Shown here: piece after piece, positions 1 to 64,000 of the stretch
Layout: each line of letters begins with the position of its first letter
Numbering within the stretch: the stretch's first letter is position 1
Made by a program: the position numbers and the translations under genes
NCBI RefSeq assembly: GCF_026210795.1
Contig: NC_089429.1
Coordinates: forward strand, 7,225,001 to 7,289,000
Reading direction: 5' to 3'
DNA length: 64,000 nt
Source of the DNA: Rhizophagus irregularis
Lineage: Eukaryota > Glomeromycota > Glomeromycetes > Glomerales > Glomeraceae
The notes under the pieces: model-generated
Told to the model about the DNA's origin: nothing
Databases searched by the model: none
The model's input: the letters and a program-made list of their open reading frames with translations, nothing else

Positions 1-150
1 ATTCTATTGGTTAATTAGCTAAAAGGGAAAAAAAATTATAACAATATAACATAAAATTTCCTTTTATAGTAGGATCTGCAAAGAATTTTATATATGATTT
101 TTACCTTAGGCTTGAGAGTGACCTATCTTATAAGTAAGCAGGGTCCTGCA

Positions 151-398
151 TAAGGTTGCTTGCCGAAACCCAAGGGTTTAGACAAGATGGCGTTTTGCCA
201 AAAAGCGAAATTCTGCCGAAACTATATTAAAGTTATATTAAAAAACTGGCGAAACTTTGAAGAAAGGCGAAACTGCCGAAACTTATTATAAATGCCGAAA
301 CTGCCGAAACTCTGCCGAAACTATAATAAATCTATAGTAAAATTTTGACGAAACTAATCGTAGGATTTTGAAGAGGTTTAGACAAGCAACGCTAGTCT
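151..398. mobile_element. hAT-type MITE, copy 1
   Basis: Small non-autonomous element starting TAAGGTTGCTTGCCGAAACC. Its right end, reverse-complemented, matches the left end at 16 of 20 bases. The interior holds repeated GCCGAAACT words. A second copy at 54204-54447 is very similar and has a clean 8-bp TSD, which identifies the family as hAT-like. Here the last bases of the right end have diverged and no convincing 8-bp duplication is left (GTCCTGCA on the left, GTCTGCGA on the right). No coding capacity. Confidence 0.8.
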
Positions 399-854
399 GC
401 GATGTGCGTTGTGGGTATCGTTTTACATTTTATAGTGACTATCATTTTATATGCCATTTTACTATGGGTAAAACATAACTAATCATAAATGAACATGTAA
501 ACAAAAAATAATCAGTATATATATATATATTTACTGTGTAATCAGGTAAAATTATTTGCCAAATAGATGTATATTGCAGGAATTATTAAAGATTTTTAAC
601 ATATAATTTTTATTATAATTATTTTTTTTATGCACTATATATTAAAATCTATATTAAAAAATCTATGTTAATCTAATTATCCAAAAAATATCAAATAAAA
701 AAAACATTAGATGCTCATTACAGTTGAACCTAAAGTCCAAAAACTACAAGAAAAAAAGAAGAGAAATGTTAGAAAACATTTCAAATTTAAAAAAATTTTG
801 TAATTATGGAATATATATACCATATCCAATATTCTAGACCAAAATTCTGAAGCC
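399..854. other. AT-rich spacer
   Basis: Very AT-rich sequence with a short (TA)n run near 520. I see no open frame with coding character and no repeat shared with the rest of the window. Confidence 0.6.
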
Positions 855-1408
855 TATGGTATCAAAAGTCTATACTCAACAATAAAAATGTAACATTTAA
901 AAAACTTCCAACTCCTTAAAAAAAATACAATTTAGAAAAAATAAACTGGTAACTTTATTTTTTGAGGTAAGCTTTATCAAATTACCAGTCAGATTTTTAA
1001 AAAAATTAAAAGAAGAAAAGTTATAAGCATTTGAAATTGCATGATTTTCATATAATTGGCCCAAATTTGAAACAAAATATGTTAGCCAGATAAGCCAGAA
1101 CTTATGATAAATTGGGCCGACTCCATGCATTGTGATAATGCCAGCCTGAATTATTATAATATGAATCAAATGTAATTTTTTTTAAAAAAAAATTTTTATC
1201 AATTTATGATGTTTATGAAATGGTAATCTACTTTTTCTTATGTTTTATCTTGTTTGTAACATCATAATAAATTTTCAAAGACCGCATTTTATTAGTACAA
1301 GAAATTCCGGTTTTTTATTGGCTGAATTTCGGATCACATGATATAGAATCAGCCCAGAAAATTGAAACAAAATCACGTGATTGTCGAGTATAGACTTCCG
1401 GCACCATA
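855..1408 (-). mobile_element. Tc1/mariner-type MITE, copy 1
   Basis: A 554-bp non-autonomous element bounded by TA. The right end reads ATTGTCGAGTATAGACTTCC followed by GGCACCA, then TA. The left end is a degraded inverted copy (TATGGTATCAAAAGTCTATA). It lies in opposite orientation to the 556-bp copy at 23161-23716, and the two align over their whole length. TA as TSD and the TIR type point to Tc1/mariner. The small open frames inside are not conserved between the copies and are not genes. Confidence 0.85.
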
Positions 1409-1690
1409 CAAAAAAAAATGAAAGAAAGCGTTAGAAACCACTTCTTTGAAACATCCATTGCAAAACTTACCATTCTGATGTTTCCAGTGTCCAAATACAA
1501 AACCTACAAAAAAAAAAATTATATAAAAATGTCAGTTATAAATAAGATCACAAAAAAATAAGTTTTGTAACGAACACAAAACTAACCCTTTCACTTTCCC
1601 TAATCAACTAAAAGACGAAACCCTACAAAAATAATATATAGTAATTTGAGGTTTCAAACCATCTGTTGCGAAACTTACCATTTCAGCGTA
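1409..1690. other. short spacer between two MITEs
   Basis: AT-rich sequence between two TA-flanked elements; nothing recognisable. Confidence 0.5.
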
Positions 1691-1820
1691 CAGTATACAG
1701 CATTTAATTAGTAAAATTCGGTATAGTAAGATTTTTTTTGTCAAAAATCCGTACCACAGTGAAAATCCGTTGTACTAAACAATTCGTTATATCGAAATTC
1801 GTTATAACGCGAGCCGACTG
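1691..1820. mobile_element. pogo/Tigger-like MITE, degenerate
   Basis: The right end, read on the minus strand, starts CAGTCGGCTCGCGTTATAAC followed by GAATTTCGATATAACGAATT, typical of pogo/Tigger termini. The left end starts CAGTATACAGC after TA and repeats the ATTCGGTATAGTAAG part. TA flanks both sides (1689-1690 and 1821-1822). About 130 bp, non-coding. A better preserved relative lies at 23833-24004. Confidence 0.6.
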
Positions 1821-2999
1821 TATATCATGTTAATAATTATTCTTTTTTTTTATGAAATACTTCTAACAACATAATAAGGAGGGGTTAATAAAAAGAAACC
1901 CTGTTGAAAAAAGTATTAACATGTAGGTTATTAGAAGCAGACGAACTACCTAATTCAATGTACAATAGATGCATTGATCAACGCGCGACTACACTATCTC
2001 TGACGACGCCTTTGATGATATCTTTGATCAATAAATAAGGGGGAATATCTAATAATATTATTAAATAGCTGTTGTATAATTATTTTAAATAAATTATTAA
2101 AAATCAAGTTTATAGTACTGCCCAATATTACCAAATTGACGTAGCAAAATTTTTATGTAAAAACTTTATTCTGCATTAGAAAAGTTCGGGGTCTGCACCA
2201 CAAATTTTTAGCCTATACTACATTTTTAGCAGTAACCCAGATTCACTGACGGATTTCATCCGAGTGGGGCGTAAAACACTAATCAAAGTTACATTTAAAA
2301 GAAATACCTTGTTTTAATATTATATAAAATATCTCTGAGTCACACGAACGATTTGGTAATTCATAATATAATAAATATGAGTGGTCCTTATTATTAATTA
2401 AGTAACTTATACGAATAGAGAATGATATATACCGATAACTGAAATTTATTTATTGATTTTTTATACAATATCTATTTGATATGCACAATAAATGGTTGGG
2501 GAGTTTATTTAGCAATAAAGAAAATTCTCACGATATTGTTTTCTTTTACATGAACTACACGTATCCAAACAAGTATATTGGTTGTTTTTATTTTTCAATC
2601 GTATGATAATTGCTTAGAAGAATGATTCTAAGGAGATAAGGAATATTTTCCCTTTATGGGGAAGTTATTATAACTACACATCTTAATTGTATCACAAGTT
2701 TTTTTTTATAATTCATAAATTCATACACGTCCTAATCGATCATAATCAGTGTCACGACAACTAAGTTTCTGTAATTAGTAGAATAATTAGAACGAATCAT
2801 TTTTTTTGTTTTATTCAACAAACTTTATTCACAGAAAAAAAAAAATGTTTGTGCTATTTTAGATTTGTACCCAAATAATCAATACTATTTTGAAATTCAT
2901 TCACTTGTTTCAAAAAGATGCATTCATAAAAAAATAATAAAAATTTTTTTTCTAGAATATTTTTATTTAATAAAGTATGTAAAAAAAAATTATGAAAGT
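1821..2999. other. AT-rich spacer, possibly an extension of the duplicated block
   Basis: No gene seen. The word AAAGAAAATTCTCAC near 2517 recurs near 16034 in the same relative order as the better conserved duplication 3000-4060 / 17420-18220, so the duplication may once have reached back to about 2440. Confidence 0.4.
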
Positions 3000-4060
3000 A
3001 GTAAGATCTCTATATGTGTGACAAAATACTGTAGGCGGATAATAATTTTTATTTGACGATCGTAACGAATACTTCAATATATCGAGAAGAAAATTTGAAT
3101 TTCACAATACAGCTTCTAAAATTCTTTTTTTTTATAACAAACTCGTTTTTTTTGGGGGAAATAAAAATAAAAGTTTAATAATTTACCTAAATTCGGTTGT
3201 TTGTCATTCATTTCATTCATTTACTATGATAAGAGACTTTCTTTTATTGAGATAATAAAATTTTGTATTTTTTAAAAAAAATAAAAAATTCATTTAAACA
3301 ACAAAGGATGGCAGATAAATAAACGCCAATATGCATTCATTGGAATTTTCTAATGTAATATATTTTTAGAATCATTAGTAATAAATTATCATTAGGAATT
3401 AGCTATAATTAATATAATTAATAATAATAATAAAAAAATAAAATTAAAGTTCTCAAGGGTTCTCATGATAATTTTCTTTTATCCATGTGAAAAATAATTT
3501 GTAATATTATGCAATATATTTTTTTATAATGTTTCACATATGTTTGCACCATTGAAATTAATTTAATTCTGTGTTTGATTTAAAAAATTAAGAATACATC
3601 ATAAACTTTTATAATAACGAACACAAAAATAGTCTTTTGATCCATGTTCTTTGTTCTTTTTGCGAAACTTTAATTATATAATTAATTGCATATAATATCA
3701 TTTCGTTCGATAGTATTGTTCTCCTTTGCATAATTGCGTAACTGTTTATATACGCCAAGAACAAACTAAACGAAAGTCTTTACTTTAACCTCGTTTTAAA
3801 CCGAATAGGACATCAGAAATTATGATTTTTGGCCTGCATTATGATGATCTTTGGCGATCTTGGGCGGAATTATAATGCTTGTCGGTGGTACAAGATGGTA
3901 CAAAAAATTTTTTACTTTTCTCCGAATTTCCTGAATTTACAGCATGAAATAAGGTTTTATTGTAATCATAATAATCATAATATATATAATTTAGAATATC
4001 AGATATCTTTATTATTGAAATCACATGTTTATATAAGGAAATTCTATCCCGCCCTTTGAA
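3000..4060 (+). repeat. diverged duplicated block, copy 1
   Basis: Non-coding block that aligns, with many substitutions and small indels, to 17420-18220 in the same orientation. Shared stretches include AACGCCAATATGCATTCATT, CACATATGTTTGCA, TATTGTTCTCCTTTGCATA and the GGCCTGCATTATGATGATCTTT region. Both copies keep the order of these words. I see no coding frame; short open frames at 3829-4059 are not preserved in the other copy. Confidence 0.7.
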
Positions 4061-5496
4061 ATTTGAAATTTCAACTTCTTAAACGAGAAAAAAAAAAAAT
4101 TAAGAAAATTACTGTGCCGCAACTCTAAATGATGATATTCAAAAATTACAATATATTTATTTATTTTACAAATTTATCTACAACTTAATAAACTTTTAAT
4201 TTAGCAGGTAAATCAACATCTATTGCATATATGGCATTTATAGAACAAAATAAAATAACGAAACTATAATTTTATATTATGAACCTTAAATTTTAATGTA
4301 ATCCGAATTTAAATAATTTAAATAATTTAATTTTTTTTTAATTTAAAATTTAGTTGAAAATTAAGTTAATCAATGAAATCAATTTTATCGAAATATAAAT
4401 GAAATGAAATGCATTTCGTAACAAAGTATTAAGAAAAAAATTTCAACAATCAAATAAAAAAAAATCAATTTGACACGAAATTAATATAGAAAGATTTATA
4501 AATAGTGCAGCGATAATTACATAATAATCAATACTCTGCTGGCGTCAAAAATGACAATACATTGACTTTTTTGTCAAGGTCATTAAAGTTTATTTTTTGA
4601 ATTTTATCATATGTTTAAAACTTTCAACATATGCATATGGTTCATGACCTTTGTTCAATTCGTTAATTCAAGGGATCGCTGATCGACATGTTATACATCA
4701 ATAAAATAATTAGCCACTTTAATTTTTTTGTTTTTTAAATAAAGTTGTATGTATATATTACATACTGTATATGTATATATATATTATACATATATATTAT
4801 TTATTTATTTTTATAATTAATTTAATTAATGACTATTATTACTTTAAATTATGCCCCTTGAATAATTTATTCTATTTGCGATAAAATTCAATATATCTAA
4901 ATATGACTTATTTATGTTAACTGAATCTTTAAACTTTGACTTCCGTCTCTACTCTGTATCTTATAATCTTGAAAACACATGCATTATCTTTCTTTGAAGG
5001 GTAACATAAAGGCATTATTATTTAGATCACAAGCTAAATGATTCATATTTGTTATTCTTGTTGTTTTATCCCATGATTTACACAAAAATGTTGAAATGAT
5101 GCGATATTTCCGCGATTTGAAATCATTTAATCATTTTCATGCATGTTATTACGCCAATATATTGAAATGAACGCGTTGTTCTTCGTTTGTATGATGCTGC
5201 GCAAGGTTTAAAAATTAAATATAAAAGCAACCATAATATAGTCTCGGTCAAAATAGGCCTCATAATAAGGAATTATAAATAAGCATGTATTATAATATAA
5301 ATAAGCAATAAACAAAATAATAATAAGGTAAAGGAAAAAAAAAGTATGACTATTTAAAATGAATTAATCAAATCACAATCATGATGAAAATAATCTTTTT
5401 TTTACAATCTTTAGGATTTTTACCAATTTTTACCTCCTCTTTTTCTCGAAAAAAAAAGCGAATAAAAAAACCGGAATTACAAAAAATCGTCGTCTT
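4061..5496. other. AT-rich spacer
   Basis: Only AT-rich DNA with TATATA runs near 4755-4800. No gene, no repeat shared elsewhere in the window. Confidence 0.55.
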
Positions 5497-5636
5497 TTTG
5501 TATTTATATAATAGGCATGATGTCATATTTTTCGATGGTATAGGCAGTGATATATTTTTCGATGTATTTATATAGTAGGCAGTGATATATTTTTCGTATT
5601 TATATAATAGGTAGTGATGTCATATTTTTCGATGTT
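5497..5636. repeat. short tandem repeat, CATATTTTTCGATG family
   Basis: Three to four imperfect direct repeats of about 40-50 bp, each with a form of ATAGGCAGTGATATATTTTT followed by CGATGT and TATTTATATA. Confidence 0.65.
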
Positions 5637-6340
5637 TTAAAATGAAAATGAAATAATAAACATGAGTAACCGCGCATGTAATATGTAAATCATATTTAAC
5701 GAAAATTTGTGTAACCATAATTGAGTTATGAATTCTGATTAAACGTCAATTTTAAATATACTACGCCCATAGCGGGCATAGCCCCATACCGATTAAGTAA
5801 TTTGGTAGATCATCATGTGACCTACTAGTTTTACAAAATAAACTTTTTTCGCAATTTTTTTTTTTGCATTTACAAGAAATTCGTCTTAAAAAAGGCGTTT
5901 TTTTTAGATCCTTTTAAGAATAAGAAAGAAAATATGGTTTTAGCAACAGATATATATGTAATTTTACGAGAAGAAAAAGATTTTCTAAGCTTGTAATTGG
6001 TTACTCGGACAGTTTTTGCGTAAAATGCAAAAAATCGAATTTTCACTATAAAAAGAAGCTTTTTCAAAAAAGTGTATACGTTTATCCTTATTAATTATCA
6101 ATATATTCTTGTATATATAACTCTTTTAAACTATATTTGTTAAATTTAATAGTACTTTCGGTCTTTCGGTCTATATTTATTACTAATTTTCTTTTTCTTA
6201 TTTTTTGTCATTATACTCTCAGTTTGGGTTTTTCAGTTAAGGAAAAGGAATAACAGTAAGCATTTATTTAAACTACCGACTTATTCATTCCATTGGTTGA
6301 GTTAAACTTTTTTGATTTTTTATATTAATTTTTACTGTGT
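5637..6340. other. AT-rich spacer
   Basis: No coding frame or repeat recognised. The open frame near 5870-6067 is lysine/phenylalanine-rich translation of AT-rich DNA. Confidence 0.5.
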
Positions 6341-7140
6341 CAATTCGAAATGGGAGTTCATGGATCGGAGTGATCTAGAATAAGACAAAGGATAAATAAA
6401 AAAATTAAAGTAAATAAACGAAATAAAAGAAAAAATCTCCTTTTATTTTTCGTTCTTTTTTTTTATTTTTAGGCTATAATCTGGGTAAGTTCAATACCTT
6501 TTATTTTTATTTTTTTTATTTAATTTTTAATTCGTCTACTTACTTTTTGATTTTGATTTTTTTTTATTTTAGACTACAATTTAGTTCAGAATGGTGGTTC
6601 ACGATCAAAGTGAATTTAAGACATATTCACTTTCTGGGAATTAATGAATCAAAAAGAATATGAAAAAAAAATTGATTGAGTGAAGAAGGAAAAACGGATA
6701 AAAATTCTTGAACTAACGAGACGGACAGCATATTTTGGGCCGGTCCTGATTGAAGTGGCGGTTATGATCATGGTGAGTTTAAAACATACTTTTCTTGATT
6801 CTTTTTTTCTCTTTTGTTTTTTCGTTTTTTATTTATTCATTTATTTTAATTTTTGTCTACTTTCTCACTTTCATTCTTTCTCTTTATTTTAGGTTATAGT
6901 TAGGAATGGCAGTTCATGATCATGCACCAGAAGTAATATACCCTGGTTATTTTATATCAAATCTTCATCCATTTTCGTCAAAATCAGAAATTCCGTGGGA
7001 ATTACAACTAAAATGTAAATCATATTTAAACTTTTTACATCTTTTTCCTTTTTATTTTTTCTACTTACTTTCGTTTTGTTTTTTCGTCCTTACTTTCAGA
7101 CTGCGAAAATTGATGGATCAGGGCTAAGCTGTAATGTGAA
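6341..7140 (+). other. candidate spliced locus with a repeated exon-like motif
   Basis: Four similar short motifs lie in one direction near 6350, 6592, 6755 and 6906: GGAGTTCATGGATCGGAGTG, GGTGGTTCACGATCAAAGTG, GGCGGTTATGATCATGGTG and GGCAGTTCATGATCATG. Three start a peptide of the type MxVHD when read from the adjacent ATG. Between them are plausible fungal introns: GTAAGT (6485) to TTTTAG (about 6572), GTGAGT (6773) to TTTTAG (about 6893), GTAAAT (about 7015) to TTTCAG (about 7100). The last block reads as a 36-residue exon beginning MAVHDHAPEV and ending before GTAAAT. I do not recognise the product. It could be a small spliced gene, a non-coding transcript or a decayed tandem exon duplication. 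Confidence 0.4.
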
Positions 7141-7370
7141 ATTGACTATATATCATAGTGCTAAACTTAAAGATCTTACTAGCAACTAGTAATAATAGAT
7201 TTGTGATTCTTTATGGTAGTAGTGACGTTATTTTATTTAATTTATTTAATTACCTGTTATATTATAAAAATTTTCATTGATATAAATAAAATATTTATTA
7301 CTAAAAAAAACTCAATCAACTATTTTTTTTTTTGTGCATATCCCCATGCAGCTTTAACTTTCTTCTTTGT

Positions 7371-8665
7371 TCAATAATTTGGTGATAATTTTAAAAGTGA
7401 ATCTAACACCTTTTCAATTTCTTTGTTGCTAGGTTTTGGACTTTTAAAATAAGGCTTCAGAATAGACTTTTCTTCTTCTGTTGTTACATGCCATGGTTTT
7501 TTGGGTTTTGTAGTAGTGATGGTTGTAGTGGTTGTGGTTGTAGTTGTAGTGGTGATGGTGGTGGATAGTCCTGCTTCAGACTGAGTTGGACATTTTTTAG
7601 ACGTACATTCAGCATTTTTTATATCTTTTGTTTTAGTTATAACTACTTCTTTGGCTCTTCTTCCTTTTGTATTAATGGGGTCAATTCTCAATACCTCTTG
7701 CCTGTAAATTTGATTAAGTCTTTCTTTTCCTTTATCATAATATGAAAAGAGTTTGGTATAACTACTATCAGTTAATTCTATGCAATTTTGAAATAAAGGA
7801 TGATTTGTTGAATTTAATGATTTAAATGCAACTAATAAAGAATTAACAAGAGCTCAAAATAATTCACATCTTCCATCAACTGCTCAATCTTTTTTAGATG
7901 CTGCTATATAACCTATAAATTCATTGAAAAGTAAATCCATTCTTTCTCATTCTACTTGAATTGATTTGTCTTTTAAGATTCTCATTTTTATAAACATTTC
8001 CTGTAATATTTTCTTTTATAAATTTAATGCCAAAGGTTTCAAGTGCCTCATCAAATGCATAAAAAATACCCTTTACAATTAATATTAACTGAAAGAGCAA
8101 ATTCTAAAAGTGTACAAAGTTTAGAATATTTGGCTAATATTGCAAGATAATTTACAGTTGATTTCATATAATTCATTTTTCTAGCTAAAGAAAATAAAGA
8201 AGCAAAAGCAGCAAAACATTGAATTTGAAATAAAGAATTTCCAGTACAAATTTCTACTCTATATTCTTTTCAATAACTTTTCCATTTACTAAAAAAATAA
8301 TACCAAACTTCTAATAATAAATTATTATTATTATTTAAAAGAAAAATTATTTTTTTTTGCATAAATATTCAATATACAACCAACTGTTCCTATAGTAAAT
8401 TCCATAATTTGAAAAAATAACTAATACACTACACATGTTTTATTAGTATATTAATGGTCTAATAAGAGGCAAATTTTTAATTACTTTAATGATATTACAT
8501 TACTTATTAAAAATTGCTTTATCACAACATACATTAATACTTTTATCATTATTAATATTTAAATCAACAAAATATTAATTACATGCTTTTGCAATATCAT
8601 TATTATTATTTGGATTTCCACTTGCTTTCAAAATAATTACATTTGCAGGTGATAAATAAAATTAA
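7371..8665 (-). pseudogene. decayed transposase-like repeat-family gene, rich in in-frame TGA
   Basis: Minus-strand reading from about 8665 gives a recognisable protein interrupted by in-frame stops and at least two frameshifts (near 8065 and near 7970). Segments include a SPANVIILKASGNP start (8650-8600), a FDEALETFGIKFIKENITGN block (8060-8000), and a C-terminal part with a threonine run (7510-7560) ending SLLKLSPNY. In the region 7860-8270 at least four of the interruptions are TGA at places where Trp fits the context (for example KKD-TGA-AVDGRCELF-TGA-ALV), while Trp is TGG elsewhere (PWHV). I believe the family is a dispersed transposase-like one common in Glomeromycotina and distantly similar in layout to the protein at 56800-59963, but this is from memory and unverified. 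Function unknown; clearly dead. Confidence 0.6.
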
Positions 8666-9475
8666 GATTTGTATTTACTTACAAATTTTGGTTTTTCTGT
8701 TCTTTAGAACTCAGAAATTTATTTAAACCTAAGAATAGTAAAACTTTCAAAACATTATTATATCAAATTATTTTTATTAAAATAAAATATTAGTAGCAAA
8801 AATCAATCAAATCAAATTAATAATAAAATAAACCAAATCAAATTAATACTAATACAACTTCAAAATTTTTTTTTCATATTTTATCATAAAAATAAATATT
8901 GATTATAGCTTAAATAAATAATAAGTATACTTTTTATAATTTATAATTAATATTTTATTGAGTCAAAAAAAACTAAAAGTTCAAAACTGTAAAATTTTTA
9001 TCTTAAATTTATATTTTAAAATTAAAAGTATCTTAAAAATAATCTAATTTATCTATTTTATTTTACAACTATTTCTTATTTACATGTTGGTTTCTTAATC
9101 TATCTTTATAACTAACAATTATTTTTCATTTATAAACTGATAAAACTGGTTTCAGTTTTAAACAAAAATATATATACATACTGCATATTTTTTTAAAAAT
9201 TATATTTATAAATTTTTTTTATATAACTTTTTAATAAAATTACATAATATATATATAAATACTTCATATAAATTAAAAAATTTTTAAAAAATAAAACCAA
9301 GATTTGTACTTACTTATAAATCTTAGTTTTTTGTTCTTTAAAACTCAAGAGTCCTCCAAATTTTTTAAAAAAAGAAAAGAATAGTTATTAGTAATAATTC
9401 ATAATATTAAAAAAAAATAAAAAAATAAAGATTCGTACTTATGAATCTTTGGGTTTTTCTATTCTTTGGAAGCCC
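8663..9475 (+). repeat. three dispersed copies of a ~50-bp motif in AT-rich DNA
   Basis: The motif AAGATTTGTACTTACTTATA followed by AATCTTAGTTTTTTGTTCTT and TAAAACTCA occurs at about 8663-8712, 9297-9352 and 9425-9475, in one orientation and with small changes. The DNA between is plain AT-rich spacer without genes. The motif itself contains an inverted repeat (AAGATT...AATCTT). Confidence 0.6.
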
Positions 9476-9689
9476 TTTCAAAACACTGAACCTATAAAAA
9501 AAAAGAAAAAGAATAGTTTAATGAAAATTGTAATATAAATGATTTGCAAAAATAAATATATAATATATATTTTTCTTATAATTTGCTAATGAAATTTGTT
9601 TAATATTTAATAGATGAATTGTTAATTATATAAGTAATAAATTTTAATATTTACTTAAAATTAATATATTATAAAGAGTGAATTTATTT

Positions 9690-9827
9690 ACCGCACCCTG
9701 CGTTACAAAGCATCCTTCCTTTTTTGTAAATTATTTATATTGATCTTTAGTTTATACACCGCATCCCCCTTAAAATGGCAAATGATAAACATAAAAATAT
9801 ATATAAATTTGTAACGCAGGGTGCGGT
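9690..9827. mobile_element. 138-bp MITE with perfect 20-bp TIRs
   Basis: ACCGCACCCTGCGTTACAAA at the left is exactly inverted at the right (9808-9827). The flanks GAATTTATT (left) and GAATACATT (right) share 7 of 9 bases and may be a degraded TSD. Non-coding. A possible related terminus, TTTATCGCACCTGCGTTATG, is present near 56249. Superfamily not assignable from this alone. Confidence 0.75.
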
Positions 9828-9904
9828 GAATACATTATTTCTATTATAAATATGTATCATATTATTTGTTTTCAAAAAAGTTTTTTATTATTAAAAAAAA
9901 AATT

Positions 9905-10377
9905 GAAATTTGATATAAAAGAAAAAAAACTACTAAATTAATATAAGAAGAAAAGAAACTACTAAATTGATATAAGAGAAAAAAAAAACTACTAAATTAA
10001 TATAAGAAGAAAAAAAACCTACTAAATTAATATAAGAGGAAAAAAAACTACTAAATTGATATAAGAGAAAAAAAAACTACTAAATTAATATAAGAGAAAA
10101 AGAAACCACTAAATTAATATAAAAGAAAAAGAAACTACTAAATTGATATAAGAGAAAAAGAAACCATTAAATTGATATAAAAGAAAAACTACTAAATTAA
10201 TATAAGAGAAAAAGAAACTACTAAATTAATATAAGAAAAAAAAAACTACTAAATTGATATAAGAGAAAAAGAAATTACTAAATTGATATAAAAAAAAGAA
10301 ACTACTAAAATGATATAAAAAAAAAAGAAACTACTAAATTGATATAATAAACAAAAGAAAATAAAACTGCTAAATTT
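9905..10377 (+). repeat. minisatellite, ~29-bp unit, about 15 copies
   Basis: Tandem array of CTACTAAATTGATATAAGAG followed by AAAAAGAAA. Unit length varies from 25 to 31 bp through changes in the A run; ATTGAT and ATTAAT versions alternate irregularly. It begins and ends in AT-rich spacer. Confidence 0.9.
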
Positions 10378-11184
10378 CAATAAATATAATGTATAAAATT
10401 CTAATATCATTTATTCTAATAAATCTAATAAATCCAATAAATATGAATATATAAATAAAAATGTATATTGCCAGTACAATTTTATTTTTGATTCCATAAA
10501 ATTCCATGCATTTATATAAACAGAATTCAAAATTTTCTTTTTTGGAATAGAATTTGTTAAATATTCTAATTTAGGAAAATGAACCTGTCATAAATTTTGT
10601 AATATAATTGAATTCTATTATTATGATCAATAGTAAGATAATTAATATTATGTTGATTAGCCACTACTTCTCTATAAAACTTTGATCATTCATCAGATTA
10701 TTAGTTTTTAGATGCCTAATGATAAAGGAGAAAATTATTGATTTCAACCTTTAATTAATAAAAAAATAGTCCAATCTTGATTGGCAAGTAGTCTGCTGTA
10801 AATAATAATTCTTTATATCACAGTATTCGTCTTTTTTTGTGACATCTATTTATCATTTCATGTCCTTTTTATTATCCATAAAGTTATTGTTCCTATGGAT
10901 GTATTGATGTATTTGTGTGTGAATGATTAAATTAATCTAATTATATTACCATAGTATTTAATCTAATATTTCTTGAGGAATGATTATATAAAAATTTTTA
11001 CATGAATAATTATTGTAAATTTGGTAAAGACTATCCACTGTTTTTGTTCTTTCAAAAATATATTATCTGAATTGTAATGTACTAGTATTTTACATTATTC
11101 AAATAAATTAAAATATATCAGTATCTGAATAACTGAATTAGAATCTTATATTAATGAAAATCTCATCTCTTTGTTATTAAGTCA
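10378..11184. other. AT-rich spacer
   Basis: No gene or repeat recognised. Confidence 0.5.
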
Positions 11185-11193
11185 GGGTAAGTG

Positions 11194-11815
11194 AGCATAG
11201 CGGACATCCCTATTTTATCACAATACTGTTGTCGATCATTTGCCGATCATTTATTCAATTATCACATAATATAAATACCGTTGCTAAAAAAATTTACATA
11301 ATAATATATGCTTAAATTTCACAAATAACTTAAATTTAGTTTTAATTTATTGTGTATTAAATTTCATTAGAAACTTTTTAGCTTTTATTATTATTTGGCA
11401 TATATTTATTCATTTTACGAAATTATTCACTAATTATGTTACTAATAAAAAACCTGCATTATGAATCAGATCACTGCATTATTTTTTTTATAGATTCTAC
11501 ATAATATAAAGAATATTTGTGCAAATTCTTAAGTTTCGCACTCGCATATTCATCTTCGCACTTTAATTTTTGTCTGATGATCGGCAATAATTAGTGAATT
11601 ATCATAAACAAATAATATATTTATAATATTATTAAAAATTGTGCTAATAATTATATAATTAAAATCATATAATAATTTAGTGTTTTTACTTAGATTCCAT
11701 TATTTTTTTGCCACATTATTTGAAAAATATTTGTGATTTTGCAATAAGTTTTTAAAATCCGGAATTAGTGATCAGCAAATGATCGGCAAGGTGATATGAG
11801 CATGTCCGCTATGCT
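11194..11815. mobile_element. non-autonomous derivative of the RING-transposase element
   Basis: A 622-bp element flanked by a perfect 9-bp TSD, GGGTAAGTG (11185-11193 and 11816-11824). TIRs start AGCATAGCGGACAT. The first 28 bases are identical to the left end of the 4.5-kb element at 56391-60938, and both ends carry subterminal GATCATTTGCCGATC words, as that element does. No coding frame inside, so it must be moved in trans. The 9-bp TSD would fit Mutator-like elements or some KDZ-type elements. Confidence 0.9.
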
Positions 11816-11824
11816 GGGTAAGTG

Positions 11825-12366
11825 TTATTATATCATCACATGGTGTTTCGTGTAAATCCGCCAATTGGATCATCGTTGCAGGGGAAACGACAATTTTCCC
11901 CCAGATTTACCTCCGGATTTAACCCCAATACACTTTATTTGATTTTTCAGCTGTGAAAAAATAACTTTAGGTTATGATAAACTGGTTAATAAAAAAAAAA
12001 AATTAGTATGGAACGGTTTAACTTAAATTTGTGATTTATTCATAACAGGTAAACAGGATTAATGATTAACATACCTATGTTAAAATTCGATAATGATTCC
12101 CCATTCCCTTTATGGTCAATACTTAGTGTTAGCCTGGTAATCAAAAAAATAAAATAAGTTAATTAATAATCAAAATTAGTTATAATCAGCATGATTTATC
12201 CTTCTCTTACCAGAAGAAACTTGTATAACGTGTATTTATTTAAAAAAGTGGATAGTCTTTCATTTTCAGTAATGCCATGATAGGCCCCAACCTGTTTATA
12301 TAGCGAATAAATTAACCGCACGACCTCAATCAATGATAAAATGATAAGTCATTTTAGAATTTCTTT
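11825..12366. other. spacer
   Basis: Slightly less AT-rich than the surroundings, with no coding frame I can support. Confidence 0.45.
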
Positions 12367-12389
12367 ATGAAAGATGGCTTATGTCCGCT

Positions 12390-12660
12390 TATCCGCGTTA
12401 GAGTCTTTTTAGAAATGAAAGTCTTTTATTCATTAAATATGGAAATATCAACTTGGAGAAATGAATCAATGAGGCTGATGACTGATGAGGCTGCGAAACT
12501 TTTACATCAAATTGTACATGAAAATCAAAAACAGTGTTTGCTAAATATGGAGATATGAATAGAAATTCCGGAAATGAATCAATGAGGCTGATGAGGCTGC
12601 GAAAGAGCGAAACTTTTACATCGACGAATAAAGAATGTTCATGAAAATCAAAAACGGAGT
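12390..12660 (+). repeat. imperfect tandem duplication of ~125 bp
   Basis: The series AAATATGGAAATAT ... GAAATGAATCAATGAGGCTGA ... GAGGCTGCGAAA ... CTTTTACATC ... CATGAAAATCAAAAAC occurs twice (about 12420-12530 and 12545-12655). An open frame through the first unit is not kept in the second, so I do not call a gene. Confidence 0.65.
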
Positions 12661-14045
12661 CTTTAAAAAAAAAATTCCCTTTTTAAAATTGAAGTACATT
12701 TGCAAGAGCAAATAATAAAAACATTAAACTATATTTAAATTTATTTAGAATTTAGATGAGCGTTCATATTTTTTGGAAATATGTCAATTTTGACTTATTT
12801 GGTATGATTTTTTTAATTTTGAAAATCATGCATTTATTTACATTGAATGCCTAACAGGTTTTCTTATCTTTCGTGGAACTAATGAAATAAAAAAAAAGAT
12901 CAATTTAACTAAAAAATAATTATTTACATATAACAACTTATATTTAATATGCTTACCATCCGAGGAAAATTTAGGTAAAGTTGTAAAAGAAATTTTCAAA
13001 GTCATTTCATTCTCGAAAGTAACTAAGCGCAAGTGCCATTATATTTTCCATGCCATAATATTAATAATAACTTGCCAGATATGAAACAAAAAAAAAAATT
13101 CTTTATAAAACATAATAATTCTTATTTTAAAAATCTTTCATTTTTCTTCTCTCTTAGTAAAATGATATCATATGCGATAAAAAGGCGCTCATAATTGATT
13201 TATGAATTACATCTCTCAATAAAAATCCGTTGATTGTTAATTAATTAGTATTGTTGATATGTTTGAAATTTATTCACTCGTGTGAAACCTTGCATCATTT
13301 GTACTATTATAAAGTTTTTCCATTGTTTTAACAGCACATAAAACAGCTGTTAAAACATCGGATAATTATTTATTGTTATATATTTTCTTCGTAAATTACT
13401 ATTATTTTTAAATTAATTTTTTCATTTGGATTAGAATTTTATTTACCTATTTGAGTAAATATTTTTTGTATCATTCAAAACTTGTTTTGGTGAAGTATCA
13501 TTTTTTAAATTGTGAGTAATTCCGAAACATGACTGAAAATGATCTAATTGTTTTAAATAAAGATCTTGACCTAAACTTGTTAAAAAGAGGCTTTTCTGAT
13601 GGCCCATGTAAACATTCAAGGTTCTAAACATTCTGTAATTTTGTAATTCTACGTTTATAATTAGCCACATAACTCACCCCATTTTCAATTACAATTAAAG
13701 TGAAATTCGAAATTTAGAATACGCGTACTTTGAATATTTATTGAAATGTATATTTTTGATATTTCTTTCCATTACTCTTTTATTCCAAAAGAGTAATAGA
13801 TCGATAAAAGCTTAACCTAAATTTAATTAAGCGTTTTGGGGGATGAAAAATGAAACTTTTTTAATTTAAACTAGTTCATTTTAATGGTACCCAGTGATCA
13901 TGGTCAATTAGTCTATATATGTATAATAATACATTGGGAAATTTTTCAAACAAATTAAACAAATTTTATCTCATTTGTGGACGTTAGATCCTTTATAAAA
14001 TTACTCTGTAATGTTAAATAATTCATTTCCTAATTGTAACATATT
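12661..14045. other. AT-rich spacer
   Basis: No supported gene. A minus-strand frame of 75 codons at 13443-13670 ends just before an AG|GTAAAT donor-like site, but nothing else supports it. Confidence 0.4.
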
Positions 14046-14055
14046 GTGAGAATTC

Positions 14056-14530
14056 ATGCGTGGTTACGGTACGTTTCGCCTAAGTCCATTTCGCCGGAGA
14101 ACTTTTCGCCGATGCCATTTCATTAAAAGGTATTTCGCCGAAGGGACATTTCGCCGAATGGAATTTTCGCTGAATAAACATTTGCCGAATCCTTTTCTCC
14201 GAATCATCCATTTCACTAAAGTCTACTTCATCGAATAGGACATTCCGCCGAAAATGTTAGCGATTGATTAAAATTTCAATCTAATACCCGAACTATAAAT
14301 CTTTTTAGTAACAAAATTTTTGTAAATATCATACTTATGGACGGATATTTTGGAAAATATGATTTGAAATTTGAGGCGAATGACTTTTGGCAAAAGACCT
14401 TCAGCGAAATGTCCATTCGGTGAAATGTCTATTCGATGAAATATATATTCGATGAAATATCTCTTCGGCGAAATGGCTTCGGCAAAATGTGTTTCGGTGA
14501 AATAAACTTCGGCGGCGAAAAGTCAGGATA
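14056..14530. mobile_element. foldback-like element built from TTTCGCCGAA repeats
   Basis: The left arm (about 14069-14253) is a degenerate array of CATTTCGCCGAA-type units spaced 15-20 bp. The right arm (about 14375-14525) holds the same motif inverted, TTCGGCGAAATG. About 120 bp of AT-rich DNA separates the arms. The arms pair imperfectly because each is itself a tandem array. No TSD could be fixed and no protein is encoded. The open frame at 14056-14238, rich in Phe and Arg, is only a translation of the repeat. Confidence 0.75.
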
Positions 14531-14887
14531 CTATTTATTATAATATGATTTAAGCAAGTTTTTTTTTTCAGAATAACAAATTCAAAATTTACAGATACTT
14601 AGCCGAACACATAAGCATAATCAGTGTGCTTTGACTTTATGCATATTTATTTCTCCCAGATTAAAACCATTATTAATTCCTCATAAAAAAGGAAAATTTT
14701 CTTTTTAATTTGCGTCGAATAAGTTAACATCCTATACAAATAAACTAATAACTTGGTGATACTGATTTAAATGATTTACGTCAAATGATTTATTTATATA
14801 TTTAACTCATTGTTGTGATTGGTGATTTCATTAAAAAAGTTTATAGTTTTAGGAGTGTTATAAAAACGTTGGGAAAAATATAAAATA

Positions 14888-15038
14888 CATTTATTAGGAA
14901 CTATACTAACCAAATTAAAATTAAATTCTTGGTTATATACGACCGACGGAGACCTGCATTGGCATGAGGTTGAACTTTTGGGAAAATTTATAGACCAGGA
15001 TCTGGGTTTAGGTTGGAACCTCTTTACTTTACCATGTT
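14888..15038 (+). other. short coding-like block 1
   Basis: A 50-codon open stretch containing SWLYTTDGDLHWHEVELLGK, with balanced amino-acid composition unlike the AT-rich surroundings. It lacks an obvious start and ends at TAA. Could be an exon or gene remnant; I do not recognise it. Confidence 0.3.
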
Positions 15039-15527
15039 AAAAACTGAAAAAAGGAAATACGGTCTTACTATATCGCGAGTTTAGGCTGAAGACCTGAAGT
15101 ACTGTAAAACAATTTGGTTAATAAGACTTTAGAGAATTTTTTTTTCTTCTGACACATTTTTTACTAGTTTTATAGTTTTATACATACAGATTTATGAAAA
15201 TTAAATTTATTTGTATTAATTAAGAATTTTAGGATAATAATTAAAATAAACGATTTCGAAATTTCCCGATTTCTATATTAAATAGTCTTACAAATGGAAG
15301 AAAAAAAAATAATCGAAATAAAAAATATTAAATCGAACGTTACTAACGTTAAACCGAAAAAAAAACGAAATAAATATAACAAATATTAATTTTAATTTAA
15401 TTACGATTTTATGATGTCGAATTTTTACAATCATTAAACAAACGAGAATCATGGACCAAAAAAAGCTTATTAATATCTTAATTTCTTCTTAATTTTTCAT
15501 GATTGTCATGATTTAAAAAAAAAAAAA

Positions 15528-15645
15528 TGACAGTAGTGGGCGCGGAGGTGGTGGATGGAGAAATGGACGTGTTTTTTTCTTGCCTCCCGGCCTAATTGTA
15601 CTGCACGTTAAAGACTGGAGAGGAAGGATTTGTTTCTCCAATTAA
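15528..15645 (+). other. short coding-like block 2 (GC-richer island)
   Basis: A GC-richer island reading SSGRGGGGWRNGRVFFLPPG and onward to a TAA after about 38 codons. The Gly/Arg composition resembles an RGG tail, but no start, splice sites or partners were found. Unknown. Confidence 0.25.
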
Positions 15646-16516
15646 TTGGGATTCGGGTTTGATGTTAAGCAGTATAATATTTTAGGATATAAGGAAAGAA
15701 TGGAATTTTAGATCTTTATTTATAAGTTTTTTGACATTAGAAATACTTTATTAATTAGCTAGCAATGTGATACAATCAGTTACATGACCTGACCTATAAA
15801 GGGGAAGATCAGATGCGCGAAAGATTGGATAATTGTATTCTCTGTTCATACTATAATGAATGTAACTGGTCCTAAAGATTAAATAATTGAATTATTAAAC
15901 GTTTACAGTTAAAATTTCTACGAATGAGATTATTGATAAATAAACATATATTATTGGATATAAAGTTTGCACCGAATAATTTTGATTTACGGTTTGAGGG
16001 GTTTGTTTTTTTAAAATAACCACGATAAAGAAAATTCTCACTGAATTGTTACATGTTCTGTGATCAAAACAAATAATTTTTGATTGTTCTATTCATGCAA
16101 ACAAATGACTGGATTAAAAAGTATACTGTAATGAATGTAACAAAGAATTGGCTGATTAATAATCACCTATTGCTTCGTACAGTAGATTCACGATTCTTTA
16201 CGTTCTTATTCTATACTTGGAATCATATTATTTTATTGTATTGATTGTATTGAAATAAATAATTTTTTTTTGGATTTTCAGATTTCGTAAGATACAGTAA
16301 GCAATATTTGACCAATTATGATTAGGAGTTTGTTTTTCAATATATATATATATATATATATATTTATTTATATCAAAAGCAAATAAATGACGAATAATTA
16401 GTTAAATAATGCAAAAAAATAATTATTTAATATTATTAAATGTATATAATTAAATATAAAAGAGTAGAATAATCTTCGTAATTTTTTCTATTCGAATATC
16501 AAACGGAAAATTATAC
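15646..16516. other. AT-rich spacer with a (TA)n run
   Basis: Contains a (TA)n microsatellite at about 16339-16363. No gene seen. Confidence 0.5.
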
Positions 16517-16712
16517 CAAAGTAAAAATACATTTTATGATATAACTCCATCAATATTAAAATTAGAAATGCGATTTTACTATCATTAGAATCCTCTCATT
16601 GGGAGTATGTAAGATGATGAAATTTTGAAAATACCTCTATAATACACAACTTTTGAAAAATTTTAATATCAAACTCAACCTTATATGTGAGTTGTATTAG
16701 TATTGTTAACAA
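16517..16712 (-). mobile_element. MITE family B, truncated copy
   Basis: Starts ACCAAAGTAAAAATACATTT and ends GAGTTGTATTAGTATTGTT, the TIR of a family also present at 22903-23747 (reverse-oriented, interrupted) and 42209-42422. The TIR on the left is missing, so this copy is truncated. Non-coding. Confidence 0.75.
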
Positions 16713-17419
16713 TTTTATTGATAATCACAAACCTTCAGGGTTATTCAATATGCAAGTAATAATGGTTAAAAAAGTTCTAAGAATACTATAAATGTTGTAA
16801 TACATCCAAACAATCTAAGATGCGACTCTAGATAAAAGTCATGTTTAAAACGACAACTAACCTTTTATAGGACAATAAGATTTTTAAATAAATTATCATT
16901 TAGAATTTGATACTTGCCAAATAAATAATATATAGAAATCATACGATATATTTCTTGGCATTTTATTTGTAAATTTCGTGTGGCAATTGAATTTTATATT
17001 GCATTTATTTATTATGTGTAATATATATATAATCATTTATCGCTCAAACAAAAAATTTTTGAATTATTTTTATTCGATCTATTATAAATTTAATGACGAG
17101 CAAGTTATTTTAACTGCAGGTGTCACAGCCTCACAGGTAAGTTTTTTCCAGAAATAACATTTTTAATTCACGAATTCACACGGATTACACGTTTTAGATT
17201 ATATCACATCAATGGAATGGGTTCAAACTTTGAATTTACAAATAATATATATATGTTTGTATGTATTTTTATTATTTATAGTATGACATTTTTATCAGAT
17301 GAAGGAAAATATATATAAAAAAAATGTAAGTATTAAATCATCTTATCGACATCTCGAATTCCTCATCTGACATCATGTTTTTAATATGCATGTAGTAGAT
17401 CAATTTGTATCCCATGTGA
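16713..17419. other. AT-rich spacer
   Basis: Nothing recognised. Confidence 0.5.
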
Positions 17420-18220
17420 AAGTTTTTATTATTTATTCGACAATCATAATATATTAACATAAAAGAAATTTCACGATATTTAAAAAAAATATTTTTGTCG
17501 CGATAAGCTTTTTTTTCTGAGATAAAAGAAAGAATAATTTACCTAAATTTTGATTGTTTTTGATTATTAATTTATAAACTACATTTGGGCAAGTCTTCTT
17601 AAAAAATTATAATATATATATATATATATTTAAAATAGAAATAATAGAAGAATATTGGTTGACATAACGCCAATATGCATTCATTAGAGTTTCCGAATGT
17701 ACATATTTTTTTAAATTATTAATAAATTATCATTCGGAATTAGTTAAAAAAAAAAATTTAAAGAGTTCTCATGCCAATTTTTTTTTTTTTGTGTATGCGA
17801 AATAATTTATAAAATTATGCAATATAATCCTGTAATGTTACACATATGTTTGCATCGTAATTTGATTTAAAAATATATAATATTTTTATAATAACAACAT
17901 AAAAATAAATTTTTGATCCAGAACTTTATTATCATAATACATTGCATATGATATCATTTCAACCAAGCCTATTGTTCTCCTTTGCATATTTGCGTAATTG
18001 TTTATAGACGCCTAGGACAAATTTATTTAATCTCTTTACTATATCCTCATTATAAACCAAAAAGGAAATTGGAAGTTTCGGCCCGCATTAGGGTTTTTTT
18101 TCCTGCATTATTATGATCTTTACCGGAATTGTAATGGCTTATTTTCAGTATTACAGTATTATATGAAATTAGATCTTTATTATTGACCCGTTCATATTTT
18201 GCAGGAGAAACCGTTTCACA
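17420..18220 (+). repeat. diverged duplicated block, copy 2
   Basis: Partner of 3000-4060. Conserved words include ACGCCAATATGCATTCATTA, TAATTTACCTAAATT, CACATATGTTTGCATCG and TATTGTTCTCCTTTGCATAT. Same orientation, about 14 kb downstream. No gene inside; conservation of scattered words could mean a duplicated regulatory or untranslated region, or an old repeat. Confidence 0.7.
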
Positions 18221-19091
18221 ATAATCAAATAACTATAGTATTATTTACAGTACGTTGATATACTTGTATCACAAGTATGAAATTTTATTTTATTTTATTT
18301 TTACGCGCAACAAAAAGTCACATGCAATTTTCACACCTAATTACTTAGTTATGTATAATTTGCGGAAATTAAAAAGTAGGTTGCGATCCGCAAATTCCGC
18401 AAATAGATTTCATACACTATAATTATTTATTTATTTATTCAGAACCGCATAGCGAAGCCATAATTTAAGTTTATTCACATTCGAAACAGAATTTTCGAGT
18501 TTTTTTATCTGACTAATCATTTTTCTTTCTATTTTTTTTTTTTACATAATTTTATTATTTCAAAAATTTTACTTTAGCGATTTTTATTTAAAAGACTTCT
18601 TACAATTCATAAATTCCTTTTTTTGCAATTAACTATTTTAGACACATTTTGTTGATATCTATGAAGGATTAGAATGATACTTCTAATGTAAAAGCGATAG
18701 GTGAGAATGATTATGGGTTTTCTTCGAATTTATTTTTAATGAATTCAGATTAATTTTAATATAATTTTCATTTATATAATTTACATAAATAATTTGTCTC
18801 CATAAAAAATATTGTTGATTCGTGTTCTAATATTTTTGAATTTTTTGAATTTAATTTAATATAGGTAAGGAAATTTTGTAGTTTAAAGACGAGAATGAAT
18901 ATTTTGTATGGATTTGCGTATTTGTTATTTTTGAAATTTTTTTTTTTCTTTTGTAATTTCGCTAAGAAATTCAAATAAAAAGGGTTCTTACTCCTTAAAA
19001 ATAGACGTATTAATTGTAATCGACAAATCCAAATAATATATATAATATTACGTAAAATTTGTTTTTGAAAGAAAATTTATATTTTATAATG
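18221..19091. other. AT-rich spacer
   Basis: No gene recognised; the minus frame at 18768-18974 is Lys/Asn-rich low-complexity translation. Confidence 0.45.
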
Positions 19092-19890
19092 CTCAATAAT
19101 TCATCTCCAGTGTTTGTTTACAATTTGAGAACATCATGCTTAATTCACTTAAGTTTTTATGGTCAACATCTATGATTAACCTCGTTAATAGATGGCAGTT
19201 TTTTGATATCGTTATAATTAAATTTTTATTTTCAGTTGTATAATCTGTGATTGACGTGAATCAATCTCTAATATTTTCCACCAGATTTTCCAAGGTGTGA
19301 AATTTTTTAATATTCAAACACTTTTCCCATTCTTGCCAGTCTATATATCTATTTAATTTATTATTAAGAGTTATTTCTAATATTTTCTCTAAAGACTGAA
19401 TAAATATAGGCGAAACACATCTGAGTGTTGGTTGTAAAATAATATTTTTTAATGTTGGACCTTTTTCTCTGATCACATTACTTAATAATTTTCAGGTATC
19501 TTTCACATTATTAAAATCCAGAAACAAAGACTGCAGATTGTTTTGATTTTTAATAAAGTTAATTAAGGACTTCTTATCTTTATCTTTACAAAAAGATCTT
19601 GCGTTTGGATATTCACAAAAGTTTTTTTCGGTTTCCCAAGAAAAATGTTTAACATTTATACATTTACTAAGAATTAATTTATAAATTTCTCCTTCCAAAA
19701 TTTGTATTTTGTGCTTATAATCCTTAACTTTTACTTTGATTAAAAGATTTGCCATATCTATAATCCAAAATGGCGTGATACGAATGAAAAATTTCATATA
19801 ATCAAGTGTTGCCATTCTTAGAAATTTATTCAATGGTAATATGATATTATTTTGGGGCAAAGGATCTAAGTAATCCCATTGTTTCTAAGT
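19092..19890 (-). pseudogene. F-box/LRR-type gene remnant
   Basis: One minus-strand frame can be followed from about 19881 (WDYLDPLPQNN) to 19092, broken only by TGA codons at about 19492 (VKDT-TGA-KLLSNV), 19261 (NIRD-TGA-FTSITD) and 19092. The Ile/Leu/Asn-rich pattern with short repeats such as LKNIILQPTLRCVSPIFIQS resembles the leucine-rich tails of the large F-box families of Glomeromycotina. No F-box itself is visible: the upstream neighbour is a pogo remnant, so the N terminus is lost. A rearranged piece of the same sequence is at 25790-26070. Confidence 0.55.
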
Positions 19891-20325
19891 GTATCAATAT
19901 CTTTGTTTGATTTAACATTGCTAACTTGCTCAACAGACTCGTCCCCTTTCGTTCGATCATTATAAAGTTTTAAACGTGATTCTGAATTATAGAGGAAAGG
20001 AAGCATTTGAAATATATCAGATTCGTGAACTGGAATTGCCACTGATCCTCTGTGTCAAGTGCAGAATCTGTATCGGTAAATAAAAAATATAATAATTAAG
20101 ATTAATTAATATTTTATTAATAGAAAATAAAAAAAATAAAATAGTTTTATAACTTACTTTACATAATCCATTCATGAATCAAATTGATGAATTAAATATT
20201 TACAAAACTTCTGCTTGTACTTGACTTTAAAACTATGAATAATACCCGCATCCATAGGTTGAAGATGAGTTGTTGTATTTGGTGGAAGGTAAACAAGTTC
20301 AATATTAGCAAGCTCAGGTGCCTAT
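19870..20325 (-). pseudogene. pogo/Tigger (DDE) transposase, C-terminal remnant
   Basis: The minus-strand peptide IELVYLPPNTTTHLQPMDAG (about 20315-20250) is the classic motif of the DDE_1 domain of pogo/Tigger transposases around the third catalytic Asp (PMD). It is followed by a putative intron, GTAAGT at 20157 to CAG at 20068, and then by VAIPVHESDIFQMLPFLYNS and further frame to about 19870. A TGA interrupts the frame just after the intron. A LINE remnant starts directly upstream (20322), and a possible N-terminal piece lies beyond it near 21960-22095, so the LINE may have landed inside this gene. Confidence 0.6.
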
Positions 20326-21725
20326 TTGTTAATAATTTGGTGCAAAAAGTGATGCATTTGTTTCTGGTTGACTGATGGGCTAGAATCGGCCTGCTTAGCT
20401 AATACATCTACTTTGTCATTCCACTCATCCCCACTGTGTCCTTTTACTTTATGAAGTTCTAGTTCTAAATTATTCTCCCTAACTACTCTAAAAATTCTAT
20501 ACAATAATAAAAAATTATTTCTATCTAAAACGGTCTTCAATTTGGCATTTAAAATTTCATGTATCGCAGCTGCGCTATCCGTATATATGTGAATTTTCGA
20601 ACCATTTGAACAGGTGAGCAGAGCTAGTAGAATTGCATATATTTCCGCCTCGTTGAAGTTGTGATTTCGATAAATGCAGCTCCTTGCGCTACCTCATCAT
20701 GGCTTTGGTTTTGGCGTGCCTCTTGTGGTTAATGCTTTAATCAGGGGATCGTAATAGAACCGCCAAATTAATGGAGATAGACTATCCCCTTGATCTACTC
20801 TATCGCCTGCTATGAAAGACGGTGTGGGTCCAAAGGCCGTGAGAATCTGAGCATTTCTATTAGTAAATATCCTAATGACTAAGTCTATTAACCGGTTTGG
20901 TAAACTCAGACGTTGGAGTGCTATCTTCAGACCTGTCGGATATGTCTTGAAACATAATCCAAAGCTGCTTATTATTAGTTTTCGCGTCTTCAATTAAAAA
21001 TTGTTAATAATCTGTATCGGAGTGGATGTGGAGTCGCCCGGAAGCCCACAATAATTTTGTTGGTATAGGATACTGTTATGTTCTGTAAAGATTTTTCCTA
21101 GACGCTTTTGTCAAAATTATCCATATTATAGTTAAATTTTTCTGGTTTAAGAATCGGGATAATAGTTGATGATTTCCATTTGGAAGGTATATGACCTGTT
21201 ATCAGCACCAGATTAAAAGCATCTCTAATTAACCTTTGAAGCTATGTGGGCAATTTCTTAATCATGGTATAGTTAATTCCAGTAACTCCTGCGGCTGATT
21301 TTTCGTTTACACTATTCAAAATTGTATCCCATTCCTTGTCATCAATATCGTTGAGCACTTCATTGAAGGCCTGTTCATTCTGAGTCATTGGTTCATAAAT
21401 TTTTTGCCAAAAAGGTGACATATCATGAATAGATGAGAAACTAATATCTCTTTTCCTAAACTGGTGCGAGTATGTAGATGTTGCGTGTTCCGATATGTCG
21501 TCTGGTGAAATCAACAACTCTGTTCCCCAGTGGGGTGTGCTTTAGTAGGCGGTCAATGGGAGTGGATTTACGATTTCTGTTTAACACATTATTAATCCAT
21601 TTGGATTGTTCGCTCTCAATTTGCTGAATTATAATTAAATAATAAATAATAATAAATTAATTTTTTTATTATATTTTATAATATAAAATTAAAATATTCT
21701 TACCTTTTTACGTTCAGCAGTACTA
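20322..21725 (-). pseudogene. LINE-type retrotransposon remnant (RT and RNase H)
   Basis: Minus-strand pieces in pol order: SEQSKWINNVLNRNRKSTPI (about 21610-21550), the pre-RT segment with EWDTILNSVNEKSAAGVTG (21517-21242), RT palm with RVDQGDSLSPLIWRFYYDPL (20993-20700), then RNase H with NEAEIYA, HIYTDS and VKGHSGDEWNDK (20690-20322). The RT motif C (xADD/xMDD) and thumb are absent: the sequence jumps from YDPLI to RNase H near 20697, so an internal deletion fused the two. Several frameshifts. This lineage has an RNase H with recognisable E, D and H residues, unlike the LINE at 45-53 kb. Confidence 0.8.
21624..21703 (-). other. intron-like insertion in the LINE remnant
   Basis: An 80-bp AT-rich segment with GTAAGA at its 5' end and TTCAG at its 3' end on the minus strand. 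Removing it joins TAERKK to QIESEQSKW in frame. It looks like a spliceosomal intron, which is unexpected in an element that replicates through RNA. Confidence 0.5.
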
Positions 21726-21959
21726 AGTGTTTAATTTGGTTCCATTCAAAAAAAGGCCTGTCTCTTCATATTTAGTTAAAAGTGCACATAAAATATATAT
21801 ATATACGTATACGTTCCTCTGAAAAACTTTTAGCTTTCCCTGAAACGAATTTTTTGAAGACTATTACGTATTTTAAATCTATACACCCAGCCATTAGCAC
21901 AACTTTAATTGGCTTTCAATATTTAACCTTTGGCAAGTTCTAACCCTTTTTATTGTAAC

Positions 21960-22095
21960 ATTCCATCAGTTAAAGGACTCCACTAGCTAAGTTCAAATCT
22001 GCATAGCCATATCAAGTTCTGGAAACTAAACAGAACGTTGCCAAAAAGTACGTGCAGTCTGTGAAGTAGAAAGTACTTTGATGATCCTTCCACGT
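21960..22095 (-). pseudogene. possible N-terminal piece of the pogo/Tigger gene
   Basis: Minus-strand frame TARTFWQRSV-stop-FPELDMAMQI followed by TGA. The FPELDxAMQIW-like wording resembles the CENP-B-type DNA-binding region of Tigger proteins (weak recognition). If right, the LINE remnant at 20322-21725 splits one pogo gene into two parts. Confidence 0.3.
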
Positions 22096-22902
22096 TTTAT
22101 TAATGGTTAAATTAAAAAGTGAGGCTGATTTACATATTAAAGCTCTAATAATTTTAGAATTTGACTAAAATGGTAATTTTTATAATTTTTCATAATGCGA
22201 AATTGAGATAATCAACAAATATTCAGTAAAATTATTTGATTCCTAATTAATAATAATTTTATTTAAAAAACAAATAACAGATTACTATTAAATTTTACTG
22301 GGCTTCAAAAGTCCTTGTGAGTTATCTGTTATAGAATTCTCTATGTTTATTGACTTTGAGCAGTTCATAGAATGTCTTTTTTAATGAATATATTTACTTC
22401 TTTCTCTACTAATAGATATTTGAATGAATTATAATCAGATTTTATGGAATATTTTATTTTTTTTTAAAAAAAAATAAAATAAAATAAATAATTACCTTTC
22501 TTGATAATATAATTAGTTCATTACAATCATCAACCTTGAAGATGATAGTGAAGTTACGATAAATGAAATATTTTTGCTAATATCACACATCTTTTTGCCT
22601 TGTTAAACATGGAATTTATCTGTAATTGAACCAGTGGTCTTATTCCACCTTAGGATTTTACATATTATGTGCAAATCCCAATTATTGAGAATCAAACTTA
22701 ACTAAAATACTTATTATAATTTTATTTTAAATTTAATTACATTAATATATCACTACTTATTCTATTATTCTGAATTCTTAATAATATATCTATTGCCCAT
22801 TATTTGATCTATTCACAATATTTTATTGTTAATATTTGCCAAATAGTTTTGTAATAGCAGTTCTTTAAGGCATTAAGATTGGCAGATATACAGAGAAGTA
22901 AG
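22096..22902. other. AT-rich spacer
   Basis: No gene or repeat recognised. Confidence 0.45.
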
Positions 22903-23747
22903 AGGATCTTAAACAATACTAATACAACTCACATTTGAGTTTGCTAAAGTTTATATTAAAATTTTTCAAAAGTTGCATATTACAGGGCAAAATTTTGTTA
23001 TCCTACACACCCCCTATTTTTAATATAACTAGTAATTTGATTTTAATAAAATTTATATCATTGAATTCATCTTAATAAGAGGATTCTAATAATGATAGTA
23101 AAATCACATTTCTAGCTTCAATATTAATAGAGTATGTCATAAAATGTATTTTTACTTTGGTATGGTGCTGGAAGTCTATACTCGACAATCACGTGATTTT
23201 GTTTCAATTTTCTGAGCCGATTCTATATCATGTGATCCGGAATTCAGCCAATAAAAAACCAGAATTTCTAATAAAATGCGGTTTTTGAAAATTTATTTAT
23301 TACAAACAAGATAAAATATAAGAAAAAGTAGATTTCAGTAGTAAATTGCAACTACCATTTCATAAAAGTTATATATTGATAAAAAAATTTTTTTTTTAAA
23401 AAAATTACATTTGATTCATATTATGATAATTCAGGCTGGCATTATCACAATGCATGGAATCGGCCCAAATTATCGTAAGTTCTGGCCAACATATTTTGTT
23501 TCAAATTTGGGCTGATCATATGAAAATCATGCAATTTCAAATGCTTATAACTTTTTATGTAGATCTTCTTTTAAAAATGTGACCGGTAATTTGATAGAGC
23601 TTACCTCAAAGAATAAAATTACCAGTTTATTTTTTTTAAATTGTATTTTTTTTAAGGAGTTGAAAGATTTTTAAGTGTTACATTTTTATTGTCGAGTATA
23701 GACTTCCGGCACCATATTTAAAATAGTTGTATTAGTATTATTTGAAA
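22903..23747. mobile_element. MITE family B, copy interrupted by a mariner MITE
   Basis: Left end AGGATCTTAAACAATACTAA then TACAACT; right end AGTTGTATTAGTATTATTTG (23725-23744), its inverted repeat. The reverse complement of 22915-23160 aligns with the copies at 16517-16712 and 42255-42422. A 556-bp mariner-type MITE sits inside at a TA, so about 290 bp belong to family B. Confidence 0.8.
23161..23716 (+). mobile_element. Tc1/mariner-type MITE, copy 2
   Basis: Bounded by TA; TIRs of 29 bp including the TA agree at 28 positions (left TATGGTGCTGGAAGTCTATA then CTCGACAAT). Full-length relative of 855-1408 in the opposite orientation. Inserted within MITE family B, so it is the younger of the two. 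Non-coding. Confidence 0.92.
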
Positions 23748-23832
23748 TTTTATATGCAGAATTAATTAGTTCTAATTGATTTTTTTTTAAAAAAAAAAAA
23801 GTTTAAAAATTGTAAATAAAGCATCATTATTA

Positions 23833-24004
23833 CAGTCAAACCTTGATATAGCGAACCCTTGATATAGTGAATTTTTCAGACAACTATAATAAATTTCCCC
23901 TTGCTATAACGAATTAACCAATCAAATCTCTTAAAATCTTCACTATAGCCCTATAGCGAAGTTGAGGTCTGGAACCTAGGGTTCGTTATAACAAGGGTTG
24001 ACTG
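23833..24004. mobile_element. pogo/Tigger MITE, 172 bp
   Basis: TA flanks on both sides (23831-23832, 24005-24006). Left TIR CAGTCAAACCTTGATATAGC, right end GGGTTCGTTATAACAAGGGT then TGACTG. The wording is that of pogo/Tigger elements, which would be the source of its transposase; the remnant at 19870-20325 shows such elements existed here. Confidence 0.85.
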
Positions 24005-24006
24005 TA

Positions 24007-25789
24007 TAGTATTTTGCATTAATAATTAAATGCTTTATCAAATAAATATCTATATATATAATAGACAGAAATATATACAAAGTTTCATATACAAAAATTT
24101 GTGCGAATTTTATATGCTCAAATATAGATTATTAATAATATATGTGACAGTGGTAATTTTTACAAATAAAATTAATTTATTATTAGGCCAAATAAATAAA
24201 ATTATTCATTTTTCATGACCGGACGAATCATGTAAATGTTATAAAAAAATAAAAAAATTTATTTTATTTAGTCAAGTAATTTTAGTTTTGATCAATTATA
24301 ATCATAAAAAAATAAATTTTTTTTTCCATCTGGTGACCTAGGCAAAAAATTTATTAAATCAACCAATCATCTTCTAGGAATCGATTAAATTTTTTTTGAA
24401 AAATAATTTTTTTTCTGAGTAGCCAGATCAAATTTAGCAATTTTTTTTCATGAGAAACAAATAATTTTATTTCTTTGGCCTTATTTATCAGTATAAATAA
24501 TTCTTTCTAACAATATTCCCATAACTAGTAAAAAAACTTAAGAATTTTAAGTTTAAAAAATTTTTTCATAATATATCAAAAAGTTTTAACCAAAATTACT
24601 TCCTTCAAATATCCCAAAAATTTATAACTTTATTTTAACTGTTGCTAAATATAAGTGATTTATAAGTTATAACCCATTATGAACTTCTTTTTATTCCTAT
24701 GAAACTCTTGGAAATTATTCCAAAATAAATATTTAATATTATTAGAAATCTCTAATTTATGAATTATGTTAACATGACATTTCAATATAGATTCATAACT
24801 AAAAATAAAAAAAAAAAGAATTTTTAAAATTGTTTTTTCTTGAGCAAAAATTTGAAAATTTTTCTAAAATAATTTACTTTCTTTTTAATAAATCCATACA
24901 ATCAATTCAGCATTGGAAATTAATACCTATCTAAAATAAAATTCAATTAACTTATAATATCCCTTTACTTTTACTATACTATTAGCTGATTCCATTGCAA
25001 TTGATTAATCAATATCTATTATAATTATAGATGTCTAATCATTCCATATAAAATATAAGTAAATAGTAATAAATAGTAATGATAAAAGAAAATTTGATAT
25101 AGAATTAGTAAATTACTTTAAATGATCTTATGCATTTATTAATTATAATTTCAGTTTTATGAAAATTCAAATTATTTTTATTGAACCACTTATTTTTCAT
25201 TTACAGATGATTTCTCAAAGAACAATCTTTAATAAGAATTTTTAAAAAAAATTTCCAGATCATTTATTTATTTAACAATTCTCAGATCAACTGGATGTAC
25301 ATGATCCATTATTTTAAATCTTTATGTATCTTTTAAATTCCAATTATGAACTTCAAGTTTTTAAAAAAAACTTAGATCTTTTTGTCATCATTTTTGCTTT
25401 TTCTTAATTTCATTTCATATTCAGTCCTAATTATATTAGTAAGTGTTGGTTAAATTGCAAAAAATATTCTGTGATTTTAGAGAATAAGGTAATTTTAAGT
25501 GAATAAAAAAAAATTTGGAATTTGAAAATAAGTAAATAAAAAATAAATAAACAAACAAATAAAAAAAAATAGAATAAAAAAAAATGCATATAGAAGAAGG
25601 TTTGACTAAATTCTCTCATATGTACCATTTAGGCTAGCCAATTCATCAAGTTCTTGGTCGGATCTGCTATTTAGTTCTATTTTTTTTTTTGTTTTTTACC
25701 AATCCTTATTGTTTACATTTTACTTAACTGACGTAATTCTGCGAATTTGGTATTATTCTCTTTTTTAAGGCGGTCTTTCTTCAATTTTG
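24007..25789. other. AT-rich spacer
   Basis: Nearly 1.8 kb of AT-rich DNA with A and T runs. No gene recognised. Frames at 24030-24218 and 25431-25628 are low-complexity Ile/Phe/Asn translations. Confidence 0.5.
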
Positions 25790-26070
25790 AATTTTTTAAT
25801 ATTAGACCTTTTTCTCTGATCACATTACTTAATAATGTGCAGGTATCTTTCACATTATTAAAATCCAGAAACAAAAACTACAATAAAATTAATCAAATAA
25901 AAAATAAAAAGACACACATAGTTCGTAGAAAGATGAGAAAAACTTTTGGGTGGCTAGTTTATAGAACAGACTGTCTATATTAGAAAAGCCATATTAAGGA
26001 CTTTTTATCTTTATCTTTACCACAATAACATCTCTAATTTAAGGATATTTTGACAAATTTTGGAAAGGTT
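25790..26070 (-). pseudogene. rearranged F-box remnant fragment
   Basis: 25795-25875 repeats, almost base for base, the F-box remnant at about 19445-19535 (TTTCTCTGATCACATTACTT, GTATCTTTCACATTATTAAA). 25985-26060 repeats the part around 19561-19620 less exactly. About 110 bp of unrelated DNA separates the halves. It shows that the F-box remnant was duplicated after, or independently of, its decay. Confidence 0.7.
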
Positions 26071-26570
26071 GGAAAAATTTTGATTGGTTATGAACTTCCA
26101 ATTAATTTCAAGTGAATATCTCTGTATTGGCAGATCATCCCACTCTAACTCATAATTAATCTTTCATAAACAAGTTCAATGTCAGAGTTGGCTTTCTAAT
26201 GAATTTGTCACATGTTGGTGATTGATATACCGTTATACTCTAATCAAGAAGAAGATAATTTGAATAATAAGACTTAAATCATAGTTGGCTTTTTCTGGAA
26301 TAGCCAGAATATTATTTAATAAATTTAAAGATAATATTTATAACTTAGTTTATATTTTTATTTACCTTAGTATTAATTTTTAGCCAATCAGACTCTTGCT
26401 GACAATCAGCTGAAAAACTTTGAAATTTTTCTTCAGTAAAATTCTCAAATTTCTGGCATTCCCTTGTTAGTCAACTTCCACCTACTTTTAAAGCTTTTCA
26501 CAAGGATGCAAGAATATGTTTTCGCCTATAAAACGTTTGTGAACCTTATCTAATTTTCTAATCAATATTA
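26071..26570. other. spacer
   Basis: No gene recognised. Confidence 0.45.
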
Positions 26571-26574
26571 TTGT

Positions 26575-26810
26575 TGATTAATCTCCCATCATTCCTTTTC
26601 GTCTCCCATCACTCCTCTTCATCTTTCCATAACTCCTCTTCATCTTCTCATCGCTCCTTTTCATCTTTTTTGTCTCCCATTACTCCTCTTCATCTTCCCA
26701 TCAATCCTTTTCATCTCCCATCATTTCTCTTCATCTCCCATCATGTCCTATTTCTCCTTTTTGTTTCCTATCATTACTCTCTTTCAACTTCTATTACTTT
26801 CCATTACTCC
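26575..26810 (+). repeat. polypyrimidine tandem repeat
   Basis: About ten imperfect copies of CTCCCATCATTCCTCTTCAT-like units of 20-25 bp, almost purely pyrimidine on the plus strand. The Ser/His/Phe-rich open frame across it (26571-26834) is repeat translation, not a supported gene. Such tracts can form triplex DNA. Confidence 0.8.
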
Positions 26811-26850
26811 ATTGTTATTTCATTTTTTTATTAGCATCTTTCTCCTTGAT

Positions 26851-27493
26851 CATTGTAATTTACTTATCTTTTTATTTATTGTATCACTTCATTAAAAATA
26901 CAGTGATTTTTTTCTTTAAAATCATAAATGTGTGACTTAAATTTTAATATTTGCAAATAAAATTTCATTAGATAAGATTATTTTTGCAAAAAAAAATTTT
27001 TTTTAAAAAATATCTTTTGCGATAAAATTTTAAGTTTAGCCGATCAACTAAATTAAAAAAATCAGCTGTCAGCCGATCAATAAATTTACTCTATATAAAC
27101 TTATAATAAACCATCTCTATACTTAATTTACTCATTATAAATAGAAAAAACATCATTTGTTTATTCATTTTATTTAGAAAAAGCTAGATTTATTTATTTT
27201 AACGAAGCCTATTTATAAAAGAGAGATCAATAACTTTCTATAAGATCTTTTAAAACCATACCAAGCTCCCTGAATTCTTGTTTGAAATATAATTTCTAAC
27301 ATTTGTGATTATAAATCGGGATCTTCAATATCCCTGCAAAAAAAAAACTTTTCCCACTTCTTTAAAAAATGGATAAAAGCGCGAGAAAATCCTCTCCAAA
27401 CAGTTGATTTTTGCTCCTAGAACTTCAAGCATTAGTAATTTTCCATGGATTTACGTAAACATTTTGTGAACCGTTCAATGTTAAAACTTTGAA
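26851..27493. other. AT-rich spacer upstream of the RdRP pseudogene
   Basis: No gene recognised. Confidence 0.45.
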
Positions 27494-29640
27494 ATGGTCG
27501 AATGTAATATTTCTTTTAATTACCTTAAAGAGTATAACCTTTGTGAAGAATTCCTTTCTCTATTATCTCAACAACATACTGGAGTCTCTCTTGATATTTT
27601 GGAAGGTATTTTTTATTCAAGGAAGAAAAAGATCTATGAGCCTTTAACATATTTACGTTCAGAATTGCCGCCATGTCTTATATATCAGTTGAGTTGAAAA
27701 ACTCATTTATTTGTTTTTTTTTGAAAAAGAGATGATTTTAATGAGTAATATTGAAATTGAAAACATGGACCTTTCAAATAACGACATTAGTAACTTTCCT
27801 ATTACTTTCATTAAGCATTGTTATAAAATTCGAGTAAAGGATGATATTGATATTGGAGAATTCAAAATATAAATGGATAATAAACCATATTATATGACAG
27901 AGTTTATTGTACATTACGTGATGGTATCACTATTGATGATAGGCACTACGAATTCTTGACTTTCTCTGCTAGTCAATTAAGAGATCATAGTTGTTGGTTT
28001 TTTCACCAACTGGCAATTCAACTGCTGATTAAGGTTAGAGATTGGATGGTGAATTTTTCAACAAATAAAAGTGTACATAGCAAAATGTGCCTGAATGGGC
28101 CAGTGTTTTCAAGTACTCGTGCTATTCAAAAGCTACCTATTGATGACATCATAGAAATTCCTGATATAGTTAGAAATGGTTTCACTTTGTAGGGAATATC
28201 TCTTTCTCATTAGCAAGAAGATTGCTTATGAATTGGATTAAGGGTGTTTTATGTCAGCCAATTTGTGTTGGAAGTTATCAGAGGATCTACATTCATCTCA
28301 CCATATCTCAATCGTCAGGCGATTAAATTATTGTCCGCATTAGGAATTCCCGATGAAGTATTTATTGAATTAAAAGATTTACGAGTTAGGGAATTGAATA
28401 AATGCTTGAAAGGATAAAATGCTTGAAAGTGAACATACGGCGTTGGATTTTTTACAAAGGAATGTTGATGAATATGGAATTTCAATCTCACTTGCTGGTC
28501 TTGTTAAAGCGGGATTTTTAAGAAGTAATTATCGTTATTTAATGAATTTTATTTCATTATTTCGTATCATGATGTTAGGAGGAGACATTTAAGAAAAAGG
28601 CAAAAATTCGCGTTGATAAAGAGGCATTCTTATTAAGCGTCTTGGATGTTGCCAAAATTTTACGAGAGAATCAAATTTATTGTTAGCGGTAGCGATTTAG
28701 ATGGTGATGATTTCACGTGTGTATCTTTATTTCTCATTGTTTAAAATTTTAAGTATTTAAGTTGTTTAAGTTATTGACAATTTTTTTTTTTTAGAAAAAA
28801 ACTTGTTGATCTTGTTAAAGCAGAAATAATGATCATTATTTGATGAATTTTATTTCATTATTTGATGTTAGGAGACATTAAGAAAAGTCAAAAATTCGCG
28901 TTGATAAAGGGGCATTCTTATTAGGCGTCTTGGATGTTACCGAAATTTTACAGGAGAATCAAATTTATTGTTATTTAGATGGTGATGATTTCACGTATGT
29001 ATCTTTATTTCTCATTGTTTAAAACTTTAAAGTTTTAAGTTGTTTAAGTTATTGACAATTTTTTTTTTAGGAAAAAAAAAAAAAAAATTTAATTTAGTGT
29101 ACTATGAATTATGAGGCTCAAAAATCAAGAATGGTTGGAAATGTAACGATGAAAGATATCAAAACATTTTTCGTAAATTATATCTTTTCCGACAACTTTG
29201 GTATGATCAAGAACGCTCATTAGCAAAAGCAGATTTTTTCGAAGTTGGTGCATTACATAGGCAATGTAAACGTCTTGTATAATTACATTCTGATGCCACA
29301 GATTTCTAAAACGGGAACGCCACCAGAAATTCCACCTGTACTTCGTGCTAGTAAATTCCCAGATTTTACGGAAAAACTGTTATAGAGTATACCCCGCAAA
29401 TTAATTTAAATAATTTAAATATAGAAAATTTTGATCAAAGATTATATGTTGATGGATATGAAGAATCTTTGGATGATGTACGAAAGTTAAGACGATAGTA
29501 CAATGCAAACATAAGAGGACTAATGAATCAATTTGGAATTATGACTGAAATTGAAGTAACTAATGGATACATTATGAATACTATTACAAAGTTGATAAAA
29601 AAACCTCAATATCTGTGATGGAAGATGGAACCTTTAATTC
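27494..29640 (+). pseudogene. eukaryotic RNA-dependent RNA polymerase (RNA-silencing type)
   Basis: A chain of plus-strand fragments in the order of cellular RdRPs (QDE-1/RDR family), which make double-stranded RNA for small-RNA silencing. Seen: an N-terminal stretch from MVECNISFNYLKEYNLCEEF (27494), FLTFSASQLRDHSCWFF (27955), STNKSVHSKMCLNGPVFSST (28058), IEIPDIVRNGFT (28150), NISFSLARRLLMNW (28195), a KAKIRVDKEAFLL-type block (28600), the catalytic GSDLDGDDFT (28688-28717), then LHRQCKRL (29250) and PEIPPVLRASKFPDF (29315). Several frameshifts and stops, loss of segments between blocks, and a ~300-bp internal duplication make it a clear pseudogene. The aspartates of the DxDGD motif are intact in the first copy. 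Glomeromycotina are known to carry many RdRP genes. Confidence 0.85.
28490..29072 (+). repeat. tandem duplication inside the RdRP pseudogene
   Basis: 28490-28799 and 28800-29072 are similar from TCTTGTTAAAGC through the catalytic motif to the AT-rich stretch GTTTAAGTTATTGACAATTT. The second copy has lost about 10 bp just before LDGDD, removing the first Asp of the motif. The shared tail ending in TTTTTTTAG looks like an intron that was duplicated too. Confidence 0.85.
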
Positions 29641-29734
29641 CAATTAAGTGACATTATAGAGAATCATTTGAGGTACTCGAAGGGTCTCCACGCCACCAAA
29701 GCCTACTTTTTTACATAAATAAGTTTTAAAATTA

Positions 29735-29935
29735 AAAAAGATGGCACAACCAGAAAGATTAAAGAAAGATACCTATTGGAAAGTAAAAAAAGAGAAATTG
29801 ATCAGTCGAAAAGGAAATTAAAGAAATAAATGAAATTATGAAATCACAGCTGAAACTATTAGAACTCATCAAGAAATATTACGTGAAAAAAAAACAGGAA
29901 TCACTGGATGTAATCGAACAAATCGTTTAATTTTA
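29735..29935 (+). other. small coiled-coil-like reading frame, unassigned
   Basis: After the RdRP end, an ATG (29740, MAQPERLKKDTYWKVKKEKL) runs to a stop. A shifted frame continues with EIKEINEIMKSQLKLLELIK and ends EQIV at 29931. The Lys/Glu/Leu pattern suggests coiled coil. It could be a fragment of a small gene; the frameshift argues against function. Confidence 0.3.
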
Positions 29936-30480
29936 AGTTTAATTTTAAGTTTAATTTTATATAATCGTTCACAAAATATGTTAGCCGGTTTATTGTCCTT
30001 CGCTTCGCCCCGGACTATAGATGTTTATGAACCTTAATGACATATTGGATCACGTGGCGAAGTTCATTTGTCCGCACGCGTCATTTCTGATTGGTCCGCA
30101 CAGAATGTCAGACGCGATTATTACATAACAGATAGTAACTACAGTGTTTAGCGGTAGTAGTTTCCTTTTGTAAGGACTCATCCCACAAACTTGTTGTATG
30201 GCTCCCGTCATTCTACATTTTAAAAATAAATAATATAATAAAAGTCTGTTACTAGATGTTCTCTCTGAATAATGTCAGAACACCTTTAGTCAGAAACCAT
30301 TGCCAGAAATGGGACTTTTTTTTATCTAACTTCTATAAATTCTGTACACCGTCACAAATCTCATTGCGAAACCTATTATTTAGTTGGACGAGAGTATGAA
30401 GCAATCCGTTGGCAAGTAAAATAAATTAATTTATTGATGTTTAGCTTTATCTAAATAGTGAGTATACCAAATAATAACAT
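29936..30480. other. spacer, GC-richer around 30000-30130
   Basis: Contains CCTTCGCTTCGCCCCGGAC and GTCCGCACGCGTC words, less AT-rich than the surroundings. No gene recognised. Confidence 0.4.
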
Positions 30481-30507
30481 TTTTCCACATGTTCAACGCT
30501 AATGATG

Positions 30508-30975
30508 TGCCAGTTAATGAATTTAGCGAAGAAATAATAATGGCTCCGTAAGTCCAGACCGCGTAAGCCCGGGCGAAAGTGGATGCAAAACAGGAAAGGA
30601 CGAGGGCGCCGCATGCGTTTTGCTAGCAAACCGTCAATGTCAAAAAAGAAAGTAAGGTTACAAAGAGGCTATTAAACCCTTAAAATCAATTCTAAAGTCG
30701 TCCAATAAGTACAACCAAGAAAGTTATGTACGTCAAGAAAAACAACCATCACAGCCTTTGACTGCTCCGATTCCTGATGTACCCGAACCAGAGCCAAAAC
30801 AGACGATAGCGCTCTGGAATCGCTTTGTTTAAACGAACAAGTATTAAGTCGTGTTATGACTGGCGCTCACCTTAGCATTTGGGCATGGTATCAGTTAAAT
30901 CTAGTTTTCCAAACTAAATACTCGCCACGATGGATAATTATGCAACAAGAACTTTTTACATCTAATTTAAGGTAA
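30508..30975 (+). pseudogene. retroelement remnant, gag-like part
   Basis: Two linked frames: a basic or mixed part near 30540-30660 and then YKEAIKPLKSILKSSNKYNQ, a Pro/Glu-rich linker (PDVPEPEPK), and after a one-base shift ALESLCLNEQVLSRVMTGAH up to a GG|TAATAC end near 30973. GC-richer than its surroundings. Its position just upstream of DIRS-like pol pieces suggests the gag-like product of the same element (inference). I do not recognise the domain itself. Confidence 0.4.
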
Positions 30976-31088
30976 TACTTAAATCATAAGAATATTGAAA
31001 GGACTCCATTTATTTTTTTAATAGTTTTAAATAATATTTATTAATTTATTAATGTTACTGTAATTATTTAGTAGATAAATGATGTCTG

Positions 31089-31497
31089 AAAAGGAAAACA
31101 CAACTACGGGCGGAACATGTTGCAGAGATATTGAACATCTCAGACGACCAAGTGTCTCAAACAAGGGTAGATCAGAACAATTGGAAACTGAATCCGGTCA
31201 TTTTTCAATTTCAAATCTGCTGTGGAGAGACCTTTTCACGAACCGTCTGAATACTCAACTTCCGAAATATTTGGACCCATATGCAACGGCTATAAACGCG
31301 CAGTACAGCCTTGTCACAAGATGGAACTGTGGGCACATCCACCCTGGTTTCTAATTTTAGCGAAGACAATACGCTAAAAAGCATCATTACCAATTTTAAT
31401 CCCCTCCTGGAAATCAGCTCCGTGGTTCCCTCTTATGTGAAATGCTCTGCGTATTCGTCGAATTAAAGAACCATCTCAAGTTTATTGTGTTCATAAT
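31089..31497 (+). pseudogene. DIRS/Ngaro-like retrotransposon, end of RT-RNase H
   Basis: Pieces in different frames: NNWKLNPVIFQFQICCGETF (31165-31230), LLWRDLFTNRLNTQLPKYLD (31215-31275), then MELWAHPPWFLILAKTIR, SLPILIPSWKSAPWFPLM and ALRIRRIKEPSQVYCVHNIL (31320-31497). The series 'N-QLPKY', 'HPPWFLI', 'P-W-SAPWFPL' is characteristic of the C-terminal end of the RT/RNase H polyprotein of DIRS/Ngaro tyrosine-recombinase retrotransposons (from memory). Stops and shifts break it. No recombinase gene is seen downstream. Confidence 0.55.
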
Positions 31498-31544
31498 ATT
31501 CTTTAATCTGTAAATAACAACAAATAAATAATAGTTATTGATGG

Positions 31545-31640
31545 AGGAGCTATATTGGTCACAGGACCGAATGATTGGGCCATGTAGTTAGCTATTTTTA
31601 CCAATCAATGAAGATCTTTGTGACCGATATAGCCCCACAT
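31545..31640. repeat. small inverted repeat
   Basis: GGAGCTATATTGGTCAC (31547-31563) is inverted as GTGACCGATATAGCCCC (31620-31636) with two or three mismatches, around a 55-base loop. It lies directly 3' of the DIRS-like remnant and could be part of its end; otherwise unexplained. Confidence 0.5.
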
Positions 31641-33220
31641 CTAATAATGGTTGGACTCGAAATAAACCCCAGTTCAATTATAAGATTTCCAAGTATTACC
31701 TGGGAAGAATCATCTTCCAGATCTTTACACTCACAAATGAAAGGCAGGATATCGACAATAACAGGGTATCCATTTTACCAAGACCGTAACTGCAAATTTT
31801 TTGATATTTATTTTTTGGCATTATTCTTAATAATATTTGAGTATTTTAAATTAAATCTAATCCACCAATGTTTTATAAATGTAATTTAATTTTCTGTTAT
31901 ATTTTTTAATTTGAAATAAATAATTATTGCTGATTTTTTCAAAGGATAATGAAGTGTTTATAACTTCAAAAGATATCAAAATGTAGCCTTGGGTCTCAGG
32001 TTTATTATACAATTTACATAATGTAAATTGAATTTATTTTGGGCGTATAACATGCATTTTATCACGTGAACAGTTTTCCAGTTTTTTTTTCAACACACTG
32101 TATATAACTATATATATTATATATTTAAAGATAACATTAATCTTAAACTTTAATAAGTAGTATAGTATTTTTGACGAAATTTTCATTTTTTTTCAAGAGC
32201 TATAAACTAAGTGAATTTCTTTCTACTTTCTTTTAAAATGAGTGTAAGACATTTTTTTTAATTAAATAGTACTAGTATTTTTTAGTACTTTCTTTATTTT
32301 CTAAATTCTAATATATTATTAATTCAATAAATTTTTCTATATTGTTTGTTGTCAAATTTTTAAGTTTAATCCATGATTAGGAATTTCTTTTCAAAAATTT
32401 ATCCAAAGAACCATTTAATCACAATATAATGAAAAGTAATTATCATTACTTGAGTCAAAAATTTCTATCTATAATCCTTGACCTGGATTTTGTTTTTCAG
32501 CATCTAATGTCATTTTTATCATCTGAGGCTTAATATAGTAGTTTGAAATCAATAATAATAATATTATAGTTGACAAATATTGATTTTAGTTTGCTGTTAT
32601 TGTAATTCTTTCAATTTAAATTGGATATTCTTTTAATTATTGTGGCTTTTGTAGTCCAACTCAAATCTAATTTGGTTATAATCCTGATTTTAGTTTGTTG
32701 TTTTTATAATTTTTTCCATATCAGAATTAAGCCAATTATGAAAAATATTAAAAATGTGATTCATCTCCTTATAATGAATTTTATAAATTTTATAAATGCT
32801 TTCTTATCAAATGTCCTTGCTCATGAAATACTTGTTAATTCATTGTTACTATTATTTGTCCTATATATTTCTGTGAGAATGTATAATCTAATGCTGAAAA
32901 GTTCTTAATGAAAGAATCCATAAAGTACATTTTCAGACGCGACCTTTTTTTCTTGGAAGAGCTAGCCGTAACTAATCCATTAAGATAAAAAGGATCAAAT
33001 CTTGATGCATCGCATGAATCTATCTTAATCGACTATGATTGTTTGATTTCTTTTACTTCCTTAAGATATAAATTATGAAACTAATAAAATTAAAACTATA
33101 TAAACAATTAAGATTTTAAGACATTCATAAAGGAGCAGTGTTGAATTCAATAAGACTTTCAACCAGTTTGTAAACAATATTTATAAAATTTTGAATTAAA
33201 ATGTTTTACAAATAAGTAGT
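31641..33220. other. AT-rich spacer
   Basis: No gene I can support. The frame at 31575-31889 contains a stretch of mixed composition up to about 31795, possibly more retroelement remnant. The frame at 32621-32908 is hydrophobic low-complexity translation. Confidence 0.4.
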
Positions 33221-33279
33221 CTAATATTTCTTTAAGAATATTAGAAAGTGTTTGTAAAATAAAAAGAACGATATCGAAA

Positions 33280-33457
33280 ATTTAATTTCGTAGGTAAACG
33301 AGCTCGAAAAATTTAAAGCTTGTTGGGCTGTATATCTTGAGTTCTTGACATGCTCCGGAACGTCGTTAGGTATCTGCAAATCATGTGATAATCTTGGCAC
33401 ATGATGTAATACCGTGACATGATCTCCCATGTATGCATTGTCGAATGATATATTCAT
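33280..33457 (-). other. coding-like piece, unassigned
   Basis: From an ATG at 33457 the minus strand reads NISFDNAYMGDHVTVLHHVP and continues with balanced composition for about 55 codons before turning into Phe/Leu-rich AT translation. Probably an exon or gene remnant; no family recognised and no clear donor site at its end. Confidence 0.35.
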
Positions 33458-34178
33458 TCGTTACATTAGGAACCATAATAATAAATCTTCGCTTCCAATG
33501 CGTGATAAATTTTAATGTGTTATGAATAAAAAATCCATCGGTTCGTCTACCCTCAGGAAAATATATCTTCTAGATTTTGATTATAATAAAATATGTCTTC
33601 CATGAAAATATATGTATTTCATGAAAATAAATGGAAAAAAGGAGAGAAAGAAAGAAAAGGATACATTTACAACAGCAAATTCTCAATCTATTTATATTAA
33701 AATAATAAATTCTTTTGTGTGGACACCCGAAATTTTGCCACGTATGAATAACATTAAAATACCACACAAGCCAAAAATTGCTGTACAATAAAACAAAATC
33801 ATTAACCCACAGCCACAAAATTAAAAAATTAAATGGGCTTCAAGTAAATATTGACATTTATCAACGTATTAGAAAGAAAATTCAGATTATCGTTATTAAC
33901 ACCTTTTAAATTTGTTATTTATATTGGATCTTCATTATGATTATCGTTATTAACATGCGTTTATTAAGAATTACATTAGAATTATACGTGATCTCGATAT
34001 AATATATATAGTAAATATGTATAATTATTAAATAGGTTATTAACCTTCAAAAATTTTATTTTTTAAAATTAAAATTCTAGATAATATACGAATATTGAAA
34101 ACCCATTATTTTTAAAAGAACTTTACGATATTTAGAATCGAAAATTTCCAATTATGTAATTAATGATATTAATTATAT
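33458..34178. other. AT-rich spacer
   Basis: No gene recognised. Confidence 0.45.
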
Positions 34179-34412
34179 TTGAATTTGATTAAAAAATTTG
34201 ATTCGCTTACGTCTGTTTTGAATACCAATATTTTCTTAGCATATTCTCAGATCGTAAAAAACCAAATTGATTTTTTAAATATTGACGTAAATCATTCCAT
34301 TCGATTGTTTCGATCTATTGAACGAAATTCAATTGTTTTTCCTCCTCATCTAATGTATGATGATATAATAAGAAAAGAAATTTTTAATTATTTGATTAAA
34401 AAAAAGGTTTAA
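34179..34412 (+). other. short ORF, possible truncated HMG-type gene
   Basis: A 77-codon frame whose last third, NSIVFPPHLMYDDIIRKEIF, looks like the leader that precedes the HMG box in fungal MATA-HMG-like proteins (weak resemblance, from memory). The frame stops before any HMG box, and the next bases belong to another coding-like piece on the opposite strand. Could be a truncated gene or chance. Confidence 0.3.
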
Positions 34413-34426
34413 TCAAAATTATCTAT

Positions 34427-34579
34427 AAATTACTCACATTCAAGATCGAGATAGTTATGTCAATAATGACAAAATTGATGAGCACTTAATTGAGGAAGAA
34501 TTTCAGCCATTCTTACGAATGGATCACGAAGATTTCCAATACGTCTCAACTCATCTATACCATTGAAAAGAATATCCTT
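34427..34579 (-). other. coding-like terminal exon, unassigned
   Basis: Preceded on the minus strand by a good acceptor (CTTTTTGTAG, 34580-34589). It reads KDILFNGIDELRRIGNLRDP, FVRMAEILPQLSAHQFCHY, then TGA, and HNYLDLECE to TAA. The TGA again sits where a Trp would fit. Unknown family. Confidence 0.4.
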
Positions 34580-34779
34580 CTACAAAAAGATATGTGTATA
34601 ATAAGTTTAAAATACTATTTTAAAGTTTATGTAATCACAACCGTTCTACATATGTAACTTATTACCCCTCCATTGGATAGACGTACTCTCATTTATTTTG
34701 ATCTATGATTTAACAAATTATTAATAAAGAATTGCTAAGGAAATTAAGTAAATGAATAATATGCATAAAAAAACAAAGA

Positions 34780-34917
34780 AATTTGATACTTAATAATGAG
34801 CCGGAGTCACTAGATAATAAAATTGAAGATCATGGCTTAGTTCCGTTAGTGTCATGTCTATCGCCTGGTAATTGTCAATCATGTGATGATATAGTAGAGA
34901 TCTTAACACAAGCGTAA
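34780..34917 (+). other. coding-like piece, unassigned
   Basis: Plus-strand frame LNNEPESLDNKIEDHGLVPL, VSCLSPGNCQSCDDIVEILT, then QA and a stop. The CxxGNCxSC wording gives a cysteine-containing tail. No start seen; probably an exon or remnant. Confidence 0.35.
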
Positions 34918-35058
34918 AAATATACAGATTCTAAACATCTTAATTACAACCAATAAAACTGCTATCCGTTATCCGTTACATCTTATTATTTTTTTCTTTT
35001 TCCTACTTTGGTACTATAACTTATACATTCCTTTATAATGAACATTATTGTTTTATAA

Positions 35059-35087
35059 CTAGCCGTTAGCCCGTTGCTTCGCAACGG
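35059..35087 (-). mobile_element. possible Helitron 3' terminus
   Basis: Read on the minus strand: a perfect 7-bp hairpin CCGTTGC-GAA-GCAACGG (35071-35087), then GCTAACGG, then CTAG followed by T. Helitron 3' ends have a GC hairpin about 10 nt before CTRR and insert 5' to T. No 5' TC end was located, so the body is undefined. Confidence 0.4.
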
Positions 35088-35099
35088 TATACAAAAAAG

Positions 35100-36283
35100 C
35101 GTGATGTACAGTAGCTAAGCCGCGCTATGTAAAGGTAACACGGGTAACACAATACAAAGATTAATAGTACATTATTTTAGACGTCAATTTCTGTCATCTC
35201 ACGTTCAAATAGTTAATTTGATTTGAGGAATTTAGTTGAACATCTTTCAATTCCAAAAAACTTTGATTTGTGAATTTCTATTATAGTATCAAATATTATT
35301 TCAAATTATACAAATAATATGATTATTTTTTATCACATTCGCCTCATCCATCATCCGATCTGTCGTACAAATTTGTTTGGATGTTGGATGAATTTTCTAC
35401 CAATCAGAAACTCAATAATGTACCCGCGCCACTATTTTCTTTTGTCAAGTCTTTATTATTATTTTTAAATTTTATACGTTTTATTCTTTTATTTCTTTAT
35501 ATTTTTATATTTTTTTTCTTTTATCTTTTATTTCTTTTAATTCTTTATATTTCTACTATTTATGCTTATATTTTGCTTGTATTTTGACCGATATTGTTAT
35601 TAAGCCTGATCTTAAAATCCTGATTGGGCTTTTTAAACACGCGCTCGGATTTATCGGAAAAGTATATCAAAATCGATTTAAACGAAAATTAACTTGAGTG
35701 GTAGACCTAAGGAACTTTTTTTATAAGGTTGATTTATTAAAGATATCCAAATATGTTCATATATCAGTGTGAAAGTTGAGATCATTTTAAATTCTAATTC
35801 TTCAGCATTAATAGTAATGGCTATCATACAGTTTTATGTTTAATTTGTATATGAAAAAAAAAATTGGAGCGATCTTACATTAACAAACTTTTTCATTTGT
35901 CGTTCTAAATTATTTAATAATATCTATAAATTCTGAACGATCTGAAGCTTCATGTTAAAACGTCGATTATTAAATTAAATTGATTTTTAAGAAATTTTAA
36001 TATTCTTGCAACCACAACATTTTTGAACCTTTGCTTTATAATTTTCTGTATATTATGTTAAAGCTTGTAAAAATATGAAATATTTAATTTCAGGCTTCTC
36101 ACTCAACATATCATTTGACTTTAATTTATTAATTCTTTATCAAACAATATTAATAGTGAATGATTTTGATGAAAAGAATGTATTTATTCACAGAATAAAG
36201 TTTTTACAAATTTTTTTAAGCTAAAAAATTTATATGAAAAATATTATAACTTCGTGCTCACTATACAGTATGATAGTAATTTA
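35100..36283. other. AT-rich spacer
   Basis: Frame 35381-35587 begins with mixed composition (MLDEFSTNQKLNNVPAPLFS) but turns into pure Phe/Leu/Ile translation; not called. No other signal. Confidence 0.45.
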
Positions 36284-36356
36284 TTTCATCAGTCGTTTAT
36301 ATCGTCTTGGCCCTACCAAAATTGAAACCAATCCTAATGCTGCAAATAATAAAATT
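36284..36356 (-). other. possible terminal exon with a membrane segment
   Basis: Minus strand, after a possible acceptor TTATTTGCAG or from slightly upstream: ILLFAALGLVSILVGPRRYK then RLMK and stop. This has the shape of a short hydrophobic segment with a basic tail, as at the C terminus of small membrane proteins. No upstream exon identified. Confidence 0.35.
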
Positions 36357-36606
36357 TTGATGTCCAAGTCATTTTTATTTGTGTAATTATTTTACCTCCA
36401 TTATTTATATTTGTTTATGATTAATTTCCCATAAAGTCCATTGTCCTAATTGTAATTAACATTATCATACCATATTTACTATATGATTTGATACAAATGT
36501 TTTATATTTTCAGAAGATTAAAAACAAATTCAAGCTCAAATTTTGCCACATGTATTTATAACATTAAAATATTTAGATTATATGCTAAATATATAATTGC
36601 TATTCA

Positions 36607-36837
36607 TCAATAATATGTTTGTTCCATTTTTCGAATTAAAATCAATGGTAAAGCTTCTTTTTGCCTTTTCAACTTTTTCAGTCCTCTTGGCGGACCTCGC
36701 TTTTTTTTTTGATTATCAAAAATGCATTCCTTGTCATGTTTTTGGCATTGTGTACAGACTGGTTCGCCGGAACATTTTGCTTTTATTTTCCGACACAAGT
36801 TGCACGCTACCGTTACCCTTTGCCTATTTTTTGGCAT
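36607..36837 (-). CDS. Zn(II)2Cys6 fungal DNA-binding protein, short
   Basis: A 76-residue protein with an N-terminal zinc cluster: CNLCRKIKAKC, then SGEPV, then CTQCQKHDKEC (spacing C-x2-C-x6-C-x5-C-x2-C-x6-C, residues 12-38). This is the signature of fungal binuclear-cluster transcription factors, which bind CGG-containing DNA. It is followed by the usual basic linker KKKRGPPRGLKKLKRQK. The ATG at 36837 directly precedes the motif with no longer in-frame alternative. Members of this family normally have several hundred residues with a middle homology region; here the frame ends soon after the linker. Either a downstream exon is missed, the gene is truncated, or it is a DNA-binding-only protein. 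Frame and cysteines are intact. The plus-strand frames over it are shadows. Confidence 0.75.
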   Translation of the reverse strand: MPKNRQRVTVACNLCRKIKAKCSGEPVCTQCQKHDKECIFDNQKKKRGPPRGLKKLKRQKEALPLILIRKMEQTYY

Positions 36838-39540
36838 TTGAGTATAATAGTTAAGAGTGAGAAAGTATTGATAGTATTAGAAAAAAATGTAAAAAATAAT
36901 GTTTAAAATAATAAATTGATTGTTTGATTTTTTTTTTTCCCCTAACTGCTAAATTGCGATATTTTTATATTTCGCATTCATTATTTTTTCATTTAAATGT
37001 TAAATTTGATACATTCTATGATTCAAAATGTAACATGTAAACAATTGACGAAAAAATAAGATTTTTGATCATTACTACAAATTTGAAAAAAATTCAATCG
37101 GAAAAAATGTTTTTCCCAAGTTGTGCATCTTATAAATACCAAAGTCTAATAATTCATTCAGATAAATAAGGTAATATTTTTTATTTAGTGCTTAGAAAAT
37201 GACCAAATTGAGAAAAAATGGAATGTTCAAATGATCTGAAATAATTGGACCCCACAAACTTTGTGACAAATAAGAGTTTCAGCTGATCAAATTTAAATTT
37301 AATTTGTAACCAACCAGAATACACCATTTAGCAATCTTTACTATATTTGAATTCTTGATAGGGTATGATTTGAAAATTAACACAGATAATTATGTAAACA
37401 AATTATTTTAGGCTTTTCATGTAATTGATGCTATTTTTGACTAACAAAAAAATTCACTAAATCGTTTCACAATAGAAAAATCTCGTTAAATAACATGTCG
37501 AGCTGTGATCATGTTCTTTATCATTAATTAGTGATGTAAATTCCCATTTTTCTTTATTGAAGACTTTTAGTGCATCAACTAATGAGCAATCATGTGCGCG
37601 ATATTCGTTCAAGGATAAAGAATTTTAAATTTAAATTGATTAAATTAAATGGTTCAAAAAAAAAGGAGCGAATTTTTTTTTTAATTTTGCTAATTATAGT
37701 AACCATATGATGTAAAATAAAATATAATGTTTCAAAATTTTATTAACATATTTATTTAAAGATTTTTTTTATTAAAGTATTGAAAAATAACTTGGTTATT
37801 TTACTTATTCACCTATTCAATAAATGCGTTTATTATCTTTTACGTAAATTCTCGCTAGAGCTTGCACATGCATTCAGCAAATCATTAATACAAGCCGAGT
37901 AACCGTTTTTTTGGTTTGCATGATTACCGCTTTATCCTATTGTGAAAGGGACATTATGATTCTCTCAAAATAATTCGTTGTTTTGGGCTATGCTTAAATG
38001 GAAACTTCCAAATTGGCCATCATGATTGTTAAGAAGTACAAAGATATATGAACATAAATCATCATGATGCCATTGTTAATGATAGATGATATGATAAATA
38101 ATCGTGTATTGATAAAATGAAAAATTTGGTATGGCTATAAAAATTATAAAGTGGTATAGTTTATTGGTTTAAGACTTTGATTTTTTTCATTTATAATGAT
38201 TTATTAAAAACATAATAAACATAATAATATTTTTCAAACGATATACTTAAATTAATACTTACCCTATAAAAAATATTTCAGAAAAATGATCCCGTGTCTG
38301 GTTTCTTCTAGAAAAATGTTCATTTATCGGAGTTTTTTCCAGAATTTTTTTATAGGATTAGTTGAAGTCATAATTAGCAAGTTATTAAGACAAATGATTT
38401 ATTGGAACAAGAGCTTTGCATAATCGATTTAGACCTATTTCCGTTTTTTCCGTTTGAAATAAAATTAATCAACTCGTACAAAAATAAAAACAATATTGTT
38501 ACCATAATTTATCGGCCGTAATTATTCCAATTTTATTAAATTTTTATTGGTTGAACAATCTAATATCCGTTCTATCCCGATTTTCATTGTTTCTTATTTC
38601 AGACATGAAGTTTCAAAAAATTGAAACATACTTATATCATTATTTGAAAATTATCAAACAAATATTTGTTGAAGGTTTCGAAATTTGTTAAACAAAAAAA
38701 ATATTTCTATTCTTTTTTTTGTTTCATTTTAATGTTTTGGATCATGTTGCATCAAGGATTTTTTAAACAATGACTTTTAGTGTTATACAAATGAATGCTC
38801 AATGACCCCCATCTTGTTGTACAATAAATACACTAATTTGAGCAGTCTCTTGATAAAATAAGTTGTTTTGCTGTACATTTACAGGGCCAGCGCTTAAATG
38901 GCAATAAGAATTCCTAAAAGCACTTTCCGTAGATTATTTATTTTATTATCATTCAAAAATAAAAATAGTTTGAACCTTTTTCCGATATACCAATTTACCG
39001 TATAATCCGTATATGATCAATCTCATATACTTTATGACGACGATTTTATTATTTCTTATTTTAGACGTAATACATATTTATGATACGTAATTTCATTTAT
39101 CCCAATTTATACATAGTAATTGTTTTGAAATGTCTTTTTTTATAATTTGATTTTCGAACCAATAAAATTACATGATACCGCTATCAATATCTAGTCACGG
39201 CCGAAGACTTCTTCAAACTCGTATACATGGCAAAATTCCCCAATATACCCCAATATACCCTAATATGGATGTCGACCTTACAATCCTTACATATTACAAT
39301 GAATGTTCTAATAATAATTGAATAATGTGAAATTGTTTTTTATTTAATTACACACGAACGCATTATTATATTTTCCTATCGGTAAATAATTCCGAACGTA
39401 GATTTTATAGCTCGCATAATTGAAAAATTATGAAATTTAGTATAAGCCCTTTATTCTTATTTAGTCACCAAAAAATTAAAATTTGTTTATTATATATGAT
39501 TAACAAAATAAAAATTTTGATTTATGTTATGTAATAATTT
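36838..39540. other. long AT-rich spacer
   Basis: About 2.7 kb with no supported gene, no TIR element and no repeat shared with the rest of the window. It includes the presumed promoter of the zinc-cluster gene just upstream of 36837; no specific site identified. Confidence 0.45.
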
Positions 39541-39550
39541 AATGTCGTGT

Positions 39551-39700
39551 CAAAAGAAAATTCTATCCCATTTTTCGAAACAAATTATGAAATCAATCCC
39601 ATTTTTTGAAACAAATTATGGATTGAATATGTGAGATTCTTCTCGTTATAAAATCTCCTCGTTATAAATCTTCTCGTTATAAAATCTTTTTATCAATCGT
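39551..39700 (+). repeat. short direct repeats upstream of the F-box pseudogene
   Basis: ATCCCATTTTTCGAAACAAA then TTATGAA is repeated as ATCCCATTTTTTGAAACAAA (39568, 39596). CTTCTCGTTATAAAATCT is repeated three times with small changes (about 39640-39690). Because they end 25 bp before the F-box start, they may be promoter-proximal. Confidence 0.6.
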
Positions 39701-39721
39701 TTTTTTTTCCGATAAATCAAA

Positions 39722-41055
39722 ATGGTTAATTACAATAGTGATATTCTTTTATATATACTTGAAGAACTTCAATATGATTCAATGGCTTTATTTTCGTGTT
39801 TATTAATAAATAGATTTTGTTGTGAAATGGCAATTTCTATTTTATGGAGAAACCCCTGGTAGTACAAAATTGATTATAGTAATAAAAATTCTTTACTCAA
39901 CATTATCTGTTCCTATTACCTCAAGATATTAAAATGTTATTACCAAGTCACTTATTACCTTCACGTTCGTTTGATTATATGTCATTTTGCAAGAGCATTA
40001 ATATAGAAATTATAAAAGATATAACTTTTATGATTAAGTCTTCTTTACTAACACAAAAAATTCGCGATCTCTTAATAAATAAATGTACAAAGTTGAATTA
40101 TTTAAATATGATATCAATCGATCCCAAAATATCCCTATTCCGTCTTCCAGAAAATAGAACTCTTCTTGAATCACTTTACGAATTAACTTGTGGCACATCT
40201 ACTTGTCCTTCATTCTTTCGTGATTTAGCACTCGTCATTCAAAATATACAGAGATTGATCATTATCAATGAAAATAATGAAATTAATAGAAGGATAATTG
40301 AACTTATTAATGTTCAAAAAAATTTAAGATATTTTGAATGGAAAGACGATTTTGAAGATGAATATAATATTGAATACGACCTTTATGACGAGATGTTGGT
40401 CGCATTGCAACAAAGATCAGAAACGATCTTCCACTTATTAATATTATATTTTCAATTTTTTAATTGTGAAGAATGTCATGAACATAAACTATTTGACATT
40501 CTTCCAAAATTTCTAAAATTAAAAACATTAACACTAAACAAATACTACTTAGAAAGTGAAAGAGTATTGCCGATATATTATAATAACCTGAAATACTCCA
40601 TATAGACGATATTGCTATTAATGTGGCGATTAATATAGTCACTAATAGCGGTGGTAATATCAGGGAGATATTGTCAAATTATAAAGGTTATTATAATAAT
40701 AATGATGATGATGAAAACTCCACCAAAAATACTCTGCTATTAATAAGTAGCATAATAAAAAAATGCCCACTTATTGAGGCATTATCGCTCATTTTTCCTC
40801 AACAGAATTACATTTTGTTGAGTTTGAAACATTACTAAGTAGTTGTCAAAATTCGAAGAAATTAGTTTTAATTTTAATTATTGATGACGATTGTAATGAA
40901 AATTATGAGCGAGGTTTAGAAAATGCGAAAGAATTATTAGAAATATTAAATAGATCAGCTAGATATTAAAGTTTATAATAATTCTAAACCATATTTAGAA
41001 ATTTTGGAACCAAATAATATTCGTCTTGGCGACCCTGAAGATTTACATTATTAAA
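39722..41055 (+). pseudogene. F-box protein gene, disrupted
   Basis: Starts at ATG 39722 with an F-box: SDILLYILEELQYDSMALFS, CLLINRFCCEMAISILWRNP, W. A TAG follows at once, and then a frameshift (near 39910) leads to the 223-codon frame LPQDIKMLLPSHLLPSRSFD ending at 40605. A further shift near 40585 gives AINIVTNSGGNIREILSNYK to 40838, and another continues to about 40975 with LLSSCQNSKKLVLILIID. The LRR-like Ile/Leu/Asn-rich tail is typical of the expanded F-box families of Glomeromycotina, which act as substrate receptors of SCF ubiquitin ligases. One stop and at least three shifts make it a pseudogene, though decay looks recent because each segment is long and clean. Confidence 0.8.
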
Positions 41056-41470
41056 TGTTGCTGTTAGTTATAGTGGGGTAAAGTTCGGTCCTTTATAATA
41101 ATTATTTTTTATTTATATATAAAATAATCTTTTTAATTTATTAAAATATTTTATTTTTTATTATTATGTTTTCCAATATGTATTAAAATAAAATAATAAT
41201 TCAATCTAAATATCGTTAAAATTTTGAAATCGGTTAACATATAATCAGATAAATTAATATGAGTAATTATTCTACAGCCAAATAGGATCATGCTTTTTTC
41301 ATTTTTTATTAAGCATATAAATAAACTACCATTGCATAATTATTATTGACATTTTTGACGTTGTTTAATCAATAATTTTTTTATTTATAAGATGATCATA
41401 GGATTAATAAATGTGGCACATTAAACCAACATAAATTTTTTTAACTTGGCGGCCTTCTTTGCTACCACGC
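41056..41470. other. AT-rich spacer
   Basis: Nothing recognised. Confidence 0.5.
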
Positions 41471-41494
41471 CACTTAATTATGGGTATAGTCATT

Positions 41495-41590
41495 ATTGTT
41501 GTCGCCATCACCACCATCGTTATCGTTATCATTATCATTATCATTATCATCATCATATTTATAATTACCACCATTATTTTCATCAAAATA
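41495..41590 (+). repeat. CATTAT/CGTTAT microsatellite
   Basis: Runs of CATCACCACCATCG, then GTTATCATTATC repeats, then ATCATCATC. The His/Tyr-rich frame on one strand and Met/Ile-rich frame on the other are repeat translations. Confidence 0.8.
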
Positions 41591-42208
41591 TAAACTTTAC
41601 AAGGACTGCTGAAGCTAAATATGGATTTTCTTCACGAATATAGCCTTTTTTTCTTATATATTATAGCCAAAAGCAATAATAAATTGCACTTTAATATAAA
41701 TTATTTTGCTTATACATAATATTTAATTTTTAAAAATATTACTATTTTTTTTATTAGCTTTATATTTTACACAACTGCAAATATTATAACCTTTACCTAA
41801 ACAATAGCTACAAGTTATATATACTGTAACTGAAGATTAAATAGTAGTATTATCTTCTATTGATAATTTAAATCATTTTGATTATTCTTTTAGCTTATAG
41901 TATTTTGGATTAGATACTTTAGTAAGATTATATCTAGAATTCAAATCAGTTAAAAGTTACTAGTAATTATTATTACTTGATCCAGTTTTAGTACTGGTAG
42001 CTTCATTCAATACCTAATCCAATAATATTGCAATATTTTATATTAAATTTTATAAGAAGTTCCATTAGCTCTGCTATAATATTTTTAGCTATTGCAATTT
42101 AAATACTTGTCTTTACCATTGATATTATAGTATCAAATAGAACTTTTTTGTTAACAAATTAGTGTATAAACACATTATTTTTAATCCATATAATATAATG
42201 GCATAAAA
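41591..42208. other. AT-rich spacer
   Basis: Nothing recognised. Confidence 0.5.
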
Positions 42209-42422
42209 GGACCTCAAATAATACTAATATAACTCACAAATAAACTTTAAGTACCAAAGTAAAAATACATTTTATAATATAACTCTGTCATTATTGAAGC
42301 TTGACATTAGAATCCTTTCATCAAGACGAATTTAATAATATATATTTTATAAAATCGAATCACTAGTTATGTTAAAAATAAAGTATGTAAGATAACAAAA
42401 TTTTGAAAATACCTCTATAATA
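42209..42422 (+). mobile_element. MITE family B, truncated by hAT-A fragment
   Basis: Begins AGGACCTCAAATAATACTAA, the family TIR, followed by ACCAAAGTAAAAATACATTT (42254). It stops abruptly at 42422 where hAT-A coding sequence starts. Relatives at 16517 and 22903. Confidence 0.75.
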
Positions 42423-43510
42423 ATAGAAATAATTAAAATACTTGAAACTGATTCACAAAATATTAATAGAGAAGAAACAGGTGATGCATTTGATGAGGAG
42501 AATCAAGATGAAATACCAAATGATGATATTAATAAATCAGTTAATACTTATGGTTTAATTAATGAAATTAAATCAATTTTATATACAAATTTAATTAAGT
42601 ATTATCCTACAATTACTACTGATGCTTTAATTTCTTCAATACTTGATCCTAGATTTAAAAGTCTTGATTTTACTTCATCAATTCAAAAATCTCATACTGA
42701 GCAGCAGTTACGAACTCTATTTGAACAAGAAAAAAATAATCAAAAAAATACACCTGACGCATCTGGTACATCTGATGCATCCAGTACATCTGGCTCATCC
42801 AGCACATTCAAAAGAAAATCACTAATGGAACGACTTATTAAAGATAATGTAGTAGCTCTTGATGAAGTTGGGGAATATTTACAACTTAATGAAATTCCTT
42901 TTGCGTCAGATCCACTTGTATGGTGGAATGGAAAACAGGATAAATTTCCTATTTTACGTAACCTTGCACAAAAATATTTAGCAGTTTCTGCAACTTCAAC
43001 TGCGAGTGAACGTCTTTTTTCTGACGCCGGAAATTTATTAACAAATAAAAGAACACATATGAAACCAAGTTTATTCAAAAAAATCATGTTCTTAAAAAGA
43101 AATGCATCAAATTTTGATACAATTTATCCAACTGATGAATAGAAATTATATTCTATTGCAATATTACATTCATTGGATGTTTAAACTTAAATAAATAATA
43201 ATAATAGTAATAAAAATATTAAAATAATAAATGATTTAAACGATAAAAATTTTGCTAAGAAACCATTATTAACCTGTTAAACCCTTTAAGTAACCTGCTA
43301 TCCAACCGTTAAAACCCGTTAAGCAACCCGCTATTCACCCGTTAAAACCCTTTATCAAACCGTTAGCCAACCGTTAGTCAACCGTTATCAACCTGTTAAC
43401 CAACCGATAAAAAACTGGGTTAAACTTTCCTTAGCAGGTACCAACCCGGGTTTGTATTTCTCTTAACAGGTCAACCCGTGTACCCGTTAAGAACCTGGGT
43501 CTGAACACTA
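42423..43510 (+). mobile_element. hAT-A transposon, 3' fragment
   Basis: Nearly identical, in inverted orientation, to 61484-62586. An unbroken frame runs from 42423 to 43142 and encodes the C-terminal third of the hAT-A transposase, including the hAT dimerisation domain (YLQLNEIPFASDPLVWWNGK ... SATSTASERLFSDAGNLL). Only about four residues differ from the other copy. It is followed by the 3' subterminal region and the TIR, ending GTCTGAACACTA at 43510. The 5' part is missing, cut at 42422 inside MITE family B. Confidence 0.9.
43260..43500. repeat. hAT-A subterminal array of AACCCGTTA motifs
   Basis: About fifteen copies of ACC(C/T)GTTA-like heptamers and variants in one dominant orientation (for example AACCCGTTAAGCAACCCGCT and CAACCGTTAGTCAACCGTTA). 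The same array is present in the other hAT-A copy at 61510-61745. In hAT elements such subterminal motifs are commonly transposase binding sites (established for other family members; inferred here). Confidence 0.75.
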
Positions 43511-43544
43511 AAAATTGTGATAAAATAAAGATGTCCGCTATGCT
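43511..43544 (-). mobile_element. terminal stub of the RING-transposase element
   Basis: Read on the minus strand: AGCATAGCGGACATCTTTAT then TTTATCACAATTTT, matching the first ~34 bases of 56391-60938 with two or three changes. Directly abuts the hAT-A terminus, and AAAATTGT at the junction could be the hAT TSD, so hAT-A probably inserted into an older copy of this element. Confidence 0.75.
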
Positions 43545-43551
43545 ATTGGTA

Positions 43552-44745
43552 AAGCTCTGAATGGGTCAGTTTGGTCCGGATTATAGACGGTTCGGATTAG
43601 AGCTGAAATCCGTAAGAACCGAACCGAAAAACTGGCAGTTCGGTTCGGTTTAATCTGATTTTTATAAAAATGCGAAAAATCGAATAGCTAGCCATCTAGT
43701 GATCGTACAAAGTCGAGCCATATATCATTGGATTCGTCTCACTGAGACGCGTCGAATGGTGGTAAGATCATGTCTCTAGCATCGATAGATCACACGTTAA
43801 CTCACGCTAAATGATTTATAAATAATTGGAATTAGCAAGCTATCTATCGGTGCTAGAGGCATGATCTTAGCACCATTCGACGCGTCTCAGTGAGACGAAT
43901 CCAATGAATATAACTTCGTCCGTGTACGACCACTGGATGGCGAATAATATCAAGTTTCGCATTTTTTTAAAATTTTCGAGCATTAAAAATTAAAAATTCC
44001 GATACATGAATTTATTCGTCGTCCAATGGTCGTACAAATATGAATTAGGACTCATTGGATTCGTCTCGATGAGACTAGTCGAATGGTGGTAAGATCACGT
44101 CTCTAGCATCGATAGATAGCTTGCTAATGCCAATTTTTTATAAATTATTTAGCATGAATTAAAATACGATCTATTAATGCTAGAGACATGATCTCACCAC
44201 CATTCGACTCGTCTCATCGAGACGAATCTAATGAGTCCTAATTCATATTTGTACGACCATTGGACGACGAATAAATTCATGTATCGGAATTTTTAATTTT
44301 TAACGCTCAAAAATTTTAAAAAAATGCGAAACTTGATATTATTCGCCATCCAGTGGTCGTACACGAACGAATTTATATTCATTGGATTCGTCTCACTGAG
44401 ACGCGTCGAATGGTGCTAAGATCATGTCTCTAGCACCGATAGATAGCCTGCTAATTCCAATTATTTATAAATCATTTAGCGTGAGTTAACGTGTGATCTA
44501 TCGATGCTAGAGACATGATCTTACCACCATTCGACGCGTCTCGTCGAGACGAATCCAATGATATATGGTTGGACTTTGTACGATCACTAGATGGGCGGCT
44601 ATTCGATTTTTCGCATTTTATAAAAAATCGGATTAAACCGAACTGAACTGCCGGTTTTTTGGTTCTAATACCTGAACCGAACCGAACCGAATTTTGAGCC
44701 AGTTTCGGATCGGTTCCCCGGTTTAGCCCGAACTATTCGGAGCTT
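43552..44745. mobile_element. giant foldback element with nested palindromes
   Basis: The outer ends AAGCTCTGAAT and ATTCGGAGCTT are inverted and flanked by TA. The two ~590-bp halves are inverted copies of each other (for example 43639-43700 with GGCAGTTCGGTTCGGTTTAA against 44625-44660). Each half contains further inverted repeats based on CATTGGATTCGTCTCACTGA / GACGCGTCGAATGGTGGTAA and GATCATGTCTCTAGCATCGA; three such inner palindromes are centred near 43820, 44145 and 44475. GTCTCACTGAGAC is itself palindromic. It sits directly behind the hAT-B coding end. No coding capacity. Confidence 0.9.
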
Positions 44746-44976
44746 TAATAAACACGCTCGTGCTGTATTAACATCAATTCTGTTACGTGTTTGACTAAAT
44801 TGGTTTCTGCAATTGAAAAAAACTGTTCGTAAGGAACAGACGTTGACATTATAGCTAAGTAGTCCTTTGCCATTTTTGATAATGTTGGGTATTTAATAGA
44901 ATGGGTTTTCCACCATTCTAAAGGTACTATTTCATCACCTGGTGAGTTAGAAGTAAAATAAAGTTCCAATTCATTT
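44746..44976 (-). pseudogene. hAT-B transposase, C-terminal part
   Basis: Minus-strand frame NELELYFTSNSPGDEIVPLE, WWKTHSIKYPTLSKMAKDYL, AIMSTSVPYEQFFSIAETNL to HERVY. This is the hAT C-terminal dimerisation domain. Its upstream continuation is at 53060 and beyond, on the other side of an inserted LINE; joining through the duplicated target AAAGTTCCAATTCATTT restores a continuous frame apart from one TAA (53094-53096). The frame ends at the foldback element. Confidence 0.85.
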
Positions 44977-45046
44977 GAAAAAAAAAACTCTCTCCTGCAT
45001 AAATCGATTTTCATAAGAATCCGCAGCAAAATAAAATTTACTAGAA

Positions 45047-47162
45047 ATATGGGTATAACACCGTCAAGAGAAGACTTCGTAGCCCTAGAAGGATACGCAA
45101 AAAAAAGCGAAGAAGAGCGCAGAGCAATAATACAAAACGCGGGAATGGAAATAACCGATAACGACAAAGAGATAGCACAATTTTTGGGTTCGAAGACGAA
45201 ATACTAGGTTGTTTTATTAGGGGAATAATCACGATATGCTTAAGACACTTTAACAACCAAAGAACAAAAGAATTTAACGAATACATAGAAGATTACAAGA
45301 CAGCAACAAACGATATGATACAACAAAAAACTGTAGAAATGAACGAATGGGCCCGACTAAAAGAAGAACAATGGAACATCAAAGAAGAATATTATTTCAA
45401 AAATACATCGATAAAAGCGCACCAAATACAAACCGAACTAGGAGCGGTAGATAATGAAGACAGGATAAGGATAGAAAAACAGGAAAAAGAGAAAATTATG
45501 AATGAATGTAGAAAGATAACTATGAACAACCTCGACGAGAACAGCGACAAAGACGAAGAGATAATTCAACATACGTGGGAAATAGAAAGCAACACACCCA
45601 GTGAAGAATCATGGGACGAAGGGAAAATGAACCAAAAATACCACGTTTACAACAATGCATCACACCAGACAAATGAAAACACCAATAATACTTCGAGAAT
45701 GCAGGTCGAGAATAAAAATAGAAATTTTACAAAATCAAGAGACCAATCATTAACAATGGCGATCACTGCCGATCACAACATGGGAGAAAAATCTAATAAA
45801 AGTAAAGAGTCCGTGCATCAACCAAAATCGGAAAAAGATCTGAAATATTTCGCAGGACTTTTTACAGTCCAAATAAGGGATGGATAAACTGACCAATCGA
45901 TAATAGAATATCTCAACACCAATAAAATTTTAGAATATCACGTGAACACACTAGGTAGAACTACTCATCACGGCAACGAATACACGTACTTAGGCTTTTT
46001 CACAGAAGCAGCGAAAAACGATTTTATAAACGACGGAAGAATATTGGGAACGATAGGAAAATTCAGAGATCTAGAATGGTTAAATAAATTGAACAAAACA
46101 ATCATCATATCAGCAACCGGAATAGACGGAGAAAACACAGATATCAACGAAGTTATCCAAGCAATAGAAGACAAATTAGGTAAACTCAAAAACATAACAC
46201 AAAAAACAGGAAATGGAAAATGGATAAGTATGAAACTAGAAATGGACATTAAATGTACAGAGGACGAACTATTTAACACCTGGGGAGTCCTAGTCAAAAA
46301 CAAAATGATAAAAATCGAACCAATGAATTACAAACATCATATAACCAAACAACGAGGAAGAATTATGGCGGAAATACTCGATATACCTAACGAAATCGAT
46401 GAAACAACATTCTCAAAAATACTTAAAACTACCAACGCAAGATATTGGTTCAAAACCAACAACAGGATGAAAGGAACATATAACATGAAGATATACTTCA
46501 ACAACGATGAAGACAGAAAACAAGCAATTAACAAAAAAATCAAAATCGACGGAAAGATTTTTACTTGGTTTTTTCGGACTGGACCGGGAAGACAGAATAA
46601 TTTTCGTAATGAAAGAAGAAATGATAATGGATTTGGCAAACGATTTCAACAAGAAATGTACGATGGAAAAAAGACCGGAAGATCCAGATGTAATATATGC
46701 AAAAGGAATAACCACATCACAGACGAATGTTATTTCAACAATAGAAACAGAACACATGAAAACAGAAGAAACTGGAACGACAACTGGAATGAAACATATA
46801 GACATAGAAAAGGTAGATACGACAATGAAGGAAAGTTCAGATATGACACGCAACAACAACAATTCAGTGATCACGACGACAACAGATACAACGCCTACAC
46901 CAACAGAGGAAAACAAATACACTCAAGAAGAAGATTCAACGACAACATTAACAGAGAAAATGGCAGAGATGAGACTAGAGGAAACCGACAAAGTTTTTAC
47001 CACCAACAACAAAGATATAATGGATACAATAACCATAACAACAACGGTCACAACACAGAGAGATACAACGAGAATGGAAAGAACAACTACAACGGATACA
47101 ACAGAGATTGGAATGAAGGAAACAGTTCCAATGATAGGCGTCGAATGGCTAGACGCTATTGA
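45047..47162 (+). CDS. LINE ORF1 (RNA-binding, zinc knuckle), two disruptions
   Basis: Frame from ATG 45047 (MGITPSREDFVALEGYAKKS). A one-base excess in the T5 run at 45181-45185 shifts the frame, after which FGFEDEILGCF continues through 45315 to a TAA at 45885-45887. The same frame then continues from TDQSIIEYLNTNKILEYH to 47162. In the last third is a CCHC knuckle, CNICKRNNHITDEC (46690-46731), followed by a long Asn/Arg/Tyr-rich tail. LINE ORF1 products coat the element RNA; the knuckle and basic tail agree with nucleic-acid binding. The tail overlaps the upstream extension of the ORF2 frame. Both defects are single events, so recent decay or sequence errors are possible. Confidence 0.8.
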
Positions 47163-50100
47163 CTGGCAACTATACCAAAACACAACAACAGAAGAAGAAA
47201 ATGAAGAAAAAAGAGGCGTAGGTGAAGAAAATTTAAAAGAGAACGAAGAGGAAAACATCACAACAAATAAAACAAAAAAAGGAAAAACTTACATAAAACA
47301 AAAACAACAAGAAAATAATAAGAAAAAAGAAAAACATAACAAACTAAAAATAGGTTGTATAAACGTAAGGGGATGAACGATACAAAAAAACAAGGCGATA
47401 TAAGAAAATTTTTATCAAAAGAAAACTGGGATATAGCAATAATTAATGAAACTAAACTAAAAGAAGCAAAAGGTAAATATATATACAATGGCTGGGATAA
47501 ATATAAATGCATTAACAGTAGCTACAACAACGAAAACAACAAGAATGGAATAATAATAATGATAAGAAGAGATATCTACGATAGAGGATATAAGATAGAA
47601 ACAATCAACGGTCACGTGATTAAATTCGACTTATTATTCAAAGGAAATCAGAAAAACATAAGAATCATAGGAATATATAATCCAAATAACGACAAACCAA
47701 CTACGAATAACATAGAAAAACATTTGGCAAAATGGATGAACGAAGCAATAAACCTAGAATATGAAACGATAATTTTGGGAGATTTCAATGAATCAGCCAA
47801 TAACAAGAAAAAATTAAAACCGTTAACAAACACAATCAAGAATCATGGCTTACAAGACATTCACGAAAGTTTAACAGTAGCGGAAGATAGACTAGACACT
47901 TGGAAGAGTGGAGACAATTCATCCAGGATAGATTTTATTTTCGCAAGCGAAGGCTTTCAAGAAAGTATTATAAGTCATGAGATACTAGAAATAGAAGACT
48001 TCGACACAGATCACAAAGCACTAACAGTTAAAATAGAAATTAAAGAAAAATTAGGAATAAACAAACCCGGATTTATGAAAGAAATAAAAAAGGAAATAAG
48101 ACACATAAAATTAGAACAAGAAGATTGGAAAGAAATAGCAGAAGAAGTAGAAACAAGATTAGAAACGTTAGACCAGAATACAACACAACATTTAAATCGA
48201 GAAATGATATGGAAAACGATAGTAGATATATACGACGAAGAAAAAAATAGACAACTAATTAAAATCAGAAAAAGAAAAGAAGATTCAAAAAAAGAAAGAG
48301 ACGAAAGTTTAATGAAAACAAACGAAGAAAGATTAGAGGAATTAATCACAGAATACGAAAACTTAGAAAAAATTGATACGATAGAACATGGAATCAGTAA
48401 GATAACAGATAAAGTTATAAAGAAATTATGGCAAGATAGAAAAGCCTTTCAATACAAATATAATTTCAAAGAATTCGAAGAAACAATAATAATAGAGCAA
48501 TGGGGAACAACGGACACAGGTAAACACAACGCGGTAAAACTAGGAAAATTAATCAACATACATGATAGACTCGAAAAAAACATTGAATACGGAATCACGA
48601 TAGATAAACTAAGAAAATATAGAAACCGCAAAGAGTTAAAAGAAAGAAGAACAAAAAGAGCAGAAATTATGAGAAGCCTATATGTGGAAATTAATAGCCT
48701 GAACATAGAAATAAACATAAGAAAACGCGAAACGTACCTAGAAGAAGACATAGGAAAAATGTTAAATAGAATTTTAGAAAAAAAGAGAGAGAAAATTAAT
48801 ATGACAGGATTAGTAATAAAAGAGAATGGAAGAATCACGATAGAAAAAGACAAAAAAAAGATAAAGGATAAAGTATTAAAACATAACAAAGATTGGACAA
48901 AGAAAAGAGAAATAGACCTAGATGAACTAGAATATGATCCGGAGTGGAGAGAGATCTATACACCTAATGAAGATATAAACGAAAATATTTACAAAAATCT
49001 AATGACACCGATAAGGATGGAAGAACTAGAAAGGGTATTACAAAACCTAAAAACAAATAAAGCACCAGGATCAAGTGGTATAACTTACGACTTTTGGAAG
49101 AAAAGCGGAAACCTAACGAGGAATTTATTATTAAACATCTTTAACGACAGCATGGCCAAAGAGAACGTAACGGATGAATGGAAAAAAGGATTTATATATC
49201 CGATAAATAAAACTTCACGTTCAAATTGGAATCAAGATTTAAACTTGACGAGACCGATAGTGCTCTTAGAAACGGCAAGAAAAATTTGGTTTAAAATATT
49301 GGTAAATAGATTAGGCGAAATTTTAACAAAAGAACAGATTTTGACAAATACGAATTTTGCAGCACTAAAAAACGAAAGCACCCTAGAGCCAATAAAAATC
49401 ATCCAAGCAATAATAGAAGACGCTAATAATTACAAAAAAGAAGCATGGATACTATTGATGGATATATCCAAAGCTTACGATTCAGTAAACACAACAATGC
49501 TAAAAAGAAGCCTGGAAAGAATTAAACTGCCACCAAATTTTATTAACATAGTTATGGACGTCAATTTAAATAGATTTAATAGGGTGCTAGTAAACAACGA
49601 ACTTACAGATGAATACCATGTAGAAGACGGTATCGACCAAGGCGAAGTATGGTCACCGATACTGTGGAGAATTTTTTATGACCCGCTTTTAAGTAGATTA
49701 AATGAAATGAAAGAGGAGACAGGTTACAACTTTTACGAGGAAAAATTAATCGATAATAATAAAAAAGATAAAGAAATACTTGAAATATCGATTAACGTTA
49801 CGGCATTTATGGACGATACAACGCTTATCAGCAAAAATAAAAAACAATTAGAAAAAATGATTGAGATATGTCATCAATTTTTTAATATAAATGACATAAA
49901 AGCAAACGTATCGAAATATGAACTTATAAAAATAAATAATGATAAAGAAGAACTTTTAATTAAAGGAGAATCAATCACAAAAACAAATAGTGAAGAAGGT
50001 AATCGTTACTTAGGAATATTTTTTAGATACGACAACAAAAGAGAAATATATAAAAAGAAAATAACATCAATAATCAATAACGCCTGCAATATATTTAATT

Positions 50101-52848
50101 GGAAAAGATTAAACGAAAAACAAATCATAGCGGTTTGGAATATAGTTATTATACCAAGGATAGAGTATCAGCTGGCAGCCATAGTCCTAAAGAAATGGGA
50201 ATGTGAGAAATTGATGACAAGAATAAATATGATAATCAAAAAAAGAGCTGGCCTAGCAAGATCAACTCCAAATTTTATAATTTATGATAAAGACATTTTA
50301 GGTATAAAACATATTTACGACTTACAGATGGAAATGATATGTAAGAATTTGCTTTATCAGGCGAATGGAAATTACAAATTACAAATTTTATTTAAAATCA
50401 AAATGATCCAAGAACAGAAAAATATATGGACTTCGAGATGTCCCGGAGAAATAGAAATAACAAATTACAGGAAAAATAATTGGATCATATCAGCTCTAAA
50501 GGCGTTAAATAACGAAAAAAATTAAAATATGTAATCATGAAATAAAAGATTTTAGAGAAAGCCATAGAATCAAAGGAGGAAAGACTGACCTAATTGATTT
50601 AATGGAGTGTAAGGATTTTATAACAAGTACTCAATCAAGAAAAACAAAAAAAATAATGTTTTTAGAAGACATCCTAGAGGCGGACGGTATCACTTTACTA
50701 AAATGGAAGCATTTATGTAAAGAAAGAGGAAAGAACACGAAAGGAAAATCGCCTAAATGGTTTAAAAAATTAGAATTGAAACTAATAGCAGACGAAAGTG
50801 GACAAGTAAGAAAAATAAGAAACGAGTTTATAGGACAAGCACAAAAAGAAAATATTCACATAAACTATTTTGATGAAGATGAAAAATCGGACAAAAATAG
50901 TATTGTAACTTGGAACGACTACGGAGAATACCCGATATTTAGTATTAATAAAAAAAAATCGCAGAGTAAGAAATACAAAAGAATAGGAATACATTTAGAA
51001 CTAGACGGAGATAGTTATGATCTAAACAATTCGCCTCAACTGAAGAAATGTCAAGGATGTTTTAGAAACATTAGTAAAAAAAAGGGGAGCAACGAATGTC
51101 TAATATACATAGAAAACGAAATCTGTAGAAATTTAGATAGAAGAAAAGAAGAAGACTATATTAAACCGTACGAAACTCTAAATAATATTATAAAAAAGAA
51201 TGAATGGTTACGAACGTATACAAAAGAAGATAAAAAAGATGAGTCATTTAACAAAAAAATAGAATTAATCGACAAAATAATTAACACGAATGACAAAAAT
51301 TTTCTGGATATAATCAAAAACAGTATTTTCGAAGAAGAAGATAATTTGATTTCGATTACAAAACGAAGATTTTGTTTACTAATTAATACAAACAAAAAGA
51401 AATGGGAAATTAACAATAAAGGTAAAAGAGTTTATCGATATAATGTAGTATGGAAAATATTTGAACTGAATTACGAAGGAAAAGAGAGCGAGGAAGTGAT
51501 CCTACTAGCGAGCTATGAATGTAATTACGAAAACGAATTCAAAATTATTCTTAGATGTATAATTCTAGGAATTATGATAATAAGTGAGAATAGCGAATTA
51601 ATTTTAGGAATAAACGAGAAAGTCAATAGACTAATAATTGAATTTACTAATAATTTTAGTAATAGGAAGAAAATAGATAGTGATTACTATTTAGAGCTTT
51701 TATTTTTAGAAAACTTTTTAGAAACAAATAATATTGAATTAATCGAAGGTAAAGAGAAAATACAGAGAATCATAAAAGAAAAAAGAAAAGAGATGCAGGA
51801 AATGTTAAAGAACAATAAGATAGTAGATAAGATAAAATATAATTTTGAATTAATAGACGAAGGTTTAATTACGAATGAATATAATTTAATTTGGAATAAC
51901 AAATTAATAACAGGAGGATTCCGAGTTTGGAGGAAAGCAGTGACATTAGCAATTTGGAAAAATGAAATTTTAAACAGCGAGAGGTTAGAAGATCTATTTA
52001 TGTACAATTATAGAAACGAATTTGACTGGATCGCAAGTCTTGAATTTATTAGTAATAGAGTTAAATTTTCGCAAAGACAATGTGGTGATAGAGACACAAT
52101 TGAACGCTCATACAGAATCAAAAATTTACTTAAAGAATTGCCCACATATAACACTTTATTTAAAAAAAACACGAACAAAATTGATACAGATAAATGTATA
52201 AGATGTGGGAAAATCTTCACAGAAGATTGGGAACACATATGGATATGTGAAGATAACGATATATCAATTGATGAAATCATACGAGAATCACCATATAATT
52301 TCGAAAAAGTTTTGGATAACTCTAACCAAACCGAAGAACTAGATATCTTAAGAAACTACAATTGTGAATTTATTAATATAATAGAAAGTCCTTCAAATAT
52401 TTTGTTGGGGAAAAGCAGAAAATGGGAATTACTAAGAGGGATTTATAATAATAAATTCAATGATTTATCTAAAGAGAAAAAAATTAAAGATCTAATCAAA
52501 AAGCTTTGGATGTTCACGTATGACGAGATTAAGAAACGAATATGGATACCACGATGCGAAGAAATTAAAAGATTAGAAGAAAGAGAACAAATTAAAAAAA
52601 TAGATCTTAGAAGGAGAAGAGCCGCAAACGATGATATAGTAGAAGATGAAATCGACAAGGATATATTACCAGGAAAAATGAAAAAACAAAAAACAAAAGA
52701 AAATTTAGTTAAAAAAGAAAAAAATACAAATATAAATAGACAAATTAGCTTAGTAACGTTAGACAAATTGAAAGGATTAATCACAGAAGGTATTAATATA
52801 GCTAAATCTTGGAATTCAACAATTAAATTAACGAACGCTCTAGTTTAG
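47131..52848 (+). CDS. LINE ORF2: APE endonuclease, reverse transcriptase, C-terminal zinc finger
   Basis: First plausible ATG at 47131, overlapping the ORF1 stop by about 30 nt. LKIGCINVRG (47343-47374) opens the endonuclease; a one-base deletion there moves the frame to the long part starting at 47355. APE motifs: INETKL (about 47444), ILGDFN (47773), SSRIDFIF (47920), DTDHKAL (48003). RT motifs: NKAPGSSGITY (49055), LLMDISKAYDSV (49452), GIDQGEVWSPILW (49630), and TAFMDDTT (49798) with FMDD instead of the usual xADD. An extra A in the run at 50514-50520 shifts the frame again. The rest (50602-52848) contains a weak RNase-H-like region without clear catalytic residues and a CIRCGKIFTEDWEHIWIC finger (52196-52250). 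Confidence 0.85.
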
Positions 52849-53062
52849 ATTTAGTTTAGCGATATTTAGATATAGCGTGAAATTTTTATTATGATTTTTA
52901 CGATAGATTTAGGTGATTTAGGTATAGTTCGATAAATACTTAGTTATAGGGTTTGAATTTTTCAAGCTCTAGGTGTTTACTTTTTAATTATGTAATTTAT
53001 TGTATAAATTCAAATAATTAATAAACGCGTTACTATTTAAAAAAAAAAAAAAAAAAAAAAAA

Positions 53063-55015
53063 GTTCCAATTCATTTAAAACAGGCTGTGGAGTTTAATTT
53101 GGTGCTATTAAATTGCGAAAAAAATTTCTTGTTTCAATTGCCGATAAATTCATTAAATGACGCTGAGAAGTCTGAATGGGTTGAGATAGTATATGAGTAT
53201 CATCAGATTCTCTATAATTGGTTATTGCTCTACGAATTGGTTTAAAAATATTATTTTGAGACATATCACCATATGCTAATTTTTTATAATGGAAATCAAA
53301 AAAGGCTGGAACATGTAATACCTTACTTATTTCATCAAAATAATTTGTAAAAACATAGTTCATTTCATCTACTTGGTCTTGTAAAATAAAATTTTCACCT
53401 CGAGATTGATTTAAATGCATTCTAATACCTTTAAAAAATAATTTAACTTCACCAATAGTTGGATAACTAAAAGCAGATATCACTCTTGTTACTGATGCAA
53501 AAGGAGCTAATAAGTCTGCTAAAATGGTAAGTATATTCCATTCTTCTTCATTTGGTCAATTATTTGATAATGATGTAAGATTTGATACTAAATGAGCCAA
53601 AAGAGGTTTAATTTCTAATGCTCGATCTATTATATAGAATGTATAGTTCCATCTTGTAGTACAATCTGGAAGTGGTACTTTAAATTTAATTTTTTCAACT
53701 TGAAAAAACTCCTTTAATTTATCCATTTATTTAGGTGAATTTCTTACTGTACTAATAAATATATGCAATTTTTTGACACAATTAAGAACTATACTTGTAT
53801 TAAGTGCTGCTTTAACAGCAAAGTTTAAAATATGTGTTGTACAGCGATAGTGGCAAAATTCTGATAAATTAAGATTTTCTTTAATCAGTCAAGTCGCAGC
53901 TAACATCTTTACTTCATTGTCACTAGTAATTCCAATTAATCGATTTGCAATATTTAATTCTGAAACAATTTTGATAATAGAATCTTTAATTGCTAAAGCT
54001 GTGTGTGGTGAAGGAATATACAATACATCTAATACAAAGTAATCAAACTGCCAATCATCTTTTATAAAATGAATTGTTACTGCCAAAATACCTAATGAAC
54101 TAATTGTTGTCCACATATCCATTGTTAACGAAATTTTGGAAGTTGAAAGTTGAAGGTAGTTTTTTATTTGAATTTGTGCATTTTTAAACTTTTTCATTAT
54201 CATTAAGGTTGCTTGCCGAAACCTAGGGGTTTAGGCAAGATGGCGTTTTGCCGAAAAGCGAAATTCTGCCAAAACTATATTAAAGTTATATTAAAAAACT
54301 GGCGAAACTTTGGAGAAAGGCAAAACTGCCGAAACTTATTATAAATGCCAAAACTGCTGAAACTCTGACAAAACTATAATAAATCTATAGTAAAATTTTG
54401 ACAAAACTAATCGTAGGATTTTGAAGAGGTTTAGACAAGTAACCTTAATTATCATAGTATCTTTTATTATGTGTCGAGATGAAATTTTGTATTTTAGTTG
54501 AATAGATGTTATAAATTTTTTAAAACTTTGATTTTCAACAATGGTAAATGGTTGCTGGTCTGTGATAATCCAATTAACAAAAAATTATGCTTTTCTTGTT
54601 GTATATCAACTGTCCAGAGTTTTGCATTAGATTCAACTTGACCTAAGTCTTTATATACATCAAAATGTTTAGCTTTTAAATGATGTTCGAGAGTTGTAGT
54701 AGAATTGTTTGCAGAGAAATGGCCTTCACAAATATGATATAAAATATAAGTTTCAGTTTGTTCATCATCTTTTTCAATTGTCTTTTTTTCAAAATGTTTC
54801 CAAATTCGAGCTTATCTTAATTCTTTAGATCTAATACTAGAAGTTTCAGTTTCAGTTTCAGTAATTTCAGTTCCTCTTTCAGCCATTTCTGTTGTCATTT
54901 CACTATCTCTTTTTTCATATTTCTCATCTTCATAATCAATAAAAATTTGATCTTCTATAAAGGATTCATATGGAATAGAGTTGTAATTATCCTCTTATTC
55001 TTGCTCTTCAGCCAT
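53063..55015 (-). pseudogene. hAT-B transposase, N-terminal and central part
   Basis: Starts at ATG 55015 (MAEEQE, then TAA). A BED zinc finger follows: ARIWKHFEKK, C-x2-C-type residues, and NNSTTTLEHHLKAKH (about 54830-54690). The DDE core continues after a MITE insertion: KISLTMDMWTTISSLG (54140), GITSDNE (53925), a CTTHILN block (53850), TTRWNYT (53665) and the frame at 53483-53094 into TPQPVLNELEL. Interruptions: the 244-bp MITE at 54204, TAA at the start, in the BED region, near 53728 and at 53094, and TGA at two likely Trp positions (AAT-TGA-LIKE at 53889; NN-TGA-PNEEE near 53560). Long dead; serves as landing pad for three younger elements. Confidence 0.85.
54204..54447. mobile_element. 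hAT-type MITE, copy 2, with perfect 8-bp TSD
   Basis: Element TAAGGTTGCTTGCCGAAACC ... GGTTTAGACAAGTAACCTTA flanked by ATTATCAT on both sides (54196-54203 and 54448-54455). 8-bp TSDs and TIR type identify a hAT MITE. It breaks the hAT-B transposase frame. Copy 1 is at 151-398. Confidence 0.93.
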
Positions 55016-56381
55016 AATTCAAAAAAAGAAAAAAAAAATTTAATAAAAAAAATTGCGATGGGAAAAATTTTTTAACTACTGTGCAAGTTTAAACACAGTG
55101 ATGCATTTTTGCATAAATACAACTAGTTTTATCATGCTTAACTCATATTTAGCTAAAAGGTTATGATTACCAAGTGTTTGATTAAACGAAAATGATCATA
55201 TGATTGTCACTAATACAATAATAGTAAGTGCATGACATATGTGATGATCATAAATCCAGGTGATTTGTAAAAAAAAATTTATATTAAAAATCATTCCAAT
55301 TAGTGTTCATTTATAAAACAAGGCTATTCCTAATAAAATTAAGGAAGAAAATCTTTTTTTATTTGCAAAAAAAAGAAAAAAGACTGATCAGTCTTAAAAA
55401 AACTGCAATCCTTAAAAAGACTGATGGTCTTATTATATGTGATACAGACTAAAAGACCATAGTCCTACACTAAGATGAACCAGTCCGTCTTTTTATGATG
55501 TAGGACCATAGGACCACGGTCTTCTAGGACCGATAACCATCTTTATATAATATATAATTAATAAATAATGATTATTGTCACATAAATTATGATTTAAGTT
55601 CTTTGTGAAAAAAAATTTCATTAAAATAACTTCATTTTTCATAAAATTAGATGAAAACTAAATTTTCAGTAAAATTGCAGCCAAATTTGCTTGCAATGTT
55701 TTACCATTTAAGGGATAATTGTATAATTTATAATAAAATTTGAACTTATATGATGATTTTGTATAAAACTTCTAATAAAATTAGGTGTATAAAGTTATAT
55801 TAAAATTTTAGATCTGGATCTGATTTGTATATATATTCTTTGAGATCCTGCTGTGACTGATGCTTATTTTTTAATATGTATAAATGTATAATATCAATTC
55901 AATACTTTAGCATTAATTATAAATTATTAAGATGATGCTATAGCTTTTTTTATCAAATTTAATATTTAAATCATAAGAAAATACAGCTAAATATTTGAAA
56001 GATTCCTATATTTTTATCTTTTAGAATAAGTAATTATTTAATATTTAAATAGAAATATTATTTGATTTATTAATATTATTATATTCTTGTATTATATACT
56101 TTATTAGTTATTATTTAATATTTTAACATTTGAAGAATCAACCAAAATCCATATAATCATTAATAGATTTATAATCATATATAGTACCAGAAATTAATTT
56201 AACGAAAAAATAAAATTAAATTTAGATTTTTATAAGGGTTTTGTTTTTTATCGCACCTGCGTTATGTCGCACTCCTATAATATGTTACATATAAAAGTCA
56301 AAAATAACATTCTAAATCCCTTTTGTTATATTATAGAGCGGTCAAAAATACGCATAGTATAAGATTTCTTATAATACGTAG
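55016..56381. other. AT-rich spacer beyond hAT-B
   Basis: No gene. 55385-55540 has repeated and inverted words (AGACTGATCAGTCTT; GACCATAGTCCTAC against GTAGGACCATAGGACC), perhaps the outer end of hAT-B. TTTATCGCACCTGCGTTATG at 56249 resembles the TIR of the 9690-9827 MITE. Confidence 0.45.
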
Positions 56382-56799
56382 TAAGTGCATAGCATAGCGG
56401 ACATCCCTATTTTATCACAATTTTGCCGATCATTTGCCGATCATTTGTTGATCACTATTTTATCATATCACATTTAATATTAGATTTTTTTTAAAGTTAA
56501 TCTCAGTTATCTCAGCATCCAGTGATCAGAATTTTATGATTTTTAGCTTGTTAGAAAACTTAGAACTTGATGAATCCGATCATCTTTATTTTACAAAATT
56601 TGGAGTTATATATCTTGAGATATTTGCATTCGGAATCTTCTAATTATTTTATTATATAATTTATCTTATTAGTTGGAGTAATTATACAATTATAATTCAT
56701 TAATTTTCATTAATCAAAATAAAATATTAATTTTTATTATTAAAAAATTTCAATAAAGTGACTTTTGCAATTTAATAAAAATTATTATATTAATACTAA

Positions 56800-59700
56800 T
56801 TATATATCATTATAATTTAACCATTGTTGATACATTATATCATATTGATTTTCTACATCACATTCTGTTCTTTCTAATATGTTTTCAATATTCTCTTCTT
56901 CATCATTTTCATCATCATTATTATTTTCCTTTTCAAATAAAGGGATTTCATTTTCTTTTAATGATGTCGACAATCTTTGATCCAAACTCTTAATATTTTT
57001 CTCAATTCCGGATGATAAATAATCAAAACAAAAATTACATTTATCATCATATAAAGTACTTAAACATTCTTTATGAAAACTGTGTCCACAAAGTAAAACA
57101 ATTCCATTAGATAAATCTATACTATTTGATAATAAACAATTATTTGCATCACAAAATTTATCATCTGCTGGTATTTTTTGTGTATTCCAGCCTAAAGGAA
57201 GTACCTTTACATCCACTTCAATATCAAAACTTGGAAGATAAAATTTTGGATATCTATCATTATTAATTTGTTTTGTATTTCCTATATTCTGATGAATCTT
57301 ATCAAATATTGAGAATAAAAATAATGAAACCTTTTTTTCTAAAGATTTTAATTCTTTAATTTGAGACTTAGCTGGATTTCTCAAATTAACAAAAGAATTT
57401 TTAAAAGGATTATTATTTCTTTCAGCATCAATAATTTTTGCTTTTTGTATAATTTGTAACTCTGAATTTGATTCTGCTGTTTGATGCCTTAAAGAGCTAT
57501 GAAAATTTTCAACAAAATAATCATTAAAAATTGGTAAATTATTTTTTAAAATATTAATTATTGGATGATTTTTTGAAGTCCAATAAAATACATCACTTAA
57601 AAACATAAGTGGTGCTTTATTATAATTATGTCTTCTCAATCTTTGAAATAATATCCAAATTTTTACAGTACTTTCTAAATATCCTTCAAAAAATCCACTT
57701 CTAAAAAGTATTGCATATATATCCAAAGTAAGTGGAATAGAATTATCTAATAAATCTATCATCATTTGATATTCTGCATCTTTTAAATTTCCAAATCTTT
57801 TTGTAACAATATCACGAATATTTTTCCATCCATGATAAGTTAAATGTAAAATAAGATTGATTACTGTTTGTTTTGGTTTTTGAGATAATATTTTTTTATC
57901 TCCAAATAAGTTATGATATAGCATCTCAAAAAAGAAATGATATGTTTGAAATAGTATTTCTCTGCTGTTTAAAGAGACATGAAGTGGACCTATCATAGGA
58001 ATTAAATTTAACACTTGCTCTGGAACTCCAGAATTAATGCCTTTCTTAATTCTAAGTGTTATAGCTCTTCTTATATTTACTTGTCCTGGCCAATCAGCAA
58101 TTACAGGAATGATAAAATTATTTAAATAATTTTCTTCAATATTTTCTAATCTTTCAAATGCTTTAAATACATAATCTAAACATTCAATATAATCCTTAGT
58201 ACTATGTAAAGGATGCAAAATAAAGTCTACTAATTTGCTATTAGACATTGATCTTAATTCATGGTAATTTTGAATTCTACCATCATAATTATGAATATTA
58301 AGTAGTTCAACTCTATTTTCATAAGAATCTTCAATTAAAAAATTTTTCCATAATTCTTTTTGCATATAATAACTTTTACCTAATTGATTCATAAAATTAT
58401 TTTTAATGTTATTAATAATTAATCCAGAATCAATTCCTTTAGGATTATGTATTGAAAAATTATTTAATGAATAAAATGGTATTTTTGGAATTTTAGTATT
58501 TGTATTCAATAATATTGTTACAAAATGATAAATATTGTGAGTTTGTAACAATGTTGGTTGATTACGCCTATGAATATTATGGTAATCATCTATATTAAGA
58601 ATAAACATATTTTCTATATTTTGTAAACAATAATTATCTACAGTTTGTTGGTGTTCATTTGAAATAAAATTTTTTTTACGATTTACTGTTTTTCTTGTTA
58701 CTGAAACTCCTATATTTGCCAATGTATCAATAGAAGAAGAAGAAGCTCCAGAAGTTTCCAAGTATGATCCAATATCAACTTTAATTCCATTAATATATTT
58801 ATTATTAATGCTAGCTAAAAAATAACATAAAGAAACTAATTTTTTTTTGTTGTTATTATTTGTTGTTTCAGATTTAGTATTAGGATTAGTTCCAGCATAT
58901 AATTCATCAAAAAATCCAATTAAATCTTTATCAGCTGTTTCTAACATAGTTTTAAAAGCTATTGGATCATAAATAGGTTTAAGATTTAATCTATGTTGAT
59001 TATTATAAAGAATATTAGACATTTTTATTATTTTACTACTTAATTTAATTTCACTTGAAATTTTTAATTGTGTCATAATTTCTTGATAATCTGATTCAAA
59101 TTGTTGTAATTCTTCTCCAGTATATAAGATATCTTTTCTAAATAAATAAGTATGATTTCCTATTTTTGATATATTGTCATTATTATTTTTTCTAGAAATT
59201 GGTGCTTTATATTCTTCAGTTTGTAAATATTGAGAATCTTTATCAGTTTTTTTTTTACACATACTGCAAATCATTGCAAGTTCATCTAATTCTAATACTT
59301 TAATTAATCTTGTTGGAACTTTTTGAAGACTAAATTGTTTGCTTGTATTTTTTGATTGATTTAAGTATTCATCATGTTTTGGATGTTGACAAGTTTTTAT
59401 TTGTTTAGTTTCTATTGATTCATTTTGTATAACTTCTATTGATTCATTTTGTATAACTTCTATTGATTCATCTTGTATAGCCTCTATTAGTTCATCTTGT
59501 ATAGTTTCTATTGATTCATCTTGTAAATTATCATTATCATTTAAATTGTTTTTTTTAATTGGAATAGGTGCTTTGTATTTTTCATTTTGTAAATATTCAG
59601 AATCTTTATCAGTTTTATTTCTACACATACTACAAATTTCTGAAGATTCATTTAATTCTAAAACTTCAATTAATCTTTTTGGAACCTTTTTAAGATTAAG

Positions 59701-59963
59701 TTTGCTTGATTTTTTTTTGTATTTTTTGATTGATTTTTATATTCATCATGTTTTGGATGCTCACAACTCTTATTATAATTAATATTTCTAGTTTCATTTA
59801 AAATAAATTGATTGTAATGTATTTGGCATAAATACATTCCAACTGAAATAATTAATTCAGTAGATTTTGGTATTTTAGTGTTATAAGTGATTGGCTTTAT
59901 TCTTCCATTACATTCAATGGAATCAAAATTGCAAATATTTGAAAAAGTAGAAGTGTTATCCAT
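56800..59963 (-). CDS. transposase-like protein with N-terminal Cys/His modules and C-terminal RING-H2 finger
   Basis: About 1,055 codons from ATG 59963 to 56800, in two frames that join if the 9-bp T run near 59708-59716 is one base longer; so as given it is frameshifted. N terminus: two tandem copies of a module CxHPKHDEY...ICSMCxxKTDKDS (about 59760-59585 and 59390-59235), linked by a five-fold 8-residue repeat of the type DESIExIQ. Core: LNIDDYHNIH (58590), VIADWPGQVNIRRA (58105-58060), MIGPLHVSLNSRE (58000-57960), ENFHSSLRHQTAESN (57510-57470). These Asp/His positions are candidates for a DDE/D-type active site, by analogy with other fungal transposases (inference). C terminus: RING-H2, C-x4-C-x15-C-x-H-x2-H-x2-C-x8-C-x2-C (57160-57025), then an acidic tail. 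It is the only gene in a TIR/TSD-bounded element, so most likely its transposase. I do not know a named superfamily that fits with certainty. Confidence 0.8.
59411..59524 (-). repeat. 24-bp in-frame minisatellite in the RING-transposase gene
   Basis: Five units of TCTATTGATTCATTTTGTAT then AACT (plus strand), each coding eight residues of the form (D/N)ESIExIQ. Unit length is a multiple of three, so copy number can change without breaking the frame. Confidence 0.85.
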
Positions 59964-60202
59964 TTTTTATATTAAAAATTATGAAAGTATTTAAAAAAAT
60001 ATTGTTTTTTTATTTTAAATTGGATTGGATTTTCTAATTTTGCTAAAGCAATTTTTTTGTCTATTTATAAAAAAACTGATTAAATATAACACATAGAAAA
60101 CTTTTAAAATAATTAATTTTATCTTATATTTTTAAAATAGTAAACAAAAATAAATTTTAGAAAATATATAAAGTTTTAAAATCAAATAATCATATATTAC
60201 TT

Positions 60203-60548
60203 AAAATTGACTAAATATAACATATAAGTAAGTTTTGGTTTCAAGCGAATTAGAATGCCATTTTTTTACCATATATTTCTAAATGGTTAACAAATATATA
60301 ATGAAAATTTCAAAGTTGGCTTAAAAGTCTGTGGCTTTGTACAAAACTTTGAAGTCTAAAAATTGCAAATTTATTAAAATTGACTAAATATAGTATATAG
60401 GTAACTTTTGGTTTCAAGCGAATTAGGATGCCATTTTTTCACCATATATTTCTAAATGGTTAACAAATATATGATGAAAATTTCAGAGTTGGCTTAAAAG
60501 TCTGTGGCTTTGTACAAAGTTTTAAAGTCTAAAAATAGTAAATTTCCT
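60203..60548. repeat. 173-bp tandem duplication upstream of the RING-transposase gene
   Basis: Two adjacent copies about 173 bp apart share TTTTGGTTTCAAGCGAATTA, CCATATATTTCTAAATGGTT and GGCTTAAAAGTCTGTGGCTT. A weaker partial third copy begins near 60078. They lie between the gene start (59963) and the element end (60938), so they may be promoter or transposase-binding repeats. Confidence 0.85.
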
Positions 60549-60947
60549 AATTAAATACTAAAAATTTATATATAAAATTAATAAATATCAATTTTAGTAA
60601 TGAAAAAGGTTTATTATTTTATTCTATATCGTTAAAAAACTTAAATTTATCAATTTTTATAGCCCGGCCGAATGTATATCGGTGTAGCCAAGCCAGATCG
60701 GCCGATTTTATATAATGTGATAATTCATAATAGAAATACAAAATCGTGAATATCTTGGCATCTAGTGATCCAAAATTAATGAAAATACCACCATTTGACT
60801 CGTCTCGATGAGGCGAATCCAATGAGCACAACTTTATCAAAATTGGATGACTGAATTTCGAGATATTGTTTATTGAAGTTTGAAAAATATATACGATCAG
60901 CAAAATGATCGGCATGGCGATATAACATGCTCATGCGTTAAGTGCAT

Positions 60948-61365
60948 AAGGTCTCACATCAGGATTTTTAAAAAAAGGAAAATCTTAACGAAATCATGTG
61001 ATCAAAATGATCGATATAATTAATATATAAAATTACCAAAAAAGGAAGATACGACATATTGCAGGCGTGAAAAAAAATATATAATATAAAAATCTTACAC
61101 ACTAAAATAATTTGTATAAATAGTTATTTTTCTAAAAAAAAAAAAAAATTACTATTACAGTCTGGGATTTTATCATAAATGGAATCATTTTTAAGCATTT
61201 TGATTGGTAGTGATCTTACCATTTTTGTATATGCCGATCAAAGAATGTTGATCAGAATATTCTATGACTGACATCGCTACATTGATCGTTCGAAATGATA
61301 AAACTTAGATAATTTTATTATTTTTTCTAATTTATTTCTGTATTTGAAAAATATATTTTTTTCGC
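60948..61365. other. spacer
   Basis: AT-rich, with two TATGCCGATCA/GTTGATCAGA words reminiscent of the RING-element ends near 61233-61255. No gene. Confidence 0.45.
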
Positions 61366-61483
61366 CTAAACTACATCTATATCATCTAATTCACTATCTA
61401 TACTCTGCAAATTTCGTACCTCTTGTAATATGGCTAGCAATTCACTTTTCTTTTTAGATCCTATTCCATGGCACTGCTTGCGA
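61366..61483 (-). pseudogene. C-terminal end of an unknown gene, cut by hAT-A
   Basis: Minus-strand frame RKQCHGIGSKKKSELLAILQ, EVRNLQSIDSELDDIDVV, stop at 61366-61368. Composition is clearly coding. Its upstream continuation is replaced by the hAT-A terminus at 61484 (flank GCTTGCGA at 61476-61483 would be the 8-bp TSD). The rest of the gene should lie beyond the right edge of the window. Family not recognised. Confidence 0.55.
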
Positions 61484-64000
61484 TAGTGTTCAGACCCAGG
61501 TTCTTAACGGGTACACGGGTTGACCTGTTAAGAGAAATAAAAACCCGGGTTGGTACCTCGCTAAGGAAAGTTTAACCCTTTGCTTTTATCGGTTCGGTTA
61601 ACGAGGTTGATAACCGGTCGACTAACGGTTGGCTAACTAGGTTTGACAAAGCTTTTACCTAATTTATGAATAGTGGGTTGCTTAACGGGTTTTAATGGTT
61701 GGATAGCGGGTTACTTAAAGGGTTTAACAGGTTAATAATGGTTTCTTAGCAAAATTTTTATCGTTTAAATCATTTATTATTTTAATATTTTTATTACTAT
61801 TATTATTATTTATTTAAGTTTAAACATCCAATGAATGTAATATTGCAATAGAATATAATTTCTATTCATCAGTTGGATAAATTGTATCAAAATTTGATGC
61901 ATTTCTTTTTAAGAACATGATTTTTTTGAATAAACTTGGTTTCATACGTGTTCTTTTATTTGTTAATAAATTTCTGGCATCAGAAAAAAGACGTTCACTC
62001 GCAGTTGAAGTTGCAGAAACTGCTAAATATTTTTGTGCAAGGTTACGTAAAATAGGAAATTTATCCTGTTTTCCATTCCACCATACAAGTGGATCTGACG
62101 CAAAAGGAATTTCATTAAGTTGTAAATATTCCCCAACTTCATCAAGAGCTATTACATTATCTTTAATAAGTCGTTCCATTAGTGATTTTCTTTTGAATGT
62201 GCTGGATGAGCCAGATGTACTGGATGCATCAGATGTACCAGATGCTTCAGGTGTATTTTTTTGATTATTTTTTTCTTGTTCAAATAGAGTTCGTAACTGC
62301 TGCTCAGTATGAGATTTTTGAATTGATGAAGTAAAATCAAGACTTTTAAATCTAGGATCAAGTATTGAAGAAATTAAAGCATCAGTAGTAATTGTAGGAT
62401 AATACTTAATTAAATTTGTATATAAAATTGATTTAATTTCATTAATTAAACCATAAGTATTAACTGATTTATTAATATCATCATTTGGTATTTCATCTTG
62501 ATTCTCCTCATCAAATGCATCACCTGTTTCTTCTCTATTAATATTTTGTGAATCAGTTTCAAGTATTTTAATTATTTCTATTATTAATCGTGAATGTAAA
62601 CTGCTTGTCACATATTTACTTCCTCCTAATTCCGTTGTTGCATCTGCAAATGTTGATAATACCTCTATTATATCAGCAAGAAAATCCCATTCCTCATCTG
62701 TAATCATTATTTGCTTTAATCTTTTAGCTTCTTTTTTTGTATCTAAATCTGTACTAATTGAAAGAGTATTAGATAAAAGCTTAATCCATTCTTTCAAATA
62801 TATTAAACGTGACCAGGCAAGATAACTTGAATTCCAACGAGTGGCCACGTCATTAACTAATCGAAGATATTTGGCTGTATCTTTGGCACTCTAAAAAAAT
62901 TAAAATTTAATATTATAATTATATATAAGAATTTATAAATTATTATTAAAACTTACAATTTGTTCATTAGATTCTAAATTTTCATCTTTATTTGCATTTG
63001 GATATTTTTTTTGAATATCTTCTAGGCGTTCAGATTGTTTGGGACGCATAAAAAAATCAATTAATCTTTTCACTCGTAAAATTAATGGTTTTGCTGGGAT
63101 TAGCCCTTTTCCAATTATTAGTTGTAAAGTGTGTGCCCCACATGCTTGCCATTTAATTGAATTCATATCCGAAATGGCTTTTTTCATATTGGCAGCATTA
63201 TCAGTGGTGATTACAAAGACTTTTTCTCGTAATTTCCATTCCTCTAATGTTTCTTCTAAACTTTCTGCAATATGCTGTACAATGGAGATAACGAATACGA
63301 TTAACTGTTAAGGTAATTTCATTAAGTACAAAATTGGAATCAATATAGGTGCAAGTTACTCCAATATAACCTTGCCCATTTTTCACGATCCACATATCTG
63401 TGGTTAATGATACACTCTTTGCTTCCACCCTAATTTTTTCAATTAATATTGGCAATGTGGATTTATAGGATTTCGAAATAATTCTCTTAATTCCTTTTTC
63501 ATCTGGAATTATAAAAGCTGGATCTAATTCATTAATCAATTTACGAAATGAAAGACTTTGTACTACGTATAATGGTTGAAGATCTTCAGTTATCCAGTTG
63601 GTCAAAAATTGGCGAAGTTTACGTTGCCGACTTTCTTTATGCTTATAAGTATGAACAATAGATGTAATTGTTGACTGATTTTTCTATATTATAATAAGAT
63701 TATTAATTAGTTTTAACAGCACATAATCCACATATAATAAAAGATTAAGAAAAATACCAACATTCTTCATTCTATCATCATTTGTTATATCATGTTCCGA
63801 TGATAAATGATTAATCACGTTACCGGTTGAACCATCATTAACATGAATAGCTTCACATTTTTTTCCATCTGCACTTAAAACTTTACACCTCTTAAGTGGT
63901 TCTCCTTTATCACTTGTTTGTTCATTAATATCTACTTCTTCAAAATATTCCCACGTCCAACTTGATTTTTTTCGACTACTTTTTGCTTTCTTTGATTGCG
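61484..64000 (-). mobile_element. hAT-A transposon, longer copy running off the window
   Basis: Starts TAGTGTTCAGACCCAGGTTC at 61484, the same TIR as the fragment ending at 43510. Then come the subterminal AACCCGTTA array (61510-61745, inverted) and the transposase gene on the minus strand. The other TIR is outside the window. Confidence 0.9.
61862..64000 (-). CDS. hAT-A transposase, BED finger type, partial at the window edge
   Basis: Exons on the minus strand. Exon a, 64000-63758: SSWTWEYFEEVD then C-x9-C and NHLSSEH, a BED zinc finger. Intron 63757-63684 (GTATTT...ATATAG, 74 bp). Exon b, 63683-62957: QRKLRQFLTNWITEDLQPLY, VSLTTDMWIVKNGQGYIGVT, then a one-base frameshift near 63285 (RIRYLH to QHIAESLEETLEEW), VFVITTDNAANMKKA, QACGAHTLQLIIGKGL. 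Intron 62956-62891 (GTAAGT...TTTTAG, 66 bp). Exon c, 62890-61862: VATRWNSSYLAWSRL and the C-terminal hAT dimerisation domain. Catalytic Asp of TTDMW and TTDN and the downstream family motifs are visible. Cut-and-paste transposase making 8-bp TSDs. Except for the one shift it looks intact; the start codon lies outside the window. Confidence 0.88.

What the first reader, a model, noticed from the sequence alone, without database searches (positions are those of the whole stretch)
56391..60938. A TIR/TSD-bounded transposon whose only gene is a RING-finger transposase-like protein
The sequence shows a perfect 9-bp TSD (TAAGTGCAT), matching subterminal repeats at both ends and one ~1,055-codon gene. 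The protein combines duplicated Cys/His modules, a core with DDYHNIH, ADWPGQ and GPLHVSL motifs, and a C-terminal RING-H2 finger. RING fingers are usually E3 ubiquitin ligase domains; fused to a transposase it could ubiquitinate host factors or itself, or simply bind DNA or protein. I cannot place the core in a named superfamily with certainty; the 9-bp TSD fits Mutator-like or KDZ-type elements.
Basis: partly seen in the sequence, partly recalled or inferred. Interest (0 to 1): 0.88.

Follow-up and report, generated by a model that had tools for sequence, protein, structure and literature searches.

The report
Mycorrhizal fungus transposon with RING-tailed transposase
This is a young-looking cut-and-paste jumping gene of an arbuscular mycorrhizal fungus whose transposase matched no named transposase family and carries a conserved RING zinc finger at its tail, an arrangement otherwise known mainly from Chapaev transposons and the immune recombinase RAG1.

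Summary
Window 56391-60938 is one copy of a DNA transposon in a 146.7-Mb genome that looks like Rhizophagus irregularis. There are 14 other near-full-length copies (98.6-99.8% by BLAST); 12 of 14 have their own perfect 9-bp target-site duplications, and one of two joined-flank searches found uninterrupted paralogous sites. The family's ends are AGCATAGCGGACAT(C/G)C. The window copy has an altered right end and a frameshifted gene; intact copies exist. Sister subfamilies and 0.6-1.2-kb MITEs (one in the window, 11194-11815) share ends and 9-bp TSDs. Two AlphaFold2 models give an RNase-H core (D383/384, D548, E743) with an all-alpha insertion; best solved-structure matches are P element, Hermes and ISCth4 (IS256), then Transib/RAG1. 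No Pfam transposase model (KDZ, Plavaka, MULE, hAT, P) matched 53 diverse members. The C-terminal RING-H2 ligands are as conserved as the catalytic residues among proteins that reach that far, but recalled hallmarks of E2 binding are missing, so E3 activity is doubtful. Best reading: an unplaced, superfamily-level lineage of DDE transposons, P/hAT/Mutator-like in fold, with an ancestral RING; seen so far only in Glomeromycotina and unnamed metagenome contigs.

The parts
56382..56390 (.). left target-site duplication TAAGTGCAT
   Evidence: the same 9-bp rule in 12 of 14 other copies
56391..56406 (+). left terminal inverted repeat AGCATAGCGGACATCC
   Evidence: identical in 13 of 14 other copies, one base off in L019
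56425..56442 (+). subterminal GCCGATC motif, two copies
   Evidence: element positions 35 and 46
56800..59963 (-). transposase gene; in this copy in two overlapping frames (broken within 59670-59736); intact 1055-codon frames exist in other copies
59817..59933 (-). N-terminal Cys/His module, here C-x6-C-x27-C-x2-H (38 other family proteins: C-x2-4-C-x34-39-C-x2-C/H)
   Evidence: sequence; for the family pattern
59545..59766 (-). CxHPxH...CxxC module, first copy
   Evidence: 81% over 223 columns to the second copy
59401..59525 (-). 24-bp coding repeats between the two modules
   Evidence: family D1
59179..59392 (-). CxHPxH...CxxC module, second copy
57427..58611 (-). RNase-H-like DDE core with all-alpha insertion
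   Evidence: AlphaFold2 models and structure matches
58570..58590 (-). DDYHNIH, first catalytic Asp (D383 or D384)
   Evidence: D383 149 of 153, D384 147 of 152 aligned residues
58081..58098 (-). ADWPGQ, second catalytic Asp (D548)
   Evidence: 146 of 147
57979..57990 (-). GPLH, in the place of the C/DxxH motif (my inference)
   Evidence: H586 143 of 145; [quoted passage not shown]
57508..57510 (-). catalytic Glu (E743) in VENFHS
   Evidence: 131 of 134; in helix 740-752 after the insertion
57028..57153 (-). C-terminal RING-H2 finger
   Evidence: all 38 PDB sequences matched by the family profile at E<=10 match in this part; each ligand kept in 119-126 of 121-130
60167..60512 (.). 173-bp tandem duplication in the right subterminal region (upstream of the gene)
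   Evidence: family D2
60696..60702 (+). subterminal GATCGGC motif
60907..60913 (+). subterminal GATCGGC motif next to the right end
60920..60938 (+). right terminus, altered in this copy
60939..60947 (.). right target-site duplication TAAGTGCAT
11194..11815 (+). 622-bp MITE of the same family with 9-bp TSD GGGTAAGTG

Best explanation
The element is a recently active class II (cut-and-paste) transposon. Its single protein is a DDE transposase: N-terminal Cys/His modules (inferred to read the terminal and subterminal GCCGATC repeats), a helical region, an RNase-H core with D383/384, D548 and E743 interrupted by an all-alpha insertion, and a C-terminal RING-H2. A multimer pairs the two ends, cuts at AGCATA and joins the element to target DNA with a 9-bp stagger (the stagger is shown by TSDs and by paralogous empty sites for one copy; end binding, pairing and cleavage are inferred). 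Short MITEs with the same ends are mobilised in trans (inferred). The lineage could not be placed in a named superfamily; in fold it sits with P element, hAT and IS256/Mutator. The RING is an ancestral, retained part of the transposase; I think it more likely serves as a structural or protein/DNA-contact cross-brace finger than as a working E3 ligase.
Confidence: 0.8

Rival explanations
1. The RING is an active E3 ubiquitin ligase that ubiquitinates the transposase itself or host factors, as the RAG1 RING does, and so controls transposase level or target-site chromatin.
For: Proper RING-H2 spacing; the family profile is closest to E3 RINGs RNF38, AMFR, RNF165, Arkadia; precedent in RAG1, whose RING finger has ubiquitin ligase activity (PMC4411706, passages).
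Against: Of 123 RINGs with the full pattern none has Pro after Cys7, one has Trp in the loop before Cys7, none has Arg or Lys directly after Cys8, and the residue before Cys2 is mostly polar. Pfam RING matches of the window frame and L010 stay below gathering scores; Vps8 RING models match 20 of 27 and 19 of 53 members, and one relative, P0102, has a precomputed Vps41 RING assignment. The hallmark list is recalled, and some E3s lack hallmarks.
Confidence: 0.27
2. The element is a very diverged P-superfamily transposon: THAP-like finger at the N-terminus, P-like core, TSD drifted from 8 to 9 bp.
For: P element is the best or joint best structural match; N-terminal C-x2-4-C-x34-39-C-x2-C/H with a predicted strand-helix-strand order in P0104.
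Against: No Pfam THAP or P-element model matched (five N-termini, 53 members); hhalign of the N-terminal profile to the P-element THAP sequence gives probability 4%; the fourth ligand is Cys in 24 of 38; TSD 9 bp.
Confidence: 0.2
3. The element is a diverged Mutator/IS256-type element, as the 9-bp TSD suggested to the first reader.
For: 9-bp TSD; ISCth4 (IS256) is among the best matches; MULEs make 8-11 bp TSDs and a few carry RING or PHD fingers (PMC6446971, passages).
Against: PF10551 does not match; hhalign against three MULE proteins of this genome gives probability about 1% (a weak test); P and Hermes have higher Z than ISCth4 on both models.
Confidence: 0.15
4. It is a host gene family or dead repeat mistaken for a transposon.
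For: The window copy is frameshifted with an altered right end.
Against: Independent TSDs, empty sites, nearly identical copies, intact frames, MITEs.
Confidence: 0.01

Closest known systems
Drosophila P element transposase (6pe2, 6p5a)
   Different: No sequence-profile match; TSD 9 bp, not 8 (8 recalled); no C-terminal RING in P (recalled); THAP identity not supported
hAT (Hermes)
   Different: No match to the hAT dimerisation domain PF05699; hAT TSDs usually 8 bp, 5-7 also known (PMC12730594, passages)
Mutator/MULE and IS256 (ISCth4)
   Different: No MULE profile match; RING is an integral C-terminal part here
Chapaev and RAG1 (Transib/CMC group)
   Different: Their RING stands beside the N-terminal Chapa zinc finger (PMC4411706, passages); TSDs of 3-5 bp (recalled); lower structural score
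piggyBac and PiggyMac C-terminal cross-brace zinc finger
   Same: C-terminal cross-brace finger on a transposase; binds DNA in piggyBac and histone H3 in PiggyMac (PMC8086355, passages)
   Different: Different transposase group and different ligand order
KDZ (Kyakuja-Dileera-Zisupton)
   Same: Fungal TIR elements with long TSDs
   Different: KDZ model does not match; Zisupton TSD 8 bp (PMC12730594, passages)

Membership tests
DDE cut-and-paste DNA transposon | Terminal inverted repeats with fixed-length TSDs in independent copies | tested here: met
   12 of 14 near-full-length copies plus the window copy; 7 of 7 fetched MITE-sized elements, picked because one search listed both their ends, plus one in the window
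DDE cut-and-paste DNA transposon | RNase-H fold with acids in strand 1, after strand 4 and in the late helix | tested here: met
   secondary structure; conservation; structure matches; active-site distances could not be measured
DDE cut-and-paste DNA transposon | Catalysis or mobility observed | not testable with these tools
   -
P superfamily | 8-bp TSD (recalled) | tested here: not met
   9 bp
P superfamily | THAP DNA-binding domain | tested here: inconclusive
   ligand spacing fits, but no Pfam hit and hhalign probability 4% against one THAP sequence
P superfamily | P-type core fold | tested here: inconclusive
   highest Z on one model, tied with Hermes on the other
hAT | hAT dimerisation domain PF05699 | tested here: not met
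   not among matches of 53 members at E<=0.05, while two hAT ORFs of the window match at 3e-17
hAT | 8-bp TSD (5-7 also known) | tested here: not met
   9 bp
Mutator/MULE | 8-11 bp TSD | tested here: met
   9 bp
Mutator/MULE | MULE transposase domain PF10551 | tested here: not met
   (150 of 407 candidates scored)
KDZ | KDZ domain PF18758 | tested here: not met
CMC/Plavaka/Chapaev | Plavaka PF18759 or Transposase_21 match | tested here: not met
   one weak DUF4218 match in one of 53 members, E 0.04
CMC/Plavaka/Chapaev | 2-4 bp TSD | tested here: not met
   9 bp; Plavaka 2-3 bp, the rest recalled
RING-H2 domain | Eight ligands C-C-C-H-H-C-C-C with cross-brace spacing | tested here: met
RING E3 ligase | E2-contact residues (hydrophobic before Cys2, Trp before Cys7, Pro after Cys7, basic residue after Cys8; recalled) | tested here: not met
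RING E3 ligase | Ubiquitin transfer | not testable with these tools

The most novel reading that the evidence does not exclude
A superfamily of eukaryotic DDE transposons that I did not find described, seen so far only in Glomeromycotina, in which an ancestral RING makes the transposase a ubiquitin ligase that tunes its own stability or host chromatin: a second, independent invention of the RAG1/Chapaev RING-transposase arrangement.
Probability: 0.2. Interest if true: 0.85.

Novelty: new variant of a known kind. Interest (0 to 1): 0.62.

Why it matters
Published surveys of Rhizophagus irregularis left about 30% of the genome as unclassified repeats (PMC11075540 and PMC8647823, passages). A 2024 curation raised classified TEs from 12% to 36% of one strain and may already hold this family under some label, which I could not check. 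The family's proteins are named hypothetical or RING-type domain-containing in the databases, so transposases may be counted as host genes. Kapitonov and Koonin wrote in 2015 that a RING is not encoded in known transposable elements outside the Chapaev/RAG1 group (a later survey notes isolated RINGs in MULEs). Here it is ancestral to a structurally different lineage, so the role of a RING in transposition becomes testable outside the V(D)J recombinase.

Tried and rejected
Foldseek against viral models gave nothing usable. tblastn against phage records: no match. THAP identity of the N-terminal finger: no Pfam hit, hhalign 4%. HMM-HMM against three local MULE proteins: about 1%, but three sequences make a weak profile. 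KDZ, Plavaka and MULE scans of the genome: no overlap with element copies by eye; only 150 of 407 MULE candidates and 123 of 180 Plavaka candidates were scored. Empty site for L044: only its own two halves. Label test on the tree: presence of the RING pattern is not clustered (13 changes, as low in 500 of 500 shuffles), which I read as scattered loss or poor gene models. Wider host range: three protein searches listed 120 of 152, 150 and 278 proteins; every row whose shown name includes an organism is Glomeromycotina (Rhizophagus, Diversispora, Ambispora, Acaulospora, Gigaspora) except one 'Bacteroidetes' MAG contig of 4.3 kb that I take for contamination; metagenome rows have no organism, and only about 8000 word-sharing candidates were scored per search, so absence elsewhere is not shown. 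This family was not found described in ten searches of an open-licence library, of which I saw listings and, for nine papers, passages only; Repbase itself could not be searched.

Full report
Setting. The window is contig C1:7225001-7289000 of a 146.7-Mb, 32-contig genome. Proteins of the family are recorded from Rhizophagus irregularis (OCT59 records) on contigs whose lengths equal those of several contigs here (5,894,816 = C4, 5,296,510 = C8, 3,440,831 = C28; others, such as C3, differ slightly), and the size is close to the 146,773,001 bp given by Manley et al. 2023 (PMC10234402, passages). I infer R. irregularis.

The element. A DNA search with 56391-60938 gave 64 matches, among them 14 other near-full-length copies at 98.6-99.8% by BLAST; one, L023, is about 160 bases shorter and came as two pieces. 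Alignment of the other 13 with the window copy gives 99.2-99.8% to the window copy and 99.3-99.9% to L010, gaps not counted. The ends are AGCATAGCGGACATCC on one side and AGCATAGCGGACATGC on the other; 12 of 14 copies are flanked by their own 9-bp TSD, the exceptions being L012 and L022. The window copy keeps a perfect TSD but its right end is altered. The end pattern is found 150 times forward and 144 reverse against 1 and 0 for the backward control; the first 100 places were listed.

Relatives. Diverged subfamilies with ends AGCATAGCGAACAT and AACAGGGCGGACAT have 9-bp TSDs in L026, L027, L028, L037, L038, L039, L040 and L041; in L024 only one end was found, and L025 is the place of L039 cut short. 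Seven of seven fetched short elements (620-1203 bp; L042-L048, picked because one search listed both ends near each other) and the 622-bp one in the window have TIRs and 9-bp TSDs. The window MITE shares 59 columns of the left and 48 of the right end with the full element at 93-94%. Of eight places of the distant P0104 type (L029-L036) two have perfect 14-base TIRs AGCATAGGGAAAGT with 9-bp TSDs, four have imperfect AG(C/T)AT-type ends with a 9-bp match, two gave none (the imperfect ones come from a best-of search and are weaker; L035 spans 6.5 kb and may be compound).

Empty sites. I joined flanks of 20 copies and searched two. Those of L023 match uninterrupted sequence at two nearby places on the same contig over all 120 bases at 96% and 95%. 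Those of L044 found only their own two halves.

The protein. The window copy has two overlapping frames; L010, L011 and L012 have one frame of 1055 codons. On 53 diverse members at E<=0.05, 21 Pfam families matched: RING models (up to 19 members each) and single-member hits without a pattern, no transposase model (earlier scans). The family profile matches 38 PDB sequences at E<=10, all through its RING part, best RNF38 at E 0.0043.

Conservation. In an alignment of 158 proteins D383 is kept in 149 of 153, D384 in 147 of 152, D548 in 146 of 147, H586 in 143 of 145, E743 in 131 of 134; the eight RING ligands in 124/126, 126/130, 121/124, 124/124, 121/123, 122/122, 122/122 and 119/121, with 28-37 of the 158 having a gap there. 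Of 204 proteins 123 have the full RING pattern in the C-terminal half; 24 longer than 700 residues do not. In a core tree of 50 representatives 37 have it, at least three in each of the six long-stemmed clades; of the 13 without it, eight end before the RING region and five (P0096, P0100, P0153, P0170, P0177) show remains of it. I conclude that the RING is ancestral to the family. dN/dS between three subfamily genes is 0.37-0.45 overall; for the RING alone 0.77, 0.27 and 0.27.

What the RING does. Among the 123, none has Pro after Cys7, one has Trp before Cys7, none has Arg or Lys right after Cys8. By recalled E3 hallmarks this argues against canonical E2 use. C-terminal cross-brace fingers of piggyBac-type transposases bind DNA or histone H3 (PMC8086355, passages), which is the model I prefer, with E3 activity at about 0.27.

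Literature. Kapitonov and Koonin 2015 wrote that RING and Chapa domains are not encoded in known transposable elements other than the Chapaev/RAG1 group (PMC4411706, passages); a later MULE survey lists a RING in a separate frame of one Ghost element, a C3HC4 RING in one Phytophthora element and a PHD finger with 9-bp TSDs in Rehavkus (PMC6446971, passages). R. irregularis repeat studies classify by known profiles. I found no description of this family in ten searches of an open-licence library.

Verdict. A real, young-looking transposon family with a DDE transposase of a lineage I could not place in a named superfamily, with an ancestral C-terminal RING. Confidence: transposon and DDE core about 0.95; lineage distinct at superfamily level about 0.65; RING fold about 0.93; RING as E3 about 0.27.

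Noticed in passing
window 11194-11815: A 622-bp MITE of the same family with TSD GGGTAAGTG; 99.8% identical to L042 elsewhere in the genome.
   Followed up: yes
window 43511-43544: A lone 34-bp left end of the family in reverse orientation (94%), perhaps a truncated relic; about 40-bp stretches of the element's right subterminal region recur several times at 43725-44561.
   Followed up: partly
window 61865-62890 (-) and 42396-43139 (+): Two ORFs with hAT C-terminal dimerisation domains (E 3.3e-17 and 3.9e-17), one close to the element.
   Followed up: no
window 47340-50522 (+): LINE-type ORF with endonuclease and reverse transcriptase domains.
   Followed up: no
L035 (C23:406500-416000): Two P0104-type transposase matches between AGCATG-type ends 6.5 kb apart with a 9-bp match outside: a possible compound or tandem element.
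   Followed up: no
window 60167-60512: A 173-bp tandem duplication in the right subterminal, non-coding region, upstream of the gene.
   Followed up: no
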